64,000 nt of DNA from Spiroplasma endosymbiont of Amphimallon solstitiale (GTDB lineage Bacteria; Bacillota_I; Bacilli_A; Mycoplasmatales; VBWQ01), in contig NZ_OZ034999.1 in assembly GCF_964030965.1 (NCBI RefSeq), forward strand, positions 992,001-1,056,000. The letters are read 5' to 3'. This document shows, piece by piece, positions 1-64,000 of the stretch. The number at the start of each line of letters is the position of its first letter. Within the stretch, counting starts at the first letter, position 1. A program made the position numbers and the translations under genes. The notes beneath the pieces are model-generated. The model was not told where the DNA came from and did no database searches. It worked only from the letters and a program-made list of their open reading frames with translations.

Positions 1-467
1 CGATATACAATATTTTCTAAAGCTTCTTTTTGTACTGAATTAATTTCACTTGGTGTTGCCATCAACACAATCAAATTACGATTTTTATCTAATTTTTCAT
101 GTTTTTTTATAGAATTGTTATTAATTTCTTTTAAATTTTTAATTTCAAGTCTGAAATCTTGAAAAATTTTAGTAAGAATACGTTGTAAAGCATCTGGATC
201 AGCAATATTACCATCACGAACTGGACGTTTAATAATAACGTTTTCATTTGTTTTGTCAGTTAAAGCCTTAGCCTCTTCACCGTAAAGAATTCTATTTTTT
301 TCATAGTCTTCAGCTAAATAGGTTGGAGCATCATATCTAAGACCTATATTAATATGTCTAGCTTTAAAGTTTTCTGTTCCGATATCTAAAGCTAATCATT
401 GATAATCAGTTATTGATTTAAGTTTGTTATTTTTCTGATTTAAATTTTCTTTTCTTGTTTTAAACAT
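1..467 (-). CDS. mreB: MreB-family actin-like protein (5' part, cut by window edge)
   Basis: The first 155 codons are visible on the minus strand; the 3' end lies outside the window. After a polar N-terminal extension of about 20 residues comes LALDIGTENFKARHINIG, the phosphate-1 loop of the actin/Hsp70 fold. It is followed by YGEEAKAL and RPVRDGNIAD, which match the MreB pattern of conserved EA plus RP..DG.IAD. The start ATG at 465-467 has a purine-rich AAAGGGA upstream. MreB filaments lie under the membrane. Spiroplasmas encode several MreB paralogues that, with fibril protein, form the shape and motility ribbon. Which paralogue this is cannot be told from the fragment. One TGA-Trp occurs near residue 24. 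Confidence 0.8.
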
Positions 468-755
468 TTCTCTAATTTTCCCTTTCTTTAAATACTTAAA
501 TTTTATAAATTTTATCTAAATTAATTTTACATGATTTTATAAATAAGTTATTTATATTAATTTATAAGGAAATATGGGATTAATGTTGATAATTTTTATT
601 TATTATATTTTGTTTAAAAAACAGCAAAAACTTTGAAGTATGCAATATATCTAATTTTATAAATATTAAATTTAATTGAATAAATAGTTAAAAATATATT
701 TTAATTATCTGAAAAAATCTCTGGTTTTTATTAAAAAAAGGAGATAAAATAATCA
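468..755. other. Divergent intergenic region between mreB and fruA
   Basis: A 288-bp A+T-rich region separating two divergent genes, so it should hold both promoters. No hairpin or repeat stands out, and no confident -10/-35 pair can be picked because the whole stretch is nearly pure A/T. An AAGGAG ribosome-binding site at 739-743 serves the fruA start. Confidence 0.4.
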
Positions 756-1997
756 TTGGAAAGGAAGGTAAAATTGAAAATAACTAATGATTTATTAAAC
801 AACTCACATATTATTTTTGAATCTAATATTAAAAATCAAATAGAAGCACTAACTAAAATTACTGATTTGACATTTTCATTAGGTTATATTACTAATCGTG
901 ATGAATTACTAAAAGCATTTCTTGCTCTTGAACAAGAATTATCAACGGGTTTTGAAGGTGGAATTGCAATTCCACACGCTAGAATTAAATCAATTAAAAA
1001 ACCTGCAATTCTAATATTATGTAATAATAATGGTGTTGACTGAAAAGCAATAGATGGACAATTAACAACTTTTATTATTGCTTTAATAATTCCTGAAACA
1101 CAAGCAGAAAATTTACATTTAGATATTTTAAGTACACTTGCAATTAAACTTGTAAATAAAGATTTTCGTAAAAAATTAAAAAATGCAAAAAATTCACAAG
1201 AAATAATATCGCTTATTAATGATGAAACAGTTAAAAATAGTACTAAAAAAGAAATAAAAACAATGAAAAATAAGGAAACAAAAAAAATTGTTGGAGTTTC
1301 TTCTTTTAATTATGTAGAAAAGTATGGATGACCAAAAATTATTCATCAATTTACACTTAAAATATTATTTTTAATTAAAAATTTGTTAAAAGTAACATTA
1401 TTTAGTGTAAAAATTCTCTAAAAATAACACTTTATCATGTATCATTACTTTTATAAAAAATTAAAGGTTTCTTCTTGTACAACTGGAGTAGTTCATACTT
1501 ACATGTGTAAAGAATTATTAGAAACCGCAGGAAAAGAACTAGGCTATCAAGTACATATTGAATGTCAAGGTCAAAAAGGACCAGAATATGTACTAACAGA
1601 ACAAGAAATTAAAGAAGCGGATGTCGTTATTTTAGCAACAGATGTTGCAATTGACTTAGAACGTTTTATTGGTAAAAAAATATACTTGTGGTACAAAACC
1701 AGTAGTTAAAGATGCTAAACAAACTATTAAAGAAAGTTTAACAAAAGCAAAAATATACGGTGAAACTAATGGAAATAGTGGTGATTTCATTTTAAATGCT
1801 TCGAAAGGTAAACCAGCAATTTTAAAACATTTATTAAGCGGAGTATCATATATGATACCATTTGTTGTTTTTGCTGGTTTAATTTTTGCTATTGTTGGTG
1901 GTATCGCAAAAGGTACTTTTGGTAATGGATTTGAATTTAAAAATTCATGAGAAGAACAACTTGCTTGATTAAAAACAAATCCACCAGGAGTTAATTC
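756..1997 (+). pseudogene. fruA: Fructose-type PTS enzyme II (IIA-IIB-IIC), disrupted and truncated
   Basis: The start is TTG at 756 behind AAGGAG; a second TTG at 774 with GGAAGG is possible. The IIA domain (about residues 1-150) carries the phospho-histidine motif GIAIPHARI. The IIB domain follows with VSSCTTGVVHTYMC, which holds the phospho-cysteine. The start of IIC (ILKHLLSGVSYMIPFVVFAG) runs to 1997. Three lesions are visible. MITE A sits exactly between IIA and IIB with an 8-bp target duplication GTTTCTTC. An extra A in the run at 1674-1680 shifts frame between IIB and IIC. IIC is cut off after about 90 residues by MITE B, with no continuation beyond it. The protein would have phosphorylated fructose or mannitol during import; it cannot be functional here. 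Confidence 0.85.
1304..1466 (+). mobile_element. 163-bp MITE, copy A
   Basis: Terminal repeat TTTAATTATGTAGAAAAGTA at the left and its inverse at the right, flanked by an 8-bp duplication GTTTCTTC at 1296-1303 and 1467-1474. It lies inside fruA. Two substitutions alter its right end (TTTATAAAAAA in place of TTTCTACAAAA). Confidence 0.9.
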
Positions 1998-2160
1998 TTT
2001 TAATTTTGTAGAAAAGTAATGATACATGATAAAGTGTTATTTTTAGAGAATTTTTACACTAAATAATGTTACTTTTAACAAATTTTTAATTAAAAATAAT
2101 ATTTTAAGTGTAAATTGATGAATAATTTTTGGTCATCCATACTTTTCTACATAATTAAAA
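1998..2160 (-). mobile_element. 163-bp MITE, copy B (mismatched flanks)
   Basis: Full-length MITE in reverse orientation. Its flanks differ: GTTAATTC on the fruA side and GAAATCTG on the IS256 side. GAAATCTG is the exact 8-bp site duplicated around MITE copy Q in another IS256 copy. The junction therefore looks like a recombination product rather than a simple insertion. Confidence 0.85.
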
Positions 2161-3523
2161 GAAATCTGTGTATCTTTGTTTTACAAAGTACTAGTTTAGA
2201 TTAATTCTGTCTTCAAATTTTATCATAAAATGAGCAATTGCTGTATTTCAATTTTGAATAGGCAATGTTCATTTTTTTGTTATATTTTCAATTGCTAAAT
2301 AAAATATTTTAAAAACTGACATATCATTAGGAAAAGCTTTTTTGTTTCTAATAACTTTTCGTAATTGACTATTAACAGATTCAATAGCATTTGTTGTATA
2401 AATTACTCTTTTGATTTCTGCAGGATAACTAATAAAAATCATCAAATTTTCTCAATTTTTATATCAAGATTTAGCAATTTGGGGATATTGTTTATTTCAT
2501 TTACTTTCAAATAATTCTAAAGCTTGCATTGCTTGTTCTTCACTACATGCACTATAAATTGGTTTTAAATCTGTAACTAGAGTTTTTCGATGTTTGTATG
2601 AAACATATTTTAAACTATTTCGAATTTGATGAACAATGCATAATTGATGTTCTGTTTTAGGATAAACTGCTTGTATTGCTTCTGACATGCCTGTTAAATT
2701 ATCACTACAAGCAATCAAAATATCATTTAAGCCTCGATTTTTCATTTCTGTGAAATTAGCTAATCAAAATTTAGCACCTTCATTTTCACTAATTCATAAG
2801 CCTAAAACATCTTTTTTACCTTCTAAATCAACTCCTAATGCTATATAAACTGATTTGTTAATAATCCGTTTATCTTGTCGAACTTTAACTACTATACAAT
2901 CAAAATAAACAATCGGATAAATGCTTTCTAATGGTCGATTTTGTCATGCTTTGACATCATCAATAACATCATCAGTAATTTGACTAATAACACTTTCACT
3001 AATATCAGCACCATGATATAACTCTTGTAACTGCATTCTAATGTCAGATAGAGTCATACCTTTTGCATATAGTGAAAGCACTTGTTGATCAAAACCATCA
3101 AATCTTCGCTGTCTTTTTGCAACTATTACAGGAGTAAAATCACTATTGCGATCTCTTGGTACATCAATCTCAATTTTACCTTGTTGAGTTATTAATTTTT
3201 TTGAACTTGTACCATTACGAGCATTTTCAGTATTACTATGTTGATTTTTTTCATATCCTAAATAATTTTGCATTTCAGAATTCAACATTTTTTCAACTAA
3301 ACGTTTTGTTAATTCTTTATATAAACCCCCTTCTTTAAAAACTGTTGTTAAATCTTCAGTATTTTCTAATAATAAATCTACTGCTTTTGATATTGGATCA
3401 TTATTATTAATATTTTGTTTTTTAGCCATCTGTAACTCACTCTTTCTAGTCATTTAATTATATTTACTAGAATTAATTAAACATAGTTATTTTTGTAAGT
3501 TACACAGATTACTAAACATTGCC
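2161..3523 (-). mobile_element. IS256-family insertion sequence, copy 1
   Basis: Carries an intact transposase gene and the right terminal repeat ending AATGTTTAGTAATCTGTGTA in inverse form. The left terminus lacks about the outermost dozen bases because MITE B abuts it at GAAATCTG. The right end interrupts an IS1595-like copy at 3524. Confidence 0.9.
2191..3453 (-). CDS. IS256-family (mutator-type) transposase
   Basis: 420 residues when TGA is read as Trp; the start ATG is at 3453. It catalyses cut-and-paste or copy-out transposition of IS256. First catalytic Asp in [15 protein letters not shown]. The second Asp is in [16 protein letters not shown] and is followed by the family signature [11 protein letters not shown]. 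The catalytic Glu is in [20 protein letters not shown]. Length and motif order match full mutator-type transposases, so this copy may be active. It is almost identical to the intact copy at 51471-52733, with ELFESK here against ESFESK there. Confidence 0.92.
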
Positions 3524-4030
3524 GGTAAATCCAATGCCATGGTAATGATGGTAATGAGTAATAAATTCTTTTAAACTTGATTGTATTTTACTGACATTAC
3601 TTAATTTTTTATAATTTAATTCTTTATTTTCTTTTGATTTAAACTGCTGGATAGTGGATTTAGTTTGTTTAGCTACTGTATCATATAATACTTGCATATC
3701 ACAAACTATAATTGAATTTTCTTCGATAAGTTTCGATGTTAAGTTTTCTTGTACTCATTTTTTATTTAATCTTTTAGTATTTGTTGTTTGAGCATAGATA
3801 TTTCGGTTTTCATCAATTGCCATTTGAATACAACAATTTAAATCTTTAGCATTTTCTTCAATTCATTATTTTCTTGGATCATTTGGATCTTTAAAGTTTC
3901 CTTTATGAATTTCTTTGATAAAAGTTTCGTCAACTTCAATTCTAGCTTTTAATTTTACAAATTGATTTTGTGTTTTTACTAATTGTGTTGATTTCATAAA
4001 TTTTTGACGATTAAATCAGGCAGTTTTATT

Positions 4031-4193
4031 TTTTAATTATGTAGAAAAGTATGGATGACCAAAAATTATTCATCAATTTACACTTAAAATATTATTTTTA
4101 ATTAAAAATTTGTTAAAAGTAACATTATTTAGTGTAAAAATTCTCTAAAAATAACACTTTATCATGTATCATTACTTTTCTACAAAATTAAAG
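4031..4193 (+). mobile_element. 163-bp MITE, copy C
   Basis: Perfect 8-bp duplication GTTTTATT at 4023-4030 and 4194-4201, inside IS1595-like copy 1. Confidence 0.92.
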
Positions 4194-4462
4194 GTTTTAT
4201 TTGTAGTATTAATAAATTGAGAAATAATGTAAGCAGATTGACCTAAAGTAGCTATTTGTATCAATAAATCTCATTGATCATGAGATAAATGACTTCAATA
4301 AAAATAATGATTTTTAAAAGCATGAAAAGTAATATTACAACTTTCACATTTATATATTTGCTTATAATCTTTACTACCATATTTAGTACACAAAAAAGAA
4401 CTACAATCTGGACATTGAATCCCTTTCTCTTTGAATTTTTGTTCGACTGCTTCAAATTTTTC

Positions 4463-4625
4463 CTTTAATTTTGTAGAAAAGTAATGATACATGATAAAGT
4501 TTTATTTTTAGAGAATTTTTACACTAAATAATGTTACTTTTAACAAATTTTTAATTAAAAATAATATTTTAAGTGTAAATTGATGAATAATTTTTGGTCA
4601 TCCATACTTTTCTACATAATTAAAA
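4463..4625 (-). mobile_element. 163-bp MITE, copy D
   Basis: Perfect 8-bp duplication AATTTTTC at 4455-4462 and 4626-4633, inside the zinc-ribbon region of IS1595-like copy 1. Opposite orientation to copy C. Confidence 0.92.
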
Positions 4626-4828
4626 AATTTTTCTTTTTTCTCAATTTGTTTAATTCTAGTTTTATTTTCTCTAAAAATCTCAATAAAATCTTTATCAGAC
4701 AAATTATTTAAAATTTCTTTTACTGTATTTTTATTCATTTAAAATCACCTCTTTAATATTAAAAATACCATATAAAAATATATTTTTGCTAATTTTACTA
4801 ATACCACTACTTTTCTACAAAATTAAAG

Positions 4829-5173
4829 GAATTTTTTGATTTTCTTGCAATATATCTTCTATCTGTATTGTTTCATAATTAGCAAAGTTGTTAACTTCAT
4901 TAATCATTAATTGAATTTGCTTATCAATAAGTTCTTTATTTTTTTCTTTTCAATATATTTTTTTCTGCGTCTTTTTTCTCCTTCTCTTTTTTTTCTAATA
5001 AATTCAGGATTTGATTTATTTTTTTCTAAATATTGTTTTTGTCTTTCTGCATGTTTTTGTTTTTTAGTTTTAATGTTTTCAAATGAAATTTCTACAAAAA
5101 TAGCGGGAGAAGGTACAAAAATAGATTCATCTTTTGTTTTTTCGTTATTGTTATTCTCTAACATTATATCCAT
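4829..5173 (-). pseudogene. Unknown lysine-rich protein, frameshifted and truncated
   Basis: Not recognised. The start ATG at 5173 has an AAAGGA upstream. The first 80 or so residues are very basic and low-complexity (AERQKQYLEKNKSNPEF, KKREGEKRRRKK), then an A-run loses one base and the frame closes. The other frame continues NKELIDKQIQLMINEVNNFA and runs into the IS1595-like end at 4828, where the gene is cut. The composition suggests a nucleic-acid-associated or plasmid/phage protein, but nothing diagnostic is visible. Confidence 0.45.
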
Positions 5174-5305
5174 ATTTTATATTTCCTTTTTAAAATAAAA
5201 TAGTGTATCTATAAACTTATATTAAGTTTATGTTCTTGATTTTAGCATCTTTTTTAATTTAGAAAAATACATAGAATTAATTAGATTTTAAAATTAATAA
5301 TAAAT

Positions 5306-5336
5306 AAAAATAGTTACCAAAATGGTAACTATTTTT
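5306..5336. terminator. Bidirectional hairpin terminator
   Basis: Stem TAGTTACCA / TGGTAACTA with a 3-base loop, A5 on one side and T5 on the other. It overlaps the stop codon of the minus-strand gene ending at 5335. Confidence 0.75.
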
Positions 5337-5624
5337 ATTTTGCTATAAATTTATTATTAACTTTAGTTTTATGTTGGATTGATAAACTTATTTTATTTAT
5401 TTCATCAATAAAATTATTATCTTTTTCTATATCTCAACCATTTTTTTGATCAATTTCTTTTGTTATTTTTTCCAATTCTATTTTGATTTCTTTTAAACTA
5501 GTTTTATTAATATTATTATTTAATCTTTTTTCAATATTTTGAATTTTTATATCAATTTCATGATATCAAGTGGTATCTACAACATTGCAAAGTGGTTCTT
5601 GTACTCAAGCATGGTACATTTTTC

Positions 5625-5787
5625 TTTTAATTATGTAGAAAAGTATGGATGACCAAAAATTATTCATCAATTTACACTTAAAATATTATTTTTAATTAAA
5701 AATTTGTTAAAAGTAACATTATTTAGTGTAAAAATTCTCTAAAAATAACACTTTATCATGTATCATTACTTTTCTACAAAATTAAAG
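5625..5787 (+). mobile_element. 163-bp MITE, copy E
   Basis: Full length. Its left flank is CATTTTTC but its right flank is GAAGAATT. The matching CATTTTTC lies beyond the neighbouring IS, at 6940-6947. See the finding on the composite unit. Confidence 0.9.
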
Positions 5788-5798
5788 GAAGAATTTGG

Positions 5799-6939
5799 CT
5801 TTAATTTTGTAGAAAAGTAGTGGTATTAGTAAAATTAGCAAAAATATATTTTTATATGGTATTTTTAATATTAAAGAGGTGATTTTAAATGAATAAAAAT
5901 ACAGTAAAAGAAATTTTAAATAATTTGTCTGATAAAGATTTTATTGAGATTTTTAGAGAAAATAAAACTAGAATTAAACAAATTGAGAAAAAAGAAAAAT
6001 TTGAAGCAGTCGAACAAAAATTCAAAGAGAAAGGGATTCAATGTCCAGATTGTAGTTCTTTTTTGTGTACTAAATATGGTAGTAAAGATTATAAGCAAAG
6101 ATATAAATGTAAAAGTTGTAATATTACTTTTCATGCTTTTAAAAATCATTATTTTTATTGAAGTCATTTATCTCATGATCAATGAGATTTATTGATACAA
6201 ATAGCTACTTTAGGTCAATCTGCTTACATTATTTCTCAATTTATTAATACTACAAATAAAACTGCCTGATTTAATCGTCAAAAATTTATGAAATCAACAC
6301 AATTAGTAAAAACACAAAATCAATTTGTAAAATTAAAAGCTAGAATTGAAATTGACGAAACTTTTATCAAAGAAATTCATAAAGGAAACTTTAAAGATCC
6401 AAATGATCCAAGAAAACAATGAATTGAAGAAAATGCTAAAGATTTAAATTGTTGTATTCAAATGGCAATTGATGAAAACCGAAATATCTATGCTCAAACA
6501 ACAAATACTAAAAGATTAAATAAAAAATGAGTACAAGAAAACTTAACATCGAAACTTATCGAAGAAAATTCAATTATAGTTTGTGATATGCAAGTATTAT
6601 ATGATACAGTAGCTAAACAAACTAAATCCACTATCCAGCAGTTTAAATCAAAAGAAAATAAAGAATTAAATTATAAAAAATTAAGTAATGTCAGTAAAAT
6701 ACAATCAAGTTTAAAAGAATTTATTACTCATTACCATGGCATTGGATTTACCAATATTCAAAATTACCTCAATTTATGGAAATGAAAATATCAACACTAC
6801 GGATTAACCCCTTATCAAAAATCCAATGTGTTATATTTCAGTTTGTAAAAAAAATAAATCCCAAAATTTAATAAAATCAAATTTTAAGTCAAGTTGATGA
6901 CTTTTTTTATTTTACCACTACTTTTCTACATAATTAAAA
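5799..6939 (+). mobile_element. IS1595-like element, copy 2 (intact, 1141 bp)
   Basis: Both terminal inverted repeats are present (CTTTAATTTTGTAGAAAAGT at left; the inverse of TTTTAATTATGTAGAAAAGT at right), with one intact transposase. The duplication CATTTTTC follows the right end. The left end abuts an 11-bp spacer and MITE E. Confidence 0.9.
5889..6848 (+). CDS. Zinc-ribbon DDE transposase, IS1595-like
   Basis: 319 residues. The start ATG is preceded by AAAGAGGTGATTTTAA. N-terminal zinc ribbon: CPDC at about residues 53-56, and CKSC after KQRYK. Then comes the ISXO2-like core, with ARIEIDETFIKEIH holding the first Asp, VCDMQVLYDT a second Asp, and a C-terminal HYHGIGFTNIQNYLNLWKWK. The last resembles the conserved tail of IS1595-group transposases. 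The 8-bp target duplications seen around copies and MITEs fit that family. The family name rests on these motifs, not on a search. This copy is intact and is the likeliest source of transposase for the MITEs. Confidence 0.8.
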
Positions 6940-7191
6940 CATTTTTCTTTCTTCAAATCCTTCTGGAAGTTTTATTTCTTCTTTAATTTCAGCAATTAAT
7001 TTATATATACTTTTTATTTTTTTAACTTTACTATACATATCTTTTAATCTTCCTTTCAAAAAAATAAAAAACCCATATACTTTAAAAATTAAAATAATGA
7101 GTTGAAAACTTAAATTAAGTTTAAATAATTATATCATAATATCTAGAATATTTGGTGTTAAATTTTTATACATATTTTTAAAAGATAAAAA

Positions 7192-7220
7192 AAATAAAAC
7201 TACTGAATTGAGTAGTTTTA
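7192..7220. terminator. Hairpin terminator
   Basis: AAAACTACT / AGTAGTTTT stem with loop GAATTG, then a T-rich tail on the minus strand. It lies at the 3' end of the minus gene ending at 7218. Confidence 0.65.
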
Positions 7221-7733
7221 TTTATCTTCTTCAATTTTTACTGTCATTTCTTGATCATCAAAAACAAATTTAACTTTTTTATCATCTTTTTTATTAACAG
7301 CATCACTGGGTTTATCATTTTTTTTATTTTCAAATAAAGGTTTTGGTTTTTTCTTTAATTCTTTTTCATTTTTTAAATAATATTTTTGAACTATATCAAA
7401 AAGTTCATTATTTAAACTACCATCTTTATATCTCTTTTTAAATTTATAAAAATACTTATAACGCTTATCTAAAATTATTGATTTAATTTCATTAAAGAGT
7501 ATAAAAGCATTTCTACTTGAAAATTTATAATTATTTTTACCTATTTTTACTAAATTATGACTTATAATATTGTTTATTTTAAACTTAAATCTTTTTCTTT
7601 TAAAAAGAAAAATAACTAAAATAAAAATAAAAGTTAGCATTAATAATAATATTGATAATCCTATTATTATTCAGTCCTTTATTGAAAAATCTGATCAATT
7701 AACTAAAAACATTATATTTAAATTATTTTGCAT
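7218..7733 (-). CDS. Unknown single-pass membrane protein
   Basis: 171 residues from ATG at 7733, preceded by AGGGGG. Not recognised. Residues 1-30 are fairly polar with Trp codons read from TGA. Residues 25-48 form one strong membrane helix (IIIGLSILLLMLTFIFIL), followed at once by a basic patch KRKRFKFK. By the positive-inside rule the rest lies in the cytoplasm. The C-terminal 110 residues are lysine-rich and charged, ending in an acidic stretch (DDQEMTVKIEEDK). It is followed by a clear terminator and appears monocistronic. Confidence 0.6.
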
Positions 7734-7802
7734 ATAAATAACCCCCTAAATTTTCTTAATATATAAATTTGCGTGATTTTATAAACAAGTTCTTCTTATC
7801 TT

Positions 7803-8293
7803 TTATTTTGGATAAATTACATTTAAAATTACACTTCCAATAACTAAAGGGTCATCATAAGTCATTTCAACTGTTAAAGTAGTTGGTTTAATGTTAATAT
7901 TATTATATTTTAAATTACCTAAAATAATTTTTTCTTTTATTAAATTTGATTGTGGATTACTTTCAATTAGTCTCTCTTTAATAACCTCCTTTACAGTTTC
8001 TGGACTTGTCATTTTCAATTAGTCTTCAGGTTTTAATTGCAAATTTGTTTTGTTTTTTAAAATTACTGCTAAAATTTGTTTATTATCACTAATCGATGAT
8101 TGTTTAGAGATCGAACCATTTGATTTTTTTTATTTTTTTCTTCCTCTTCTTCTTTTTCTCCTTCTGTTTCAGCAATAGCTGTCATACCACCAGCAATGGT
8201 GGCTCCAATTAAAGCTGCAGAGCCGATAAGACCAACAATAATTTTTGTTGATTTCTTCTTCTTTTTCTTTTCTTCTTCATCTTCTTCTGACAT
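7803..8293 (-). pseudogene. Membrane-anchored protein with lipoprotein-17-like variable surface domain, broken
   Basis: Frame 1 begins MSEEDEEEKKKKKKSTKIIV, then one membrane helix (GLIGSAALIGATIAGGMTAI) and an acidic stretch EGEKEEEEE. At an 8-A run near 8128 one A appears missing. The other frame continues NGSISKQSS, then DNKQILAVILKNKTNLQL and KPED, reaching an in-frame TAA at about 8022. It resumes at MTSPETVKEVIKERLIESN and finishes at IGSVILNVIYPK. The LKPEDMTSPETVKE and NIKPTTLTVEMTY segments resemble the mycoplasma lipoprotein-17 surface repeat. Two lesions mean no full product unless both are errors. The name rests on remembered motif similarity. Confidence 0.5.
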
Positions 8294-8575
8294 AAATTAC
8301 AAACCTCTTTTCTAAGCCCTTAAATTTTTTCTAAGTTAATTTTACATGATTAAAAATAATCTATTGACATTTTACTTTTATTAGAGTAGAAATTTAGATA
8401 AACAATTAGTTGTATAAATTACTGATGTATTTTTTTATTTTTTGAAAATTAATAATCTTAAACATTAAAATAGTAATTATTATTAGTTTTAATAAAGTTT
8501 TTTATCTTATTTTTTAAAGAACTTAGTAAAAATAAGATAAAATATTAATATTGCATTAAAGAAAAAGGTGAACGT

Positions 8576-9934
8576 ATGTCATTTCAACAATTTAATTTAC
8601 AACCATGACTAATTGAAAATTTAAAAAAAGAAAAACTAATTAATCCAACACCAGTCCAAACCGAAATTATTCCTTTAGCATTAACTTATAAAAACTTAAT
8701 TATTAAAAGTGCTACTGGTAGTGGTAAAACTCATACTTATTTAATTCCAATTTTAAATAATTGTAATGTTACTTTAAAAGTAACACAAGCAGTTATTATT
8801 ACACCTACTCGTGAACTTGCTCAACAAACGTTCAATTTTTTAAAAGCTTTAATCAAAGATCAAAATATTAGCATTGCTTGTTTAGTGGGTGGCAAAGATA
8901 TTATTCGTCAAAGTAATAATTTAAGTAATAATCAACCACAAATTGTAATTGGAACTCCAACTAGATTAAAACGTTTATATGAACTTAATATGTTAGCAAT
9001 TACTACTACTAACACTTTAGTTATTGATGAATGTGATATGTTATTTGATATGGGATTCATGGAAGATTTAGATTTTTTAATTACTAAAATGAATAAAAAT
9101 ACTCAAATTATGACTTTTTCAGCAACAATATTACACCAACTAGTTACTTGATTAAAAAAATATATTACTAACGCTACTACAATTAGTATTGATAATAAAT
9201 CTCAAAAAATTCAACATATTTTTATTAATCGTTATCATCAAGATAGTAAAAAACAACTACAATCATTATTAACAATGTTTGATCCTTATTTATGTTTAAT
9301 TTTTGTTAATAACAAAGAAAATATTGAAGAAATTGCAAACGTCTTAATTGAAGAAAATAAAAAAGTAGCAATCTTACATGGTGGATTACCAGCACGAGAA
9401 CGTTCTCAAACTTTTAAACGTATTAAAAATTTTGAATATCAATATGTTGTTTGTTCAGATATCGCAGCACGTGGTATTGATATTGAAGGGGTATCTCATG
9501 TTATCTCTTTACAATTACCGACAAATAATATAGAATATTATTTTCATCGAGCAGGGCGAACAGGACGAGCTAACTATTCAGGTATTTCTTATGTATTTTA
9601 TGATAAGAGTGATAATTCTACTATTCATAAGTTAAAAAATTTAAATGTTCCAATAGAATACTATAAAATTAAAGATAATAAGTTACTACCAGAAATTACT
9701 AATGACAACATCGTTGCTCATAAACGAAAAATAGAAAGAAATAAAGAAGAGCAATATGTTATTAATCGCTTTAAAAAAAATAAAAATGTAACTCCTGGTT
9801 ATAAGAAAAAATTTAATAAAGATTTAGAAGCAATAAAAAAAGAAACAAGAAAACAACACATTAAAGCATCAATTAAGAAAATTAAAAAAACACAAGCAAT
9901 TGCAAGAAGAAAAAAACTTTTTGATGAAAATTAA
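8576..9934 (+). CDS. DEAD-box ATP-dependent RNA helicase
   Basis: 452 residues. ATP-driven unwinding of RNA, probably in RNA turnover, ribosome assembly or cold adaptation. Motifs in order: Q motif (PTPVQTEIIPLA, about 24-35), motif I SATGSGKT, Ia PTRELAQQ, Ib GTPTRLKRL, II as VIDECDM (DECD rather than DEAD), III FSAT, IV LIFVNN, V ARGIDIEG, VI HRAGRTGRAN. The C-terminal 90 residues are a lysine-rich RNA-binding tail (KKTQAIARRKKLFDEN). The size and basic tail resemble CshB-type helicases. The start ATG follows AAAAAGGTGAACGT. It is the first gene of a cluster with nfo 19 bp downstream. Confidence 0.93.
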
Positions 9935-9953
9935 TAATGAAAGAGGAAGCAAG

Positions 9954-10853
9954 ATGGAAAATGACAAATTAATTATTGGATCTCATGTTTCAATGAAAGC
10001 ACCAAAATATTTATTAGGTGCTCTTGAAGAGGCTCTAAGTTATAATGCCAATACGTTTATGTTTTATACAGGTGCTCCACAAAATACAATTCGTAAACCA
10101 ACCAAAGCATTATTTATTAAAGAATTTACAGAAAAACTAATTGAAAAAAATATTGATATTAATAATCTTATTGTTCATGCTCCTTACATTATTAATCTGG
10201 CTAATAGTATTAACAAAAGTACTTACCAATTAGCAGTAGATTTCTTGCGACAAGAAATAATTCGCTGTCAAGATATTGGCATTAAAACTTTGGTTTTACA
10301 TCCAGGTAGCGCTGTTGGTGCTTTACCACAAACTGCTTTAGATCAAATTGTTAAAGGACTAAATGCAGCATGTTTAGAAGAACAAACTGTAAAAATTGCT
10401 TTAGAAACAATGTCAGGAAAAGGTAGTGAAGTAGGAACTACTTTTGAACAACTTCAATATATTATTAATAATGTAAAAAGACCCGAACTAATTGGTGTTT
10501 GTTGAGATACTTGTCACTTATCTGATGCTGGTTATGATCTTAATAATAATTTAGAACAAGTAATACAACAATTTGATCAACTTATTGGATTAGATAAATT
10601 ATTAGTTATTCATGTTAATGATTCTAAAAACCCAATCAATGCTCATAAAGATCGTCATGCTAACTTAGGAATGGGTTACCTTGGTTTTCAAACTTTAATT
10701 AACATTATTTATCATCCAATGTTGCTTACTAAAATAAAAATTTTAGAAACGCCATGAATTAACGGTCATCCACCTTATTTACATGAAATTAAAATGATAA
10801 GAACAAAAAAATATAATAAAGAAATTTTAGAATCATTAGGAACTAGTAAATAA
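9954..10853 (+). CDS. nfo: Endonuclease IV (AP endonuclease)
   Basis: 299 residues. Cleaves 5' of abasic sites in base-excision repair, using a Zn cluster in a TIM barrel. Seen: LIIGSHVSM at the N-terminus, [13 protein letters not shown] (His ligand), [10 protein letters not shown] (His), [13 protein letters not shown] (Glu; family signature), [15 protein letters not shown] (Asp and His; Trp from TGA), [12 protein letters not shown] followed by [10 protein letters not shown] (Asp/His signature), and ILETPWI (Glu). All metal ligands appear present. ATG at 9954 follows GAGGAAGC. Its stop overlaps the next start in TAATG, so the two are translationally coupled. Confidence 0.96.
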
Positions 10854-11950
10854 TGAAAAGAATTGGCATTTTTGGCGGAACTTTTGATCCATTTCATAAT
10901 CAACATTTAAACATTGCAAATACAACCTATCATAAACTTTCACTTGATGAAGTTTGAATTTTACCAACAAAACAAAATCCGTTAAAAGATAGTGTCAGTG
11001 CCAACGATCAACAAAGAATAGATATGATTAATTTAGTTATTAAAAACTATTCTTGAATAAAATTAAATGATTATGAACTAACAAGTAAACAACCTAGTTA
11101 TACTATTAATACTATTAACTACTTTATTGAAAACTATCCAAATCACAAATTCTTTTTTATTATCGGTTCTGATAATTTATATACCTTAAATAAATGACAA
11201 GGAATTGAACAGTTAATTAATTTAGTTAAAATTATTGTTGTTAATCGCCCTCATTATCGTAAAACATTAGAACTAATGTCAAAATACAAATGTCAAAATT
11301 TAGTAGTTCGACCAAGTAGTGATATTAGCTCTGCCAAAATTAGAAATGGTGAAATTATTAATCAAATTGATATTAAAATTAATGATTATATTAACAATAA
11401 TTTAATATATAGTTATGAGCGTTTAAAAGCAAATTTGGATAACAATAGAACTGAACATTGTATTAATGTTGGTAAAATGGCTGCTAAATTAGCAATCCAT
11501 TATAATGAAGATGCTAATTTAGCCCTAATTGCTGGAACTTATCATGACCTTTGCAAACAATGAAGTAAAAATAAAATGACTAAATATTTAACAAAATATA
11601 ATAAAGAAATTTTACAAGAACCATTTCCAGTTTGACATGGTTATGTAGCAGCATTGTATTTAAAAAATCATTATCAGTACCATGATGATTTAGTTCTTCA
11701 TGCAATTGCTAAACATACTACTGGTGCAACTGAAATGAAACCTTTAGAATTAATAGTATTATTAGCAGATAAAATATCAATTGAACGTAACCATTATTAT
11801 GTTGAAGAATTAAGAAAACTTGCCTTTCAAGATTTAACTGTTGCTTTTAAATACTATCTAGAAATTTTAAAAAAACATTTACTAGAACAAAAAAAACCAT
11901 TAAATAATAAGTTTTTAACAATATATGAAGCATGAAGTAATAAAAATTAA
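10853..11950 (+). CDS. nadD: NadD-YqeK fusion: nicotinate-nucleotide adenylyltransferase plus HD-domain hydrolase
   Basis: 365 residues in one frame. Residues 1-190 are NadD, which adenylylates nicotinate mononucleotide in NAD synthesis. The nucleotidyltransferase motif [14 protein letters not shown] has the TxxHxxH-type pattern at residues 5-18, and [12 protein letters not shown] is the C-terminal motif. Residues 200-365 are a YqeK-type HD domain: [20 protein letters not shown] with the first His, then [10 protein letters not shown] (HD), AIAKHTTG and LLADKIS. In Bacillus the two are adjacent separate genes, with YqeK hydrolysing diadenosine tetraphosphate. Here they are joined, as recalled for some Mollicutes. 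It overlaps nfo by one base. Confidence 0.9.
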
Positions 11951-12036
11951 CAAATAGTATCTACAGTAAAATACTTATTTATTAATTATTTAATATATAA
12001 TATTAAAGAAAAGGGAAGTATAACTTAAAACAGAAG

Positions 12037-12198
12037 ATGTATTTGTTCAGTAATGATTTCAAAATTGAATACTGATATTTATTAAGTGATTGATTTAAAA
12101 AACCAGAATATAAAGATACTTTAAATTATATAATAGATAGTAATTGTCGTTATTTTTTTAATTATATTCCATTAAAAGAATTGGGTTTACCACTATAA
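12037..12198 (+). CDS. Small unknown protein (53 residues)
   Basis: ATG at 12037; an in-frame TTA and an AAGGGAAG lie a little upstream. The product begins MYLFSNDFKIEYWYLL and ends YIPLKELGLPL, with two TGA-Trp codons. It is rich in aromatic residues, with no signal or transmembrane segment strong enough to call. It sits 38 bp before the ABC exporter and could be its leader gene. Not recognised. The support is only an open frame in table 4 and good spacing. Confidence 0.4.
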
Positions 12199-13002
12199 CA
12201 AATAAAAATAAATTATTAATAAGGAGATCAAATATTATGTCTAAAAAAAATAAAACAAAAATTACTGCTTCGTCGACAAAAGAAAAAACAACAGCAAAAA
12301 TAAAAAAAAGCGTGACTGATTATAATGAATTAAAAATAAAAAAAAGTGGTTTCTTAAGCACAGTTATTAAATACTTTAAAAAATATCCACTACTTTATCT
12401 AATTGCAATACTAACCACTATTGCTTCTTCAATAATTTCAGTGATTATTCCTAAAATTACTAATAATTTTTTAGCTACCCCCGATGGTTTTCAATGAGAA
12501 AAAATTACTACTTTAGCTTATATTTTAATTAGTTTACAAATTGCATCAGGATTATTTATGTACTTTCGTAATTTAACAGGAAGCATCATTGGTGTTAAAG
12601 TTGAAATTGAATATCGAAATAAAGTTTTTAAACATTTACTAGATTTAGATATGTCATATTATGAACACCGCAAAATTGGTGACACTTTAACAAAACTAAT
12701 TAGTGATACTAGTGTTATTGGTGAAAATATGCAATCTATTCCTTTAACTATGCTTAGTTCAATTGTGACCTTTTTTGGTTCAATTTACGTTATTTTTTCT
12801 TTAAATTGACAATTATCATTAATTGTTTTAGGTATTGTTTTATCAATTTTAATAATATCAGTATTAAATGTTCAAATTATTCGTTATTTAAACTATAAAT
12901 GAAGAAAAGTTTTTTAATTTTGTAGAAAAGTAGTGGTAAAATAAAAAAAGTCATCAACTTGACTTAAAATTTGATTTTATTAAATTTTGGGATTTATTTT
13001 TT

Positions 13003-14132
13003 TTACAAACTGAAATATAACACATTGGATTTTTGATAAGGGGTTAATTTTTAATTATGTAGAAAAGTATGGATGACCAAAAATTATTCATCAATTTACA
13101 CTTAAAATATTATTTTTAATTAAAAATTTGTTAAAAGTAACATTATTTAGTTTAAAAATTCTCTAAAAATAACACTTTATCATGTATCATTACTTTTCTA
13201 CAAAATTAAAGGGTTAATCCGTACTGTTGATATTTTCATTTCCATAAATTGAGGTAATTTTGAATATTGGTAAATCCAATGCCATGGTAATGAGTAATAA
13301 ATTCTTTTAAACTTGATTGTATTTTACTGACATTACTTAATTTTTTATAATTTAATTCTTTATTTTCTTTTGATTTAAACTGCTGGATAGTGGATTTAGT
13401 TTGTTTAGCTACTGTATCATATAATACTTGCATATCACAAACTATAATTGAATTTTCTTCGATAAGTTTCGATGTTAAGTTTTCTTGTACTCATTTTTTA
13501 TTTAATCTTTTAGTATTTGTTGTTTGAGCATAGATATTTCGGTTTTCATCAATTGCCATTTGAATACAACAATTTAAATCTTTAGCATTTTCTTCAATTC
13601 ATTGTTTTCTTGGATCATTTGGATCTTTAAAGTTTCCTTTATGAATTTCTTTGATAAAAGTTTCGTCAACTTCAATTCTAGCTTTTAATTTTACAAATTG
13701 ATTTTGTGTTTTTACTAATTGTGTTGATTTCATAAATTTTTGACGATTAAATCAGGCAGTTTTATTTGTAGTATTAATAAATTGAGAAATAATGTAAGCA
13801 GATTGACCTAAAGTAGCTATTTGTATCAATAAATCTCATTGATCATGAGATAAATGACTTCAATAAAAATAATGATTTTTAAAAGCATGAAAAGTAATAT
13901 TACAACTTTTACATTTATATCTTTGCTTATAATCTTTACTACCATATTTAGTACACAAAAAAGAACTACAATCTGGACATTGAATCCCTTTCTCTTTGAA
14001 TTTTTGTTCGACTGCTTCAAATTTTTCTTTTTTCTCAATTTGTTTAATTCTAGTTTTATTTTCTCTAAAAATCTCAATAAAATCTTTATCAGACAAATTA
14101 TTTAAAATTTCTTTTACTGTATTTTTATTCAT
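13003..14132 (-). pseudogene. IS1595-like transposase interrupted by MITE F
   Basis: The start ATG at 14132 and the zinc ribbon are identical to the intact copy. MITE F falls in the codons for the last 20 or so residues (in GLTPYQ), so the product would lose only its C-terminal tail. A one-base change gives KYQQYG instead of KYQHYG. Confidence 0.88.
13049..13211 (+). mobile_element. 163-bp MITE, copy F
   Basis: Nested in IS1595-like copy 3. The duplication GGGTTAAT fits if the right end has lost its last base. One internal substitution lies in the AGTTTAAAAATTC segment. Confidence 0.88.
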
Positions 14133-15181
14133 TTAAAATCACCTCTTTAATATTAAAAATACCATATAAAAATATATTTTTGCTAATTTTACTAATACCA
14201 CTACTTTTCTACAAAATTAAAGGAAAAGTTTACACTGAAGTTAATGCTGATATTACTGATCGACTAAATACTATTACTTTAATTAAAAGTAATGCTACAG
14301 AAAAAAGTGAAAATAAAAGATTTTCTAATGAACATCTTAAATATTACCAAGCAGCAAAAAAAACTATTACTTTTGAAAGTTTTACTAGAGCATTACTAAT
14401 TACATTACTAACAGGAATTAACATTGTTGGTTTAGTTGCTGGTTTCATGTTTGTAAGTAAACACATCATTAGTATTCCAACACTAATTGCTTTTTTATTA
14501 GCAGTCAACACTTTAATTTTCCCAGTTATTCAAAGTATTCAATTCTTAGGTAATTGAGCTAAAACATCAACTTCAATTTTAAGAGTTAATGAAATTCTTA
14601 ATATTAAACCAAAAATAGTTAATAAAGAAAAAGCCTTACCAGTAAAACAAATTACTAGTGATATTATTTTTGAAAATGTTAATTTCCGCTATGATGAAAA
14701 AGAAGACTGAATTTTAAATAACTTCTCTTTCACTTTTGAAAAAGGTAAAAGTTATGCTATTGTTGGTGCAACTGGTGTCGGAAAAACTACTATTTCTAAG
14801 TTATTACTACGTTACTATGACCCTGCTGAAGGAAGAATTTTAATTAATAATAATACTGATTTACGTGATATTGACTTAGCACAATACTTACATCATATTG
14901 GCTATATTGAACAAGATCCACAAATTTTATTTGGCACATTTGCCGAAAACATTAGTTATACTAAGCAAGGAGCAACTTTAGAAGAAATCAAAATTGCTGC
15001 AAGTAAAGCTAACTTACATGATTACATTGAACAATTACCTAATGGTTATAATACAATTTTAGGTGAACGTGGGATTAACTTATGTGGTGGTCAAAAACAA
15101 AAAGTAGCTATTGCACGTATCTTTTTAAAAATCCAGAACTATTAATTTTAGATGAAGCTACTAGTGCTTTAGATAATATTG

Positions 15182-15344
15182 TTTTAATTATGTAGAAAAG
15201 TATGGATGACCAAAAATTATTCATCAATTTACACTTAAAATATTATTTTTAATTAAAAATTTGTTAAAAGTAACATTATTTAGTGTAAAAATTCTCTAAA
15301 AATAACACTTTATCATGTATCATTACTTTTCTACAAAATTAAAG
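15182..15344 (+). mobile_element. 163-bp MITE, copy G
   Basis: Perfect 8-bp duplication TAATATTG at 15174-15181 and 15345-15352, within the ATPase domain of the ABC exporter. Confidence 0.92.
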
Positions 15345-15584
15345 TAATATTGTCGAAAAGGAAATACAAGCACAATTTAATAAATTAATGATTAGTCGTA
15401 CTAGTATTATTATTGCCCATCGTTTATCAACAATTAAAACTGTTGATAAGATTTTAGTTTTAGAAAAAGAAAAAGGTTTAGTTCAAGTTGGTACTTTTGA
15501 TGAATTAAAAGTTAAAGAAGGTCACTTTAAACATTTATATGAAGCTGGAATTATGGGGTAATAAAGATAGGAAGATAAATTATA

Positions 15585-16460
15585 ATGAAAAAACAAAAAC
15601 AACAATTAAAAGAAATGTTTTCTTTTTTTAAACAATTATTAAATCAAGATTCTTGAATTAAAGAACTTCATTCAGTTACTAATACTGAAGAAAAGAATGA
15701 GAATAAAAAAATTAAAAATATTCATCTCATTGATAATAAACTATTAGTTTCTTTTTGAAAAAAATATTCAATTTATAATATTGAAATTTATGATCTTTGA
15801 AAATCATTTAAAAATATTTCTTTAAATAATATGCAGCAAGTTAATAATAAAAATTATCATCAAATTTTCTTGTCAACAGAATTATCAATTTTTTTAATAA
15901 GATTAATTAAGACAGAAAATAAAATTAACTTTAATCAAACTTATGATTTTTTAGATTATGAATATATTCAAATTCAAGATATATTTAATTCACTAGTTAA
16001 TATTTTAGATAAATTAAATTTAATACCCATCCAAATTAATTTAACAGAAGAAAATAAAGAACAAGCAATAAAAATTTCAAAAAAACAAAATTGAACTGAA
16101 TTTGATGCAGAAGATATTCAATTTTTGAAAAAAGTTAAAACTGATTATTTTAAAAACAGATTCTATAAAAAATATTTCAATAAAAACATAGATAAAATTA
16201 ATTTTTACGAACATTACTTAGCAGATGCTAGAAATCAAATTACACACTATCCAATTATTAATCATAGTTTAAAAAATAATGAAGAATTCAAAATAATTTT
16301 ATTTAACTTACAAAATAATACAAATAATAAAATTCCATTTGAAACTAGTTTATTATTTTTATCTTTTAAGCGTGGTATTGTTTTAGCAACCTTATATTTA
16401 TTTTTAGTTTATGAAGAAATGCTAAAAATAGATATTAAAAATATAGATTTATTTTTTTAA
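15585..16460 (+). CDS. Unknown protein with a possible C-terminal HEPN motif
   Basis: 291 residues, a single open frame with several TGA-Trp codons. The start ATG is 23 bp after the ABC gene, with GATAGGAAG upstream. No signal peptide. Mostly alpha-helical and lysine-rich. Near residue 216 it has YLADARNQITHYP. This is Arg-Asn followed by His at the R-x4-H spacing that defines HEPN ribonuclease and nucleotide-binding domains. A preceding helix (KINFYEHYL) and a following hydrophobic helix (RGIVLATLYLFLVYEEML) are in keeping with the four-helix HEPN fold. No adjacent nucleotidyltransferase (MNT) partner gene is seen. Function unknown; the HEPN idea is inference from one motif. Confidence 0.6.
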
Positions 16461-16489
16461 TATTTGATAAAAATAAACACTAAAATTTT

Positions 16490-16652
16490 TTTTAATTATG
16501 TAGAAAAGTATGGATGACCAAAAATTATTCATCAATTTACACTTAAAATATTATTTTTAATTAAAAATTTGTTAAAAGTAACATTATTTAGTGTAAAAAT
16601 TCTCTAAAAATAACACTTTATCATGTATCATTACTTTTCTACAAAATTAAAG
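16490..16652 (+). mobile_element. 163-bp MITE, copy H
   Basis: Perfect 8-bp duplication AAAATTTT at 16482-16489 and 16653-16660. Intergenic, 29 bp after the preceding stop codon. Confidence 0.92.
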
Positions 16653-16668
16653 AAAATTTTTAATAAAA

Positions 16669-16705
16669 CCTGAATTGTAAATATAAATGGGACAGTTTTT
16701 TAAAA
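16669..16705. repeat. Tandem extra copy of the IS30 left end (37 bp)
   Basis: The first 37 bases of the IS30 element (CCTGAATTGTAAATA to the T-run and TAAAA) are repeated directly before the element proper. It is either a remnant of a second IS30 or a slipped duplication at the end. Confidence 0.85.
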
Positions 16706-17766
16706 CCTGAATTGTAAATATAAATGGGACAGTTTTTTAAAATAATTGTATTAAATCTATTGGTCTTTTATAAGATAGTGATTTTCTGGGTGTAGAATTA
16801 ATTTGAAATGCTATAGTATTTAAATCTTTTTGTTTATATGAAGATAGATCTGTAGATTTTGGTAAATATCTTCTTAAAATACTATTATTATTTTCATTTA
16901 AACCTCTTTGACAAGGTTTACCAGGATCTGCAAAATAAATCTTAACATTACAATTTTTTTCGATTAATTTTCATTTACTAAATTCTTTACCACGATCAAA
17001 AGTAATAGTTTTAACTGTTCCTTTTTGTAACTTTGAAATAAATTTTATTATACTTTTTGTAATATTTTCTGATTTATTATTTTTAGTTGCTAAAGGAATT
17101 GTGGTTTTTGATCATATATCAGCTAAAGTAATAATAGAACTTTTATGATCTTTACCAATGATAGTATCACCTTCTAAATGACCAAATTCTTCTATATTTT
17201 TAATATTAGGAATGATTAAATTTCTTTCATGAATAGACTTACAATTATTAATTCTGCCCCTAGTTTCTTTTTGTTTGTGAGGTTTATTTTTTCCTTTTCT
17301 CAATAAGTTATTTTCATCAAAACCCATTCGATTTGTTTTAAACATGTTATATAAAGTTTTTGTTGAAATACTTTTTATTTTATTTTCCTTTAAAAAATTA
17401 GCAATTATATCAAGAGCATAATTTTTAGTAATTAACAAATGATTAATAGTATTAATTTCTATTAAAGTTAAAATTATTAATTTTCTACCTGCATTTTGTT
17501 TATTTTTTTGAATTTTATTCAATATTTCTAATGGTAATAAGTTTTGATTTAATAATCTACAAACTCTATGTACAGTTGATTTACTATAATCAATGGCTTT
17601 TGCTATTTTACGAATCGAAAATCCATAACTTTTATATTCTTTTATTGCTATTATTGATTCAATAGTCAGATACTTATACATTGTGCTAATTCCTTTCTTT
17701 TCTTAATTATAGAATTAACACAATTTAATTTTTATATAAGTGTCCTTTTTAATTTTACAATTCAGG
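16706..17766 (-). mobile_element. IS30-family element, copy 1 (1061 bp)
   Basis: Starts CCTGAATTGTAAA and ends in the inverse, TTTTACAATTCAGG. Terminal repeats are imperfect beyond the first 13 or so bases. Intact transposase inside. Confidence 0.92.
16737..17681 (-). CDS. IS30-family transposase
   Basis: 314 residues with TGA-Trp. The N-terminal helix-turn-helix is RKIAKAIDYSKSTVHRVCR. Catalytic motifs: GHLEGDTIIGKDHKS (first Asp), TITFDRGKEFSKW (second Asp) and CQRGLNENNN-SILRRYLP (Glu), in the usual IS30 order. The start ATG at 17681 follows AGAAAGGAATTAGCACA. It moves the IS by cut-and-paste or circle formation. This copy reads NNNS where the others read NNNG. Confidence 0.92.
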
Positions 17767-17917
17767 ATTTTTCTTTTAAACAAGAGTTTTTTATTATGAA
17801 AATGAAATTAATATACCAATTAATTCTAAAAAACAATTCATAAATTTTTTTTAGAATTCCTTATGAATTAAAAAGCAATTCTATCAAAATAAAAACTTTA
17901 CCATACTTTAAAATTCA

Positions 17918-17974
17918 TTGTAGAATTTCCCTAAAAGTACTATAATATAAATAACGATAGTTTAATATCGTTAT
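17918..17974 (+). promoter_or_regulatory. Promoter and leader hairpin of the secreted-protein gene
   Basis: -35 TTGTAG at 17918-17923, a 17-bp spacer and -10 TATAAT at 17941-17946. Five bases later is a perfect 9-bp inverted repeat ATAACGATA/TATCGTTAT (17951-17959 and 17966-17974). The repeat covers the expected transcription start, so it could be an operator or a 5'-end stabilising hairpin. Confidence 0.6.
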
Positions 17975-18041
17975 AATTTTAATGATTATATAAACTTTAT
18001 ATCTTTATTAAAATTATATATTAACTTTAAAGGTATAAAAT

Positions 18042-19349
18042 ATGAGAAAAACAATAAATATTTTAACAGTTGGTATTTTTTCACTAGCAACAAGTACCAC
18101 TATTTTAACTAGTGTGAATCACTTTAATACTAGCAAAAATGATTTACAAAAAGCAAACGCCACTACTAATCAAACATCATTATTTAATAATCAATATCAA
18201 TATTTAAATAATAGTGACTGAATTACTAACCAATCAACAACCGATCATAAATTTTATAGTTATGATACTTCAGCATTAAAAAGTTATACTTTTACCAATG
18301 CTAGAAATGTCTTCTTAGTAGATACAACAGGTAACCTAGTTTATAATACCAAAGTTATTATTCCTAATGAAGATAAATCAGATATTGAAAATACAAAACA
18401 AGAAATGATTACCAAGAAGAAAGTAACATCACTTAAAAGCAATCCTAATTATTCTGATGCTTACAATTTTAGCGAATATCAACAAAATAATTTTATTGGT
18501 GACAATAATTGAACATATTTACAATTTGGTGGTCTTGAACAAAATATTGATATTTCTAACATTGCTGGTGCTTCTAAAATTGAAAATAATAACAATCTTA
18601 GTGAGAACTTAGGATTATATTACATTGCTGATGCTGCTATTAATAATAAAATTTCTTTAGCAATAGCTTATAATATCAGCCAACAATTCATTAATAAAAG
18701 CAGTTTAAACAAACTAATTAGTAACCAATTAACAAATAATATTATTAACTTAATTGTTGAAAATACTAACATCTTTACCTTTATTAAAAAATCACCCCTT
18801 TTCCTAAATATAAAAGATTATTCATTAAACTTTATTTTTGATAATGATAATAACTTAGTAGCAATTTACTATACAAAATGAAATATCCAAAATATAAATC
18901 AAAATATTAACTATCATTATAAAGAAGACTTTAGCAATATTAATAAAAATGATTGAGCAAAAAATAGTGATCAACAAATCATTTTAAATTGAACTAAATA
19001 TGCAAAAAATTGAGAACAATTTTCACAACTTTATCCTAAATTTAATTTTAATAATTCTAAACTATCAATTAATAATATGGGTACATATAAAGAAAATAAT
19101 AATCTTTCTGGTGATACTAATAATATTACTACTAATAAAAATATTAAATATGAACTACAAAATCCTTATAATGTTGTAGCAATTTCTGATCTTATTATTC
19201 AACTTCCAATTATTGATCTTTATGTATACCACGATGATAATAATATTTATTATCAATGAAATGCACGTGTTACTTCATCACCAAATTTAATTGCTGGTTG
19301 TAGTTTAGCAATTGATTTAGATAATATTAGTTTTCAATTTAAAAAATAA
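18042..19349 (+). CDS. Secreted protein of unknown function (Spiroplasma paralogue family)
   Basis: 435 residues. The signal peptide is clear: MRKTINILTVGIFSLATST, then a polar stretch. There is no lipobox cysteine, so the product is secreted or held by its signal. The mature part is rich in Asn, Ser, Thr and Tyr, typical of Mollicute surface proteins. The C-terminal half includes FDNDNNLVAIYYTKWN and a Trp-rich YQWNARV segment. These are matched closely in the truncated minus-strand gene at 44232-44945 (FDKDNNLIEIYYNKWN, YQWIG), so the two are paralogues. It has its own promoter and terminator. No enzyme motif seen. Confidence 0.7.
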
Positions 19350-19364
19350 TTAAATTTAATATAT

Positions 19365-19397
19365 AAAAAATAATGCCTTAATTAAGGCATTATTTTT
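19365..19397. terminator. Bidirectional terminator between convergent genes
   Basis: Perfect 22-bp palindrome TAATGCCTTA/ATTAAGGCATTA... (19371-19392) with A6 before and T5 after. It serves the plus gene ending at 19349 and the minus gene ending at 19396. Confidence 0.85.
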
Positions 19398-19878
19398 ACA
19401 ATGAATGTTGTCTTACAGTACTTTGATTAGATGCTGATGATTGGTTTTCTGCCATTTGATTAGAATTATTAATTAAATATTCTTCGCGAATTTCTAAACA
19501 CTCAACTTTAATGTTTTCAATTCTTTTTAAAAATTCGGGATTATTATATGTTTGATATTTTCTAGCATTACGTCAATTATACTCTTGACCTGTGACATCT
19601 ATTTTTTCTTTTACTTCATTAAGTTCTGACATAATTGACATTAATTGTTTAATATTAGGATTTGTTTTTGACTTCTCCTCGTTTAATTGTTGTTTAATAT
19701 ATTGTACTAGTCCAGCTGTTTGCATATAGGCAGGAGTACCTGCAGAATCTGAAATATCACCTAATATTTCTTTTTTAGTTTTATCAATTCTTCTTTCTAC
19801 TTCAATTTTATTTTCAATTTCTTCTAATAAACCTTCAATTTCATTCATTAATTCTTTTTGATCTGCAATAATATTCAT
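19396..19878 (-). CDS. Unknown coiled-coil protein
   Basis: 160 residues from ATG at 19878, chosen because AAGGAAG lies 9 bases before it; a GTG 21 bases further up is in frame but poorly spaced. Residues 1-35 form a highly charged predicted coiled coil (MNEIEGLLEEIENKIEVERR) and residues 60-110 a second one (LMSIMSELNEVKEKI). The C-terminus is Ser/Asn/Gln-rich (AENQSSASNQSTV). No signal or membrane segment. Not recognised. It probably forms helical oligomers in the cytoplasm. Confidence 0.6.
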
Positions 19879-19919
19879 AATTTTTATCTTCCTTTTCACA
19901 TATAATTTTAATTTAATAA

Positions 19920-19949
19920 ACCTAGTATAGTTAAATTACTATACTAGGT
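19920..19949. terminator. Hairpin, likely terminator of the hydrolase gene
   Basis: 12-bp stem ACCTAGTATAGT / ACTATACTAGGT with a 6-base loop. It lies 120 bases after the hydrolase stop on the minus strand and 42 bases before the start of the coiled-coil gene. Confidence 0.55.
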
Positions 19950-20070
19950 ATGAACAATTATTAAATTATAAATACTATTATAACTATAAAGTAAAAATTA
20001 CTCAATCAACTATTATTTACTATTTTTAAATTTTCTAATTATTTTTTTGATCTAATATCATAAATAATCA

Positions 20071-21033
20071 TTATATATGTTCTTTTTCTATTCAAGTTAA
20101 AACATCTTCTAAAATAATATTAATATTGGGTTCATTTAAAATTGCATGATTACCTTCTTCATAAAAACTATAAGTTATCCCCTGTCTTCAACGTTTATTA
20201 TTTTTCTCAATTTTATCAAAATCGGCAAATATATCTTTTGCAGATTGAACAATCAAAATCGGACATTTAGCACTATTAAGATTTTTCGGTACTTGTTTAC
20301 TTAATTTTTGTGCTTGTAAGGAAAATAATAATGTAAATTTCATATTAGTCATTGCTCTAATTTTCCCTTTTTTAATATAATTAGAGTTAATAGAAATTGT
20401 TTCCATATCAAAAGTAATAGGTAATGGATGATGTTTATAAAATAGAAATCCTCAAATTGCATGACAAACTAATGAAGGTTTTATTTTAAATATTTGTTTC
20501 TTAGTAACAAAATTAGTTAAAATTGCACCATCAATCATTTTTGGTAATCTTTTAATTGCTAATGCTGTTAATGCTGAACCTAATGATTCACCCATTAATA
20601 AAATTTTTTTATTAGGATAACGTTCATTCAAAACCGTTATAATATCTTTAATATCATTAATAGTTGTTCCTAAAGTATGATATTTTCATTTTTCATTTTC
20701 TCCTCAACCTCGTTGATCAAAACTTAAAAATGAAATACCATTTTTAGTAAAAAACTTAGCAGCTGTTTTAAAGTCTGTTAAAGAGGCACCCATACCATGA
20801 ATACCAATAATAATATATTTACTATTATCAACAAATTTAAATTCAGTATGTAAAAAATAGTTATCCCTAGTAATGATTCCCTCGTTACTTCATTGTGGAA
20901 AATGACGATTCAGTTCTCAGTGATAATCAATATGGAAAATTTGATAAATTCTATATAAAATATAAAGTATTATTAACATAGCTAAAACTACAATAAGTAT
21001 TGCTCATCAATAATGTTGCCAAAAATTATCCAT
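20071..21033 (-). CDS. Membrane-anchored alpha/beta-hydrolase
   Basis: 320 residues from ATG at 21033. One N-terminal membrane helix (WAILIVVLAMLIILYILYRI) anchors it, with the enzyme probably outside. The hydrolase core shows YIIIGIHGMGAS (oxyanion loop HGxG), SFDQRGWGENE, the nucleophile elbow LLMGESLGSAL (GxSxG), ILIVQSAKDIFADF (acid loop) and EGNHAILNEP (catalytic His). Members of this group (serine aminopeptidase S33/monoacylglycerol lipase type) split esters or peptides; the substrate is unknown. In the same direction as crr and ptsI but 76 bp downstream, probably a separate unit. Confidence 0.82.
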
Positions 21034-21109
21034 AATAAATGATACCCTCCAATAATATATAAATACTTACTAATATTTTATCAAATTAATTTTGTTTTAA
21101 TAAAAATAT

Positions 21110-21619
21110 TTATTTCTTAGTGACTTCAGCAATTAATTGACCAACCGTTACTTGTTCATCATCTTTTACTACTTGCTTTACAACATAACCTTCCATTGTT
21201 TCATTAGTGAAAACAATTGGTGTTGTTACTTTTTTACCTTTATTCTTAACCTCTTGTAAATTAGCAACTACCATTACTTCTGATTTTTTAATTGGTTTAC
21301 CTTGTTCAACTTTAATATCAAAGCCCTTACCAGCTAATTCAACAGTATCAATACCAATATGAACTAAACATTCAATACCTGTATTTACATCTTTAATACC
21401 ATAAGCATGTCCTTTATTAAATACTGTTGCTAATTTTCCATCAAATGGTGATACAAATTCAACTCCATCTTTACCTTTATATTCAGGAATAATAGCAAAA
21501 CCAGTCCCTAACATTTCCTGAGCAAATACTGGATCTTCAACTTTACTAAGGTTAATAACTTTACCAGTAACTGGTGCATAAATTAATAAAGGTAATTGAT
21601 TTTTTTTCTTGAAAAACAT
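21110..21619 (-). CDS. crr: PTS glucose-type EIIA component
   Basis: 169 residues. Receives phosphate from HPr and passes it to EIIB of glucose-type permeases. The whole domain is present: LLIYAPVTGKVINLSKVEDP at the start, GFAIIPEYKGKDG, then NKGHAYGI (supporting His) and ECLVHIGIDTVEL (phospho-His). It ends VGQLIAEVTKK. The start ATG at 21619 follows GAGGAGAATCGAC. It lies downstream of ptsI on the same strand. An IS30 copy now separates the two, so crr may rely on readthrough or on a promoter inside or near the IS. Confidence 0.95.
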   Translation of the reverse strand: MFFKKKNQLPLLIYAPVTGKVINLSKVEDPVFAQEMLGTGFAIIPEYKGKDGVEFVSPFDGKLATVFNKGHAYGIKDVNTGIECLVHIGIDTVELAGKGFDIKVEQGKPIKKSEVMVVANLQEVKNKGKKVTTPIVFTNETMEGYVVKQVVKDDEQVTVGQLIAEVTKK

Positions 21620-21712
21620 ATGTCGATTCTCCTCAAAATTATGTAAATTAGATGTTTATAATTTTAACATTAAATAATGTAACTTTAAAAATAAATAATA
21701 TTTTTATTTTTT

Positions 21713-22773
21713 CCTGAATTGTAAAATTAAAAAGGACACTTATATAAAAATTAAATTGTGTTAATTCTATAATTAAGAAAAGAAAGGAATTAGCACAATG
21801 TATAAGTATCTGACTATTGAATCAATAATAGCAATAAAAGAATATAAAAGTTATGGATTTTCGATTCGTAAAATAGCAAAAGCCATTGATTATAGTAAAT
21901 CAACTGTACATAGAGTTTGTAGATTATTAAATCAAAACTTATTACCATTAGAAATATTGAATAAAATTCAAAAAAATAAACAAAATGCAGGTAGAAAATT
22001 AATAATTTTAACTTTAATAGAAATTAATACTATTAATCATTTGTTAATTACTAAAAATTATGCTCTTGATATAATTGCTAATTTTTTAAAGGAAAATAAA
22101 ATAAAAAGTATTTCAACAAAAACTTTATATAACATGTTTAAAACAAATCGAATGGGTTTTGATGAAAATAACTTATTGAGAAAAGGAAAAAATAAACCTC
22201 ACAAACAAAAAGAAACTAGGGGCAGAATTAATAATTGTAAGTCTATTCATGAAAGAAATTTAATCATTCCTAATATTAAAAATATAGAAGAATTTGGTCA
22301 TTTAGAGGGTGATACTATCATTGGTAAAGATCATAAAAGTTCTATTATTACTTTAGCTGATATATGATCAAAAACCACAATTCCTTTAGCAACTAAAAAT
22401 AATAAATCAGAAAATATTACAAAAAGTATAATAAAATTTATTTCAAAGTTACAAAAAGGAACAGTTAAAACTATTACTTTTGATCGTGGTAAAGAATTTA
22501 GTAAATGAAAATTAATCGAAAAAAATTGTAATGTTAAGATTTATTTTGCAGATCCTGGTAAACCTTGTCAAAGAGGTTTAAATGAAAATAATAATGGTAT
22601 TTTAAGAAGATATTTACCAAAATCTACAGATCTATCTTCATATAAACAAAAAGATTTAAATACTATAGCATTTCAAATTAATTCTACACCCAGAAAATCA
22701 CTATCTTATAAAAGACCAATAGATTTAATACAATTATTTTAAAAAACTGTCCCATTTATATTTACAATTCAGG
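21713..22773 (+). mobile_element. IS30-family element, copy 2
   Basis: Complete 1061-bp element inserted at the stop codon of ptsI, between ptsI and crr and in the opposite orientation to both. Its terminal CCTGAATTGTAA, read from the ptsI side, supplies Pro-Glu-Leu-stop. Confidence 0.93.
21798..22742 (+). CDS. IS30-family transposase
   Basis: 314 residues with the same motifs as copy 1: N-terminal helix-turn-helix, GHLEGDTIIG, TITFDRGKEFS and CQRGLNENNNGILRR. Intact; the start ATG is preceded by AGAAAGGAATTAGCACA. Confidence 0.92.
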
Positions 22774-24489
22774 TTTTGATAAAAATTTTTCTACTAATGA
22801 TTTAACTTCTTCATTGGTTTCACATTGTAATGCTTTTGATGCTAATATTTCTGTATCCTTTTTATTTAAAGTACTAATAATTTTTCTAGTTTCTAAAACA
22901 CTAGATGCAGACATTGAAAATTCATCTAGCCCTAGACCAACTAGTAGTGGAACAGCAATTTTATCACCAGCCATTTCACCACACATGGCAACAGGACGAT
23001 TATATTTATGTCCACCATCAATTGTCATCTTAATCAAACGTAAAATTGATGGATGATATGGTTGATATAAATAAGACACTTTTTCTGACATACGATCAGC
23101 GGCTAAACTATATTGAATTAAATCATTAGTTCCAATTGAAAAGAAATCCGCATATTTAGCAAATATTTCGGCATTAACTGCTGCTGCTGGAATTTCAATC
23201 ATCATTCCAACTTGAATATCATCACTAACTTTAACTTTTTCTTTAATTAATTCTTTTTTGCAAGTTTCATATAATGCTTTAGCTGCTTTAAATTCTTCAA
23301 CAGTAGCAATCATTGGAAACATAATAGCTAATTTACCAAAAGCTGAAGCACGAATTAAAGCACGTAACTGAGTTTTAAAAATATCTTTACGATCTAAACA
23401 CAAACGAATGGCACGATAACCAAGGAAAGGATTCATTTCTTTTGGTAAATCTAAATATGATAATTCTTTATCACCACCAATATCTAAAGTTCTAATAACA
23501 ACTTTATGTTTAGTAGCAGACAATACTTTTTTATATTCTTCAAATTGAATATCTTCACTTGGAAAATCACTACTTTCCATATAAAGAAATTCACTTCTAA
23601 AAAGTCCTACTCCTTGTGCATCATATTCAATTGCTTTAATCATATCTTTAGGTGAACCAATATTTGCTTCTAACTTTACTTCATGATTATCACTAGTTTT
23701 AGTTAATTTACCTTTAAATACTAATAATTCTTTTTGTTCTTCAATTCATGCGTTTTGTTTAGCAACTCATTTATTTTTTTCACTACTATTTAAATCAATT
23801 TCAATTTCACCAGTATTACCATCTAATACACAAAATTGATTATTTTTTACTTTTGTAGTAACATTTTTTAACCCAAGAACTGCTGGAATACCAAGACTAC
23901 GAGCCATAATTGCTGCATGAGAAGTTCTACCACCAATATCACATAAAAATCCTTTAACAAATTTAGGATTCAATTGACTTGTTTCTGAAGGTGTTAGATC
24001 ATGACTAACAATAATTGTTTCTTCTTTAATTGCACTTAAATCAATAGTTTTAATATTTAAAATTTTACGTAAAATTCGATCACGAACATCAATAACATCA
24101 GCAGCACGTTCACGAAAATAATCATCATCCATTGCTTGCAATGTTGTAATTGCTTTATTAGCAGTACTTTCTAAAGCATTAGCAGCATTATATTTTTCTT
24201 CTTTAATTAACTTTTCAGTATCTTCAATTAATACTGGATCAGTTGTTACTAAAAAATGAGCTTCAAAAACAGCGGCTTTTTCTTCACCCAAAGTTTTTGT
24301 TGTATTTTGGATGAGTTGTTTAATTTCATCACCTGCTATTTTTAAGGCATCATGTAACTTTTTAACTTCTCCTTCTATTTCTTTTTCATTAATTTTTTTA
24401 GGATTAGTTTTGATAGTTTCATGTTTTAAGATTAATGCTTTGGCTAGAGCAATGCCATTACTAGCACCAATACCTTTCATTTTTAACAT
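22762..24489 (-). CDS. ptsI: PTS enzyme I (phosphoenolpyruvate-protein phosphotransferase)
   Basis: 575 residues. Moves phosphate from PEP to HPr, the first step of PTS sugar import. The N-terminal HPr-binding helices are followed by the swivelling domain with [13 protein letters not shown] (phospho-His) near residue 190. The TIM-barrel domain has [69 protein letters not shown] and [11 protein letters not shown] (catalytic Cys). ATG at 24489 follows AAGGAGTG; an internal ATG three codons on is less well spaced. One TGA-Trp joins the two halves. The end is ...FLSK plus PEL-stop from the IS30; without the IS it would end in Lys-stop. Function should be kept. Confidence 0.95.
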
Positions 24490-24642
24490 TATATATATTT
24501 CACTCCTTATAAAATATGTTTATTAATAGTCTACTAAATTATAATAAAAAAAATGAAATATTGTATAAAATATTTATTATAATTTAAACTTTTTATAAAT
24601 AAAAATGATTTTAATATTTTTAAATATTTTTCATATATATTA

Positions 24643-24680
24643 ATTCCTACTTTTAATGAAATTAAAAGTAGGAATCTTTT
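24643..24680 (-). terminator. Strong hairpin terminator
   Basis: 15-bp perfect stem ATTCCTACTTTTAAT / ATTAAAAGTAGGAAT with a GAA loop. It lies 22 bases beyond the stop of the minus-strand gene ending at 24697, between it and ptsI. Confidence 0.75.
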
Positions 24681-25240
24681 CACTATATTAATATAATTAG
24701 ATAGTTACGCATTGGATAAGAGAACGATCATGATTACGATTATTATTAGGAATAAGATATTCTCTATCTGAGTTATTTATATCTTGCACATCATTTTCAT
24801 CTCATTCATTAATATTATTAATATGACCATTTATTCTTCTAGTAAGAAAACCTCTTCCATCACTAGCAGCATTTCCATTTGCTTGATTTATTATATTTGG
24901 TAATTCAGATAATACTTCATCAATAATCTTTTGTTGCTCTTCTTGCTTATATATTAATTTAAAATCTGGTTTCATTTTATTTGTTAAATTATATAAATCA
25001 GAACTAGTTACACCAAGTGCTGATAATACCATTCCTAATTTTGGAAATGTTTCTTTAAATTGAATTCAAGCTTTTTTTCAATCACCTTTATTTTGTGCAA
25101 CATCTGCTGCATAAGTTTTAATAGCATTAGTAATAGCGCTAATAAAAAGAAAACTAACGATAAAGACTCCTAATTGACTTAATTTATTTTGATTTTTAAC
25201 TCAATTTTTAAATGATTGTAGCAATGTATGATCATTATTT

Positions 25241-25403
25241 CTTTAATTTTTTAGAAAAGTAATTATACATGATAAAGTGTTATTTTTAGAGAATTTTTAC
25301 ACTAAATAATGTTATTTTTAACAAATTTTTAATTAAAAATAATATTTTAAGTGTAAATTAATGAATAATTTTTGGTCATCCATACTTTTCTACATAATTA
25401 AAA
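25241..25403 (-). mobile_element. 163-bp MITE, copy I
   Basis: Perfect 8-bp duplication CATTATTT at 25233-25240 and 25404-25411. It has four or so substitutions relative to the consensus (TTTAGAAAAGTAATTATAC at its inner end), so it may be an older insertion. Confidence 0.9.
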
Positions 25404-26189
25404 CATTATTTTGAGGGCAAAAATAATTTTTTACTGGTTCAAAAATTGTATTTAATGCATTTTTAATAAAACATTCATTAACAAATCTCATTACTGTAGC
25501 ACGAACAATAGTTGAAATAATATTATTAATTGATACTATATCTTCTTTATAAGATTCTCATGTTAATGTTTCAGCAGTATAAGCAGAAGAAGCAGTAATA
25601 ACTAAATGATTTATTAATAATGTTGTTAAAAAAAAGTTAGTATTGGATAAACTATTTTTTATAATTTCTTTAATAGAATAGTCTTCATTTTTTAAATCAG
25701 TTTTTGATAATTCACTTAATTCATTTAAAAGTTCTTTTAAAAAATCATCACTGATTTCTGCACTAATTAAAGAATTAAATTTTTCAAAAGTAAATTCATC
25801 ATTAAAATCAATCTTTTTTAATTCATCTTTAATATGATTTATTACATCATGTTTTTTGATAATTGTTGATAAATTAGTACACAACTTATCTAAGTTCGAA
25901 TTAATTTTATTTAATTTTTCATATTCTTTAAGTTCTAAATGTTTTTCTAATTTTTTAATAATAATTTCAAGTGGTAAATATTCATCTAATTCTTTTTTTG
26001 TGTTAATTGATTTGAAGGTAATAAATCAATAATACTTTTTAATCCAAATGGATAGTAAGATAAAAAATAAGATGTAAGTGTATCAACACCAGCCATAGCA
26101 TAATTTTCAGGAATTTTTAATGATTCTCACATTCCTTTGCCTAATATTTCTAATTGTTCTATAAAAGTTTTACCTATTATAGACTTTTC

Positions 26190-26352
26190 TTTTAATTATG
26201 TAGAAAAGTATGGATGACCAAAAATTATTCATCAATTTACACTTAAAATATTATTTTTAATTAAAAATTTGTTAAAAGTAACATTATTTAGTGTAAAAAT
26301 TCTCTAAAAATAACACTTTATCATGTATCATTACTTTTCTACAAAATTAAAG
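26190..26352 (+). mobile_element. 163-bp MITE, copy J
   Basis: Perfect 8-bp duplication GACTTTTC at 26182-26189 and 26353-26360. Confidence 0.92.
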
Positions 26353-26756
26353 GACTTTTCTGATACTACAGCTATTGAAAAATATCTTTGTGCTACTCTA
26401 ATTGAAATACCTGTTAATAATACAATTGGAGAAGATAAATATTCAATAGTTTTTCAACAACAATTATTTGAACTTATTTCACTTTCTTTTTTAATAAATT
26501 TTGGTAAATTTTCATAAATTTCTCCTAAATCATTAAAATATATTCTTACTTTATTTTTATATTTTTGTTCATCACTATTTCAATATTGATTAATGTAATT
26601 GGTATAATAACGAATTCTTAAATTAATATTTGCAAGTTCTGCAATATTTTTTTTAGTTTTAGTAATAACTATTTCATTATTATTTTCTATTCCTACCACT
26701 AAAGATTCCATATTTTGATTTCTTATACTGGCACTATTACCATTTATTGGACACAT

Positions 26757-27345
26757 TTGTCTTTGCTTCTTTCCTTTTTAAACTTATATTAATAACACGT
26801 TTTCTCTATTATGTATAATTAAAATTTTATTGCATAAAGATTGAGAAAAGTTTCCAAAGATTTTTTAAACATATTTTAAAATTAACACAATATTTTCATT
26901 TTCTTTTTAAAGAAATATAAGTTTTATTTTGAAATTTTAATATTTGTGTTAAATGTTCTATTTATATGTTTCTATATTAATTCAATTCGCTTATATTTCT
27001 TGATTTTATTCCAATATCTCTTTTTAATAGAACTATTTAAATTAAAACTAAAAGTTCATAATATATATTTTTTATATATAAGAAATTATTGTTTTACTTA
27101 CAAAGAATAATTGAATCAACTAAATTTCATTTTTTCTATCAATATGTAAAAGAAAAACCCCATAAATAATATATTGTAATTTCATTAAATAAAAAATAAG
27201 AATATATAACTAGATTTATTTAAAAATAACAATATATTTTTCCTTTTTATAAGACATTACAAAAAAACATAAAAAAACTACTTAGTAAAAATAAAAAATA
27301 ATACTAGTAGGCTAATAACCAATAATTTTGTGTGTCCAAGTATAT
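26757..27345. other. Non-coding region at the right edge of the provirus
   Basis: About 590 bp of A/T-rich sequence without a convincing open frame, tRNA or repeat. It should contain the promoter of the minus-strand gene starting at 26756 and the host/provirus boundary. No target duplication or dif-like site could be picked out by eye. Confidence 0.4.
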
Positions 27346-27416
27346 AGGGACTTCGTCCCTCGCCACTACGTGGCTCACCCAAATTATAGTCCCAGTAGGT
27401 TCACTGGGACTATAAT
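27346..27416. promoter_or_regulatory. Three consecutive G+C-rich hairpins (possible phage origin, packaging signal or terminator)
   Basis: AGGGAC-TTC-GTCCCT (27346-27360), GCCAC-TAC-GTGGC (27362-27374) and a 14-bp stem ATTATAGTCCCAGT / ACTGGGACTATAAT with a 6-base loop (27383-27416). They are spaced 1 and 8 bases apart, and are far richer in G+C than anything nearby. They follow directly after the last provirus gene. The last hairpin could end transcription. The cluster also resembles filamentous-phage intergenic regions. Confidence 0.7.
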
Positions 27417-27421
27417 CATTT

Positions 27422-28282
27422 TTATTTATCTTTATTTTTAGGTTTATCTTTTTTCTTTAAAATATTATCCAATTTATCTAAACCAGCAGACTTAATATCA
27501 CTATAAGTCATATCAATACTACTTGCTTCTTTAAGGTATTTCTTAGGTGACAATTCACTTTTAAGTTCATGCACATAATGTAAAGCACGTGAATTATACC
27601 TTTTTAACCAGTGTCTAGGAAAAAATAAAGTCATAGCCATTGCTTCACCACTATAACTTGGAGGCATAATACCTCTTTTAATCATTTTCTTTGTTCTACG
27701 ACGTGAAAATACTACTTTATTATAATCCTCAATATTAGTATATAAATTAAGATTAAATATAACAATAAAACCCAAAAAATGCATACGTTTAACTTGAACA
27801 ACATACTCTACTTTTTCTCTTGCTTGTACTGGTATTCTATTAGGGTGTTGTTCAATCAAATACATTGTACCATTAAACATGTGACCTATTAACTTACAAA
27901 ATTGTCCTAAACTTTCTTGTTGATTTTTAAACTGTACTCCTAAATCATTAGAATTTATTTTTAATGCTAATTCATCTAAAATTATTAAATCTTGTTCCTC
28001 AAAAGCATAATTACTTGCTAACTGATTAAAAGTAAAAACATCGTTATAATTAACCAAATAAGAATAACCAGTCTTTAACTTAATAGGGAAAGGACTAACT
28101 ACTCGTTTCTTATGAGTTTGTGCTAAACAACAAGCAAGAGCAGATTTGCCAGTTCTTGGAGGTGCTGAAATAATATAACTACCAACTCGTTTTAAAATTT
28201 TAACATTACGAATAGTTATACAAATTGGATAAATAATCATAATTAAACCTACAACTAATAATACATAACCATATCAAGGCAT
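27422..28282 (-). CDS. Plectrovirus Zot-like assembly ATPase
   Basis: 286 residues from ATG at 28282, overlapping the previous stop in TAATG. The N-terminal membrane helix (YGYVLLVVGLIMIIYPICI) is followed by YIISAPPRTGKSALA, a P-loop (Walker A) near residue 45, and by DLIILDELAL, a Walker B. Filamentous and plectro-phages carry one such pI/Zot-type ATPase that drives extrusion of virions through the host membrane. The lysine-rich C-terminus (LKKKDKPKNKDK) lies in the cytoplasm. Last gene of the provirus transcription unit; intact. Confidence 0.8.
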
Positions 28283-28486
28283 TATTTAACCACCTTATTT
28301 TTATTTTTAAACTTATTTTTAATTCAAAAACAAAATTTTATAAAATATGAACTTAAAATAAAAGGAAAAATAAAATCAAAAAAGAAAATTAAAATTTTTG
28401 AACCAAAACTAGCATTTTCAAAAAATAACTTTAATTTGTCTACATCAAAATCAAAAAATAAAGCAGTAAATGATGATATTAAAAAA

Positions 28487-29547
28487 CCTGAATTGTAAAT
28501 ATAAATGGGACAGTTTTTTAAAATAATTGTATTAAATCTATTGGTCTTTTATAAGATAGTGATTTTCTGGGTGTAGAATTAATTTGAAATGCTATAGTAT
28601 TTAAATCTTTTTGTTTATATGAAGATAGATCTGTAGATTTTGGTAAATATCTTCTTAAAATACCATTATTATTTTCATTTAAACCTCTTTGACAAGGTTT
28701 ACCAGGATCTGCAAAATAAATCTTAACATTACAATTTTTTTCGATTAATTTTCATTTACTAAATTCTTTACCACGATCAAAAGTAATAGTTTTAACTGTT
28801 CCTTTTTGTAACTTTGAAATAAATTTTATTATACTTTTTGTAATATTTTCTGATTTATTATTTTTAGTTGCTAAAGGAATTGTGGTTTTTGATCATATAT
28901 CAGCTAAAGTAATAATAGAACTTTTATGATCTTTACCAATGATAGTATCACCCTCTAAATGACCAAATTCTTCTATATTTTTAATATTAGGAATGATTAA
29001 ATTTCTTTCATGAATAGACTTACAATTATTAATTCTGCCCCTAGTTTCTTTTTGTTTGTGAGGTTTATTTTTTCCTTTTCTCAATAAGTTATTTTCATCA
29101 AAACCCATTCGATTTGTTTTAAACATGTTATATAAAGTTTTTGTTGAAATACTTTTTATTTTATTTTCCTTTAAAAAATTAGCAATTATATCAAGAGCAT
29201 AATTTTTAGTAATTAACAAATGATTAATAGTATTAATTTCTATTAAAGTTAAAATTATTAATTTTCTACCTGCATTTTGTTTATTTTTTTGAATTTTATT
29301 CAATATTTCTAATGGTAATAAGTTTTGATTTAATAATCTACAAACTCTATGTACAGTTGATTTACTATAATCAATGGCTTTTGCTATTTTACGAATCGAA
29401 AATCCATAACTTTTATATTCTTTTATTGCTATTATTGATTCAATAGTCAGATACTTATACATTGTGCTAATTCCTTTCTTTTCTTAATTATAGAATTAAC
29501 ACAATTTAATTTTTATATAAGTGTCCTTTTTAATTTTACAATTCAGG
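28487..29547 (-). mobile_element. IS30-family element, copy 3
   Basis: Complete 1061 bp with both ends (CCTGAATTG ... CAATTCAGG), inserted in a short plectrovirus gene. Confidence 0.93.
28518..29462 (-). CDS. IS30-family transposase
   Basis: 314 residues, identical in length and motifs to the other intact copies (HTH RKIAKAIDYSKSTVHR; GHLEGDTIIG; TFDRGKEFS; RGLNENNNG). Confidence 0.92.
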
Positions 29548-29606
29548 AAACAAAAAACAACTCCACTACAAATTTCAAATAAATCTTTCTTTTTCATAAT
29601 AAACTC

Positions 29607-30665
29607 CTAACCTATAATTAAACTAATTGCTCTAACAAATAATCATAAAGGTATAATATTTTCTATTCCACTAACAATATCAAAGTTTAAAGCAGTACTA
29701 ATCGTATCTGAAAAAATATGTCGTAATAAACTATCTGTTGTAAAAAGAAATTGTCTTAATGGTTCAACTGGTAAAACTTTACCAACAACACCATAAAGTA
29801 CTCATCTAAAAGCATTACGTAAATGTCCAAAGACATCATATCAACTTGGTCTTTCATATTCAGGATTAAAAGGACTATTTGGTGGCACTGGCGTTATATT
29901 TTCACTTGAAAAAATATTGATTTGACCAAAATTCAACTGTGGTGAAAAAGTTGGTCTAGTTGATTCACCATGAACATCAAAAAATACTGTTAAATGTCTT
30001 AAATTTGGAACACGAATAGGCATGGTAACAAAATTATATAAATCTTGTTGATAAATATCATTATCCACTTTACCTTTAAAAACATATTTTGTATCACCAA
30101 CATAATCTAAAAAACTAAAAGTAAAATTAGCAGTAAAAGTTTTAAAATATTCATATTCAAAATAAAACATAAAACCTTGAATATAAAAACTTAAAGGTTT
30201 ATCAATTTCAAAATTTAACTGTGTTTGAAAATTTATAATACTTTTACCAGTATTAACAAAATTTAAATTATTAGTATTATTCTTTGCAACATAATTATGA
30301 TTAAACATAATACGTGAAAATTCATCTAATTGTTTTCTATTAAAAGTATAAACGCCAGTTCCCATATCTATCATTTGTGACGGAACACCAACTGTATCAC
30401 TATAATAATAACACGTATATAAACCCTCATTATTACCTATAAATTCACCACTTACTAATTTTAAATCCGGTTGGTCAACATCAAAATAAGCAGAATTTCA
30501 TGGTATTGTTGCTCAATCATCAAAATTATGATACTTAACATGTTTAACCATTTCTTTTGTAATATCATAATTAACGACATTAGGGTCATTTGAAACAATT
30601 AAACTAGTTGGTGCTTGAACAGAAGTATTTACAACAAAAAACAATTTAGCAAATTTAAATCACAT
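29607..30665 (-). CDS. Plectrovirus large virion protein (probable adsorption/minor coat protein)
   Basis: 352 residues from ATG at 30665. The N-terminus MWFKFAKLFFVVNTSVQAP looks like a signal peptide. The mature part has many aromatic residues and beta-rich segments (FYIQGFMFYFEYEYFKTF, TFSFLDYVGDTKYVFKG). A Pro-rich linker (ITPVPPNSPFNPEYERPSW) precedes a C-terminal hydrophobic helix (IIPLWLFVRAISLIIG) that would anchor it in the membrane before virion release. This layout matches a pIII-like adsorption protein. In SpV1-type viruses the largest virion protein is expected here. Intact. Confidence 0.7.
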
Positions 30666-30667
30666 AA

Positions 30668-30859
30668 TTATTTACCAAACAAACATCTTAAAACTCATCA
30701 TAAACCATAAAATATAATAAATCCAATAAAAAACTGCGTTCCATAAACTACTAAATTTCATAAAATAGTAGTAAATTGGTCAACTGGACTTCCTATAAAC
30801 ATAGTTCAATAATCAACTATACATTGATGTATTTTATTGTAAATATCTCAAACACTCAT
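30668..30859 (-). CDS. Plectrovirus small membrane protein
   Basis: 63 residues (MSVWDIYNKIHQCIVDYW...). Two hydrophobic segments (FTTILWNLVVYGTQFFIGF and IIFYGLWWVL), then a basic RCLFGK end. Several Trp codons are TGA. The stop lies 2 bases before the next start. Compact spacing and membrane character fit a phage minor coat or assembly protein. Confidence 0.6.
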
Positions 30860-30868
30860 ACTTAACAC

Positions 30869-31066
30869 CTACCCAAACAATGACCTAAAAATAAATTTAA
30901 TACTACGATAAATAAAATTAAAAAATACACCTAATACCAACCAAAAAGTCAAATTAAACAAAATATAAACTTCATCAGTAATATTAGTTTGATTTAAAAA
31001 TATACTAATATCATTACTAGAAAATATAAAAATTAAATGCAATATACTATTCACAAAATCACTCAT
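30869..31066 (-). CDS. Plectrovirus small membrane protein
   Basis: 65 residues (MSDFVNSILHLIFIFSSND...). N-terminal hydrophobic segment SILHLIFIF and a stronger C-terminal one (ILFNLTFWLVLGVFFNFIY), with the basic end RSIKFIFRSLFG similar to the preceding gene's RCLFGK. The two small genes may be paralogous coat-type proteins. Intact. Confidence 0.58.
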   Translation of the reverse strand: MSDFVNSILHLIFIFSSNDISIFLNQTNITDEVYILFNLTFWLVLGVFFNFIYRSIKFIFRSLFG

Positions 31067-31190
31067 AATTAAGTACCTACAAACTTTCCTTTTTTATTTT
31101 CAACACCCTTAGCCTTATTTCTTAGAACCTGTTTAGAATCTTTTCGAAAATAATGTAAAATGATTATATATTTTAAAATAAGAGGTATAT

Positions 31191-32151
31191 ATGCATAAAA
31201 ATTATCCAAGTCATGTCACCAAAGAACAATTTGAGAACATAAAATCAATTTTAGAAAATAGCAAAAAGAAAACAAAACCAAGAAGTTTAGATTTATATGA
31301 AGTATTTTGTTTTAATTATGTAGAAAAGTATGGATGACCAAAAATTATTCATCAATTTACACTTAAAATATTATTTTTAATTAAAAATTTGTTAAAAGTA
31401 ACATTATTTAGTGTAAAAATTCTCTAAAAATAACACTTTATCATGTATCATTACTTTTCTACAAAATTAAAGGTATTTTGTGCAATTTTATATGTATTAA
31501 AAAGTGGTTGTCAATGAAGAATGCTACCAAAAAATTTTCCAAAATGACAAACTGTATATTATTATTTTCAAATTTGAAGTAAAAATAATGGTAAAGAACC
31601 TAGTGTATTGCAATTAATTTTAAAAAAAATTAGTTAAAAAAATTCGTATCAATAATAATCGCAAAGAACAAACTAGTTTTTGTATAATTGATTCGCAAAG
31701 TGTTAAAAATACAGATACTACCGAAAATAAAGGTTATGATGCTGGTAAAAAGATTTCAGGCATAAAACGTCATATTGTTGTTGATTCTCAAGGTTTACCA
31801 CATGCAATTTACATAACCACAGCAGAAAAAACAGATCGTAATAGCGCTATAATAATGATTGAAAATGAAAAAGAAAATCTTTCTGCAGTTCAAAAAATAA
31901 TAGTAGATGCTGGTTATACTGGTGAAAAATTTGCTTCTGAAATCAAAACAATCATAAATGCAAATGTTGAAGTGATAAAACGTAATGAATTACATACTTT
32001 TGTAGTATTACCAAAAAGATGAATTGTAGAACGAAGCTTTGCTTGATTAGAAAAATACAGAAGATTATGAAAAAATTGTGAAAGAAAACTAAATACTAGT
32101 TTACAAATGGTTGTTCTTTCATTTATTTCAGTTTTATTAAAAAGATTCTAA
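31191..32151 (+). pseudogene. IS5-family transposase, split by MITE K
   Basis: The first frame starts MHKNYPSHVTKEQFENIK, with GCQWRMLPKNFPKW further on, a motif typical of IS5/IS427-group N-termini. The catalytic frame has FCIIDSQSVKNTD (first Asp), IIVDAGYTGEKF (second Asp) and RWIVERSFAWLEKYRRL (Glu in the ER...R tail motif). The two frames join by a +1 shift at an 8-A run near 31622. All three IS5 copies share this run, so it is normal for the element. MITE K after residue 40 or so disrupts this copy. Confidence 0.85.
31310..31472 (+). mobile_element. 163-bp MITE, copy K
   Basis: Perfect 8-bp duplication GTATTTTG at 31302-31309 and 31473-31480, inside IS5-like copy 1. It is therefore younger than that insertion. 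Confidence 0.92.
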
Positions 32152-32442
32152 ACAGGTTCTTAAACGTTTTCTTTCATGTTGCTTAGCAATTTGCTTTCCA
32201 ACAAATTTTGAACCACCTTTAATATTTTTATAACTTTGTTTTACAGTCCCCGATGTAGAAACTGGCTGAATATCAATATTTAAAAAAACTGACATTGCAA
32301 ACTTTATTAAAAGAATAAAAATAACAAAAGTTCCCAAATTAAAACCTAAATCTGCCATTGGCAAATTTCAAAATTTCATAAAAATTTGTCCAAATAGTTC
32401 TAAAACTTTTGAAATAAAAGCAACACCCATAATAAACTACTC

Positions 32443-32874
32443 CTATATTATTTTTAATAATTTTAAAATTAATGAAAAAGTAAAAAGCACTAAAATAATT
32501 GCTAACAATGGTGCTGGCATTGAAACTATTTGTTGTGAACTATCACCAAAAATAAAACTTTTAATAACCAAAGACAAATTATGTAAACCAGAAAAATCTT
32601 TTAATTATGTAGAAAAGTATGGATGACCAAAAATTATTCATCAATTTACACTTAAAATATTATTTTTAATTAAAAATTTGTTAAAAGTAACATTATTTAG
32701 TGTAAAAATTCTCTAAAAATAACACTTTATCATGTATCATTACTTTTCTACAAAATTAAAGGAAAAATCAGTAATATAACTTTGCAAAATATTTTGCACA
32801 ATATTATTTAAAGAAGGTAAAAGTTTACCTAATAAAGGAAAAACAAAAATTATTGCAAAAAATAATTTAATCAT
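32443..32874 (-). pseudogene. Plectrovirus small membrane protein split by MITE L
   Basis: The start ATG at 32874 begins MIKLFFAIIFVFPLLGKLLP, which looks like a signal peptide. It continues to SYITDFS, where MITE L sits. It resumes GLHNLSLVIKSFIFGDSSQQ, then a membrane helix (PLLAIILVLFTFSLILKLL). Removing 171 bases restores 87 codons. Signal plus one helix plus a short basic end fits a phage coat-type protein. Confidence 0.65.
32599..32761 (+). mobile_element. 163-bp MITE, copy L
   Basis: Perfect 8-bp duplication GAAAAATC at 32591-32598 and 32762-32769. Confidence 0.92.
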
Positions 32875-32908
32875 AACTATTACCTCCTAAAAACAACTTT
32901 AATTTTTT

Positions 32909-33109
32909 CTATCTAAATCCACGAATAATATGTCCAATAAATTCTTTAATAAATACTAAGACCATCATAAATATTGGAATTAATACCGGTCAATTTGTCA
33001 TTATAGAATCACCCGCAAATACTCAGTTAAAAACATAACTAAAAGATTCTAATAATTTTTGGCCAATACCTCCAATCATTTCTATTAAAGCACTTAAACC
33101 TTTTGGCAT
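32909..33109 (-). CDS. Plectrovirus probable major coat protein
   Basis: 66 residues: MPKGLSALIEMIGGIGQKLL, a loop with two TGA-Trp codons, then a single strong membrane helix (VLIPIFMMVLVFIKEFI) and a basic C-terminus HIIRGFR. It has the best ribosome-binding site in the window, AGGAGGTGAT seven bases before ATG, as expected for the most abundant virion protein. Size (about 7.5 kDa) and build match filamentous/plectrovirus major coat proteins. Intact. The role is inference from these features. Confidence 0.6.
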
Positions 33110-33131
33110 ATTAATCACCTCCCTCCTCTAA

Positions 33132-33995
33132 GAACCTGTTTAGAATCTTTTTAATAAAACTGAAATAAATGAAAGAACAACCATTTGTAAACTAGTATTT
33201 AGTTTTCTTTCACAATTTTTTCATAATCTTCTGTATTTTTCTAATCAAGCAAAGCTTCGTTCTACAATTCATCTTTTTGGTAATACTACAAAAGTATGTA
33301 ATTCATTACGTTTTATCACTTCAACATTTGCATTTATGATTGTTTTGATTTCAGAAGCAAATTTTTCACCAGTATAACCAGCATCTACTATTATTTTTTG
33401 AACTGCAGAAAGATTTTCTTTTTCATTTTCAATCATTATTATAGCGCTATTACGATCTGTTTTTTCTGCTGTGGTTATGTAAATTGCATGTGGTAAACCT
33501 TGAGAATCAACAACAATATGACGTTTTATGCCTGAAATCTTTTTACCAGCATCATAACCTTTATTTTCAGTAGTATCTGTATTTTTAACACTTTGCGAAT
33601 CAATTATACAAAAACTAGTTTGTTCTTTGCGATTATTATTGATACGAACTTTTTTAACTAATTTTTTTTAAAATTAATTGCAATACACTAGGTTCTTTAC
33701 CATTATTTTTACTTCAAATTTGAAAATAATAATATACAGTTTGTCATTTTGGAAAATTTTTTGGTAGCATTCTTCATTGACAACCACTTTTTAATACATA
33801 TAAAATTGCACAAAATACTTCATATAAATCTAAACTTCTTGGTTTTGTTTTCTTTTTGCTATTTTCTAAAATTGATTTTATGTTCTCAAATTGTTCTTTG
33901 GTGACATGACTTGGATAATTTTTATGCATATATACCTCTTATTTTAAAATATATAATCATTTTACATTATTTTCAAAAAGATTCTAAACAGGTTC
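33132..33995 (-). mobile_element. IS5-family element, copy 2 (864 bp, hybrid flanks)
   Basis: Both 16-bp terminal repeats are present. The flanks disagree: TAA at 33129-33131 but TTA at 33996-33998, and the right flank is the interior of a MITE. True insertions here (copies 1 and 3) have matching triplets, so this copy probably arose by recombination between two IS5 copies with loss of the DNA between. Confidence 0.88.
33140..33929 (-). CDS. IS5-family transposase (two frames joined at an A-run)
   Basis: The only IS5 copy without a nested MITE. Start ATG 33929. The first frame (about 104 codons, MHKNYPSHVT to LQLILKKIS) has a stop just after an 8-A run. The second frame, +1 relative to it, carries IIDSQSVKN, VDAGYTGEKF and WIVERSFAWLEKYRR. 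A +1 ribosomal shift or transcript slippage on A8 would give a product of about 263 residues with a complete DDE core. Confidence 0.82.
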
Positions 33996-34113
33996 TTAGA
34001 GAATTTTTACACTAAATAATGTTACTTTTAACAAATTTTTAATTAAAAATAATATTTTAAGTGTAAATTGATGAATAATTTTTGGTCATCCATACTTTTC
34101 TACATAATTAAAA
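33996..34113 (-). mobile_element. 163-bp MITE, copy M (45 bp missing)
   Basis: Begins at the internal TTA where an IS5 element had inserted, and runs to the intact outer end at 34113. The 45 bases that should lie on the other side of the IS are absent. Outer flank AATTTTTC. Confidence 0.88.
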
Positions 34114-34140
34114 AATTTTTCTGGTTTTCTAAGAACCTGT

Positions 34141-35100
34141 TTAGAATCTTTTTAATAAAACTGAAATAAATGAAAGAACAACCATTTGTAAACTAGTATT
34201 TAGTTTTCTTTCACAATTTTTTCATAATCTTCTGTATTTTTCTAATCAAGCAAAGCTTCGTTCTACAATTCATCTTTTTGGTAATACTACAAAAGTATGT
34301 AATTCATTACGTTTTATCACTTCAACATTTGCATTTATGATTGTTTTGATTTCAGAAGCAAATTTTTCACCAGTATAACCAGCATCTACTATTATTTTTT
34401 GAACTGCAGAAAGATTTTCTTTTTCATTTTCAATCATTATTATAGCGCTATTACGATCTGTTTTTTCTTTAATTTTGTAGAAAAGTATGGATGACCAAAA
34501 ATTATTCATCAATTTACACTTAAAATATTATTTTTAATTAAAAATTTGTTAAAAGTAACATTATTTAGTGTAAAAATTCTCTAAAAATAACACTTTATCA
34601 TGTATAATTACTTTTCTACAAAATTAAAGGTTTTTTCTGCTGTGGTTATGTAAATTGCATGTGGTAAACCTTGAGAATCAACAACAATATGACGTTTTAT
34701 GCCTGAAATCTTTTTACCAGCATCATAACCTTTATTTTCAGTAGTATCTGTATTTTTAACACTTTGCGAATCAATTATACAAAAACTAGTTTGTTCTTTG
34801 CGATTATTATTGATACGAACTTTTTTAACTAATTTTTTTTAAAATTAATTGCAATACACTAGGTTCTTTACCATTATTTTTACTTCAAATTTGAAAATAA
34901 TAATATACAGTTTGTCATTTTGGAAAATTTTTTGGTAGCATTCTTCATTGACAACCACTTTTTAATACATATAAAATTGCACAAAATACTTCATATAAAT
35001 CTAAACTTCTTGGTTTTGTTTTCTTTTTGCTATTTTCTAAAATTGATTTTATGTTCTCAAATTGTTCTTTGGTGACATGACTTGGATAATTTTTATGCAT
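34141..35100 (-). pseudogene. IS5-family transposase, split by MITE N
   Basis: Start ATG 35100. Same two-frame organisation with the 8-A run near 34845. MITE N cuts the catalytic frame at AEKTDRN, between the first and second Asp motifs, so no full transposase can be made. Confidence 0.85.
34468..34629 (+). mobile_element. 163-bp MITE, copy N
   Basis: 8-bp duplication GTTTTTTC at 34460-34467 and 34630-34637, if the element lacks its first base. Its left end reads TTTAATTTTG, the right-end version, so both termini are of one type in this copy. Confidence 0.88.
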
Positions 35101-35336
35101 ATATACCTCTTATTTTAAAATATATAATCATTTTACATTATTTTCGAAAAGATTCTAAACAGGTTCTAACTCTTTTCTTGCTCTTTCTTTACGCTTTTGT
35201 TCTTTACAATATCAACAATCTGGGTCAACTACATTGTGTTTTCTATGTTTAAATTTTCAAACTAACTTTTTAATAGTACCTTTAAAAGCCCAAGAAGTAC
35301 CAAGCACAGCAATTATCACAACTATTCATTTAACCA

Positions 35337-35462
35337 TTATTTTTTACCTCCTAAAAAACTATCAAAACTCATATTTTCATATAATCTCTGTTCAAAATTT
35401 CTTTTTGCCTTTTTCTTATGCAACTTTTGTCTTGGCATATTTTTTCATTTATCTTTTTTCAT
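35337..35462 (-). CDS. Plectrovirus small basic protein
   Basis: 41 residues (MKKDKWKNMPRQKLHKKKAK...), nearly half Lys/Arg in the first 25, ending NMSFDSFLGGKK. The start ATG at 35462 follows AAGGAGCGAATTAATTTT. Highly basic, so probably nucleic-acid binding. The stop overlaps the next start in TAATG; the AGGAGG that serves the next gene lies inside its last codons. Confidence 0.62.
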
Positions 35463-35478
35463 AAAATTAATTCGCTCC

Positions 35479-35889
35479 TTATAAAATAAATGTTTTTATT
35501 GTTTTATTTTGTTCATTAATTTTTAATTTTTCATTATTAATTTCTAATAATTTATTTTGAAATTCTAATGTTTGCTTTAATTCTTTTACTTGATTATTTA
35601 AATTTTCAAATTTTCTTTCTAATTTTTGTTTTTGATATCTTTTTCTTTCAACTTTTAAGTCATTTTTCTTAATTAATTTATTTTCTTTTCTATTAAAAAC
35701 TCAGTTTGTTATTTTATTTTTTAAATTATTTCATGGAATACTAACATAACCTATAACAATACCAATTAAAATATATAATGGTTTAATTGCAACAATTCCT
35801 AAAACTATAATACTGGGAACTAATCCTAAAATTATACTAAATGTAATACATCCAGTTAATGCCATAAATTTTAAAATTCATATTTTCAC
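35479..35889 (-). CDS. Plectrovirus membrane protein with coiled-coil tail
   Basis: 136 residues from GTG at 35889, immediately after the upstream stop (TAAAGTG). Two membrane segments (MALTGCITFSIILGLVPSII and LYILIGIVIGYVSI), then a lysine-rich region and a long coiled coil (ENLNNQVKELKQTLEFQNKL). Role unknown; probably assembly or virion structure. An internal ATG eight codons on is an alternative start. Confidence 0.6.
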
Positions 35890-35890
35890 T

Positions 35891-36925
35891 TTAAACACCA
35901 CCTAGTGTATAAGCATAAGAATAATCCCAATTTAAACTTGCTCTATCTAAATTAATCTCCGACATACTATCATCATTTAAATCAACATCAACCATACTGT
36001 CATCTGTACTTTGATAATCACTAACACTAGCATTAATTAACCTTGCTCTTTCATCAGTAAATACTTCTTGTAATTCACTGTTATTATGTGTACTTCCCAA
36101 AGGTAACAATAAAGTATTAATAATCTCACTTGCACCGGCAATAATTGTAGGAATAGCAAAATAATTATTAAAATTATTATTAATACCCATAGCAACACCA
36201 CTACTAATCAAGCAACCACCAGTACCCATATTTGCTATCTTTCTTATATTTTGAAATCTATTAGGTATTAATTCAGTTAAGCCACTAATAACATTTGCTA
36301 TACCAAAACTATTTAAAGATATATAAGTATCTCAATCTACAAAAGGAACATCAATTATCGGTTTAACAGTTGTAAATGGTGGATACGTTGGTTTAGGTGG
36401 TTCAGTAGGGCATGGTGGTCAAAAGCAAGGTTCATCTTTTAATAAAGACACAGACTTATCCTTTAATTTTGTAGAAAAGTAATGATACATGATAAAGTGT
36501 TATTTTTAGAGAATTTTTACACTAAATAATGTTACTTTTAACAAATTTTTAATTAAAAATAATATTTTAAGTGTAAATTGATGAATAATTTTTGGTCATC
36601 CATACTTTTCTACATAATTAAAAGACTTATCTACATACTGAACAAACTTAGCATAATTAATTAAGCCAATTGTTCCTAATCCTAAAAATATCTTTTTATA
36701 ACTATTAATAACTTTATTTCTAGTAATAGGTCTTTGATTAATATTCCATATATCAATTCCTAACTTTTTACTAAATAACAAAGAATTAATAGAACCTAAA
36801 ATTGGGTCTTTTAAATATTGACCATAATAAGCACTAACTCCAACCATAGCACTTAATGGACTTAATCCAGTTCTTAAAATTTTAGTTAAAGTATAATTAC
36901 TAGTTTGTTCTAACTCATTAGGCAT
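35891..36925 (-). pseudogene. Plectrovirus virion-type protein split by MITE O
   Basis: The start ATG at 36925 (AAGGAGTTTTATTT upstream) begins MPNELEQTSNYTLTKILRTG. MITE O sits at VDKS. It resumes VSLLKDEPCFWPPC, then a Pro-rich stretch (TEPPKPTYPPFTTVKP) and a C-terminal acidic region (STDDSMVDVDLNDDSMSEIN), ending YSYAYTLGGV. Removing 171 bases gives exactly 288 codons. The Pro-rich linker between domains again suggests a minor coat or adsorption protein. Broken here. Confidence 0.62.
36461..36623 (-). mobile_element. 163-bp MITE, copy O
   Basis: Perfect 8-bp duplication GACTTATC at 36453-36460 and 36624-36631. Confidence 0.92.
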
Positions 36926-36951
36926 AAATAAAACTCCTTACTTTATATACT

Positions 36952-36999
36952 AATAAGGAGCTTATTTATGAATTATAATCCATATATAAGCCCCTTATT
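36952..36999. promoter_or_regulatory. Long imperfect hairpin in the provirus
   Basis: 19-nt arms (36952-36970 and 36981-36999) pair with two mismatches around a 10-base A/T loop. Because both arms contain AGGAG/CCCCTT segments it is stable for this genome. It lies between the stop at 37006 and the start at 36925, so it could be an attenuator or terminator, or a single-strand signal on phage DNA. Confidence 0.6.
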
Positions 37000-37005
37000 T
37001 AATTT

Positions 37006-37119
37006 TTACTTATTTCTTTTATTCTCTTTTCTTATTCGTTCCATTTCATTAGCAACTCTGTAACACATTTCACAACCATATACTCATTCATAAGTTAAAT
37101 CACTACATTTATGTCTCAT
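37006..37119 (-). CDS. Plectrovirus small Cys-containing protein
   Basis: 37 residues (MRHKCSDLTYEWVYGCEMCY...), ending KENKRNK. Three Cys and a His near the N-terminus could bind zinc. Overlaps the end of the upstream gene by 11 bases (start inside its last codons), typical of packed phage genes. Not recognised. Confidence 0.5.
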
Positions 37120-37312
37120 AATTTAACTTACTCTCTTGCTGTCTCATTGCCTTATTTAAAGCAATATCTAATATACAATTTGGACAATAATATTTTCTAG
37201 TATATAAGTTTTGCAAAACTCTTTTAGGACAAATAACTTGGTCACAAAGTTTACATATATAAATTGCTAAATGAAATGCTTGTTCACATGAACAATTATT
37301 ATTTTTAGTCAT
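37109..37312 (-). CDS. Plectrovirus zinc-ribbon-like protein
   Basis: 67 residues. Cys pairs at CSCEQAFHLA, ICKLCDQVICPK and YYCPNCIL suggest two zinc-binding knuckles. Zinc knuckles of this kind serve DNA or protein binding; a regulatory or replication role is plausible. Start ATG at 37312; AGGAGT lies upstream. Confidence 0.6.
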   Translation of the reverse strand: MTKNNNCSCEQAFHLAIYICKLCDQVICPKRVLQNLYTRKYYCPNCILDIALNKAMRQQESKLNYET

Positions 37313-37371
37313 AATTTAAACTTAACTCCTAACATATTAATAATTATTTAAAATTACCCTTTTATAAATAA

Positions 37372-37647
37372 CTATTTTCAATTAGAAAGTTTTTTAATTT
37401 GACCGCTTAAATCAAGTTCAAGTGAATAAAAATTACCAACTTTTAAATCAACAGTAGATAAACAATTATTAAAATTACTAGCAAATTCCGGATTATATCA
37501 TTTATCACGTGTTTGACCAGTTGGCACACTTGTTTGTTTGTTTATTTCTACAAACTTCAAAACATCAAACTTTAATGTTTGACCTTTATTATTTTTATCG
37601 GGAATAATACGCCCTTTTTCAATATTAACTAATTGAACTTTAAACAT
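37372..37647 (-). CDS. Plectrovirus probable single-stranded-DNA-binding protein
   Basis: 91 residues (MFKVQLVNIEKGRIIPDKNN...), with no signal or membrane segment. Predicted beta strands alternate with Lys and aromatic residues (GQTLKFDVLKFVEINK, NFYSLELDLSGQIKKL), in keeping with a small OB-like fold. In filamentous phages the gene next to the replication initiator usually encodes such a protein, which supports the guess. Good RBS AGGAGGTTAAG. Inference only. Confidence 0.45.
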
Positions 37648-37767
37648 AAAAAAATACTTAACCTCCTGAATTCATTAAATTAAAAATTTAATAAGTTAAG
37701 CATAGTAGGGTAAACCTATACTTACAAATTAAGTATAACACAAAAAAATAAAAATCAAATAAAAAAA

Positions 37768-37799
37768 GCACTAATAAGAATTCAGGTAATTATTAGTGC
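37768..37799. terminator. Hairpin between provirus genes
   Basis: 10-bp stem GCACTAATAA / TTATTAGTGC, 12-base loop containing GAATTCAGG, preceded by A7. It lies downstream of the minus gene ending at 37862, so it is a candidate terminator or attenuator for it. Confidence 0.55.
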
Positions 37800-37809
37800 C
37801 ATTAACCAT

Positions 37810-37833
37810 TATATATATATATATATATATATA
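37810..37833. repeat. (AT)n simple repeat
   Basis: About 12 uninterrupted AT units. It can extrude a cruciform and can vary in length by slippage. It sits just after the 3' end of the exported protein gene. Confidence 0.85.
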
Positions 37834-37861
37834 CAAGTAAAATTATAAAAAAAATAATAAA

Positions 37862-38287
37862 TTATTGTTTAACTACATTAGTAACTAAAAAATCTGCTTG
37901 ATTAAAACCTATTTCAATTTTTATACCTCTAATAGATTGTTTATTTACCATATAAATTTTTGAAAAATTATTATAAATAACAGTTGATAATTTTTCATAA
38001 TCCGCTTCTTTAAATAACAAATCTTTTTCTTTATAAAAAGTTTTAAATAAATTATTAAATTGTTTAATTGCTTTCAAAGGTAAATTTTGTAAATAAATAT
38101 CTTCAATCTTTAAAAAAGTATTATGATTAATATAATCATAAAATTTAATATCATATATTTTATCACCAATATAATCTTTGCCGTCAATATTCATATTATT
38201 TATTTTAAAATTATTTAATTGAAATAAATTTACTCCCGAAACAGTTGCCATTGTTGTAGTTGTTAAAATGGTTAGTAATGGTTTCAT
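37862..38287 (-). CDS. Exported provirus-borne protein
   Basis: 141 residues. The signal peptide MKPLLTILTTTTMATVSGVN resembles the host secreted-protein leaders. The mature part is Lys/Asn/Asp-rich and helical (LPLKAIKQFNNLFKTFYKEK), with no cysteines or enzyme motif. The start ATG at 38287 follows AAGGAGATAAATATAA. It lies between the replication gene and the ssDNA-binding candidate. It could be a host gene picked up by the phage or a superinfection/surface factor; not recognised. Confidence 0.6.
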   Translation of the reverse strand: MKPLLTILTTTTMATVSGVNLFQLNNFKINNMNIDGKDYIGDKIYDIKFYDYINHNTFLKIEDIYLQNLPLKAIKQFNNLFKTFYKEKDLLFKEADYEKLSTVIYNNFSKIYMVNKQSIRGIKIEIGFNQADFLVTNVVKQ

Positions 38288-38374
38288 ATTTATATTTATC
38301 TCCTTAATGAATTTTAATTCTCATTAACCCTAATAAAATTATAATATACAACACAAAATAAATAAAATAATATT

Positions 38375-39504
38375 TTAATGTAAAACTCTTTTTTTAAAAT
38401 CTATTTTTTCAACTTTATTACCAAAAACTTTATCTACCCAATTCAAAACATTTTTATCTCTTTGAATTAAATAACCTATTTCACTAGTCCGTAAATAACT
38501 TTAATTTTGTAGAAAAGTAATGATACATGATAAAGTGTTATTTTTAGAGAATTTTTACACTAAATAATGTTACTTTTAACAAATTTTTAATTAAAAATAA
38601 TATTTTAAGTGTAAATTGATGAATAATTTTTGGTCATCCATACTTTTCTACATAATTAAAAGTAAATAATGCTTATGCGATAAAGCACTTAAATATACAT
38701 ATCGTTCATAATCTTCATACTCTTTAAAATAATCATTTACAACAGTACTTTCAATAATAGCACCAATCATAACAGTATTACCATTACTATCTTTTTGGGT
38801 TTTAAAATAAAATACATTTGTTGCATTAAAACTTGCTTTAATTATATCTCCAATTGTCAATTTCTTAATACCACGAACTATAATAGGATTTTTACAATTA
38901 CGACTAAATGCATATGCTTTTATACCAACATCTTCTTGATTTAAAGACTTAGCATCATCTAGTGATTTTGTAACATATTTACCTAAATATTTAATAACAA
39001 ATTCATTAGTACCTTTACGAACAACTCTCAAATCAATACCCTTAGCATTTCCAGCATGTGGTCATCAATCACGTATCATATTATAAGGTATCTTTCTATT
39101 AAAAATTATATGAAAATGTACTGCTCCACGGTCTTGATATTCATAAACATACATATATTTTAATTCACCCATATATTTAGCACGCTTAGGGTCATTTCAT
39201 CATTTCTTTAATTTAAGAAAAAATAAACGAATATCTTTTTTGATTGTTTAACATCTTGCATATTTTCAGCATAAGTTAAAGTAACAAAACTTAACATATT
39301 ACTATTATAAAAATTATGTAATGCTTTTTGAATTAAATTAGTTTTAGTACGAACAGTACTATTTCTTAACTTTTGTTTATTACCAACATAAGATTTACCT
39401 TTTTTATTTCCAATATTATTTAAAAAAGAAATAGGTAAAACTACATTTTTAACATAACAAGCATAAAAAATTTTTTTAACATAAAAATTTTGTTGAATAT
39501 CCAT
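38375..39504 (-). pseudogene. Plectrovirus rolling-circle replication initiator, disrupted
   Basis: Start ATG 39504 (MDIQQNFYVKKIFYACYVKN). Motif order is that of HUH initiators: LSFVTLTYAEN (motif I), GAVHFHIIFNRK (motif II, the His-U-His metal site) and FVIKYLGKYVTKS (motif III with Tyr nucleophile and Lys). Two lesions: one A missing in the run at about 39234 shifts frame after KQSKK, and MITE P (duplication GTAAATAA) interrupts near the C-terminus after KHYL. The tail then reads RTSEIGYLIQRDKNVLNW and ends KKRVLH. Removing the MITE and adding one A gives exactly 320 codons. Rep nicks the origin and starts viral DNA synthesis; the provirus is thus probably not self-replicating. Confidence 0.82.
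38499..38661 (-). mobile_element. 163-bp MITE, copy P
   Basis: Perfect 8-bp duplication GTAAATAA at 38491-38498 and 38662-38669, inside the rep gene. Confidence 0.92.
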
Positions 39505-39703
39505 ATATAAAATTCCTGAATTCTAGGTTTTTAAAAACCAATTTTATATTTTTTAATAACAAACAAATCTTATCATAAAAAATTATAAAAACAAATATAA
39601 AACAAAAACGTTACTTAACTTAAATTTATTATAACACCGTAACTTTGAAAATCAATAAAATTTTATTAATTTTATTATTAAAATATCATTTTAAATAAAA
39701 AAA
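39505..39703. promoter_or_regulatory. Region upstream of rep at the left edge of the provirus
   Basis: Non-coding, 199 bp. Contains a perfect 14-bp palindrome GGTTTTTAAAAACC at 39526-39539, 22 bases before the rep start codon. That is a plausible operator or early hairpin. The provirus/host boundary should lie within this stretch; no flanking duplication was recognised. Confidence 0.45.
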
Positions 39704-39729
39704 ATTAGCACCCTTATTATGGTGCTAAT
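39704..39729 (-). terminator. Terminator of the GlpT-type gene
   Basis: 9-bp stem ATTAGCACC / GGTGCTAAT, followed on the minus strand by T-rich sequence. It lies 13 bases after the transporter stop. Confidence 0.75.
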
Positions 39730-39741
39730 CTAATAATATTT

Positions 39742-41124
39742 TTATAATATTTTATTATCTTGATTTTTTGTTCATAGTAATGCTAATGAAATAATAGCAG
39801 CAGCAATACAACCATAAAAGTAATAAAATACATAATCTCAGTTTTCATTACCAATACCAGCAATTACTACTTTTGAAAAAAGAGCATCACCAAAAAAATA
39901 ACCAGATAATCCTGTAAATCCTGAAGCAGTAGCGGCTGCTTTTTTATTTGTTAACTCAATAGCAGTAGCACCAATCATTGCTTGTGGCATATAAACACCA
40001 AAACCAGCAATCATTAAAGCAGCAATAAGCATAGGCATATTACCACGAGGAGCAACTTGCAATAAAACTAGTCCACAAAGTGCAATTAATAATCCAAATA
40101 TCATTAATGGTGCTTTACGATTATTAAAAAATCACTTAGCAAAATATGCTGCAGAAATACCACCAAATAAACCAGATAATTCAAAACAGGCAGCAAATCA
40201 TTTACTGTGTTTTAAATCTAAGCCATGAACATCTTTCATTAAAATTAATGTTCATCCTGCCAGTCCTTGTCGTACAACATATACTCAAATATTAGCAAAT
40301 GCTAATATTCATAAAAATTTATTTTTTAAAATATATTTTACAAAAATTTCTTTTCAATTAAGTTCTACTCTTTCTTCTTTATGTTCTAGAACACCTTTTC
40401 ATTTTTCAACAGTAGGTAACCCTTCTGCTTCAGGGTGATCACGCAATCCTCATAAACATAATGGAATCATAGCTAAAGCAAAAATACTAGGAATTCAAAA
40501 ATATAAACCATAAATTGTTCCACCCGGATCAAGTAATGTTACTAAAGAAATAACAACAACTGGTAATAAAGCAGCACCAATATTTTGTCCTGAGTTTCAA
40601 ATTCCAATACGTCCCGAACGTTCTTTATCAGTAAATCAATGAGAAAATAGTCTAGCTGTAGCTGGTCAGCCCATGCCTTGGAAAACAGCTAACATCGCAA
40701 TCAAACTCAACATCATTACAAATGGGCCAACACTAATTTTAGTTCCAGCAAAAGCAACTACACCACCCATAATAATATTTAAAATAGAAGAAACAAATAA
40801 TCCAACAATCATGATTACTCTTCCTGAACTACGATCAGCGACATTTCCAACAATAAATTTAGCACCACCATAAACAACGGCAAAAATTGTTCCCATTAAA
40901 GCATACTCCATTTTAGTTATGCTACCATTGCTTTCTAAAGCAGAACCCGCTACTGTATACGCTTGACGAGTAAAGTAGTAAAGAATATATGATAAAATGC
41001 TAAAACCAAAAACTTGATTACGTAAAATAATAAATTTTTTATTAACTTGCTTTAAGTCTTCACTAAAAATTTCTTTTTTTGCAGGTGGCTTAAAAACACA
41101 TGCAAGTCTATTAAAAACAGACAT
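39742..41124 (-). CDS. glpT: Organophosphate:phosphate antiporter (GlpT/UhpT family, MFS)
   Basis: 460 residues from ATG at 41124 behind AGGAGAGT; an upstream in-frame ATG at 41154 has no RBS. Major-facilitator protein of about 12 helices: SILSYILYYFTRQAYTVAG in helix 1 is the classic GlpT/UhpT motif with its Arg. Helix pairs continue through FQGMGWPATARLFSHWF, the family signature, and LNWKEIFVKYILKNKFLW before helix 7. It imports glycerol-3-phosphate or hexose-6-phosphate in exchange for phosphate. GlpO/GlpF/GlpK in the same window favour glycerol-3-phosphate, but sugar-phosphate is possible. Monocistronic, with its own terminator. Confidence 0.85.
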
Positions 41125-41648
41125 TTTTTTTACTCTCCTTCTAAAAGGATGCATAAATTATAGTAACCCAAATAACCTGCTCTTAAAAACTTAATATAAA
41201 CATACTTTAACACATAGGTTTTTACAATTTTTGTTTTTGTGGAAAAATAAATAATATTAAAAATTAAAAAATAACTCTCTACCAAACTATTTTTTTGAAA
41301 TACTATAAATAAATATTAACTCTACACATTTTAAAATTCATTTACATTTATTTATTAAACAGTTTTATAAAATGTACTAATAATTTATTTATCCCCTTCT
41401 CAAATTGTTTAGTCCTAACCTATATATTTCAGATTATAACAGATATATTCTAAAATTGAAAAGATATTTCTTTAATTTTAAAAAAAATAATTGACAATTT
41501 TCTTATAAATTTATTCTAAAAAAATTATAAATATTTATATAGTAATAACTAAAATTAAAAAAAATATTTTATCGTTTAATGTTTTAAAAATTAAAACTAA
41601 TGATAGAATTAAACCATAAAATAAATTAAAAGAAAAGGTAGTGAACAC
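41125..41648. promoter_or_regulatory. Divergent intergenic region glpT / thioredoxin
   Basis: 524 bp, no open frame. It should hold both divergent promoters. A perfect -35-like TTGACA at 41491-41496 faces the thioredoxin gene, but no good -10 lies 16-18 bases on. Otherwise plain A/T-rich sequence. Confidence 0.4.
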
Positions 41649-41990
41649 ATGCATAATGAAAGCAAAATACAACATATTAATTCTATAAAAGAAGTTAAGC
41701 AACTTTTACAATCAAAAAAAATAACAGTAATTGATTTTTCAGCAGAATGATGTGGTCCTTGTAAAATGTTAGGACCAAGATTTGAAAATGTTGCTAATGA
41801 CGAAAAACACAAAAATATTAATTTTATTAAAGTTGATGTTGACAAAGCTAAAGAACTAGCAAAAGAGTATGAAATCCAATCAATTCCAACATTAATTTAT
41901 TTTAATAAAGAAGGAAAAGAAGTTAAAAAAACTTTTGGTTTAGTTTTTGAAAAAGATATGACTAATATTATCGAAGAAATAGGAAAATAA
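41649..41990 (+). CDS. trxA: Thioredoxin
   Basis: 113 residues. Cytoplasmic disulfide reductase. The active site FSAEWCGPCKMLGP is intact (WCGPC; Trp from TGA). FIKVDVDKAKELAKEYEIQS, then IPTLIYFNKEGK with the cis-proline, complete the thioredoxin fold. The start ATG at 41649 follows AAAAGGTAGTG. Its stop is 10 bases before the next gene, so the pair is probably co-transcribed. A shade longer than typical because of a 10-residue N-terminal extension. Confidence 0.93.
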
Positions 41991-42000
41991 GGTATTTATA

Positions 42001-42825
42001 ATGGCTATTAAATTAATTGTTCTTGATCTAGATGGAACTTTATTAAAAAGTAAATGAAAAATTCATCCTAAAAATCTAATTGCAATTCAAAAAGCATATC
42101 AAAAAAATATTAAAGTTATTATTGCAACAGGAAGAGCACCAATTTCAACCATTGATATTGCAAAAGCATGTTTAATGCATGAAAAAACCGGTCATATTAT
42201 TTGTTATAATGGTGGTAACATCCTTGATATTACTAATGATAATAGATTAGATATATTGTATGAAAAATCATTAACAAAAGAACAAATACAAACAATAGTT
42301 AAATTTGCTAATAAAAATAATTTAGCAATGTGAGGATATAGTACCGATAATAAAACAGGCTTAATTAATCGCAGATCACTAAAAGTTAAAATTATGGAAA
42401 ATTTTAATAACCTACCAACTAAACAAATTGATGAGAATACCGATGAGGGTATGTATAAAATTTTATTATTTTGTAAAAAGAAAAAACAAGTTAATCCAAT
42501 TTTAGAACAATTAAATACTATACAAGATTTAGAAATTGCTACTTCTTCTCATAGTGTTATCGAAATTAATCCAATTGGTGTTAATAAAGCTGCTGCTGTA
42601 CAATTTTTATGCAAAAAATGAAATATTACTCCTGACCAAGTACTAGCTTGTGGTGATGGTATGAATGATTATAAATTAATAAAGTGGGCTAAATATGGTA
42701 TTGCAATGCAAAATGCTCATCCTAATTTAAAAGAAATAGCATATGATGTTACTAGTAAAAATACTTGTGGTGGTGTTGCAAAAGCTATCGATAAATATGT
42801 ATTTCCTAAATCAGAGTTTGAATAA
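42001..42825 (+). CDS. HAD-superfamily (Cof-type) sugar/nucleotide phosphatase
   Basis: 274 residues. Motif I is LIVLDLDGTLL (nucleophile and acid/base Asp), motif II VIIATGR, and the conserved Lys is in NPIGVNKAAAVQFL. Motif III/IV is VLACGDGMNDYKLIKWAKYG, then GIAMQNAHPNLKEIA. The C2B cap between residues 85 and 190 places it in the Cof/YidA group, which dephosphorylates sugar phosphates, flavin mononucleotide or thiamine precursors; the exact substrate is unknown. Ends VFPKSEFE; a terminator follows. Confidence 0.88.
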
Positions 42826-42862
42826 ATAATTAAATATACTTTTATTAATACTTAGTCATATT

Positions 42863-42893
42863 AAAAATGCTAGCAATTTGTGTTAGCATTTTT
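42863..42893 (+). terminator. Hairpin terminator
   Basis: AAAAATGCTA / TAGCATTTTT stem around an A/T loop, followed by T-rich sequence, 38 bases after the HAD gene. Confidence 0.75.
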
Positions 42894-43020
42894 AATATTT
42901 TTTAGGTTTTCATCAATATTTATGTTATAAACCTTAAATTATACATATAAGGAAGAAAAAACCATAATTAATTCAAATACTATTTAATAATAATTTACAA
43001 AAAAATAATCATTTTTTTTG

Positions 43021-44170
43021 TAGATTAGACACACTTTTTGGACTAATAAAAGTTTTTATAACTTTATATTATTAGTTGAGGTGTAGTTTAAAATGAAATA
43101 TTTAATTAATAGTGCTGATTTTACTAAATTTGATTATAAATTTAACAAGTTTGTAGAAAAGTATAAAAATGATAAAAATATTAATAAAGTTAATATTTAT
43201 TATCGTAAATTTAGAAAATTTTGTTTTATTTTTAAAAATAAAAAATACTTGTAAAGAAATAATTTCTCAATTACATATGCCAAAGCAAACTTTTTATTAT
43301 TGAGCTAAACGTTTTTATGATATTTTCTACAGAAATAAACCTTTTGAAGAATTATTATTTAAATCAACAAAACCTAAAAATATTAAATATTTCTATAATT
43401 TGGAATTATCAGAAAAATTTATAAATTATTTTGTTCAGTATAAAGAAGAGTTTGGTATAGGTGATTTTCAATTTTGTTATTTAATAAGGCATATTGATGA
43501 TATTAGATTTAATTTTTACCAAAACCCTCGATTAAAACTATATATCGTTGATTAAAACGTTTTGGTTTTTATTCACAAAAAACTATTAAGAAAAAACATT
43601 TGAGATATGAGGTAAAAGAAACTGGATTATTGCAGACTGATATTAAAGTAGTATCAGATTATATAACAGGAAGTAAAAGATGATATATTATTGATTTTAT
43701 TGATGAAAAAACTCGAATTACTTATTGTTATCCATCTGAACAAGCACAAACCAGAGATATTGTAAATGCTACTAAAAATGCTTTAAATTTTTATGAAAAA
43801 TTGGGAATTAAAATTAAAAGGATTAGGACTGATAATGGTAGTCAATATACTAATACATCTTGCGGAAAACCACAAAGAAATCGTTGATTTACAAATTTTT
43901 GTAATAAAAAAGGTATAGTTCATGAAACTACACCGTTTAGATCACCACAGAGTAATGGTAAGATTGAAAGATTTCACAGAAATTGAAGTAATTTATTTGA
44001 AATAAAACCATATTTAAATAGTGATTTTAGTTTATTTCAAAAATTAGTGAATTCTTTTCAAGAATATTATAACAATTTTAAACCACATAAATCATTAGGA
44101 TTAATGACTCCTATGGATTATTTTGATAAACTTTTATTAGATGAAAAATAGTCCAAAATGTCTGTACTAC
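43021..44170 (+). mobile_element. IS3/IS481-like element, decayed
   Basis: Ends TAGATTAGACACACTTTTTG and, inverted, TAGTACAGACATTTTGGAC give imperfect terminal repeats. The flanks share a TTACAAA...ATAATCATTTTTTTT segment of about 20 bases on both sides. Confidence 0.65.
43093..44151 (+). pseudogene. Integrase-core (rve) transposase, frameshifted
   Basis: Begins MKYLINSADFTKFDYKF, but the frame closes after about 50 codons. The next frame reads CKEIISQLHMPKQTFYYWAK, a helix-turn-helix. The third reads TIYRWLKRFGFYSQKTI and then the catalytic core: LLQTDIKVVSDYITG (first Asp), KRIRTDNGSQYTN (second Asp) and SPQSNGKIERFHRNW (Glu), with YNNFKPHKSLGLMTPMDYF at the end, all typical of IS3/IS481-type integrase domains. 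At least two frame changes (near 43240 and 43545) make it inactive. There is only one copy in this window. Confidence 0.75.
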
Positions 44171-44231
44171 CTTACAAATAATCATTTTTTTAATAAACGC
44201 AAGTAAAATCTGCTGTTTTTAAGTTTATTGT

Positions 44232-44945
44232 TTACTCACTACCAGAAGCACGTAAATGTGAATTATTAGAACCTATTCATTGATAATAAATATTATTATC
44301 TCTTCAAAAACATAAATGTAAATACATTTCATCATTTGCAAAACCATTAGAATAACTACTATTTAGATAGAAATTTAGAGTATTGCTTATTAATTTTATA
44401 TGATTATTGGTTCCTCCTTGAACAGGAGTATCTTCAAAAACAGGAGTTTTATCAGTAATTTTACTAATATCAAATTTAATAGAAGTTGTTTTCGTTCCAT
44501 TAGAATCAGTAATAGTCATATAAGAACCATCAGTAAAACTAACATTAGAATATATTTTAGTAAAACTGTCTCAATCATTAATATAATTTCTTCAATTAAT
44601 TAAAGTATGAACATCACTTTGATCTTGAAAATCACTTTCTGTACCATTAAATGTATCATGTCAATAATAATTAGTATTAATTTTAAAACTAGAATTATTT
44701 CACTTATTATAATAAATTTCAATTAAATTATTATCTTTATCAAAAATATAGTTTAGCGAATAATTTTTGTTACTAACATTAAATGGTAAATTATAAATAA
44801 AATTATAAATATCTTTATTATCAATAATTAAATCAATAATTTTAGTTGCTAATTCATTATTAATTTGTTCTTTTAAACTACTTTGACTAATAAAATAATT
44901 AGCTAATTGTTGAGCAATCGTTTTATCAATTTTATTAGATATTGC
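44232..44945 (-). pseudogene. Secreted-protein paralogue, 5' end removed by an IS1595-like element
   Basis: 238 codons remain, ending YQWIGSNNSHLRASGSE. Similar along its length to the secreted protein at 18042-19349: TIAQQLANYFISQSSL against the paralogue's ISQQFINKSSL, FDKDNNLIEIYYNKWN against FDNDNNLVAIYYTKWN, and NNIYYQW shared. The N-terminal half with the signal peptide is missing because IS copy 4 abuts it, and is not found on the far side of the IS. Confidence 0.7.
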
Positions 44946-46086
44946 CTTTAATTTTGTAGAAAAGTAGTGGTATTAGTAAAATTAGCAAAAATATATTTTT
45001 ATATGGTATTTTTAACATTAAAGAGGTGATTTTAAATGAATAAAAATACAGTAAAAGAAATTTTAAATAATTTGTCTGATAAAGATTTTATTGAGATTTT
45101 TAGAGAAAATAAAACTAGAATTAAACAAATTGAGAAAAAAGAAAAATTTGAAGCAGTCGAACAAAAATTCAAAGAGAAAGGGATTCAATGTCCAGATTGT
45201 AGTTCTTTTTTGTGTACTAAATATGGTAGTAAAGATTATAAGCAAAGATATAAATGTAAAAGTTGTAATATTACTTTTCATGCTTTTAAAAATCATTATT
45301 TTTATTGAAGTCATTTATCTCATGATCAATGAGATTTATTGATACAAATAGCTACTTTAGGTCAATCTGCTTACATTATTTCTCAATTTATTAATACTAC
45401 AAATAAAACTGCCTGATTTAATCGTCAAAAATTTATGAAATCAACACAATTAGTAAAAACACAAAATCAATTTGTAAAATTAAAAGCTAGAATTGAAGTT
45501 GACAAAACTTTTATCAAAGAAATTCATAAAGGAAACTTTAAAGATCCAAATGATCCAAGAAAACAATGAATTGAAGAAAATGCTAAAGATTTAAATTGTT
45601 GTATTCAAATGGCAATTGATGAAAACCGAAATATCTATGCTCAAACAACAAATACTAAAAGATTAAATAAAAAATGAGTACAAGAAAACTTAACATCGAA
45701 ACTTATCGAAGAAAATTCAATTATAGTTTGTGATATGCAAGTATTATATGATACAGTAGCTAAACAAACTAAATCCACTATCCAGCAGTTTAAATCAAAA
45801 GAAAATAAAGAATTAAATTATAAAAAATTAAGTAATGTCAGTAAAATACAATCAAGTTTAAAAGAATTTATTACTCATTACCATGGCATTGGATTTACCA
45901 ATATTCAAAATTACCTCAATTTATGGAAATGAAAATATCAACACTACGGATTAACCCCTTATCAAAAATCCAATGTGTTATATTTCAGTTTGTAAAAAAA
46001 ATAAATCCCAAAATTTAATAAAATCAAATTTTAAGTCAAGTTGATGACTTTTTTTATTTTACCACTACTTTTCTACAAAATTAAAA
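44946..46086 (+). mobile_element. IS1595-like element, copy 4
   Basis: Full 1141 bp, but flanks GATATTGC (left) and AATTTTTC (right) do not match. It has probably recombined with another copy or deleted neighbouring DNA. Its right end reads CAAAATTAAAA, a mix of the two end types. Confidence 0.88.
45036..45995 (+). CDS. Zinc-ribbon DDE transposase, IS1595-like
   Basis: 319 residues, open throughout. Same zinc ribbon and C-terminal tail as the copy at 5889. One notable change: ARIEVDKTFIKEI instead of ARIEIDETFIKEI. The Asp is kept but the adjacent conserved Glu is Lys, which may weaken or abolish activity. Confidence 0.8.
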
Positions 46087-46178
46087 AATTTTTCTTATTT
46101 TTTTTAATAAAATCTCATTTAAAAATGTTTAAAAATTAACCTAATATTTGGAATTAAGTTAATAATAAAAAAATATAT

Positions 46179-46214
46179 TATAATTAAACTATACACAGAT
46201 AGAACTTTTGTTCT
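46179..46214 (+). promoter_or_regulatory. glp operon promoter -10 and inverted repeat
   Basis: TATAAT at 46179-46184, with a weak -35. AGAAC-TTTT-GTTCT (46201-46214) lies 17 bases beyond it, around or just after the expected transcription start and 29 bases before the glpO ATG. The repeat could be an operator. Confidence 0.45.
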
Positions 46215-46242
46215 TAATGATGTTTAGAGAGAGGTGAAAGTA

Positions 46243-47355
46243 ATGGAATTTGATTTTGATGTTATTACTATTGGTGCTGGTGTTATTGGTGCTGCTATTA
46301 GTGATGAATTATCAAAAAGAAAATTAAAAGTAGTTATTTTAGAAAAAAATTTAAGAATTGCCCAAGAAACATCAGAAGGAAATTCTGGAGTCATTCATGG
46401 TGGATTTGATCCAACACCAGGAAAACTAAATGCTAAATTAAATCTAGAAGGCAGAAAATTATATGAAAATGATTGATTTAAAAATTTAGATTTTCCATGA
46501 AAAAAAATTGATTCTTTAATACTTGCTTTTAGCAAAGAAGAAAACTCAGAAATACAAAAATTATATGCACGTGGTATTACTAATGGTCTTGCTAAAAAAG
46601 AATTATCAATATTAACAAGAGAAGAAGTAATTTCATTAGAACCTAATGTTAACCCAAAAGTTACTAGTGCACTACTTTGTTCTGCTTCATATGCTGTTGA
46701 TCCAGTATTATTAACACAATCTTTAATTAATCGCATGATTAAAAATAAAGGACAACTAAAAGTTGATCATCAAGTAATTAAAATTGAAACATTAAATTCA
46801 GGTTTTCGAGTTACTTGTTTAAATAATCAAAAAAAAGTAACTTTTACTTCAAAATATATTATTAATGCTGCTGGTCATTATGCTGATGATATTGCAAAGT
46901 TAATAAATTGTCAAGATTTCACTTTAAAAACTAGAAGAGGACAGTATTGTATTCTTGAAAAAACCGAAAATCATATTATAAATAATCACATTCTATTTAT
47001 GATACCTACTATTCATGGTAAAGGAGTAATAGTTGCTCCAATGCTTGATGGTCATATCTTGGTGGGTCCTACTTCTCATGAAAATGTACCGAAAAGTGAT
47101 ACTAGATTAATTACAATTGAAGATATTGAACTTATTAATAAAATTGGTTTAAAAATTATTCCAACTTTAAATATTAATAAAACTTGTAAAGTAATTAGTG
47201 GTTCACGAGCAATTTGTGTTGAAACTGATGATTTTTTCATAAAATTTGCTAGTAATAATCCTAACTTTATTAATGTTGCTGGTATTAAATCACCAGGTCT
47301 AAGTTCAGCACCAGCAATTGCTTTACTAGTAGCAAATATGATAAAAAATATTTAA
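46243..47355 (+). CDS. glpO: Glycerol-3-phosphate oxidase (FAD-dependent)
   Basis: 370 residues. Oxidises glycerol-3-phosphate to dihydroxyacetone phosphate with O2, giving hydrogen peroxide. The Rossmann dinucleotide motif ITIGAGVIGAAISDEL near residue 6 and the second strand VVILEKN are followed by NSGVIHGGF, the DAO-family FAD/substrate loop. YIINAAGHYADDIA and GIKSPGLSSAPAIALLVA form the C-terminal FAD motif. ATG at 46243 fits GAGAGGTGA 5 bases before it; a GTG three codons up overlaps that site and is less likely. At 370 residues it is the short form found in Mollicutes rather than the longer GlpD. First gene of glpO-glpF-glpK. Confidence 0.88.
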
Positions 47356-47373
47356 TTTAAGGAGGAAAATATT

Positions 47374-48147
47374 ATGCCAGAAGTCTCACAAGTAATTATT
47401 GGTGAACTATTTGGCACATTTATCCTAATTTTACTAGGAAATTGTGTTGTTGCCAACGTTTTATTAAAAAAAACAAAGGGAGAAAATAGCGGTTGGCTTG
47501 TTATTTGTACTGGATGAGGATTTGCTGTTGCTATTGCTGCAATGTTAAGTGGAATTTCAGGAGCACATTTAAATCCAGCTGTTACTATTGGATTATGAGT
47601 TGCTAATAAAAAAACAGCTTTTATTGGGGAAAACTTCCTTTATATTCCATTTTATATTTTATTTCAATTTTTAGGTGCAATGTTAGGACAATTAGTTGTT
47701 TACTTAGCATATTTTAAACAATATAACATTACTGAAGATAATAATAAAATTTTAGCAACTTTTGCAACAGCTCCAGCCGAACGTAGTTATATTTGAAATA
47801 CTATAACAGAAATTATTGGAACATTTATGCTAGTTATGATTGTTTGTGCTACTATTGGTATTAAAAATTTAGTTATTAATTCACAAATATTTAATAGTGG
47901 TTCTGAGTTTATTACTGGACCTGCGACTGTTGGTATTGGTGTTATGGTTATTGGACTTGCTATTGGTGGACCAACAGGTTTTGCTATTAATCCAGCTCGA
48001 GATTTAGGACCAAGAATTATTCATGCTATTTTACCAATAGCAAATAAAGGAAGTTCTGATTGAAAATATGCTCCAGTTCCTGTTATTGGACCAATTTTAG
48101 GAGCAATTATTGCTGGTGGTTTAATTCAAGTAATTGAAATACTTTAA
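47374..48147 (+). CDS. glpF: Glycerol facilitator (aquaglyceroporin)
   Basis: 257 residues, six membrane helices plus two half-helices. The first NPA loop is GAHLNPAVTIG; the second is FAINPARDLGPR, whose Asp after Arg marks glycerol channels rather than water channels. Lets glycerol diffuse into the cell. 18 bp after glpO with RBS AAGGAGGAAAATATT; 25 bp before glpK. Several Trp are TGA. Confidence 0.95.
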
Positions 48148-48172
48148 TAAAAGTACAGAAAGGATAAATAAT

Positions 48173-49741
48173 ATGTCAGAAGAAAAAAAATATATTATGG
48201 CATTAGATGAAGGTACATCTAGTTGTCGTACTTTAATTATTGATAAAGAAGGAAAAATTACTGGTATCCATCAAATTGATATACCTCAGCACTACCCCCC
48301 TCAATCAGGTTGAGTTGAACATGATGCACTTGGAATTTGAAATAATCAATTAACAACAATGCAACAAGCTTTAAATAAAAGTAATATTAAATCTAATCAA
48401 ATTGAAGCAATTGGTATTACTAATCAACGTGAAACAACAGTAGTATGAAATCGTGATACAGGTTTACCAATTTATAACGCTATTGTTTGACAAGATCGCA
48501 GAACAGCAGATTACTGTGAAGAATTAACAAAAAAAGGATGAAAAGAAAAAATTCATAAAAAAACCGGCTTACTAATTGATTCTTATTTTTCTGCTACTAA
48601 AATAAAATGAATTTTAGATAATGTTAAAAATGCACGTGAATTAGCAAAAAAAGGAAAACTAGCTTTTGGTACTATTGATAGTTGATTAATTTATAAAATG
48701 ACAAATGGTATTGAAAATAATGTTGAAAAAACTAAACATGTTATTGACATTACAAATGCTTCACGAACAATGTTATTCAACATTAATACTAAAAAATGAG
48801 ATGAAGAATTACTAGAATTATTTGATATTCCTAAAAATATGTTACCAGAAGTAGTTCCCAGTTCAGGTAAAATTGGAACTACTTATAAAGGAATGTTATT
48901 CCAAAATGATGAGCAAGAAATTCCTATTACTGCTGCAATTGGTGATCAACAAGCTGCATTATTTGGTCAATTATGTTTAACACCTGGTGAAATCAAAAAT
49001 ACTTATGGTACTGGTTGTTTTATTTTAATGAACATTGGAAATACTCCTCTTTTTTCAAAACAAGGTTTACTAACGACTATTGCTTATCAAATATCAGGCG
49101 AAGAACCAGTTTTTGCTTTAGAAGGTTCAGTTTTTATTGCAGGAGCTGCTGTTCAATTTTTACGTGATCAATTACGAATGTTATATCGTTCCGATGAAAG
49201 TCTATGATATTCACAAATTGTTGATCCTAAAGAAGAACAACGTATTTATATAGTACCTGCTTTTGTTGGTTTGGGTGCCCCTTATTGAGATTCAACAGCA
49301 CGTGGCGCTATATTTGGTTTAGAACGTGGTACGAAACGTGAACATATTGTTAAAGGTACCATTGAATCATTAGCTTATCAATCACAAGATGTTATTCTGG
49401 CAATGCAAGCAGATGTTAAATTAAATAAAGATTTAAAAGATTTAAAAATTAAGATTAAAGTTGATGGTGGAGCAAGTAATAATTCATATATTATGCAATT
49501 TCAAAGTGACATTAGTCGTACTAATTTAATTAAACCTAAAAATACTGAGACTACAGCAATGGGTACTGCTTACTTAGCAGGACTTGCAATTGGATTTTGA
49601 AATATTAATGATATTAAAAAAATAAATAAAATTGAAAAAGAATATAAACCAATTATGACAGAAAAAAAAGCAGAAACTTTTTATAAGGGTTGACAAGAAG
49701 CAGTTAAAAGAACACGTGGTTGAACTACTTCTATTAAATAA
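48173..49741 (+). CDS. glpK: Glycerol kinase
   Basis: 522 residues. Phosphorylates glycerol with ATP to glycerol-3-phosphate, the substrate of GlpO. FGGY-family motifs: [17 protein letters not shown] (ATP loop), [40 protein letters not shown] (substrate loop), [13 protein letters not shown] (catalytic Asp), [24 protein letters not shown] and [14 protein letters not shown]. All expected catalytic residues present; the loop reads SSC-R where most have TSSR. About 20 residues longer than typical. Last gene of the operon; an IS256 fragment begins 26 bp later. Confidence 0.96.
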
Positions 49742-49786
49742 AAATAACTGAATTGACAGTATAAAATGAGGCTTTTTAGAAATCTG

Positions 49787-49949
49787 TTTTAATTATGTAG
49801 AAAAGTATGGATGACCAAAAATTATTCATCAATTTACACTTAAAATATTATTTTTAATTAAAAATTTGTTAAAATTAACATTATTTAGTGTAAAAATTCT
49901 CTAAAAATAACACTTTATCATGTATCATTACTTTTCTACAAAATTAAAG
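49787..49949 (+). mobile_element. 163-bp MITE, copy Q
   Basis: Perfect 8-bp duplication GAAATCTG at 49779-49786 and 49950-49957, within the terminal repeat of IS256 copy 2. One substitution inside (AAATTAACA). MITE B abuts the same site in IS256 copy 1. Confidence 0.92.
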
Positions 49950-49979
49950 GAAATCTGTGTATCTTTGTTTTACAAAGTA

Positions 49980-50399
49980 CTAGTTCAGATTAATTCTGTC
50001 TTCAAATTTTATCATAAAATGAGCAATTGCTGTATTTCAATTTTGAATAGGCAATGTTCATTTTTTTGTTATATTTTCAATTGCTAAATAAAATATTTTA
50101 AAAACTGACATATCATTAGGAAAAGCTTTTTTGTTTCTAATAACTTTTCGTAATTGACTATTAACAGATTCAATAGCATTTGTTGTATAAATTACTCTTT
50201 TGATTTCTGCAGGATAACTAATAAAAATCATCAAATTTTCTCAATTTTTATATCAAGATTTAGCAATTTGGGGATATTGTTTATTTCATTTACTTTCAAA
50301 TGATTCTAAAGCTTGCATTGCTTGTTCTTCACTACATGCACTATAAATTGGTTTTAAATCTGTAACTAGAGTTTTTCGATGTTTGTATGAAACATATTT
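49980..50399 (-). pseudogene. IS256 transposase, C-terminal fragment
   Basis: 140 codons matching the C-terminus of the intact transposase, from [15 protein letters not shown] to the stop, including the [13 protein letters not shown] catalytic-Glu motif. The rest, with both Asp residues, is missing. Confidence 0.9.
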
Positions 50400-50619
50400 G
50401 GGACGGTAACAAAAACGGAGGATATAATTACTTTTTAAACATTTCTTTAAAATTATAGACAAGAAATAATTGTAATTATATGCAATTGTAAGTAAATATT
50501 ACTACTAAATTAAATTAATTTCAATTAAAATACAAATATTAAAAAATCAATAAGAAAATTTAATATAAATACACAACAAAAATTCTTATTAACTTTTAAT
50601 TAATAAGTTTTTAATATTT
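50400..50619. other. Unassigned 220 bp between IS256 and IS30 pieces
   Basis: Begins GGGACGGTAAC directly at the IS256 break. No open frame of note. A weak hairpin CTTATTAA / TTAATAAG with a T-run lies at its end (about 50586-50613). May be host DNA left between rearranged elements. Confidence 0.35.
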
Positions 50620-51400
50620 CCTGAATTGTAAATATAAATGGGACAGTTTTTTAAAATAATTGTATTAAATCTATTGGTCTTTTATAAGATAGTGATTTTC
50701 TGGGTGTAGAATTAATTTGAAATGCTATAGTATTTAAATCTTTTTGTTTATATGAAGATAGATCTGTAGATTTTGGTAAATATCTTCTTAAAATACCATT
50801 ATTATTTTCATTTAAACCTCTTTGACAAGGTTTACCAGGATCTGCAAAATAAATCTTAACATTACAATTTTTTTCGATTAATTTTCATTTACTAAATTCT
50901 TTACCACGATCAAAAGTAATAGTTTTAACTGTTCCTTTTTGTAACTTTGAAATAAATTTTATTATACTTTTTGTAATATTTTCTGATTTATTATTTTTAG
51001 TTGCTAAAGGAATTGTGGTTTTTGATCATATATCAGCTAAAGTAATAATAGAACTTTTATGATCTTTACCAATGATAGTATCACCCTCTAAATGACCAAA
51101 TTCTTCTATATTTTTAATATTAGGAATGATTAAATTTCTTTCATGAATAGACTTACAATTATTAATTCTGCCCCTAGTTTCTTTTTGTTTGTGAGGTTTA
51201 TTTTTTCCTTTTCTCAATAAGTTATTTTCATCAAAACCCATTCGATTTGTTTTAAACATGTTATATAAAGTTTTTGTTGAAATACTTTTTATTTTATTTT
51301 CCTTTAAAAAATTAGCAATTATATCAAGAGCATAATTTTTAGTAATTAACAAATGATTAATAGTATTAATTTCTATTAAAGTTAAAATTATTAATTTTCT

Positions 51401-52774
51401 GGCAATGTTTAGTAATCTGTGTAACTTACAAAAATAACTATGTTTAATTAATTCTAGTAAATATAATTAAATGACTAGAAAGAGTGAGTTACAGATGGCT
51501 AAAAAACAAAATATTAATAATAATGATCCAATATCAAAAGCAGTAGATTTATTATTAGAAAATACTGAAGATTTAACAACAGTTTTTAAAGAAGGGGGTT
51601 TATATAAAGAATTAACAAAACGTTTAGTTGAAAAAATGTTGAATTCTGAAATGCAAAATTATTTAGGATATGAAAAAAATCAACATAGTAATACTGAAAA
51701 TGCTCGTAATGGTACAAGTTCAAAAAAATTAATAACTCAACAAGGTAAAATTGAGATTGATGTACCAAGAGATCGCAATAGTGATTTTACTCCTGTAATA
51801 GTTGCAAAAAGACAGCGAAGATTTGATGGTTTTGATCAACAAGTGCTTTCACTATATGCAAAAGGTATGACTCTATCTGACATTAGAATGCAGTTACAAG
51901 AGTTATATCATGGTGCTGATATTAGTGAAAGTGTTATTAGTCAAATTACTGATGATGTTATTGATGATGTCAAAACATGACAAAATCGACCATTAGAAAG
52001 CGTTTATCCGATTGTTTATTTTGATTGTATAGTAGTTAAAGTTCGACAAGATAAACGGATTATTAATAAATCAGTTTATATAGCATTAGGAGTTGATTTA
52101 GAAGGTAAAAAAGATGTTTTAGGCTTATGAATTAGTGAAAATGAAGGTGCTAAATTTTGATTAGCTAATTTCACAGAAATGAAAAATCGAGGCTTAAATG
52201 ATATTTTGATTGCTTGTAGTGATAATTTAACAGGCATGTCAGAAGCAATACAAGCAGTTTATCCTAAAACAGAACATCAATTATGCATTGTTCATCAAAT
52301 TCGAAATAGTTTAAAATATGTTTCATACAAACATCGAAAAACTCTAGTTACAGATTTAAAACCAATTTATAGTGCATGTAGTGAAGAACAAGCAATGCAA
52401 GCTTTAGAATCATTTGAAAGTAAATGAAATAAACAATATCCCCAAATTGCTAAATCTTGATATAAAAATTGAGAAAATTTGATGATTTTTATTAGTTATC
52501 CTGCAGAAATCAAAAGAGTAATTTATACAACAAATGCTATTGAATCTGTTAATAGTCAATTACGAAAAGTTATTAGAAACAAAAAAGCTTTTCCTAATGA
52601 TATGTCAGTTTTTAAAATATTTTATTTAGCAATTGAAAATATAACAAAAAAATGAACATTGCCTATTCAAAATTGAAATACAGCAATTGCTCATTTTATG
52701 ATAAAATTTGAAGACAGAATTAATCTGAACTAGTACTTTGTAAAACAAAGATACACAGATTTCTAAAAAGCCTC
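51401..52774 (+). mobile_element. IS256-family element, copy 3 (complete, 1374 bp)
   Basis: Termini GGCAATGTTTAGTAATCTGT and the inverse of GAGGCTTTTTAGAAATCTGT. Flanked by AATTTTCT at 51393-51400 and 52775-52782, the 8-bp duplication typical of IS256. This copy defines the ends for all others here. Confidence 0.95.
51471..52733 (+). CDS. IS256-family (mutator-type) transposase
   Basis: 420 residues, intact. Same motifs as the copy at 2191: [33 protein letters not shown] and [13 protein letters not shown]. Complete ends and a clean duplication make this copy the best candidate for an active IS256. Start ATG 51471; a second in-frame ATG (MAKKQN) follows seven codons later. Confidence 0.93.
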
Positions 52775-53062
52775 AATTTTCTACCTGCATTTTGTTTATT
52801 TTTTTGAATTTTATTCAATATTTCTAATGGTAATAAGTTTTGATTTAATAATCTACAAACTCTATGTACAGTTGATTTACTATAATCAATGGCTTTTGCT
52901 ATTTTACGAATCGAAAATCCATAACTTTTATATTCTTTTATTGCTATTATTGATTCAATAGTCAGATACTTGTACATTGTGCTAATTCCTTTCTTTTCTT
53001 AATTATAGAATTAACACAATTTAATTTTTATATAAGTGTCCTTTTTAATTTTACAATTCAGG

Positions 53063-53262
53063 TATCCTAAATAATTTTGCATTTCAGAATTCAACATTTT
53101 TTCAACTAAACGTTTTGTTAATTCTTTATATAAACCCCCTTCTTTAAAAACTGTTGTTAAATCTTCAGTATTTTCTAATAATAAATCTACTGCTTTTGAT
53201 ATTGGATCATTATTATTAATATTTTGTTTTTTAGCCATCTGTAACTCACTCTTTCTAGTCAT
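53063..53262 (-). pseudogene. IS256 transposase, N-terminal fragment
   Basis: 67 codons identical to the start of the intact protein ([18 protein letters not shown] to MQNYLGY), then cut by IS30 copy 4, which adds a few foreign codons. Confidence 0.9.
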
Positions 53263-53332
53263 TTAATTATATTTACTAGAATTAATTAAACATAGTTATT
53301 TTTGTAAGTTACACAGATTACTAAACATTGCC
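53063..53332 (-). mobile_element. IS256-family element, copy 4 (5' fragment)
   Basis: Runs from the IS30 junction to a complete terminus at 53332 (ACTAAACATTGCC). The remainder of the copy is not adjacent on the other side of the IS30 (50619), so DNA was lost after the IS30 insertion. Confidence 0.88.
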
Positions 53333-53521
53333 TTTTGTAACATCATAAATAGCAGTACCAGCATCTAATTGTTCTCTATTTTCTACTGTTGCATTAATTA
53401 ATGCAACTCTTTTTGATAATAAAACTTTTAAATTTTTAAGATATTTTACTGATAAATCTGCTTTACCACTAGGTGTACTAGGGTCATTAATTGTTGTTGA
53501 TTGTGTTGTAATAATTGCCAT
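53333..53521 (-). pseudogene. Phage-like protein, 3' end removed by IS256
   Basis: 63 codons from ATG at 53521 (MAIITTQSTTINDPSTPSG, then SVKYLKNLKVLLSKRVALIN, to AGTAIYDVTK). IS256 copy 4 replaces the rest. The Thr/Ser-rich start and position after a scaffold-like gene and a small gene suggest a phage structural (capsid-type) protein, but no diagnostic motif is visible. The start follows AAAGGAGAATAAAA, with 2 bp to the upstream gene. Confidence 0.45.
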
Positions 53522-53523
53522 TT

Positions 53524-53739
53524 TTATTCTCCTTTAATTTGTTTTAAATCATTTAATACTTGTTTTTGAAAATTAATTAGTTTTTCTAAATCAATATTAC
53601 TTGCTTTATACTCAATAATAAGTTTTGCAATATTATAATCTTCTAATAATTCCATTTTACTACTTCTAGTAATCTTAAAAATATCGGGATAATTACTTTT
53701 AATATTTTCATATTTTTTATTAAATTCTTTTATTGTCAT
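53524..53739 (-). CDS. Small phage-like protein (71 residues)
   Basis: MTIKEFNKKYENIKSNYPDI... ending NDLKQIKGE. All-helical and charged (LEKLINFQKQVLNDL), with no signal or membrane segment. The start ATG at 53739 overlaps the region of the preceding stop; GGTGGT upstream serves as RBS. The compact arrangement with the genes either side indicates one operon. Function not recognised. Confidence 0.5.
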   Translation of the reverse strand: MTIKEFNKKYENIKSNYPDIFKITRSSKMELLEDYNIAKLIIEYKASNIDLEKLINFQKQVLNDLKQIKGE

Positions 53740-54011
53740 ATTAACCACCTACCATTCCTAATTTACTAGTATCTACTTCTTTTGATTTATCTTCTTTAGT
53801 TTTATCTTTTATATCTAAAGAAGAACTAATATTTGTATCTTTATTATTTTTAAATAAATGTGGAAAATCTTTATTTAAATTTGATAATTCTTCATCAATA
53901 TCTTCTTTATCTCCAAGATATCTTTTTAATAAATTAATATTTTCTTGTGATAAATCATATTTTTTATAACTTTCACTATGTCTAATTTCTCTATCTTTAT
54001 CAGTTTTTTTC

Positions 54012-55152
54012 CTTTAATTTTGTAGAAAAGTAGTGGTATTAGTAAAATTAGCAAAAATATATTTTTATATGGTATTTTTAATATTAAAGAGGTGATTTTA
54101 AATGAATAAAAATACAGTAAAAGAAATTTTAAATAATTTGTCTGATAAAGATTTTATTGAGATTTTTAGAGAAAATAAAACTAGAATTAAACAAATTGAG
54201 AAAAAAGAAAAATTTGAAGCAGTCGAACAAAAATTCAAAGAGAAAGGGATTCAATGTCCAGATTGTAGTTCTTTTTTGTGTACTAAATATGGTAGTAAAG
54301 ATTATAAGCAAAGATATAAATGTAAAAGTTGTAATATTACTTTTCATGCTTTTAAAAATCATTATTTTTATTGAAGTCATTTATCTCATGATCAATGAGA
54401 TTTATTGATACAAATAGCTACTTTAGGTCAATCTGCTTACATTATTTCTCAATTTATTAATACTACAAATAAAACTGCCTGATTTAATCGTCAAAAATTT
54501 ATGAAATCAACACAATTAGTAAAAACACAAAATCAATTTGTAAAATTAAAAGCTAGAATTGAAATTGACGAAACTTTTATCAAAGAAATTCATAAAGGAA
54601 ACTTTAAAGATCCAAATGATCCAAGAAAACAATGAATTGAAGAAAATGCTAAAGATTTAAATTGTTGTATTCAAATGGCAATTGATGAAAACCGAAATAT
54701 CTATGCTCAAACAACAAATACTAAAAGATTAAATAAAAAATGAGTACAAGAAAACTTAACATCGAAACTTATCGAAGAAAATTCAATTATAGTTTGTGAT
54801 ATGCAAGTATTATATGATACAGTAGCTAAACAAACTAAATCCACTATCCAGCAGTTTAAATCAAAAGAAAATAAAGAATTAAATTATAAAAAATTAAGTA
54901 ATGTCAGTAAAATACAATCAAGTTTAAAAGAATTTATTACTCATTACCATGGCATTGGATTTACCAATATTCAAAATTACCTCAATTTATGGAAATGAAA
55001 ATATCAACACTACGGATTAACCCCTTATCAAAAATCCAATGTGTTATATTTCAGTTTGTAAAAAAAATAAATCCCAAAATTTAATAAAATCAAATTTTAA
55101 GTCAAGTTGATGACTTTTTTTATTTTACCACTACTTTTCTACATAATTAAAA
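54012..55152 (+). mobile_element. IS1595-like element, copy 5 (intact, 1141 bp)
   Basis: Both ends intact. The right flank GTTTTTTC (55153-55160) is shared with MITE R. The left flank is the same sequence with one extra T (54003-54011). Confidence 0.9.
54102..55061 (+). CDS. Zinc-ribbon DDE transposase, IS1595-like
   Basis: 319 residues, same sequence as the copy at 5889-6848 as far as can be read, including CPDC...CKSC and ARIEIDETFIKEIH. Intact, so a second potential transposase source. Confidence 0.82.
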
Positions 55153-55160
55153 GTTTTTTC

Positions 55161-55323
55161 TTTTAATTATGTAGAAAAGTATGGATGACCAAAAATTATT
55201 CATCAATTTACACTTAAAATATTATTTTTAATTAAAAATTTGTTAAAAGTAACATTATTTAGTGTAAAAATTCTCTAAAAATAACACTTTATCATGTATC
55301 ATTACTTTTCTACAAAATTAAAG
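55161..55323 (+). mobile_element. 163-bp MITE, copy R
   Basis: 8-bp duplication GTTTTTTC at 55153-55160 and 55324-55331; directly abuts the target duplication of IS copy 5. Confidence 0.92.
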
Positions 55324-55575
55324 GTTTTTTCTTTATATAAAGCATTATATTTTTCTTCTAATTCTTTATATTTATCTTCTAAAGTCGGTTCTTTAGTTTC
55401 TTCAGTTTCTGGTTCCTTTGATTCACTTTCTACTGTTTTTAATTCATTTTCTTCGGTTTTTGATTCACTTTCTACTGTTTTTAATTCATTTTCTTGTTCT
55501 TCATTTTTATCTTTTTCTTCCATATTATTACCTTCTTTCATTTCATTTTCATTTAACATAATTACCACCACCTTT

Positions 55576-55881
55576 CTAAGTTGAACTTTTTGGATTTATT
55601 ACCAATGACGTAGTTTGTAAGTTTCAATTGGTATTAGTTTTAGCAAGAGGTAATCCTCTACTAAATGGAAAAGTTACAATAAATTGATATCTTAATACTA
55701 TATATTTATTAAAACTAGTATAAACCACTATTTTAAATCAAATTGATGAGGCAATTGTATTTTCTCGACTTAAATTATCATTTGTTCATAATAAATCATT
55801 AACATAAGTGCTATTAATATTATCTGTTGCTTTTAAAGTTGCTGATTGACGCGGATATTTATCTTGGGATTTTTTTTCATT
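55576..55881 (-). pseudogene. C-terminal fragment of a phage-like protein
   Basis: 101 codons ending VINPKSST; the 5' part is removed by IS30 copy 5. Text includes KYPRQSATLKATDNINSTYV, then IVVYTSFNKYIVLRYQFIV and PFSRGLPLAKTNTNWN. Beta-rich, with several TGA-Trp. It lies just upstream of the acidic coiled-coil gene in the same direction, so it belongs to the same phage-like operon. Not recognised. Confidence 0.45.
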
Positions 55882-56942
55882 CCTGAATTGTAAATATAAA
55901 TGGGACAGTTTTTTAAAATAATTGTATTAAATCTATTGGTCTTTTATAAGATAGTGATTTTCTGGGTGTAGAATTAATTTGAAATGCTATAGTATTTAAA
56001 TCTTTTTGTTTATATGAAGATAGATCTGTAGATTTTGGTAAATATCTTCTTAAAATACCATTATTATTTTCATTTAAACCTCTTTGACAAGGTTTACCAG
56101 GATCTGCAAAATAAATCTTAAAATTACAATTTTTTTCGATTAATTTTCATTTACTAAATTCTTTACCACGATCAAAAGTAATAGTTTTAACTGTTCCTTT
56201 TTGTAACTTTGAAATAAATTTTATTATACTTTTTGTAATATTTTCTGATTTATTATTTTTAGTTGCTAAAGGAATTGTGGTTTTTGATCATATATCAGCT
56301 AAAGTAATAATAGAACTTTTATGATCTTTACCAATGATAGTATCACCCTCTAAATGACCAAATTCTTCTATATTTTTAATATTAGGAATGATTAAATTTC
56401 TTTCATGAATAGACTTACAATTATTAATTCTGCCCCTAGTTTCTTTTTGTTTGTGAGGTTTATTTTTTCCTTTTCTCAATAAGTTATTTTCATCAAAACC
56501 CATTCGATTTGTTTTAAACATGTTATATAAAGTTTTTGTTGAAATACTTTTTATTTTATTTTCCTTTAAAAAATTAGCAATTATATCAAGAGCATAATTT
56601 TTAGTAATTAACAAATGATTAATAGTATTAATTTCTATTAAAGTTAAAATTATTAATTTTCTACCTGCATTTTGTTTATTTTTTTGAATTTTATTCAATA
56701 TTTCTAATGGTAATAAGTTTTGATTTAATAATCTACAAACTCTATGTACAGTTGATTTACTATAATCAATGGCTTTTGCTATTTTACGAATCGAAAATCC
56801 ATAACTTTTATATTCTTTTATTGCTATTATTGATTCAATAGTCAGATACTTATACATTGTGCTAATTCCTTTCTTTTCTTAATTATAGAATTAACACAAT
56901 TTAATTTTTATATAAGTGTCCTTTTTAATTTTACAATTCAGG
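55882..56942 (-). mobile_element. IS30-family element, copy 5
   Basis: Complete 1061 bp with both ends. It separates the phage-like operon from the NERD fragment. Confidence 0.93.
55913..56857 (-). CDS. IS30-family transposase
   Basis: 314 residues with the same HTH and GHLEGDTIIG / FDRGKEFS / RGLNENNNG motifs as the other copies. One substitution gives a Lys codon change near CNVKIYF (AAATTACAATT). Confidence 0.9.
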
Positions 56943-56962
56943 TTAAATAAAAAATAATAAGT

Positions 56963-57309
56963 ATGTTTAATGAAGAAGATTTACAATTATTTAACAATTT
57001 ATATTTACCATCTATTGAAGGAAAAATTAATCAAATTGATCATTTATTAATTTTAAATAGTTGTATTTTTATAATTGAGACTAAAAATTGATCTTTAAAA
57101 ACTTATGGAGATTATTTTAAAAAAAATTGAATCCAATATCATGGTGAAAGACAAGAATTTATTCCATCACCTCTTTATCAAAATAGAAGTCATGTTAGAA
57201 CTATTCTGTATCTTTTAAAAAAAGAAAACATTAATTTAAAACAATTTAAATTTTTTAGCCTTGTAGTATTTGTTCAAAATAATTTACAAATTACTGAAAA
57301 TAGTAACTT
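56963..57309 (+). pseudogene. NERD-domain nuclease-like protein, fragment between two IS30 copies
   Basis: 115 codons beginning MFNEEDLQLFNNLYLPSIEG and ending NLQITENSNF, where IS30 copy 6 cuts it. KINQIDHLLI followed by IFIIETKNWSLKTYGDYF matches the NERD (nuclease-related) core with the D...ExK arrangement of restriction-type nucleases. The following W-IQYHGERQEF and PLYQNRSHVRTILYLL also fit the domain. NERD proteins are usually membrane- or helicase-linked and of uncertain role in DNA processing. An in-frame TAA lies 4 codons before the ATG, so the N-terminus may also be lost to IS30 copy 5. Confidence 0.7.
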
Positions 57310-58370
57310 CCTGAATTGTAAAATTAAAAAGGACACTTATATAAAAATTAAATTGTGTTAATTCTATAATTAAGAAAAGAAAGGAATTAGTACAATGTAT
57401 AAGTATCTGACTATTGAATCAATAATAGCAATAAAAGAATATAAAAGTTATGGATTTTCGATTCGTAAAATAGCAAAAGCCATTGATTATAGTAAATCAA
57501 CTGTACATAGAGTTTGTAGATTATTAAATCAAAACTTATTACCATTAGAAATATTGAATAAAATTCAAAAAAATAAACAAAATGCAGGTAGAAAATTAAT
57601 AATTTTAACTTTAATAGAAATTAATACTATTAATCATTTGTTAATTACTAAAAATTATGCTCTTGATATAATTGCTAATTTTTTAAAGGAAAATAAAATA
57701 AAAAGTATTTCAACAAAAACTTTATATAACATGTTTAAAACAAATCGAATGGGTTTTGATGAAAATAACTTATTGAGAAAAGGAAAAAATAAACCTCACA
57801 AACAAAAAGAAACTAGGGGCAGAATTAATAATTGTAAGTCTATTCATGAAAGAAATTTAATCATTCCTAATATTAAAAATATAGAAGAATTTGGTCATTT
57901 AGAGGGTGATACTATCATTGGTAAAGATCATAAAAGTTCTATTATTACTTTAGCTGATATATGATCAAAAACCACAATTCCTTTAGCAACTAAAAATAAT
58001 AAATCAGAAAATATTACAAAAAGTATAATAAAATTTATTTCAAAGTTACAAAAAGGAACAGTTAAAACTATTACTTTTGATCGTGGTAAAGAATTTAGTA
58101 AATGAAAATTAATCGAAAAAAATTGTAATGTTAAGATTTATTTTGCAGATCCTGGTAAACCTTGTCAAAGAGGTTTAAATGAAAATAATAATGGTATTTT
58201 AAGAAGATATTTACCAAAATCTACAGATCTATCTTCATATAAACAAAAAGATTTAAATACTATAGCATTTCAAATTAATTCTACACCCAGAAAATCACTA
58301 TCTTATAAAAGACCAATAGATTTAATACAATTATTTTAAAAAACTGTCCCATTTATATTTACAATTCAGG
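57310..58370 (+). mobile_element. IS30-family element, copy 6
   Basis: Complete 1061 bp, plus orientation, opposite to copy 5. It lies 367 bp from copy 5, so the two bracket the NERD fragment as an inverted pair. Confidence 0.93.
57395..58339 (+). CDS. IS30-family transposase
   Basis: 314 residues, intact, same motifs as the others. The upstream region differs by one base (AATTAGTACA instead of AATTAGCACA). Confidence 0.92.
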
Positions 58371-58374
58371 ATAT

Positions 58375-58405
58375 AAAAAAACCTGAAAGATTTTCAGGTC
58401 TTTTT
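58375..58405. terminator. Hairpin terminator
   Basis: A7, stem ACCTGAAA / TTTCAGGT, then C and T5. Directly follows IS30 copy 6. It may be the terminator of the lost downstream part of the NERD gene. Confidence 0.8.
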
Positions 58406-58581
58406 ACATTATATTACTCAATAATCTTGGAAGTACTGTAGAGTATATATAAAAAATAATAAGAATGTTCAGTTAATGAACAATTTAATCCTAACATTTT
58501 TAAAATTATTTTCTTAAAAAAATCAAAATAACACTTAATAATGAAAAATATTATAAAAAGAGCACCAAATAAAAAAGAATG

Positions 58582-58644
58582 TATAATTAAGAGCAGAAAA
58601 TAGTTTATATTTTTCAGAAAAAATATCTAAGGGGGAAAAACAAT
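58582..58644 (+). promoter_or_regulatory. Promoter -10 and conserved leader of lipoprotein gene 1
   Basis: TATAAT at 58582-58587, then AGCAGAAAATA and TTTATATTTTTCAGAAAA. The same order and spacing recurs before lipoprotein gene 2 (59688-59753). Both end in an AAGGGGG/AAAGGGGAG ribosome-binding site. Duplicated regulatory region. Confidence 0.6.
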
Positions 58645-59534
58645 ATGAGAAACATGAAAACATTACTACGACTAATGGGTGCTGCTGCTTTAACAACAGT
58701 TGCAGCAAGTTCAGTTGTTGCATGTGGAACTCAAACAAAAGCGCCAACATTAGATGGCAAATATGCAAAATTATTAGGATGATATAGTGATGAAAATACA
58801 AGTACAATTAATCAAGAACTAAAAAAGGATGAAACTGCTGGTAAAGAAAATTATTCAATTGCTATTGTTGCTACTGATAATACAAAAATCACAGCAACTA
58901 AATTTAATGAAAAATTATTAAAAGCAGGTACTGGTACTGATTCTGATAAATTTCAAGCAGTAAGTGATGATGCTGCAGCCTTTTTAAAAGATTTAGGATT
59001 TACACGTGATAGCAAGAAGTTTTATTCAGCTGATGATGTTAAAAAGATTACTGCTTTATCTGCAAAAGTTGAAAGTACTGAATCAGGTAAAATTGAAGCA
59101 AATAGTGGAAAAACTGATTTTAATGTAGCTGCTGGTACTTGTCAAATTAACATTATGGATAAGGCAACCGGAGAGGATGCCAAATCTGTAAAAAATATAC
59201 TATTAATACTGTTAAGAAGGATACATTAGGTGTTCCTACTGCAGTAGCAGCAATTGTTGTAAAGAACAATTTAGCATTGACTTCTGCAAACAATTTTAAA
59301 AAAGATGGAAATGTTCTTACATCTTTGCCTTGAGCTGATGGAAAAACTAAAGAAAAAAATCTATATGATTCTTTAGTTAAGTTAATTGGTGGTCAAAAAT
59401 TAGTTTGATCTACTACTGATGGTGGAACTGCTATAAACAAGTACCCTAATGATACTACTACTGATGTATTTTTAAGAGTAATGTTTGTTGAAGTAAAGGT
59501 AGTAAGTTTTAAAGTTGACAAAATGCCTGCTTAA
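58645..59534 (+). pseudogene. Surface lipoprotein 1 (one frameshift)
   Basis: The start ATG follows AAGGGGGAAAAACAAT. Lipoprotein signal MRNMKTLLRLMGAAALTTVA then SSVVACGTQ, with the lipobox Cys at about residue 27. Residues 27-190 read APTLDGKYAKLLGWYSDENT, then KFYSADDVKKITALSAKVES and VAAGTCQINIMDKATGED. At the A6 run near 59190 one A is missing; the other frame continues YTINTVKKDTLGVPTAVAAI and ends VEVKVVSFKVDKMPA. With one more A it would be about 296 residues. It would sit on the outer membrane face. Family unknown beyond its twin at 59754. The single indel may be a sequencing error, so the gene may be functional. Confidence 0.75.
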
Positions 59535-59548
59535 TCATTAAATATTTT

Positions 59549-59574
59549 AAAAGATTGCAATTGCAATCTTTTTT
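59549..59574 (+). terminator. Hairpin terminator
   Basis: AAAAGATTGCAATTGCAATC followed by T6, a self-complementary stem 14 bases after the lipoprotein 1 stop. Confidence 0.8.
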
Positions 59575-59753
59575 AATTTATATTCTTTTTTCTTTAAATG
59601 TTAATTTTATTATAACTTTTTATCATTTAAAAAAATACTACTATTAGTAATTAAAATTATAAAAATAATTTCAATTTAAGAAGAATATATAATAAATAGC
59701 AGAAAATAATTTATATTTTTTAGAAAATTATCTAAAAGGGGAGAAAACATTAT

Positions 59754-60629
59754 ATGAAAAATATAAAAACATTATTACGATTAATGGCTGCTACTGCTTT
59801 AATTACAACTGTAGCAAGTTCAATTGTTGCCTGTGATTTTGAAACAAAAGCACCAATATTAAATGGTAAATATGCAAAATTATTAGGCTGATATAGTGAC
59901 GAAAATACAAGTTTAATTAATCAAGAATTAAAGAAGGATGAAACTACTGGTAAAGAAAAGTATTCAATTGAGGCTGATGACACAAAAATTATGATGACTA
60001 ATTTTAAAAACAGTTTATTAAACGCAAACGAAATTAGAAATCCAAATCAAGCAAAAGATGCTGATGCTGCAGCATTTTTGAAAGAATTAGGAATTACAAG
60101 TGGTAGTGAAAATGAAGAATATTCACCTGATGATGTTAAAAATTACTACCTTATCTGCAAAAGTTACAAGTACTGAAGCAGGTAAAACTGAAGAAAATAA
60201 TACAGGAACTGATTTTAAAGTTCTTGTTGGTACTTGTCAAATTGATATTATAAGCAAAGATGATGATAGTTAGTAAAATCTTATACTATCAATACTGCTA
60301 AAAATGATGGATTAAACATTTCAAAGATAGTTATTACTGAACTTATTAGTGATAAAAATGGTTTAAAATTAACTGCTGCGCAAGGATTTAAACAAGGTGA
60401 GTCTGTTGCTGATTTTAAATTAGTAATAAATTCAGAAAGTAAACAAAAACAATTTGATTCTCTAGTTCAAATATTGAATACAAATGTTAGTACCCAGTTC
60501 CATGCTAGATTTGATGATGGTCCATTAGTAACAGGAAATTTTAGAAATTTAAAAGTTTATTTAGCAATATATTTTGGTGATGTTCATCTTTTACCTAGAA
60601 TAGATTGTGGTATACCACCAACTGTTTAA
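59754..60629 (+). pseudogene. Surface lipoprotein 2 (paralogue, at least two lesions)
   Basis: Signal MKNIKTLLRLMAATALITTV then SSIVACDFE, with the lipobox Cys. Close to lipoprotein 1 in the first 150 residues (GKYAKLLGWYSDENTS, AAAFLKELGIT). A frameshift at DDVK near 60138 leads to TTLSAKVTSTEAGKTEENN in another frame. A stop at TAG near 60272 interrupts again. SYTINTAKNDGLNISKIVIT continues to the end (LPRIDCGIPPTV). The C-terminal third has diverged strongly from lipoprotein 1. Two lesions make true decay likelier than for its twin. Confidence 0.72.
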
Positions 60630-60860
60630 ATCATTAAATATTTTAAAAAATATAATGACAGTTATTGTTAATTATCATATTTTTTTGTTACTATTAATAT
60701 AAATGAAAATTATTAATAATTAGACATTTGAAATCAATAGTAATTAAAGTGATAACATTGATAAGTTAAAAAACTAAACTTTAAATGAAGACACAATTGT
60801 ATCTTTCAATTTTATTAAGTGATATTATTAATTATAAAAATTAAAGAAGGAGAAAAAAAT

Positions 60861-61109
60861 ATGTTAAAAGCAGGAAGTATATTAATATTTATTGTTTTTA
60901 TTTTAGAATCAATATTTATAATTCCTTTATTATGAACAATACCCGGTTTTATTTTATACAAAAAAGTAAGTAAAGGTGAAGCGACTACTGATCAAAAAAT
61001 TGCTTTAGCAATATTAGGAATTATCTTTGGTGCTGCATTAGGTATTATTGGTGGTATTTTTATATTAGTTGATTTGAACAATGATGAAAATAAAATCCAA
61101 AGATATTAA
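60861..61109 (+). CDS. Small membrane protein (82 residues)
   Basis: MLKAGSILIFIVFILESIFI begins a first membrane helix running to PLLWTIPGFILY. A basic loop KKVSKGEATTDQK is followed by a second helix (ALAILGIIFGAALGIIGGIF). Ends DLNNDENKIQRY. The start ATG is preceded by AAAGAAGGAGAAAAAAAT, a good RBS. Not recognised. Own terminator follows, so it is monocistronic. Confidence 0.7.
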
Positions 61110-61110
61110 T

Positions 61111-61141
61111 AAAAAAACATCATTAATTAATGATGTTTTTT
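61111..61141 (+). terminator. Hairpin terminator
   Basis: A7, stem CATCATTAA / TTAATGATG, then T6, immediately after the small membrane protein stop. Confidence 0.8.
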
Positions 61142-61245
61142 ATTTTTTTAAATAGTTTTCCATTGGTTTTAATAAAAATTATTATATAATTTTTATAGTT
61201 TGATTTAAAAACAACTTAAAATTATTAACTAGGAGGAAAACAAAT

Positions 61246-61788
61246 ATGGAACTTATTATTTTAGAAGCCACAAATCTGATGAATGAAATAATTTTACGTT
61301 ATAAAAATGAAATTAACAAAATTCGCACCGGAAGAGCTAATCCTAATATCTTAGAAGGAATTAATGTTAGATGTTATGGTGGTGTTGATAGTTTAAGTAA
61401 TATTGCCCAAGTTAAAGTAGCAGAAGCACATCAATTATTAATTAAACCATATGATCGTAGTTTAATTAAAGACATTACAGAAGCTGTTACAAAAGCTGAT
61501 TTGAAATTACAAATTAAAAGCGAAGCAGAGAATATACGTTTAATTTTCCCACAATTAACAGAAGACGTTCGTAAATCTTTAGTTAAAGATTTGAGTAAAA
61601 AAACTGAAGAATATAAAGTTAAAATCCGTAATTGTCGACGTGATGCTGTTCAAAATCTGAAAAAAATAAAATTACCAGAAGATCAAGAAAAGCATGCAGA
61701 AACTACAATTCAAGATTTAACTGATAGTAAAATTAAAGAACTTGTATTAATAGAAAACAATAAAAAAGCCGATTTAATGAAAATTTAG
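61246..61788 (+). CDS. frr: Ribosome recycling factor
   Basis: 180 residues. With EF-G it splits the post-termination ribosome. The family's three-helix bundle is visible, with KIRTGRANPNILEGI in the N-terminal helix/hinge, VDSLSNIAQVKVAEAHQLLI in domain II, and IRLIFPQLTEDVRKSLVKDL at the start of the last long helix with the conserved LTE-RR-L pattern. RNCRRDAV supplies the Arg residues that contact rRNA. RBS TAGGAGGAAAACAAAT. First of a run with cdsA and rseP, the usual order in Firmicutes (pyrH-frr-uppS-cdsA-rseP) but with no uppS between. Confidence 0.96.
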   Translation: MELIILEATNLMNEIILRYKNEINKIRTGRANPNILEGINVRCYGGVDSLSNIAQVKVAEAHQLLIKPYDRSLIKDITEAVTKADLKLQIKSEAENIRLIFPQLTEDVRKSLVKDLSKKTEEYKVKIRNCRRDAVQNLKKIKLPEDQEKHAETTIQDLTDSKIKELVLIENNKKADLMKI

Positions 61789-61822
61789 CAATAAAGCAAT
61801 AAATAGTTAGGGGTTAAATATT

Positions 61823-62836
61823 GTGAAAAAAAAGATAATAAATAAAGAAAATATAAAATCTAAAGTTTCTTTTTTTGCAAAACTTAGTAATTTTTTTAGA
61901 ACCTATCGAAATCGTATTCTTACAAGCTTTATGTTAATTGCTTGTGGTGTATTATGAATGTTTATTGGGGCAGTTTATTTAGAACCAATTTTTGGTAATA
62001 AACCACAGTGATCAGCCTATACATTTATGATAATTAATACTTTAATTTTTATTGGTTGTTTATGAGAAATTATTAATTTAAAAAAAGAATCAAATTGATC
62101 AATTGTACTTAAAATTTCTATAATTTTAACAGGAGTCATACTTTTATGAGTTCCGCTTGGTAAAGAAACTTTTGGTCCATATATTTATAATCATTATTGA
62201 TTTGAAACTTGAATGACTTTATTAACTTTATTATTTTTCATTTGTATTTTTATTTTAATTGCTTGACGAAGTAAAAATTTTCAATTAAGTGATGTCATTT
62301 TTATTTTTACTTGAATTATTTATTTAGTGTTTGTTGTTAAAGCTGTTAATTTTTTAATGTTATCAGAAATTAAACTTTCAAAACTAGGATGACCAACATT
62401 ATTGTTTTTATTCATTATTGTTATGTCTAATGATGTTGGTGCTTTTATTGGTGGTATAATTTATGGTAAAACAAAAATGGCACCAAGTGTATCACCAAAT
62501 AAAACTTGAGAAGGTGCTATTACTGGTTTAATAACAGCAGTTATTTTAAGTATGATAACAGTAACTGTTTTTTTAGAAACAAGTAATTATAATCCATTAC
62601 CTTTTTTAGAAGTTAATAGTAAAGCACCGATCTATATTGCTTATCTTGCTACTAGTTTTATTCTTTCAATTGCTAGTCAAATGGGTGATTTATTATTTTC
62701 TTATTTGAAACGTAATTATCATGTTAAGGATTTTTCAAATATTCTACTTGGACATGGAGGATTATTAGATCGTTTAGATTCATTTTCAACAGTAGTTATT
62801 TTTGGTTCTCTAATTACTCTAGCAGCTATTGCTTAA
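61823..62836 (+). CDS. cdsA: Phosphatidate cytidylyltransferase (CDP-diglyceride synthase)
   Basis: 337 residues from GTG at 61823, with AGGGGTTAAATATT upstream. Makes CDP-diacylglycerol from phosphatidate and CTP for phospholipid synthesis. About eight membrane helices, e.g. VIFIFTWIIYLVFVVKAVNF. The C-terminal signature is present: GDLLFSYLKRNYHVKDFSNI, then LLGHGGLLDRLDSFS (the S..KR..KD...GHGG..DR.D pattern with catalytic Asp residues). A lysine-rich N-terminus of about 30 residues is an extension. Many TGA-Trp. Confidence 0.93.
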
Positions 62837-62860
62837 TATATAAAATTTAAGGATGAAGTT

Positions 62861-63982
62861 ATGTATATATTTTTAGCCATTTTAATTGGTTTATTTACAA
62901 TATTATTTTTAATTACCTTGCATGAATTTGCTCATTTTGTAATTGCTAAATTATCAGGAGCATATGTATATGAATTTGCTATTGGTATGGGACCAAAACT
63001 TTTGCAGTGAGGTAAAAAAGAAACACGTTATACTTTAAGACTATTACCATTGGGTGGTTATGTTTCTATTGCTTCAGAAATTGCTGATGCTCCTAAGGGA
63101 CGAGAAGATGAAGTAATTGATAGTAAACGAATGATGGAAAACTTGCAACGTGGTAAAAAAGCAGCTTTCATTAGTGCACCTGCACTAATGAATTTATTAT
63201 TAGCTTTTATTTTATTAATGATTGGATATGGAATTTATCCACATAAATATGATCCTAACTTGCCACCAACCTATGCAACAACAGGACCATTATATGAAGC
63301 TGTTCAAAAATATAATAAAGATAATCCAAGTTTACCAATTTTAGATACTGATGCTATTACTGGTATTTATAATACTGGTGATATTGAATCTAAACAATCA
63401 ATTAAATCATATTATGATTTACAAACATGATTAAGTAAATATAATAAAAAGACTACTAATGGTACAGTTATTGCTGATTATGAAATTACTTTTGATAATA
63501 AAGATGATAAAACTGTTACTTTTAAACCTGTAGAACAAAAAGGGGTACTATTCATTGGTGTTAGTCAAGGTAGTTATTATTTAAATGCAGGGCAAGTTAT
63601 TAGTAATGGTATCATTGATACTTTTAAAGATAGTTACAGTCTTTTACAAGCATTAGGACAATTAGTTACTTTTCATTGACAAAATTTATCAGGACCTGTT
63701 GGTATTGTTAAATCAACTAATAGTTTTTTAAATCCTGATTTATCATCAACACAAGCAGCAAGTACATATTTTCGTTGAGCAGCATTATTATCATCTAATT
63801 TATTTTTATTAAATATGTTACCAATTCCGCCATTGGATGGTTATAAATTTGTTGAAAATGCAGTTGAAGCGGTAACAAGAAAAAAATTAAATGAAAAATA
63901 TAAAATTATTGTCAGTATTGCTGGAGCTATATTATTTTTAGTTATCTTTATTGCTATTACTATTAAAGATATATTTTTTTAA
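62861..63982 (+). CDS. rseP: Site-2 protease (RseP/RasP family)
   Basis: 373 residues. Intramembrane zinc metalloprotease that cuts transmembrane segments such as cleaved signal peptides or anti-sigma factors. The zinc motif LITLHEFAHFVIAK (HExxH) is in helix 1. EFAIGMGPKLLQWGKKETRY is followed by RLLPLGGYVSIA, also typical. A central 200-residue region replaces or remodels the usual PDZ domain. The third-helix motif NMLPIPPLDGYKF has the zinc-binding Asp. NLSGPVGIVK matches the family's GPVGI. Stop at 63982; 24 bp after cdsA, with RBS AAGGATGAAGTT. Confidence 0.93.
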
Positions 63983-64000
63983 TCTTTACTTTATAATAAA

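What the first reader, a model, noticed from the sequence alone, without database searches (positions are those of the whole stretch)
16200..16270. Possible HEPN ribonuclease motif in an orphan protein
The 291-residue product of 15585-16460 has YLADARNQITHYP, an R-N-x3-H motif between helices, as in HEPN toxins and nucleases. No known partner gene adjoins it; downstream lies only a MITE and IS30. It could be a lone HEPN protein or the remnant of a toxin-antitoxin pair whose partner was lost to insertion.
Basis: inference. Interest (0 to 1): 0.5.

Follow-up and report, generated by a model that had tools for sequence, protein, structure and literature searches.

The report
Lone HEPN-like protein, Spiroplasma-like bacterium
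This gene probably encodes a stand-alone RNA-cutting protein of the HEPN kind, from a small and fast-changing family that sits in different places, often near defence genes, in Spiroplasma-like bacteria; it may be a self-contained anti-phage or toxin gene, but its activity is untested.

Summary
The motif is real: the 291-residue, code-4 protein of 15585-16460 carries R216-N217-x3-H221. Alone it is weak evidence (1% of shuffles of this protein have it). Iterated profile searches found a family: eight loci in 6 of 320 genomes of the order; outside the order, only one chance-level match in the class search. R216, N217 and H221 are invariant in 8 of 8 aligned rows, and D142 in an upstream helix in 7 of 7 rows that reach it (N in the broken G002 copy). 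A 10-row AlphaFold2 model (pLDDT 80, pTM 0.80) is all-helical, with the motif at a helix end, the Asp in an earlier helix and a helical insert between, as described for HEPN domains. No solved structure matched significantly, and profile similarity to Abi_2 does not go beyond the motif, so HEPN membership is likely, not proven. No MNT or other partner recurs beside the eight loci; several have defence-type neighbours (DRT-type reverse transcriptase; KAP NTPase and DUF4145; Z1 and MTES_1575). The window copy sits in a slot whose content differs between related genomes. Best reading: a lone HEPN-like RNase effector; a partner lost to insertion is not supported. New member of a known kind.

The parts
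15585..16460 (+). gene for the 291-aa HEPN-like protein (code 4, stop included)
   Evidence: relatives
15569..15574 (+). AGGAAG, ribosome-binding-like site 10 nt before the ATG
   Evidence: read; inference
15855..15917 (+). predicted helix 91-111, assigned as HEPN helix-1 (conserved F103)
   Evidence: model; conservation; helix numbering is inference
15957..16037 (+). predicted helix 125-151, assigned as HEPN helix-2, with N/D139 and D142
   Evidence: helix numbering is inference
16008..16010 (+). codon of D142, candidate acidic active-site residue
   Evidence: 7 of 7 rows; N in the broken G002 copy
16038..16202 (+). mostly helical stretch between the assigned helices 2 and 3 (residues 152-206)
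   Evidence: inserts at this place are described in PMC3710099 section 7
16203..16247 (+). predicted helix 207-221, assigned as HEPN helix-3
16230..16247 (+). R216-N217-Q-I-T-H221, candidate RNase motif (Rx4H, N after R)
   Evidence: R, N, H invariant in 8 of 8 rows
16344..16427 (+). predicted helix 254-281, assigned as HEPN helix-4; holds the KRGIVLATLYLFLVYEEM stretch and invariant Y271
15562..17880 (.). slot with differing content: similarity to relatives stops at the ABC stop codon and resumes at about 17880 in G003
   Evidence: blastn; other contents
16494..16655 (.). MITE-like repeat downstream of the gene (another copy at about 15183-15344 interrupts the ABC gene)
   Evidence: ends approximate
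16737..17681 (-). IS30-type transposase
   Evidence: HTH_38 and rve

Best explanation
The gene encodes a stand-alone HEPN-like ribonuclease of a small family seen, in what was searched, only in the order to which the window's genome belongs. The C-terminal two thirds form a helical HEPN-type domain. R216 and H221 at the end of one helix, N217 next to the Arg, and D142 in an earlier core helix are proposed to make a metal-independent RNase site like that of other HEPN RNases (2'-OH attack leaving a 2',3'-cyclic phosphate), probably as a dimer. The less conserved N-terminal ~90 residues probably restrain the activity or sense a trigger such as phage or plasmid entry, as proposed for the N-terminal domains of AbiJ-type proteins; once released, RNA is cut and growth stops, sparing the population. 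The gene moves as single-gene cargo among chromosomal slots, conjugative elements and defence clusters. Shown: the ORF, the family, residue conservation, predicted helices, neighbourhoods, the changing slot. Inferred: HEPN membership, RNase activity, dimer, regulation, mobility, anti-phage role.
For: Family: G002 (E 1.6e-45, single protein); G031 (7.5e-5) and G433 (0.0045) with a C-half profile; G575 first copy (6.6e-20) and G555 twice (6.7e-9, 1.1e-5) in the next round; G575 second copy (2.5e-22) in the last. P0001 and P0007 align over 247 residues at 30% identity, two-sequence E 1e-27. R216, N217, H221, F189, D203, L212, Y271 invariant in 8 of 8 rows; D142 and F103 in 7 of 7, both outside the seed profile A4. 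Model pLDDT 80, pTM 0.80; motif at the end of helix 207-221, D142 in helix 125-151, helical insert between, long helix 254-281 after, as described for HEPN in PMC3710099 sections 6-7. 29 of 30 Abi_2 proteins fetched carry RNx3H. Defence-type neighbours: reverse transcriptase matching PADLOC RT_UG31, E 1.3e-39; KAP NTPase and DUF4145; Z1 and an MTES_1575 helicase-nuclease. Two loci lie beside VirB6-like genes similar to each other (named by eye). Slot content differs.
Against: No family-library hit of weight: Pfam (7 members and the consensus), NCBIfam (8 rows, best E 0.013), PHROGs (7 members, best E 0.1), PADLOC (3 members). No solved-structure sequence match. Foldseek nothing at E <= 0.001; the only HEPN RNase in the VIA-align list, Csm6 5yjc_B, is rank 40 at Z 4.0, 133 residues, 7.1 A, level with unrelated bundles. 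hhalign against Abi_2 does not exceed what the motif block alone gives. Distant relatives were first found with a profile holding the motif, so its conservation is partly selected; chance matches reached E 6e-5 in the same search. Model confidence falls to 50-60 in residues 221-260, just after the motif, and no coordinates were at hand to check that D142 lies beside R216/H221. Two of the eight loci sit among housekeeping genes. The G002 copy is broken and dN/dS against it is 0.89.
Confidence: 0.68

Rival explanations
1. Toxin half of a two-gene toxin-antitoxin module (HEPN-MNT or similar) whose antitoxin was lost at this locus by MITE/IS insertion.
For: MITE and IS30 directly downstream; HEPN proteins are often toxins of HEPN/MNT pairs (PMC3710099 abstract).
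Against: Comparison of ORFs of 70 aa or more within 9 kb of the eight loci (E <= 1e-4) shows no shared gene directly beside the family; the shared genes are VirB6-like, glycosidase, PTS, RpiR-type and endonuclease-IV-like genes (by eye) and one pair that looks antisense to PTS genes. No neighbour scanned with Pfam is an MNT; not every neighbour was scanned. G555 P0007 stands between def (by eye) and a PfkB kinase.
Confidence: 0.08
2. All-helical protein of another fold in which the invariant R-N-x3-H is structural, e.g. a regulatory or nucleic-acid-binding bundle; not a nuclease.
For: No fold or profile match to a known HEPN family beyond the motif.
Against: R, N, H and Asp at 142 and 203 are the most conserved polar residues of a family otherwise mostly 20-30% identical; R, N, H and D142 stand in the order and helix positions of HEPN active sites.
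Confidence: 0.2
3. A decaying mobile-element cargo gene without a present function.
For: The G002 copy has two frameshifts in homopolymers and an IS at its 3' end; the first G575 copy has no good start codon; dN/dS 0.89.
Against: Six of eight loci have an open frame, and the motif is kept in all eight; the window gene stays intact behind an ABC-transporter gene broken by an IS, a frameshift and a MITE.
Confidence: 0.12

Closest known systems
HEPN superfamily RNases (PMC3710099)
   Same: Rx4H motif with N after R at the end of a helix, acidic residue in an earlier core helix, helical insert between, long helix after
   Different: no significant profile, sequence or fold match to any HEPN family in the libraries used; long N-terminal part; activity untested
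Abi_2 / AbiF / AbiD (PF07751)
   Same: single protein; RNx3H with the same spacing in 29 of 30 fetched members; the window's genome also holds an Abi_2 gene
   Different: no hit with the Pfam model; hhalign similarity is confined to the motif block
AbiA C-terminal HEPN (PF18732) with Abi-type reverse transcriptase
   Same: one relative (G433) lies one small ORF away from a DRT/AbiK-like reverse transcriptase
   Different: separate genes, not fused; one of eight loci; the PF18732 search rang in none of 5 genomes nor in the 14 controls, so nothing follows from it
HEPN-MNT toxin-antitoxin pairs (HepT/MntA)
   Same: HEPN-type motif
   Different: no MNT among the neighbours scanned and no shared partner

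Membership tests
HEPN superfamily | Rx4-6H motif with polar residue after R | tested here: met
   R-N-x3-H in the window protein; R, N, H in 8 of 8 rows
HEPN superfamily | motif at the end of helix-3, start of the loop to helix-4 | tested here: met
   predicted helix 207-221 ends at H221; next long helix 254-281, with a short helix 233-243 in between at low confidence; predicted, not solved
HEPN superfamily | acidic residue in helix-2 (when present) | tested here: met
   D142 in helix 125-151, 7 of 7 rows; N in the broken G002 copy; nearness to the motif in space not checked
HEPN superfamily | four-helix up-down bundle shown by structural match | tested here: inconclusive
   all-helical model; no Foldseek match at E <= 0.001; Csm6 at Z 4.0, rank 40
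HEPN superfamily | profile-profile link to a known HEPN family | tested here: inconclusive
   hhalign v 30 Abi_2 proteins: score 23.6, probability 3%; 0 of 150 full permutations reach it, but 58 of 150 with the motif block kept do; reversed profile 19.8; other HEPN families not compared this way
HEPN superfamily | metal-independent RNase activity | not testable with these tools
   needs purified protein
Abi_2 (PF07751) | score over the Pfam cut-off | tested here: not met
   no Abi_2 hit for seven members or for the consensus
HEPN-MNT toxin-antitoxin | adjacent MNT nucleotidyltransferase gene | tested here: not met
   no shared partner in eight loci; no MNT among the neighbours scanned, which leaves out a few, such as the def- and coaE-like genes and the fragments beside the G031 copy

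The most novel reading that the evidence does not exclude
Spiroplasma-like bacteria carry their own family of single-gene HEPN effectors that need no partner, in which the N-terminal part is both sensor and safety catch, and these genes are swapped as interchangeable cassettes: the slot behind the ABC-transporter gene holds this protein in one genome and a 182-aa RNx3H protein with no detectable kinship (P0010) in G005.
Probability: 0.25. Interest if true: 0.55.

Novelty: new member of a known kind. Interest (0 to 1): 0.42.

Why it matters
Defence and toxin genes of Spiroplasma look poorly charted: three papers of the library hold both 'HEPN' and 'Spiroplasma' and three both 'Spiroplasma' and 'antiphage defense', none about such a gene by title and abstract start. 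A lineage-restricted family with HEPN anatomy that Pfam, NCBIfam, PHROGs and PADLOC did not recognise would add a testable immune or toxin effector in a group that includes insect symbionts (recalled), and shows that orphan helical genes with an invariant R-N-x3-H deserve a second look.

Tried and rejected
Searches that found nothing: single-protein Pfam, NCBIfam, PADLOC, PDB, plasmid, phage, viral and genome-contig searches and profile or relative-based ones. They mean 'not found at that sensitivity'. First AlphaFold2 job with 3 rows: pLDDT 39, not used. Foldseek and VIA lists: unrelated bundles; Csm6 in the list is not counted as support.

Dropped hits: of 13 of 395 class genomes at E <= 0.01 only G000, G031 and G433 held up. 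In one search, G064 and G070 fall inside a leucyl-tRNA-synthetase-like ORF and G505 in an unrelated ORF (by eye); G008 and G629 were not read one by one. In one search G209 (E 0.006), and G097, G495 and G552 (E 0.02-0.04), were not read one by one. The loci of all these are among the 1717 ORFs (49 loci and the window) on which the family model was run: it marked only the family loci, best other score E 0.055. The 45 later loci (930 ORFs) gave only the window gene again; best other E 0.084. In the final search seven of the eight loci were already in the profile, so their E-values there are not independent; the first-detection values are in the For line.

Considered and not kept: L047:2410-3150 (RNx3H, 247 aa) as a ninth member: the family model does not find it. 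P0010 as a member: -7.9 bits; of its 4 of 317 matches one is itself, G444 lies in an ABC-type ORF, G592 and G481 were not read. RidA- and aminotransferase-like fragments beside the G031 copy (by eye) as a RiboL-PSP/HEPN link: they look like decayed metabolic genes. AbiH-likeness of L047:11620-12348, suspected by eye: no Pfam hit. The codon comparison was out of frame for two of three pieces and is replaced.

Literature: only listings and abstract starts were seen for 'HEPN + Spiroplasma' (3), 'HEPN domain ...' (25, 15 listed), 'Spiroplasma + toxin-antitoxin' (37, 15 listed), 'mollicutes / abortive infection / defense systems' (683, 15 listed), 'HEPN + Mycoplasma' (58, 15 listed), 'Spiroplasma + antiphage defense' (3), 'Abi_2 + Spiroplasma' (0). 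Of PMC3710099 I saw the outline and abstract, sections 6, 7, 12 and part 1 of 2 of section 5. No claim of absence from print is made beyond these.

Full report
Observation. With TGA read as Trp the window encodes an intact 291-residue protein at 15585-16460 (+), 23 bases after the stop codon of an ABC-transporter reading frame, with AGGAAG ten bases before the ATG. It contains YLADARNQITHYP; R216-N217-x3-H221 lies at 16230-16247. The motif alone is weak: 206 of 20000 shuffles of this protein contain RNx3H, and shuffles of the 43 window ORFs of at least 150 aa give 0.63 on average, one seen.

Finding a family. Direct searches of Pfam, NCBIfam, PADLOC, PDB sequences, plasmids, phages, viral contigs and GTDB contigs gave nothing. 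A genome search found one relative, on a 15-kb contig of G002 that also carries ParA-like and conjugation-type genes (by eye): 43% identical, but broken by two frameshifts in homopolymer runs and an IS at its 3' end. A profile of the C-terminal halves picked up G031 (E 7.5e-5) and G433 (E 0.0045). The next round over 320 genomes of the order added G575 (6.6e-20) and G555 twice (6.7e-9, 1.1e-5), along with chance matches as low as 6e-5; the last added a second G575 copy (2.5e-22). In that last round the other seven loci were already in the profile, so their very low E-values there are not independent. Two-sequence comparisons support the links: P0001-P0007 E 1e-27 over 247 residues at 30%, P0005-P0006 6e-24, P0001-P0005 5e-8, P0001-P0006 7e-8. 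P0008 is linked to P0007 only over 28 residues around the motif (1e-5), and more firmly by the profile. A class search of 395 genomes gave G000, G031, G433 and one chance-level match, G209 at 0.006. The family model run on 1717 ORFs of the loci then held, and on 930 ORFs of 45 later loci, marked only family loci.

Conservation. R216, N217, H221, F189, D203, L212 and Y271 are identical in 8 of 8 rows, D142 and F103 in 7 of 7 rows that reach them; D142 is N in the broken G002 copy. D142 and F103 lie outside the seed profile, so their conservation does not come from how the relatives were found; that of the motif is partly selected.

Structure. AlphaFold2 with 10 rows gave mean pLDDT 80.1 and pTM 0.80 (an earlier 3-row job gave 39). 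All elements are helices. Helix 207-221 ends at H221; D142 is in helix 125-151; residues 152-206 between them are mostly helical; a long helix 254-281 follows. Confidence drops to 50-60 in residues 221-260. This is the anatomy described for HEPN domains: Rx4-6H at the end of helix-3, a polar residue (mostly N, D or H) after the Arg, an acidic residue in helix-2, inserts between helices 2 and 3 (PMC3710099 sections 6 and 7). Against it: Foldseek found no PDB or viral match at E <= 0.001; in the VIA-align list the HEPN RNase Csm6 (5yjc_B) is only rank 40, Z 4.0 over 133 residues at 7.1 A, level with unrelated bundles. A profile comparison with 30 Abi_2 proteins gave hhalign score 23.6 (probability 3%); none of 150 full column permutations reached it, but 58 of 150 with the motif block kept did. 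The shared signal is the motif, so superfamily membership is likely, not demonstrated.

Neighbourhoods. G433: between an HNH-like ORF (below the Pfam cut-off) and, one small ORF away, a reverse transcriptase that matches PADLOC RT_UG31 (E 1.3e-39), near a VirB6-like gene resembling one on the G002 contig ('VirB6-like' by eye). G031: near RmuC, a KAP NTPase, a weak nucleoside-deoxyribosyltransferase match and a DUF4145 protein, itself a HEPN family. G575 first copy: next to a DUF4011/MTES_1575 helicase-nuclease, with a DUF4420-like protein (below the cut-off) and a Z1 protein further on. G575 second copy: a few kb from a superfamily-1-type helicase. G555: one copy between def and a PfkB kinase, the other between coaE and an unknown 214-aa gene (def and coaE by eye). 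Window: behind a decayed ABC-transporter gene. No gene recurs directly beside the family. The similarities between flanks are a VirB6-like pair, glycosidases, PTS and RpiR-type genes, an endonuclease-IV-like pair about 5 kb or more away, and one pair that looks antisense to PTS genes (names by eye). No MNT was seen among neighbours scanned with Pfam. The lost-partner idea is therefore unsupported.

A changing slot. Against five congeneric genomes, window similarity runs to the ABC stop codon (15561-15564) in all five; it resumes at 17880 with 98% identity in G003 and at about 20101 in G001 and G004; no downstream match was seen within the compared stretch in G002 and G005. In between, the window has the HEPN-like gene, a MITE and IS30; G003 and G002 have other ORFs that the family model does not mark; G005 has a 182-aa protein, P0010, that also carries RNLLTH, a motif found in 45 of 20000 of its shuffles. 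P0010 does not score with the family and has no credible relative in 317 genomes.

Evolution. Window and G002 copies differ at pS 0.285 and pN 0.259 (NG86 ratio 0.89 over 271 codons), so the protein changes fast; part of this may be decay of the broken copy. An 18-codon stretch, KRGIVLATLYLFLVYEEM, has a single synonymous difference; 17 of 20000 codon permutations give such a run. Recombination or a local constraint could explain it; both are inference.

Mechanism (inferred). A stand-alone HEPN-like RNase, probably restrained by its own N-terminal region until a trigger, as proposed for AbiJ-type proteins (PMC3710099 section 12). The role, anti-phage or element-stabilising toxin, is open; the mixed, often defence-like surroundings favour the former.

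Verdict. New family of a known kind; interest moderate. The most novel reading not excluded is an interchangeable set of lone HEPN-like effectors in these bacteria.

Noticed in passing
window 12237-15561: The ABC-transporter gene upstream is broken: a transposase ORF at 13206-14132, a frameshift near 15130 and a MITE at about 15183-15344 interrupt it; G005, G002 and G004 have long open frames.
   Followed up: partly
L056:1774-2319 (G005): A 182-aa protein with RNLLTH and no detectable kinship to the family fills the same slot behind the ABC gene.
   Followed up: partly
L047:2410-3150 (G575): A 247-aa protein with LRNIIVH about 6 kb from the second G575 copy; not found by the family model; the only one of 109 neighbour ORFs of 150 aa or more with RNx3H.
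   Followed up: partly
window 16368-16421 v L002:2278-2331: 18 codons near the gene's 3' end are almost identical in DNA between copies that differ at about a quarter of other sites; recombination or hidden constraint.
   Followed up: partly
G000:C1:1233405-1233842 (outside the window): The same genome holds an Abi_2 (HEPN) gene, E 4.5e-13, over the family's cut-off.
   Followed up: no
L020:8122-9888 (G433): A DRT/AbiK-like reverse transcriptase lies in what looks like a conjugative element, close to a family member.
   Followed up: partly
window, 18 places from 1311 to 55190: A MITE-like repeat with an almost invariant 23-base end occurs 18 times in 64 kb (17 exact, one with one mismatch).
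   Followed up: no
L021, L046, L047: Three of the eight loci lie near 6-phospho-beta-glucosidase-type or PTS genes (by eye), a possible insertion hot spot.
   Followed up: no
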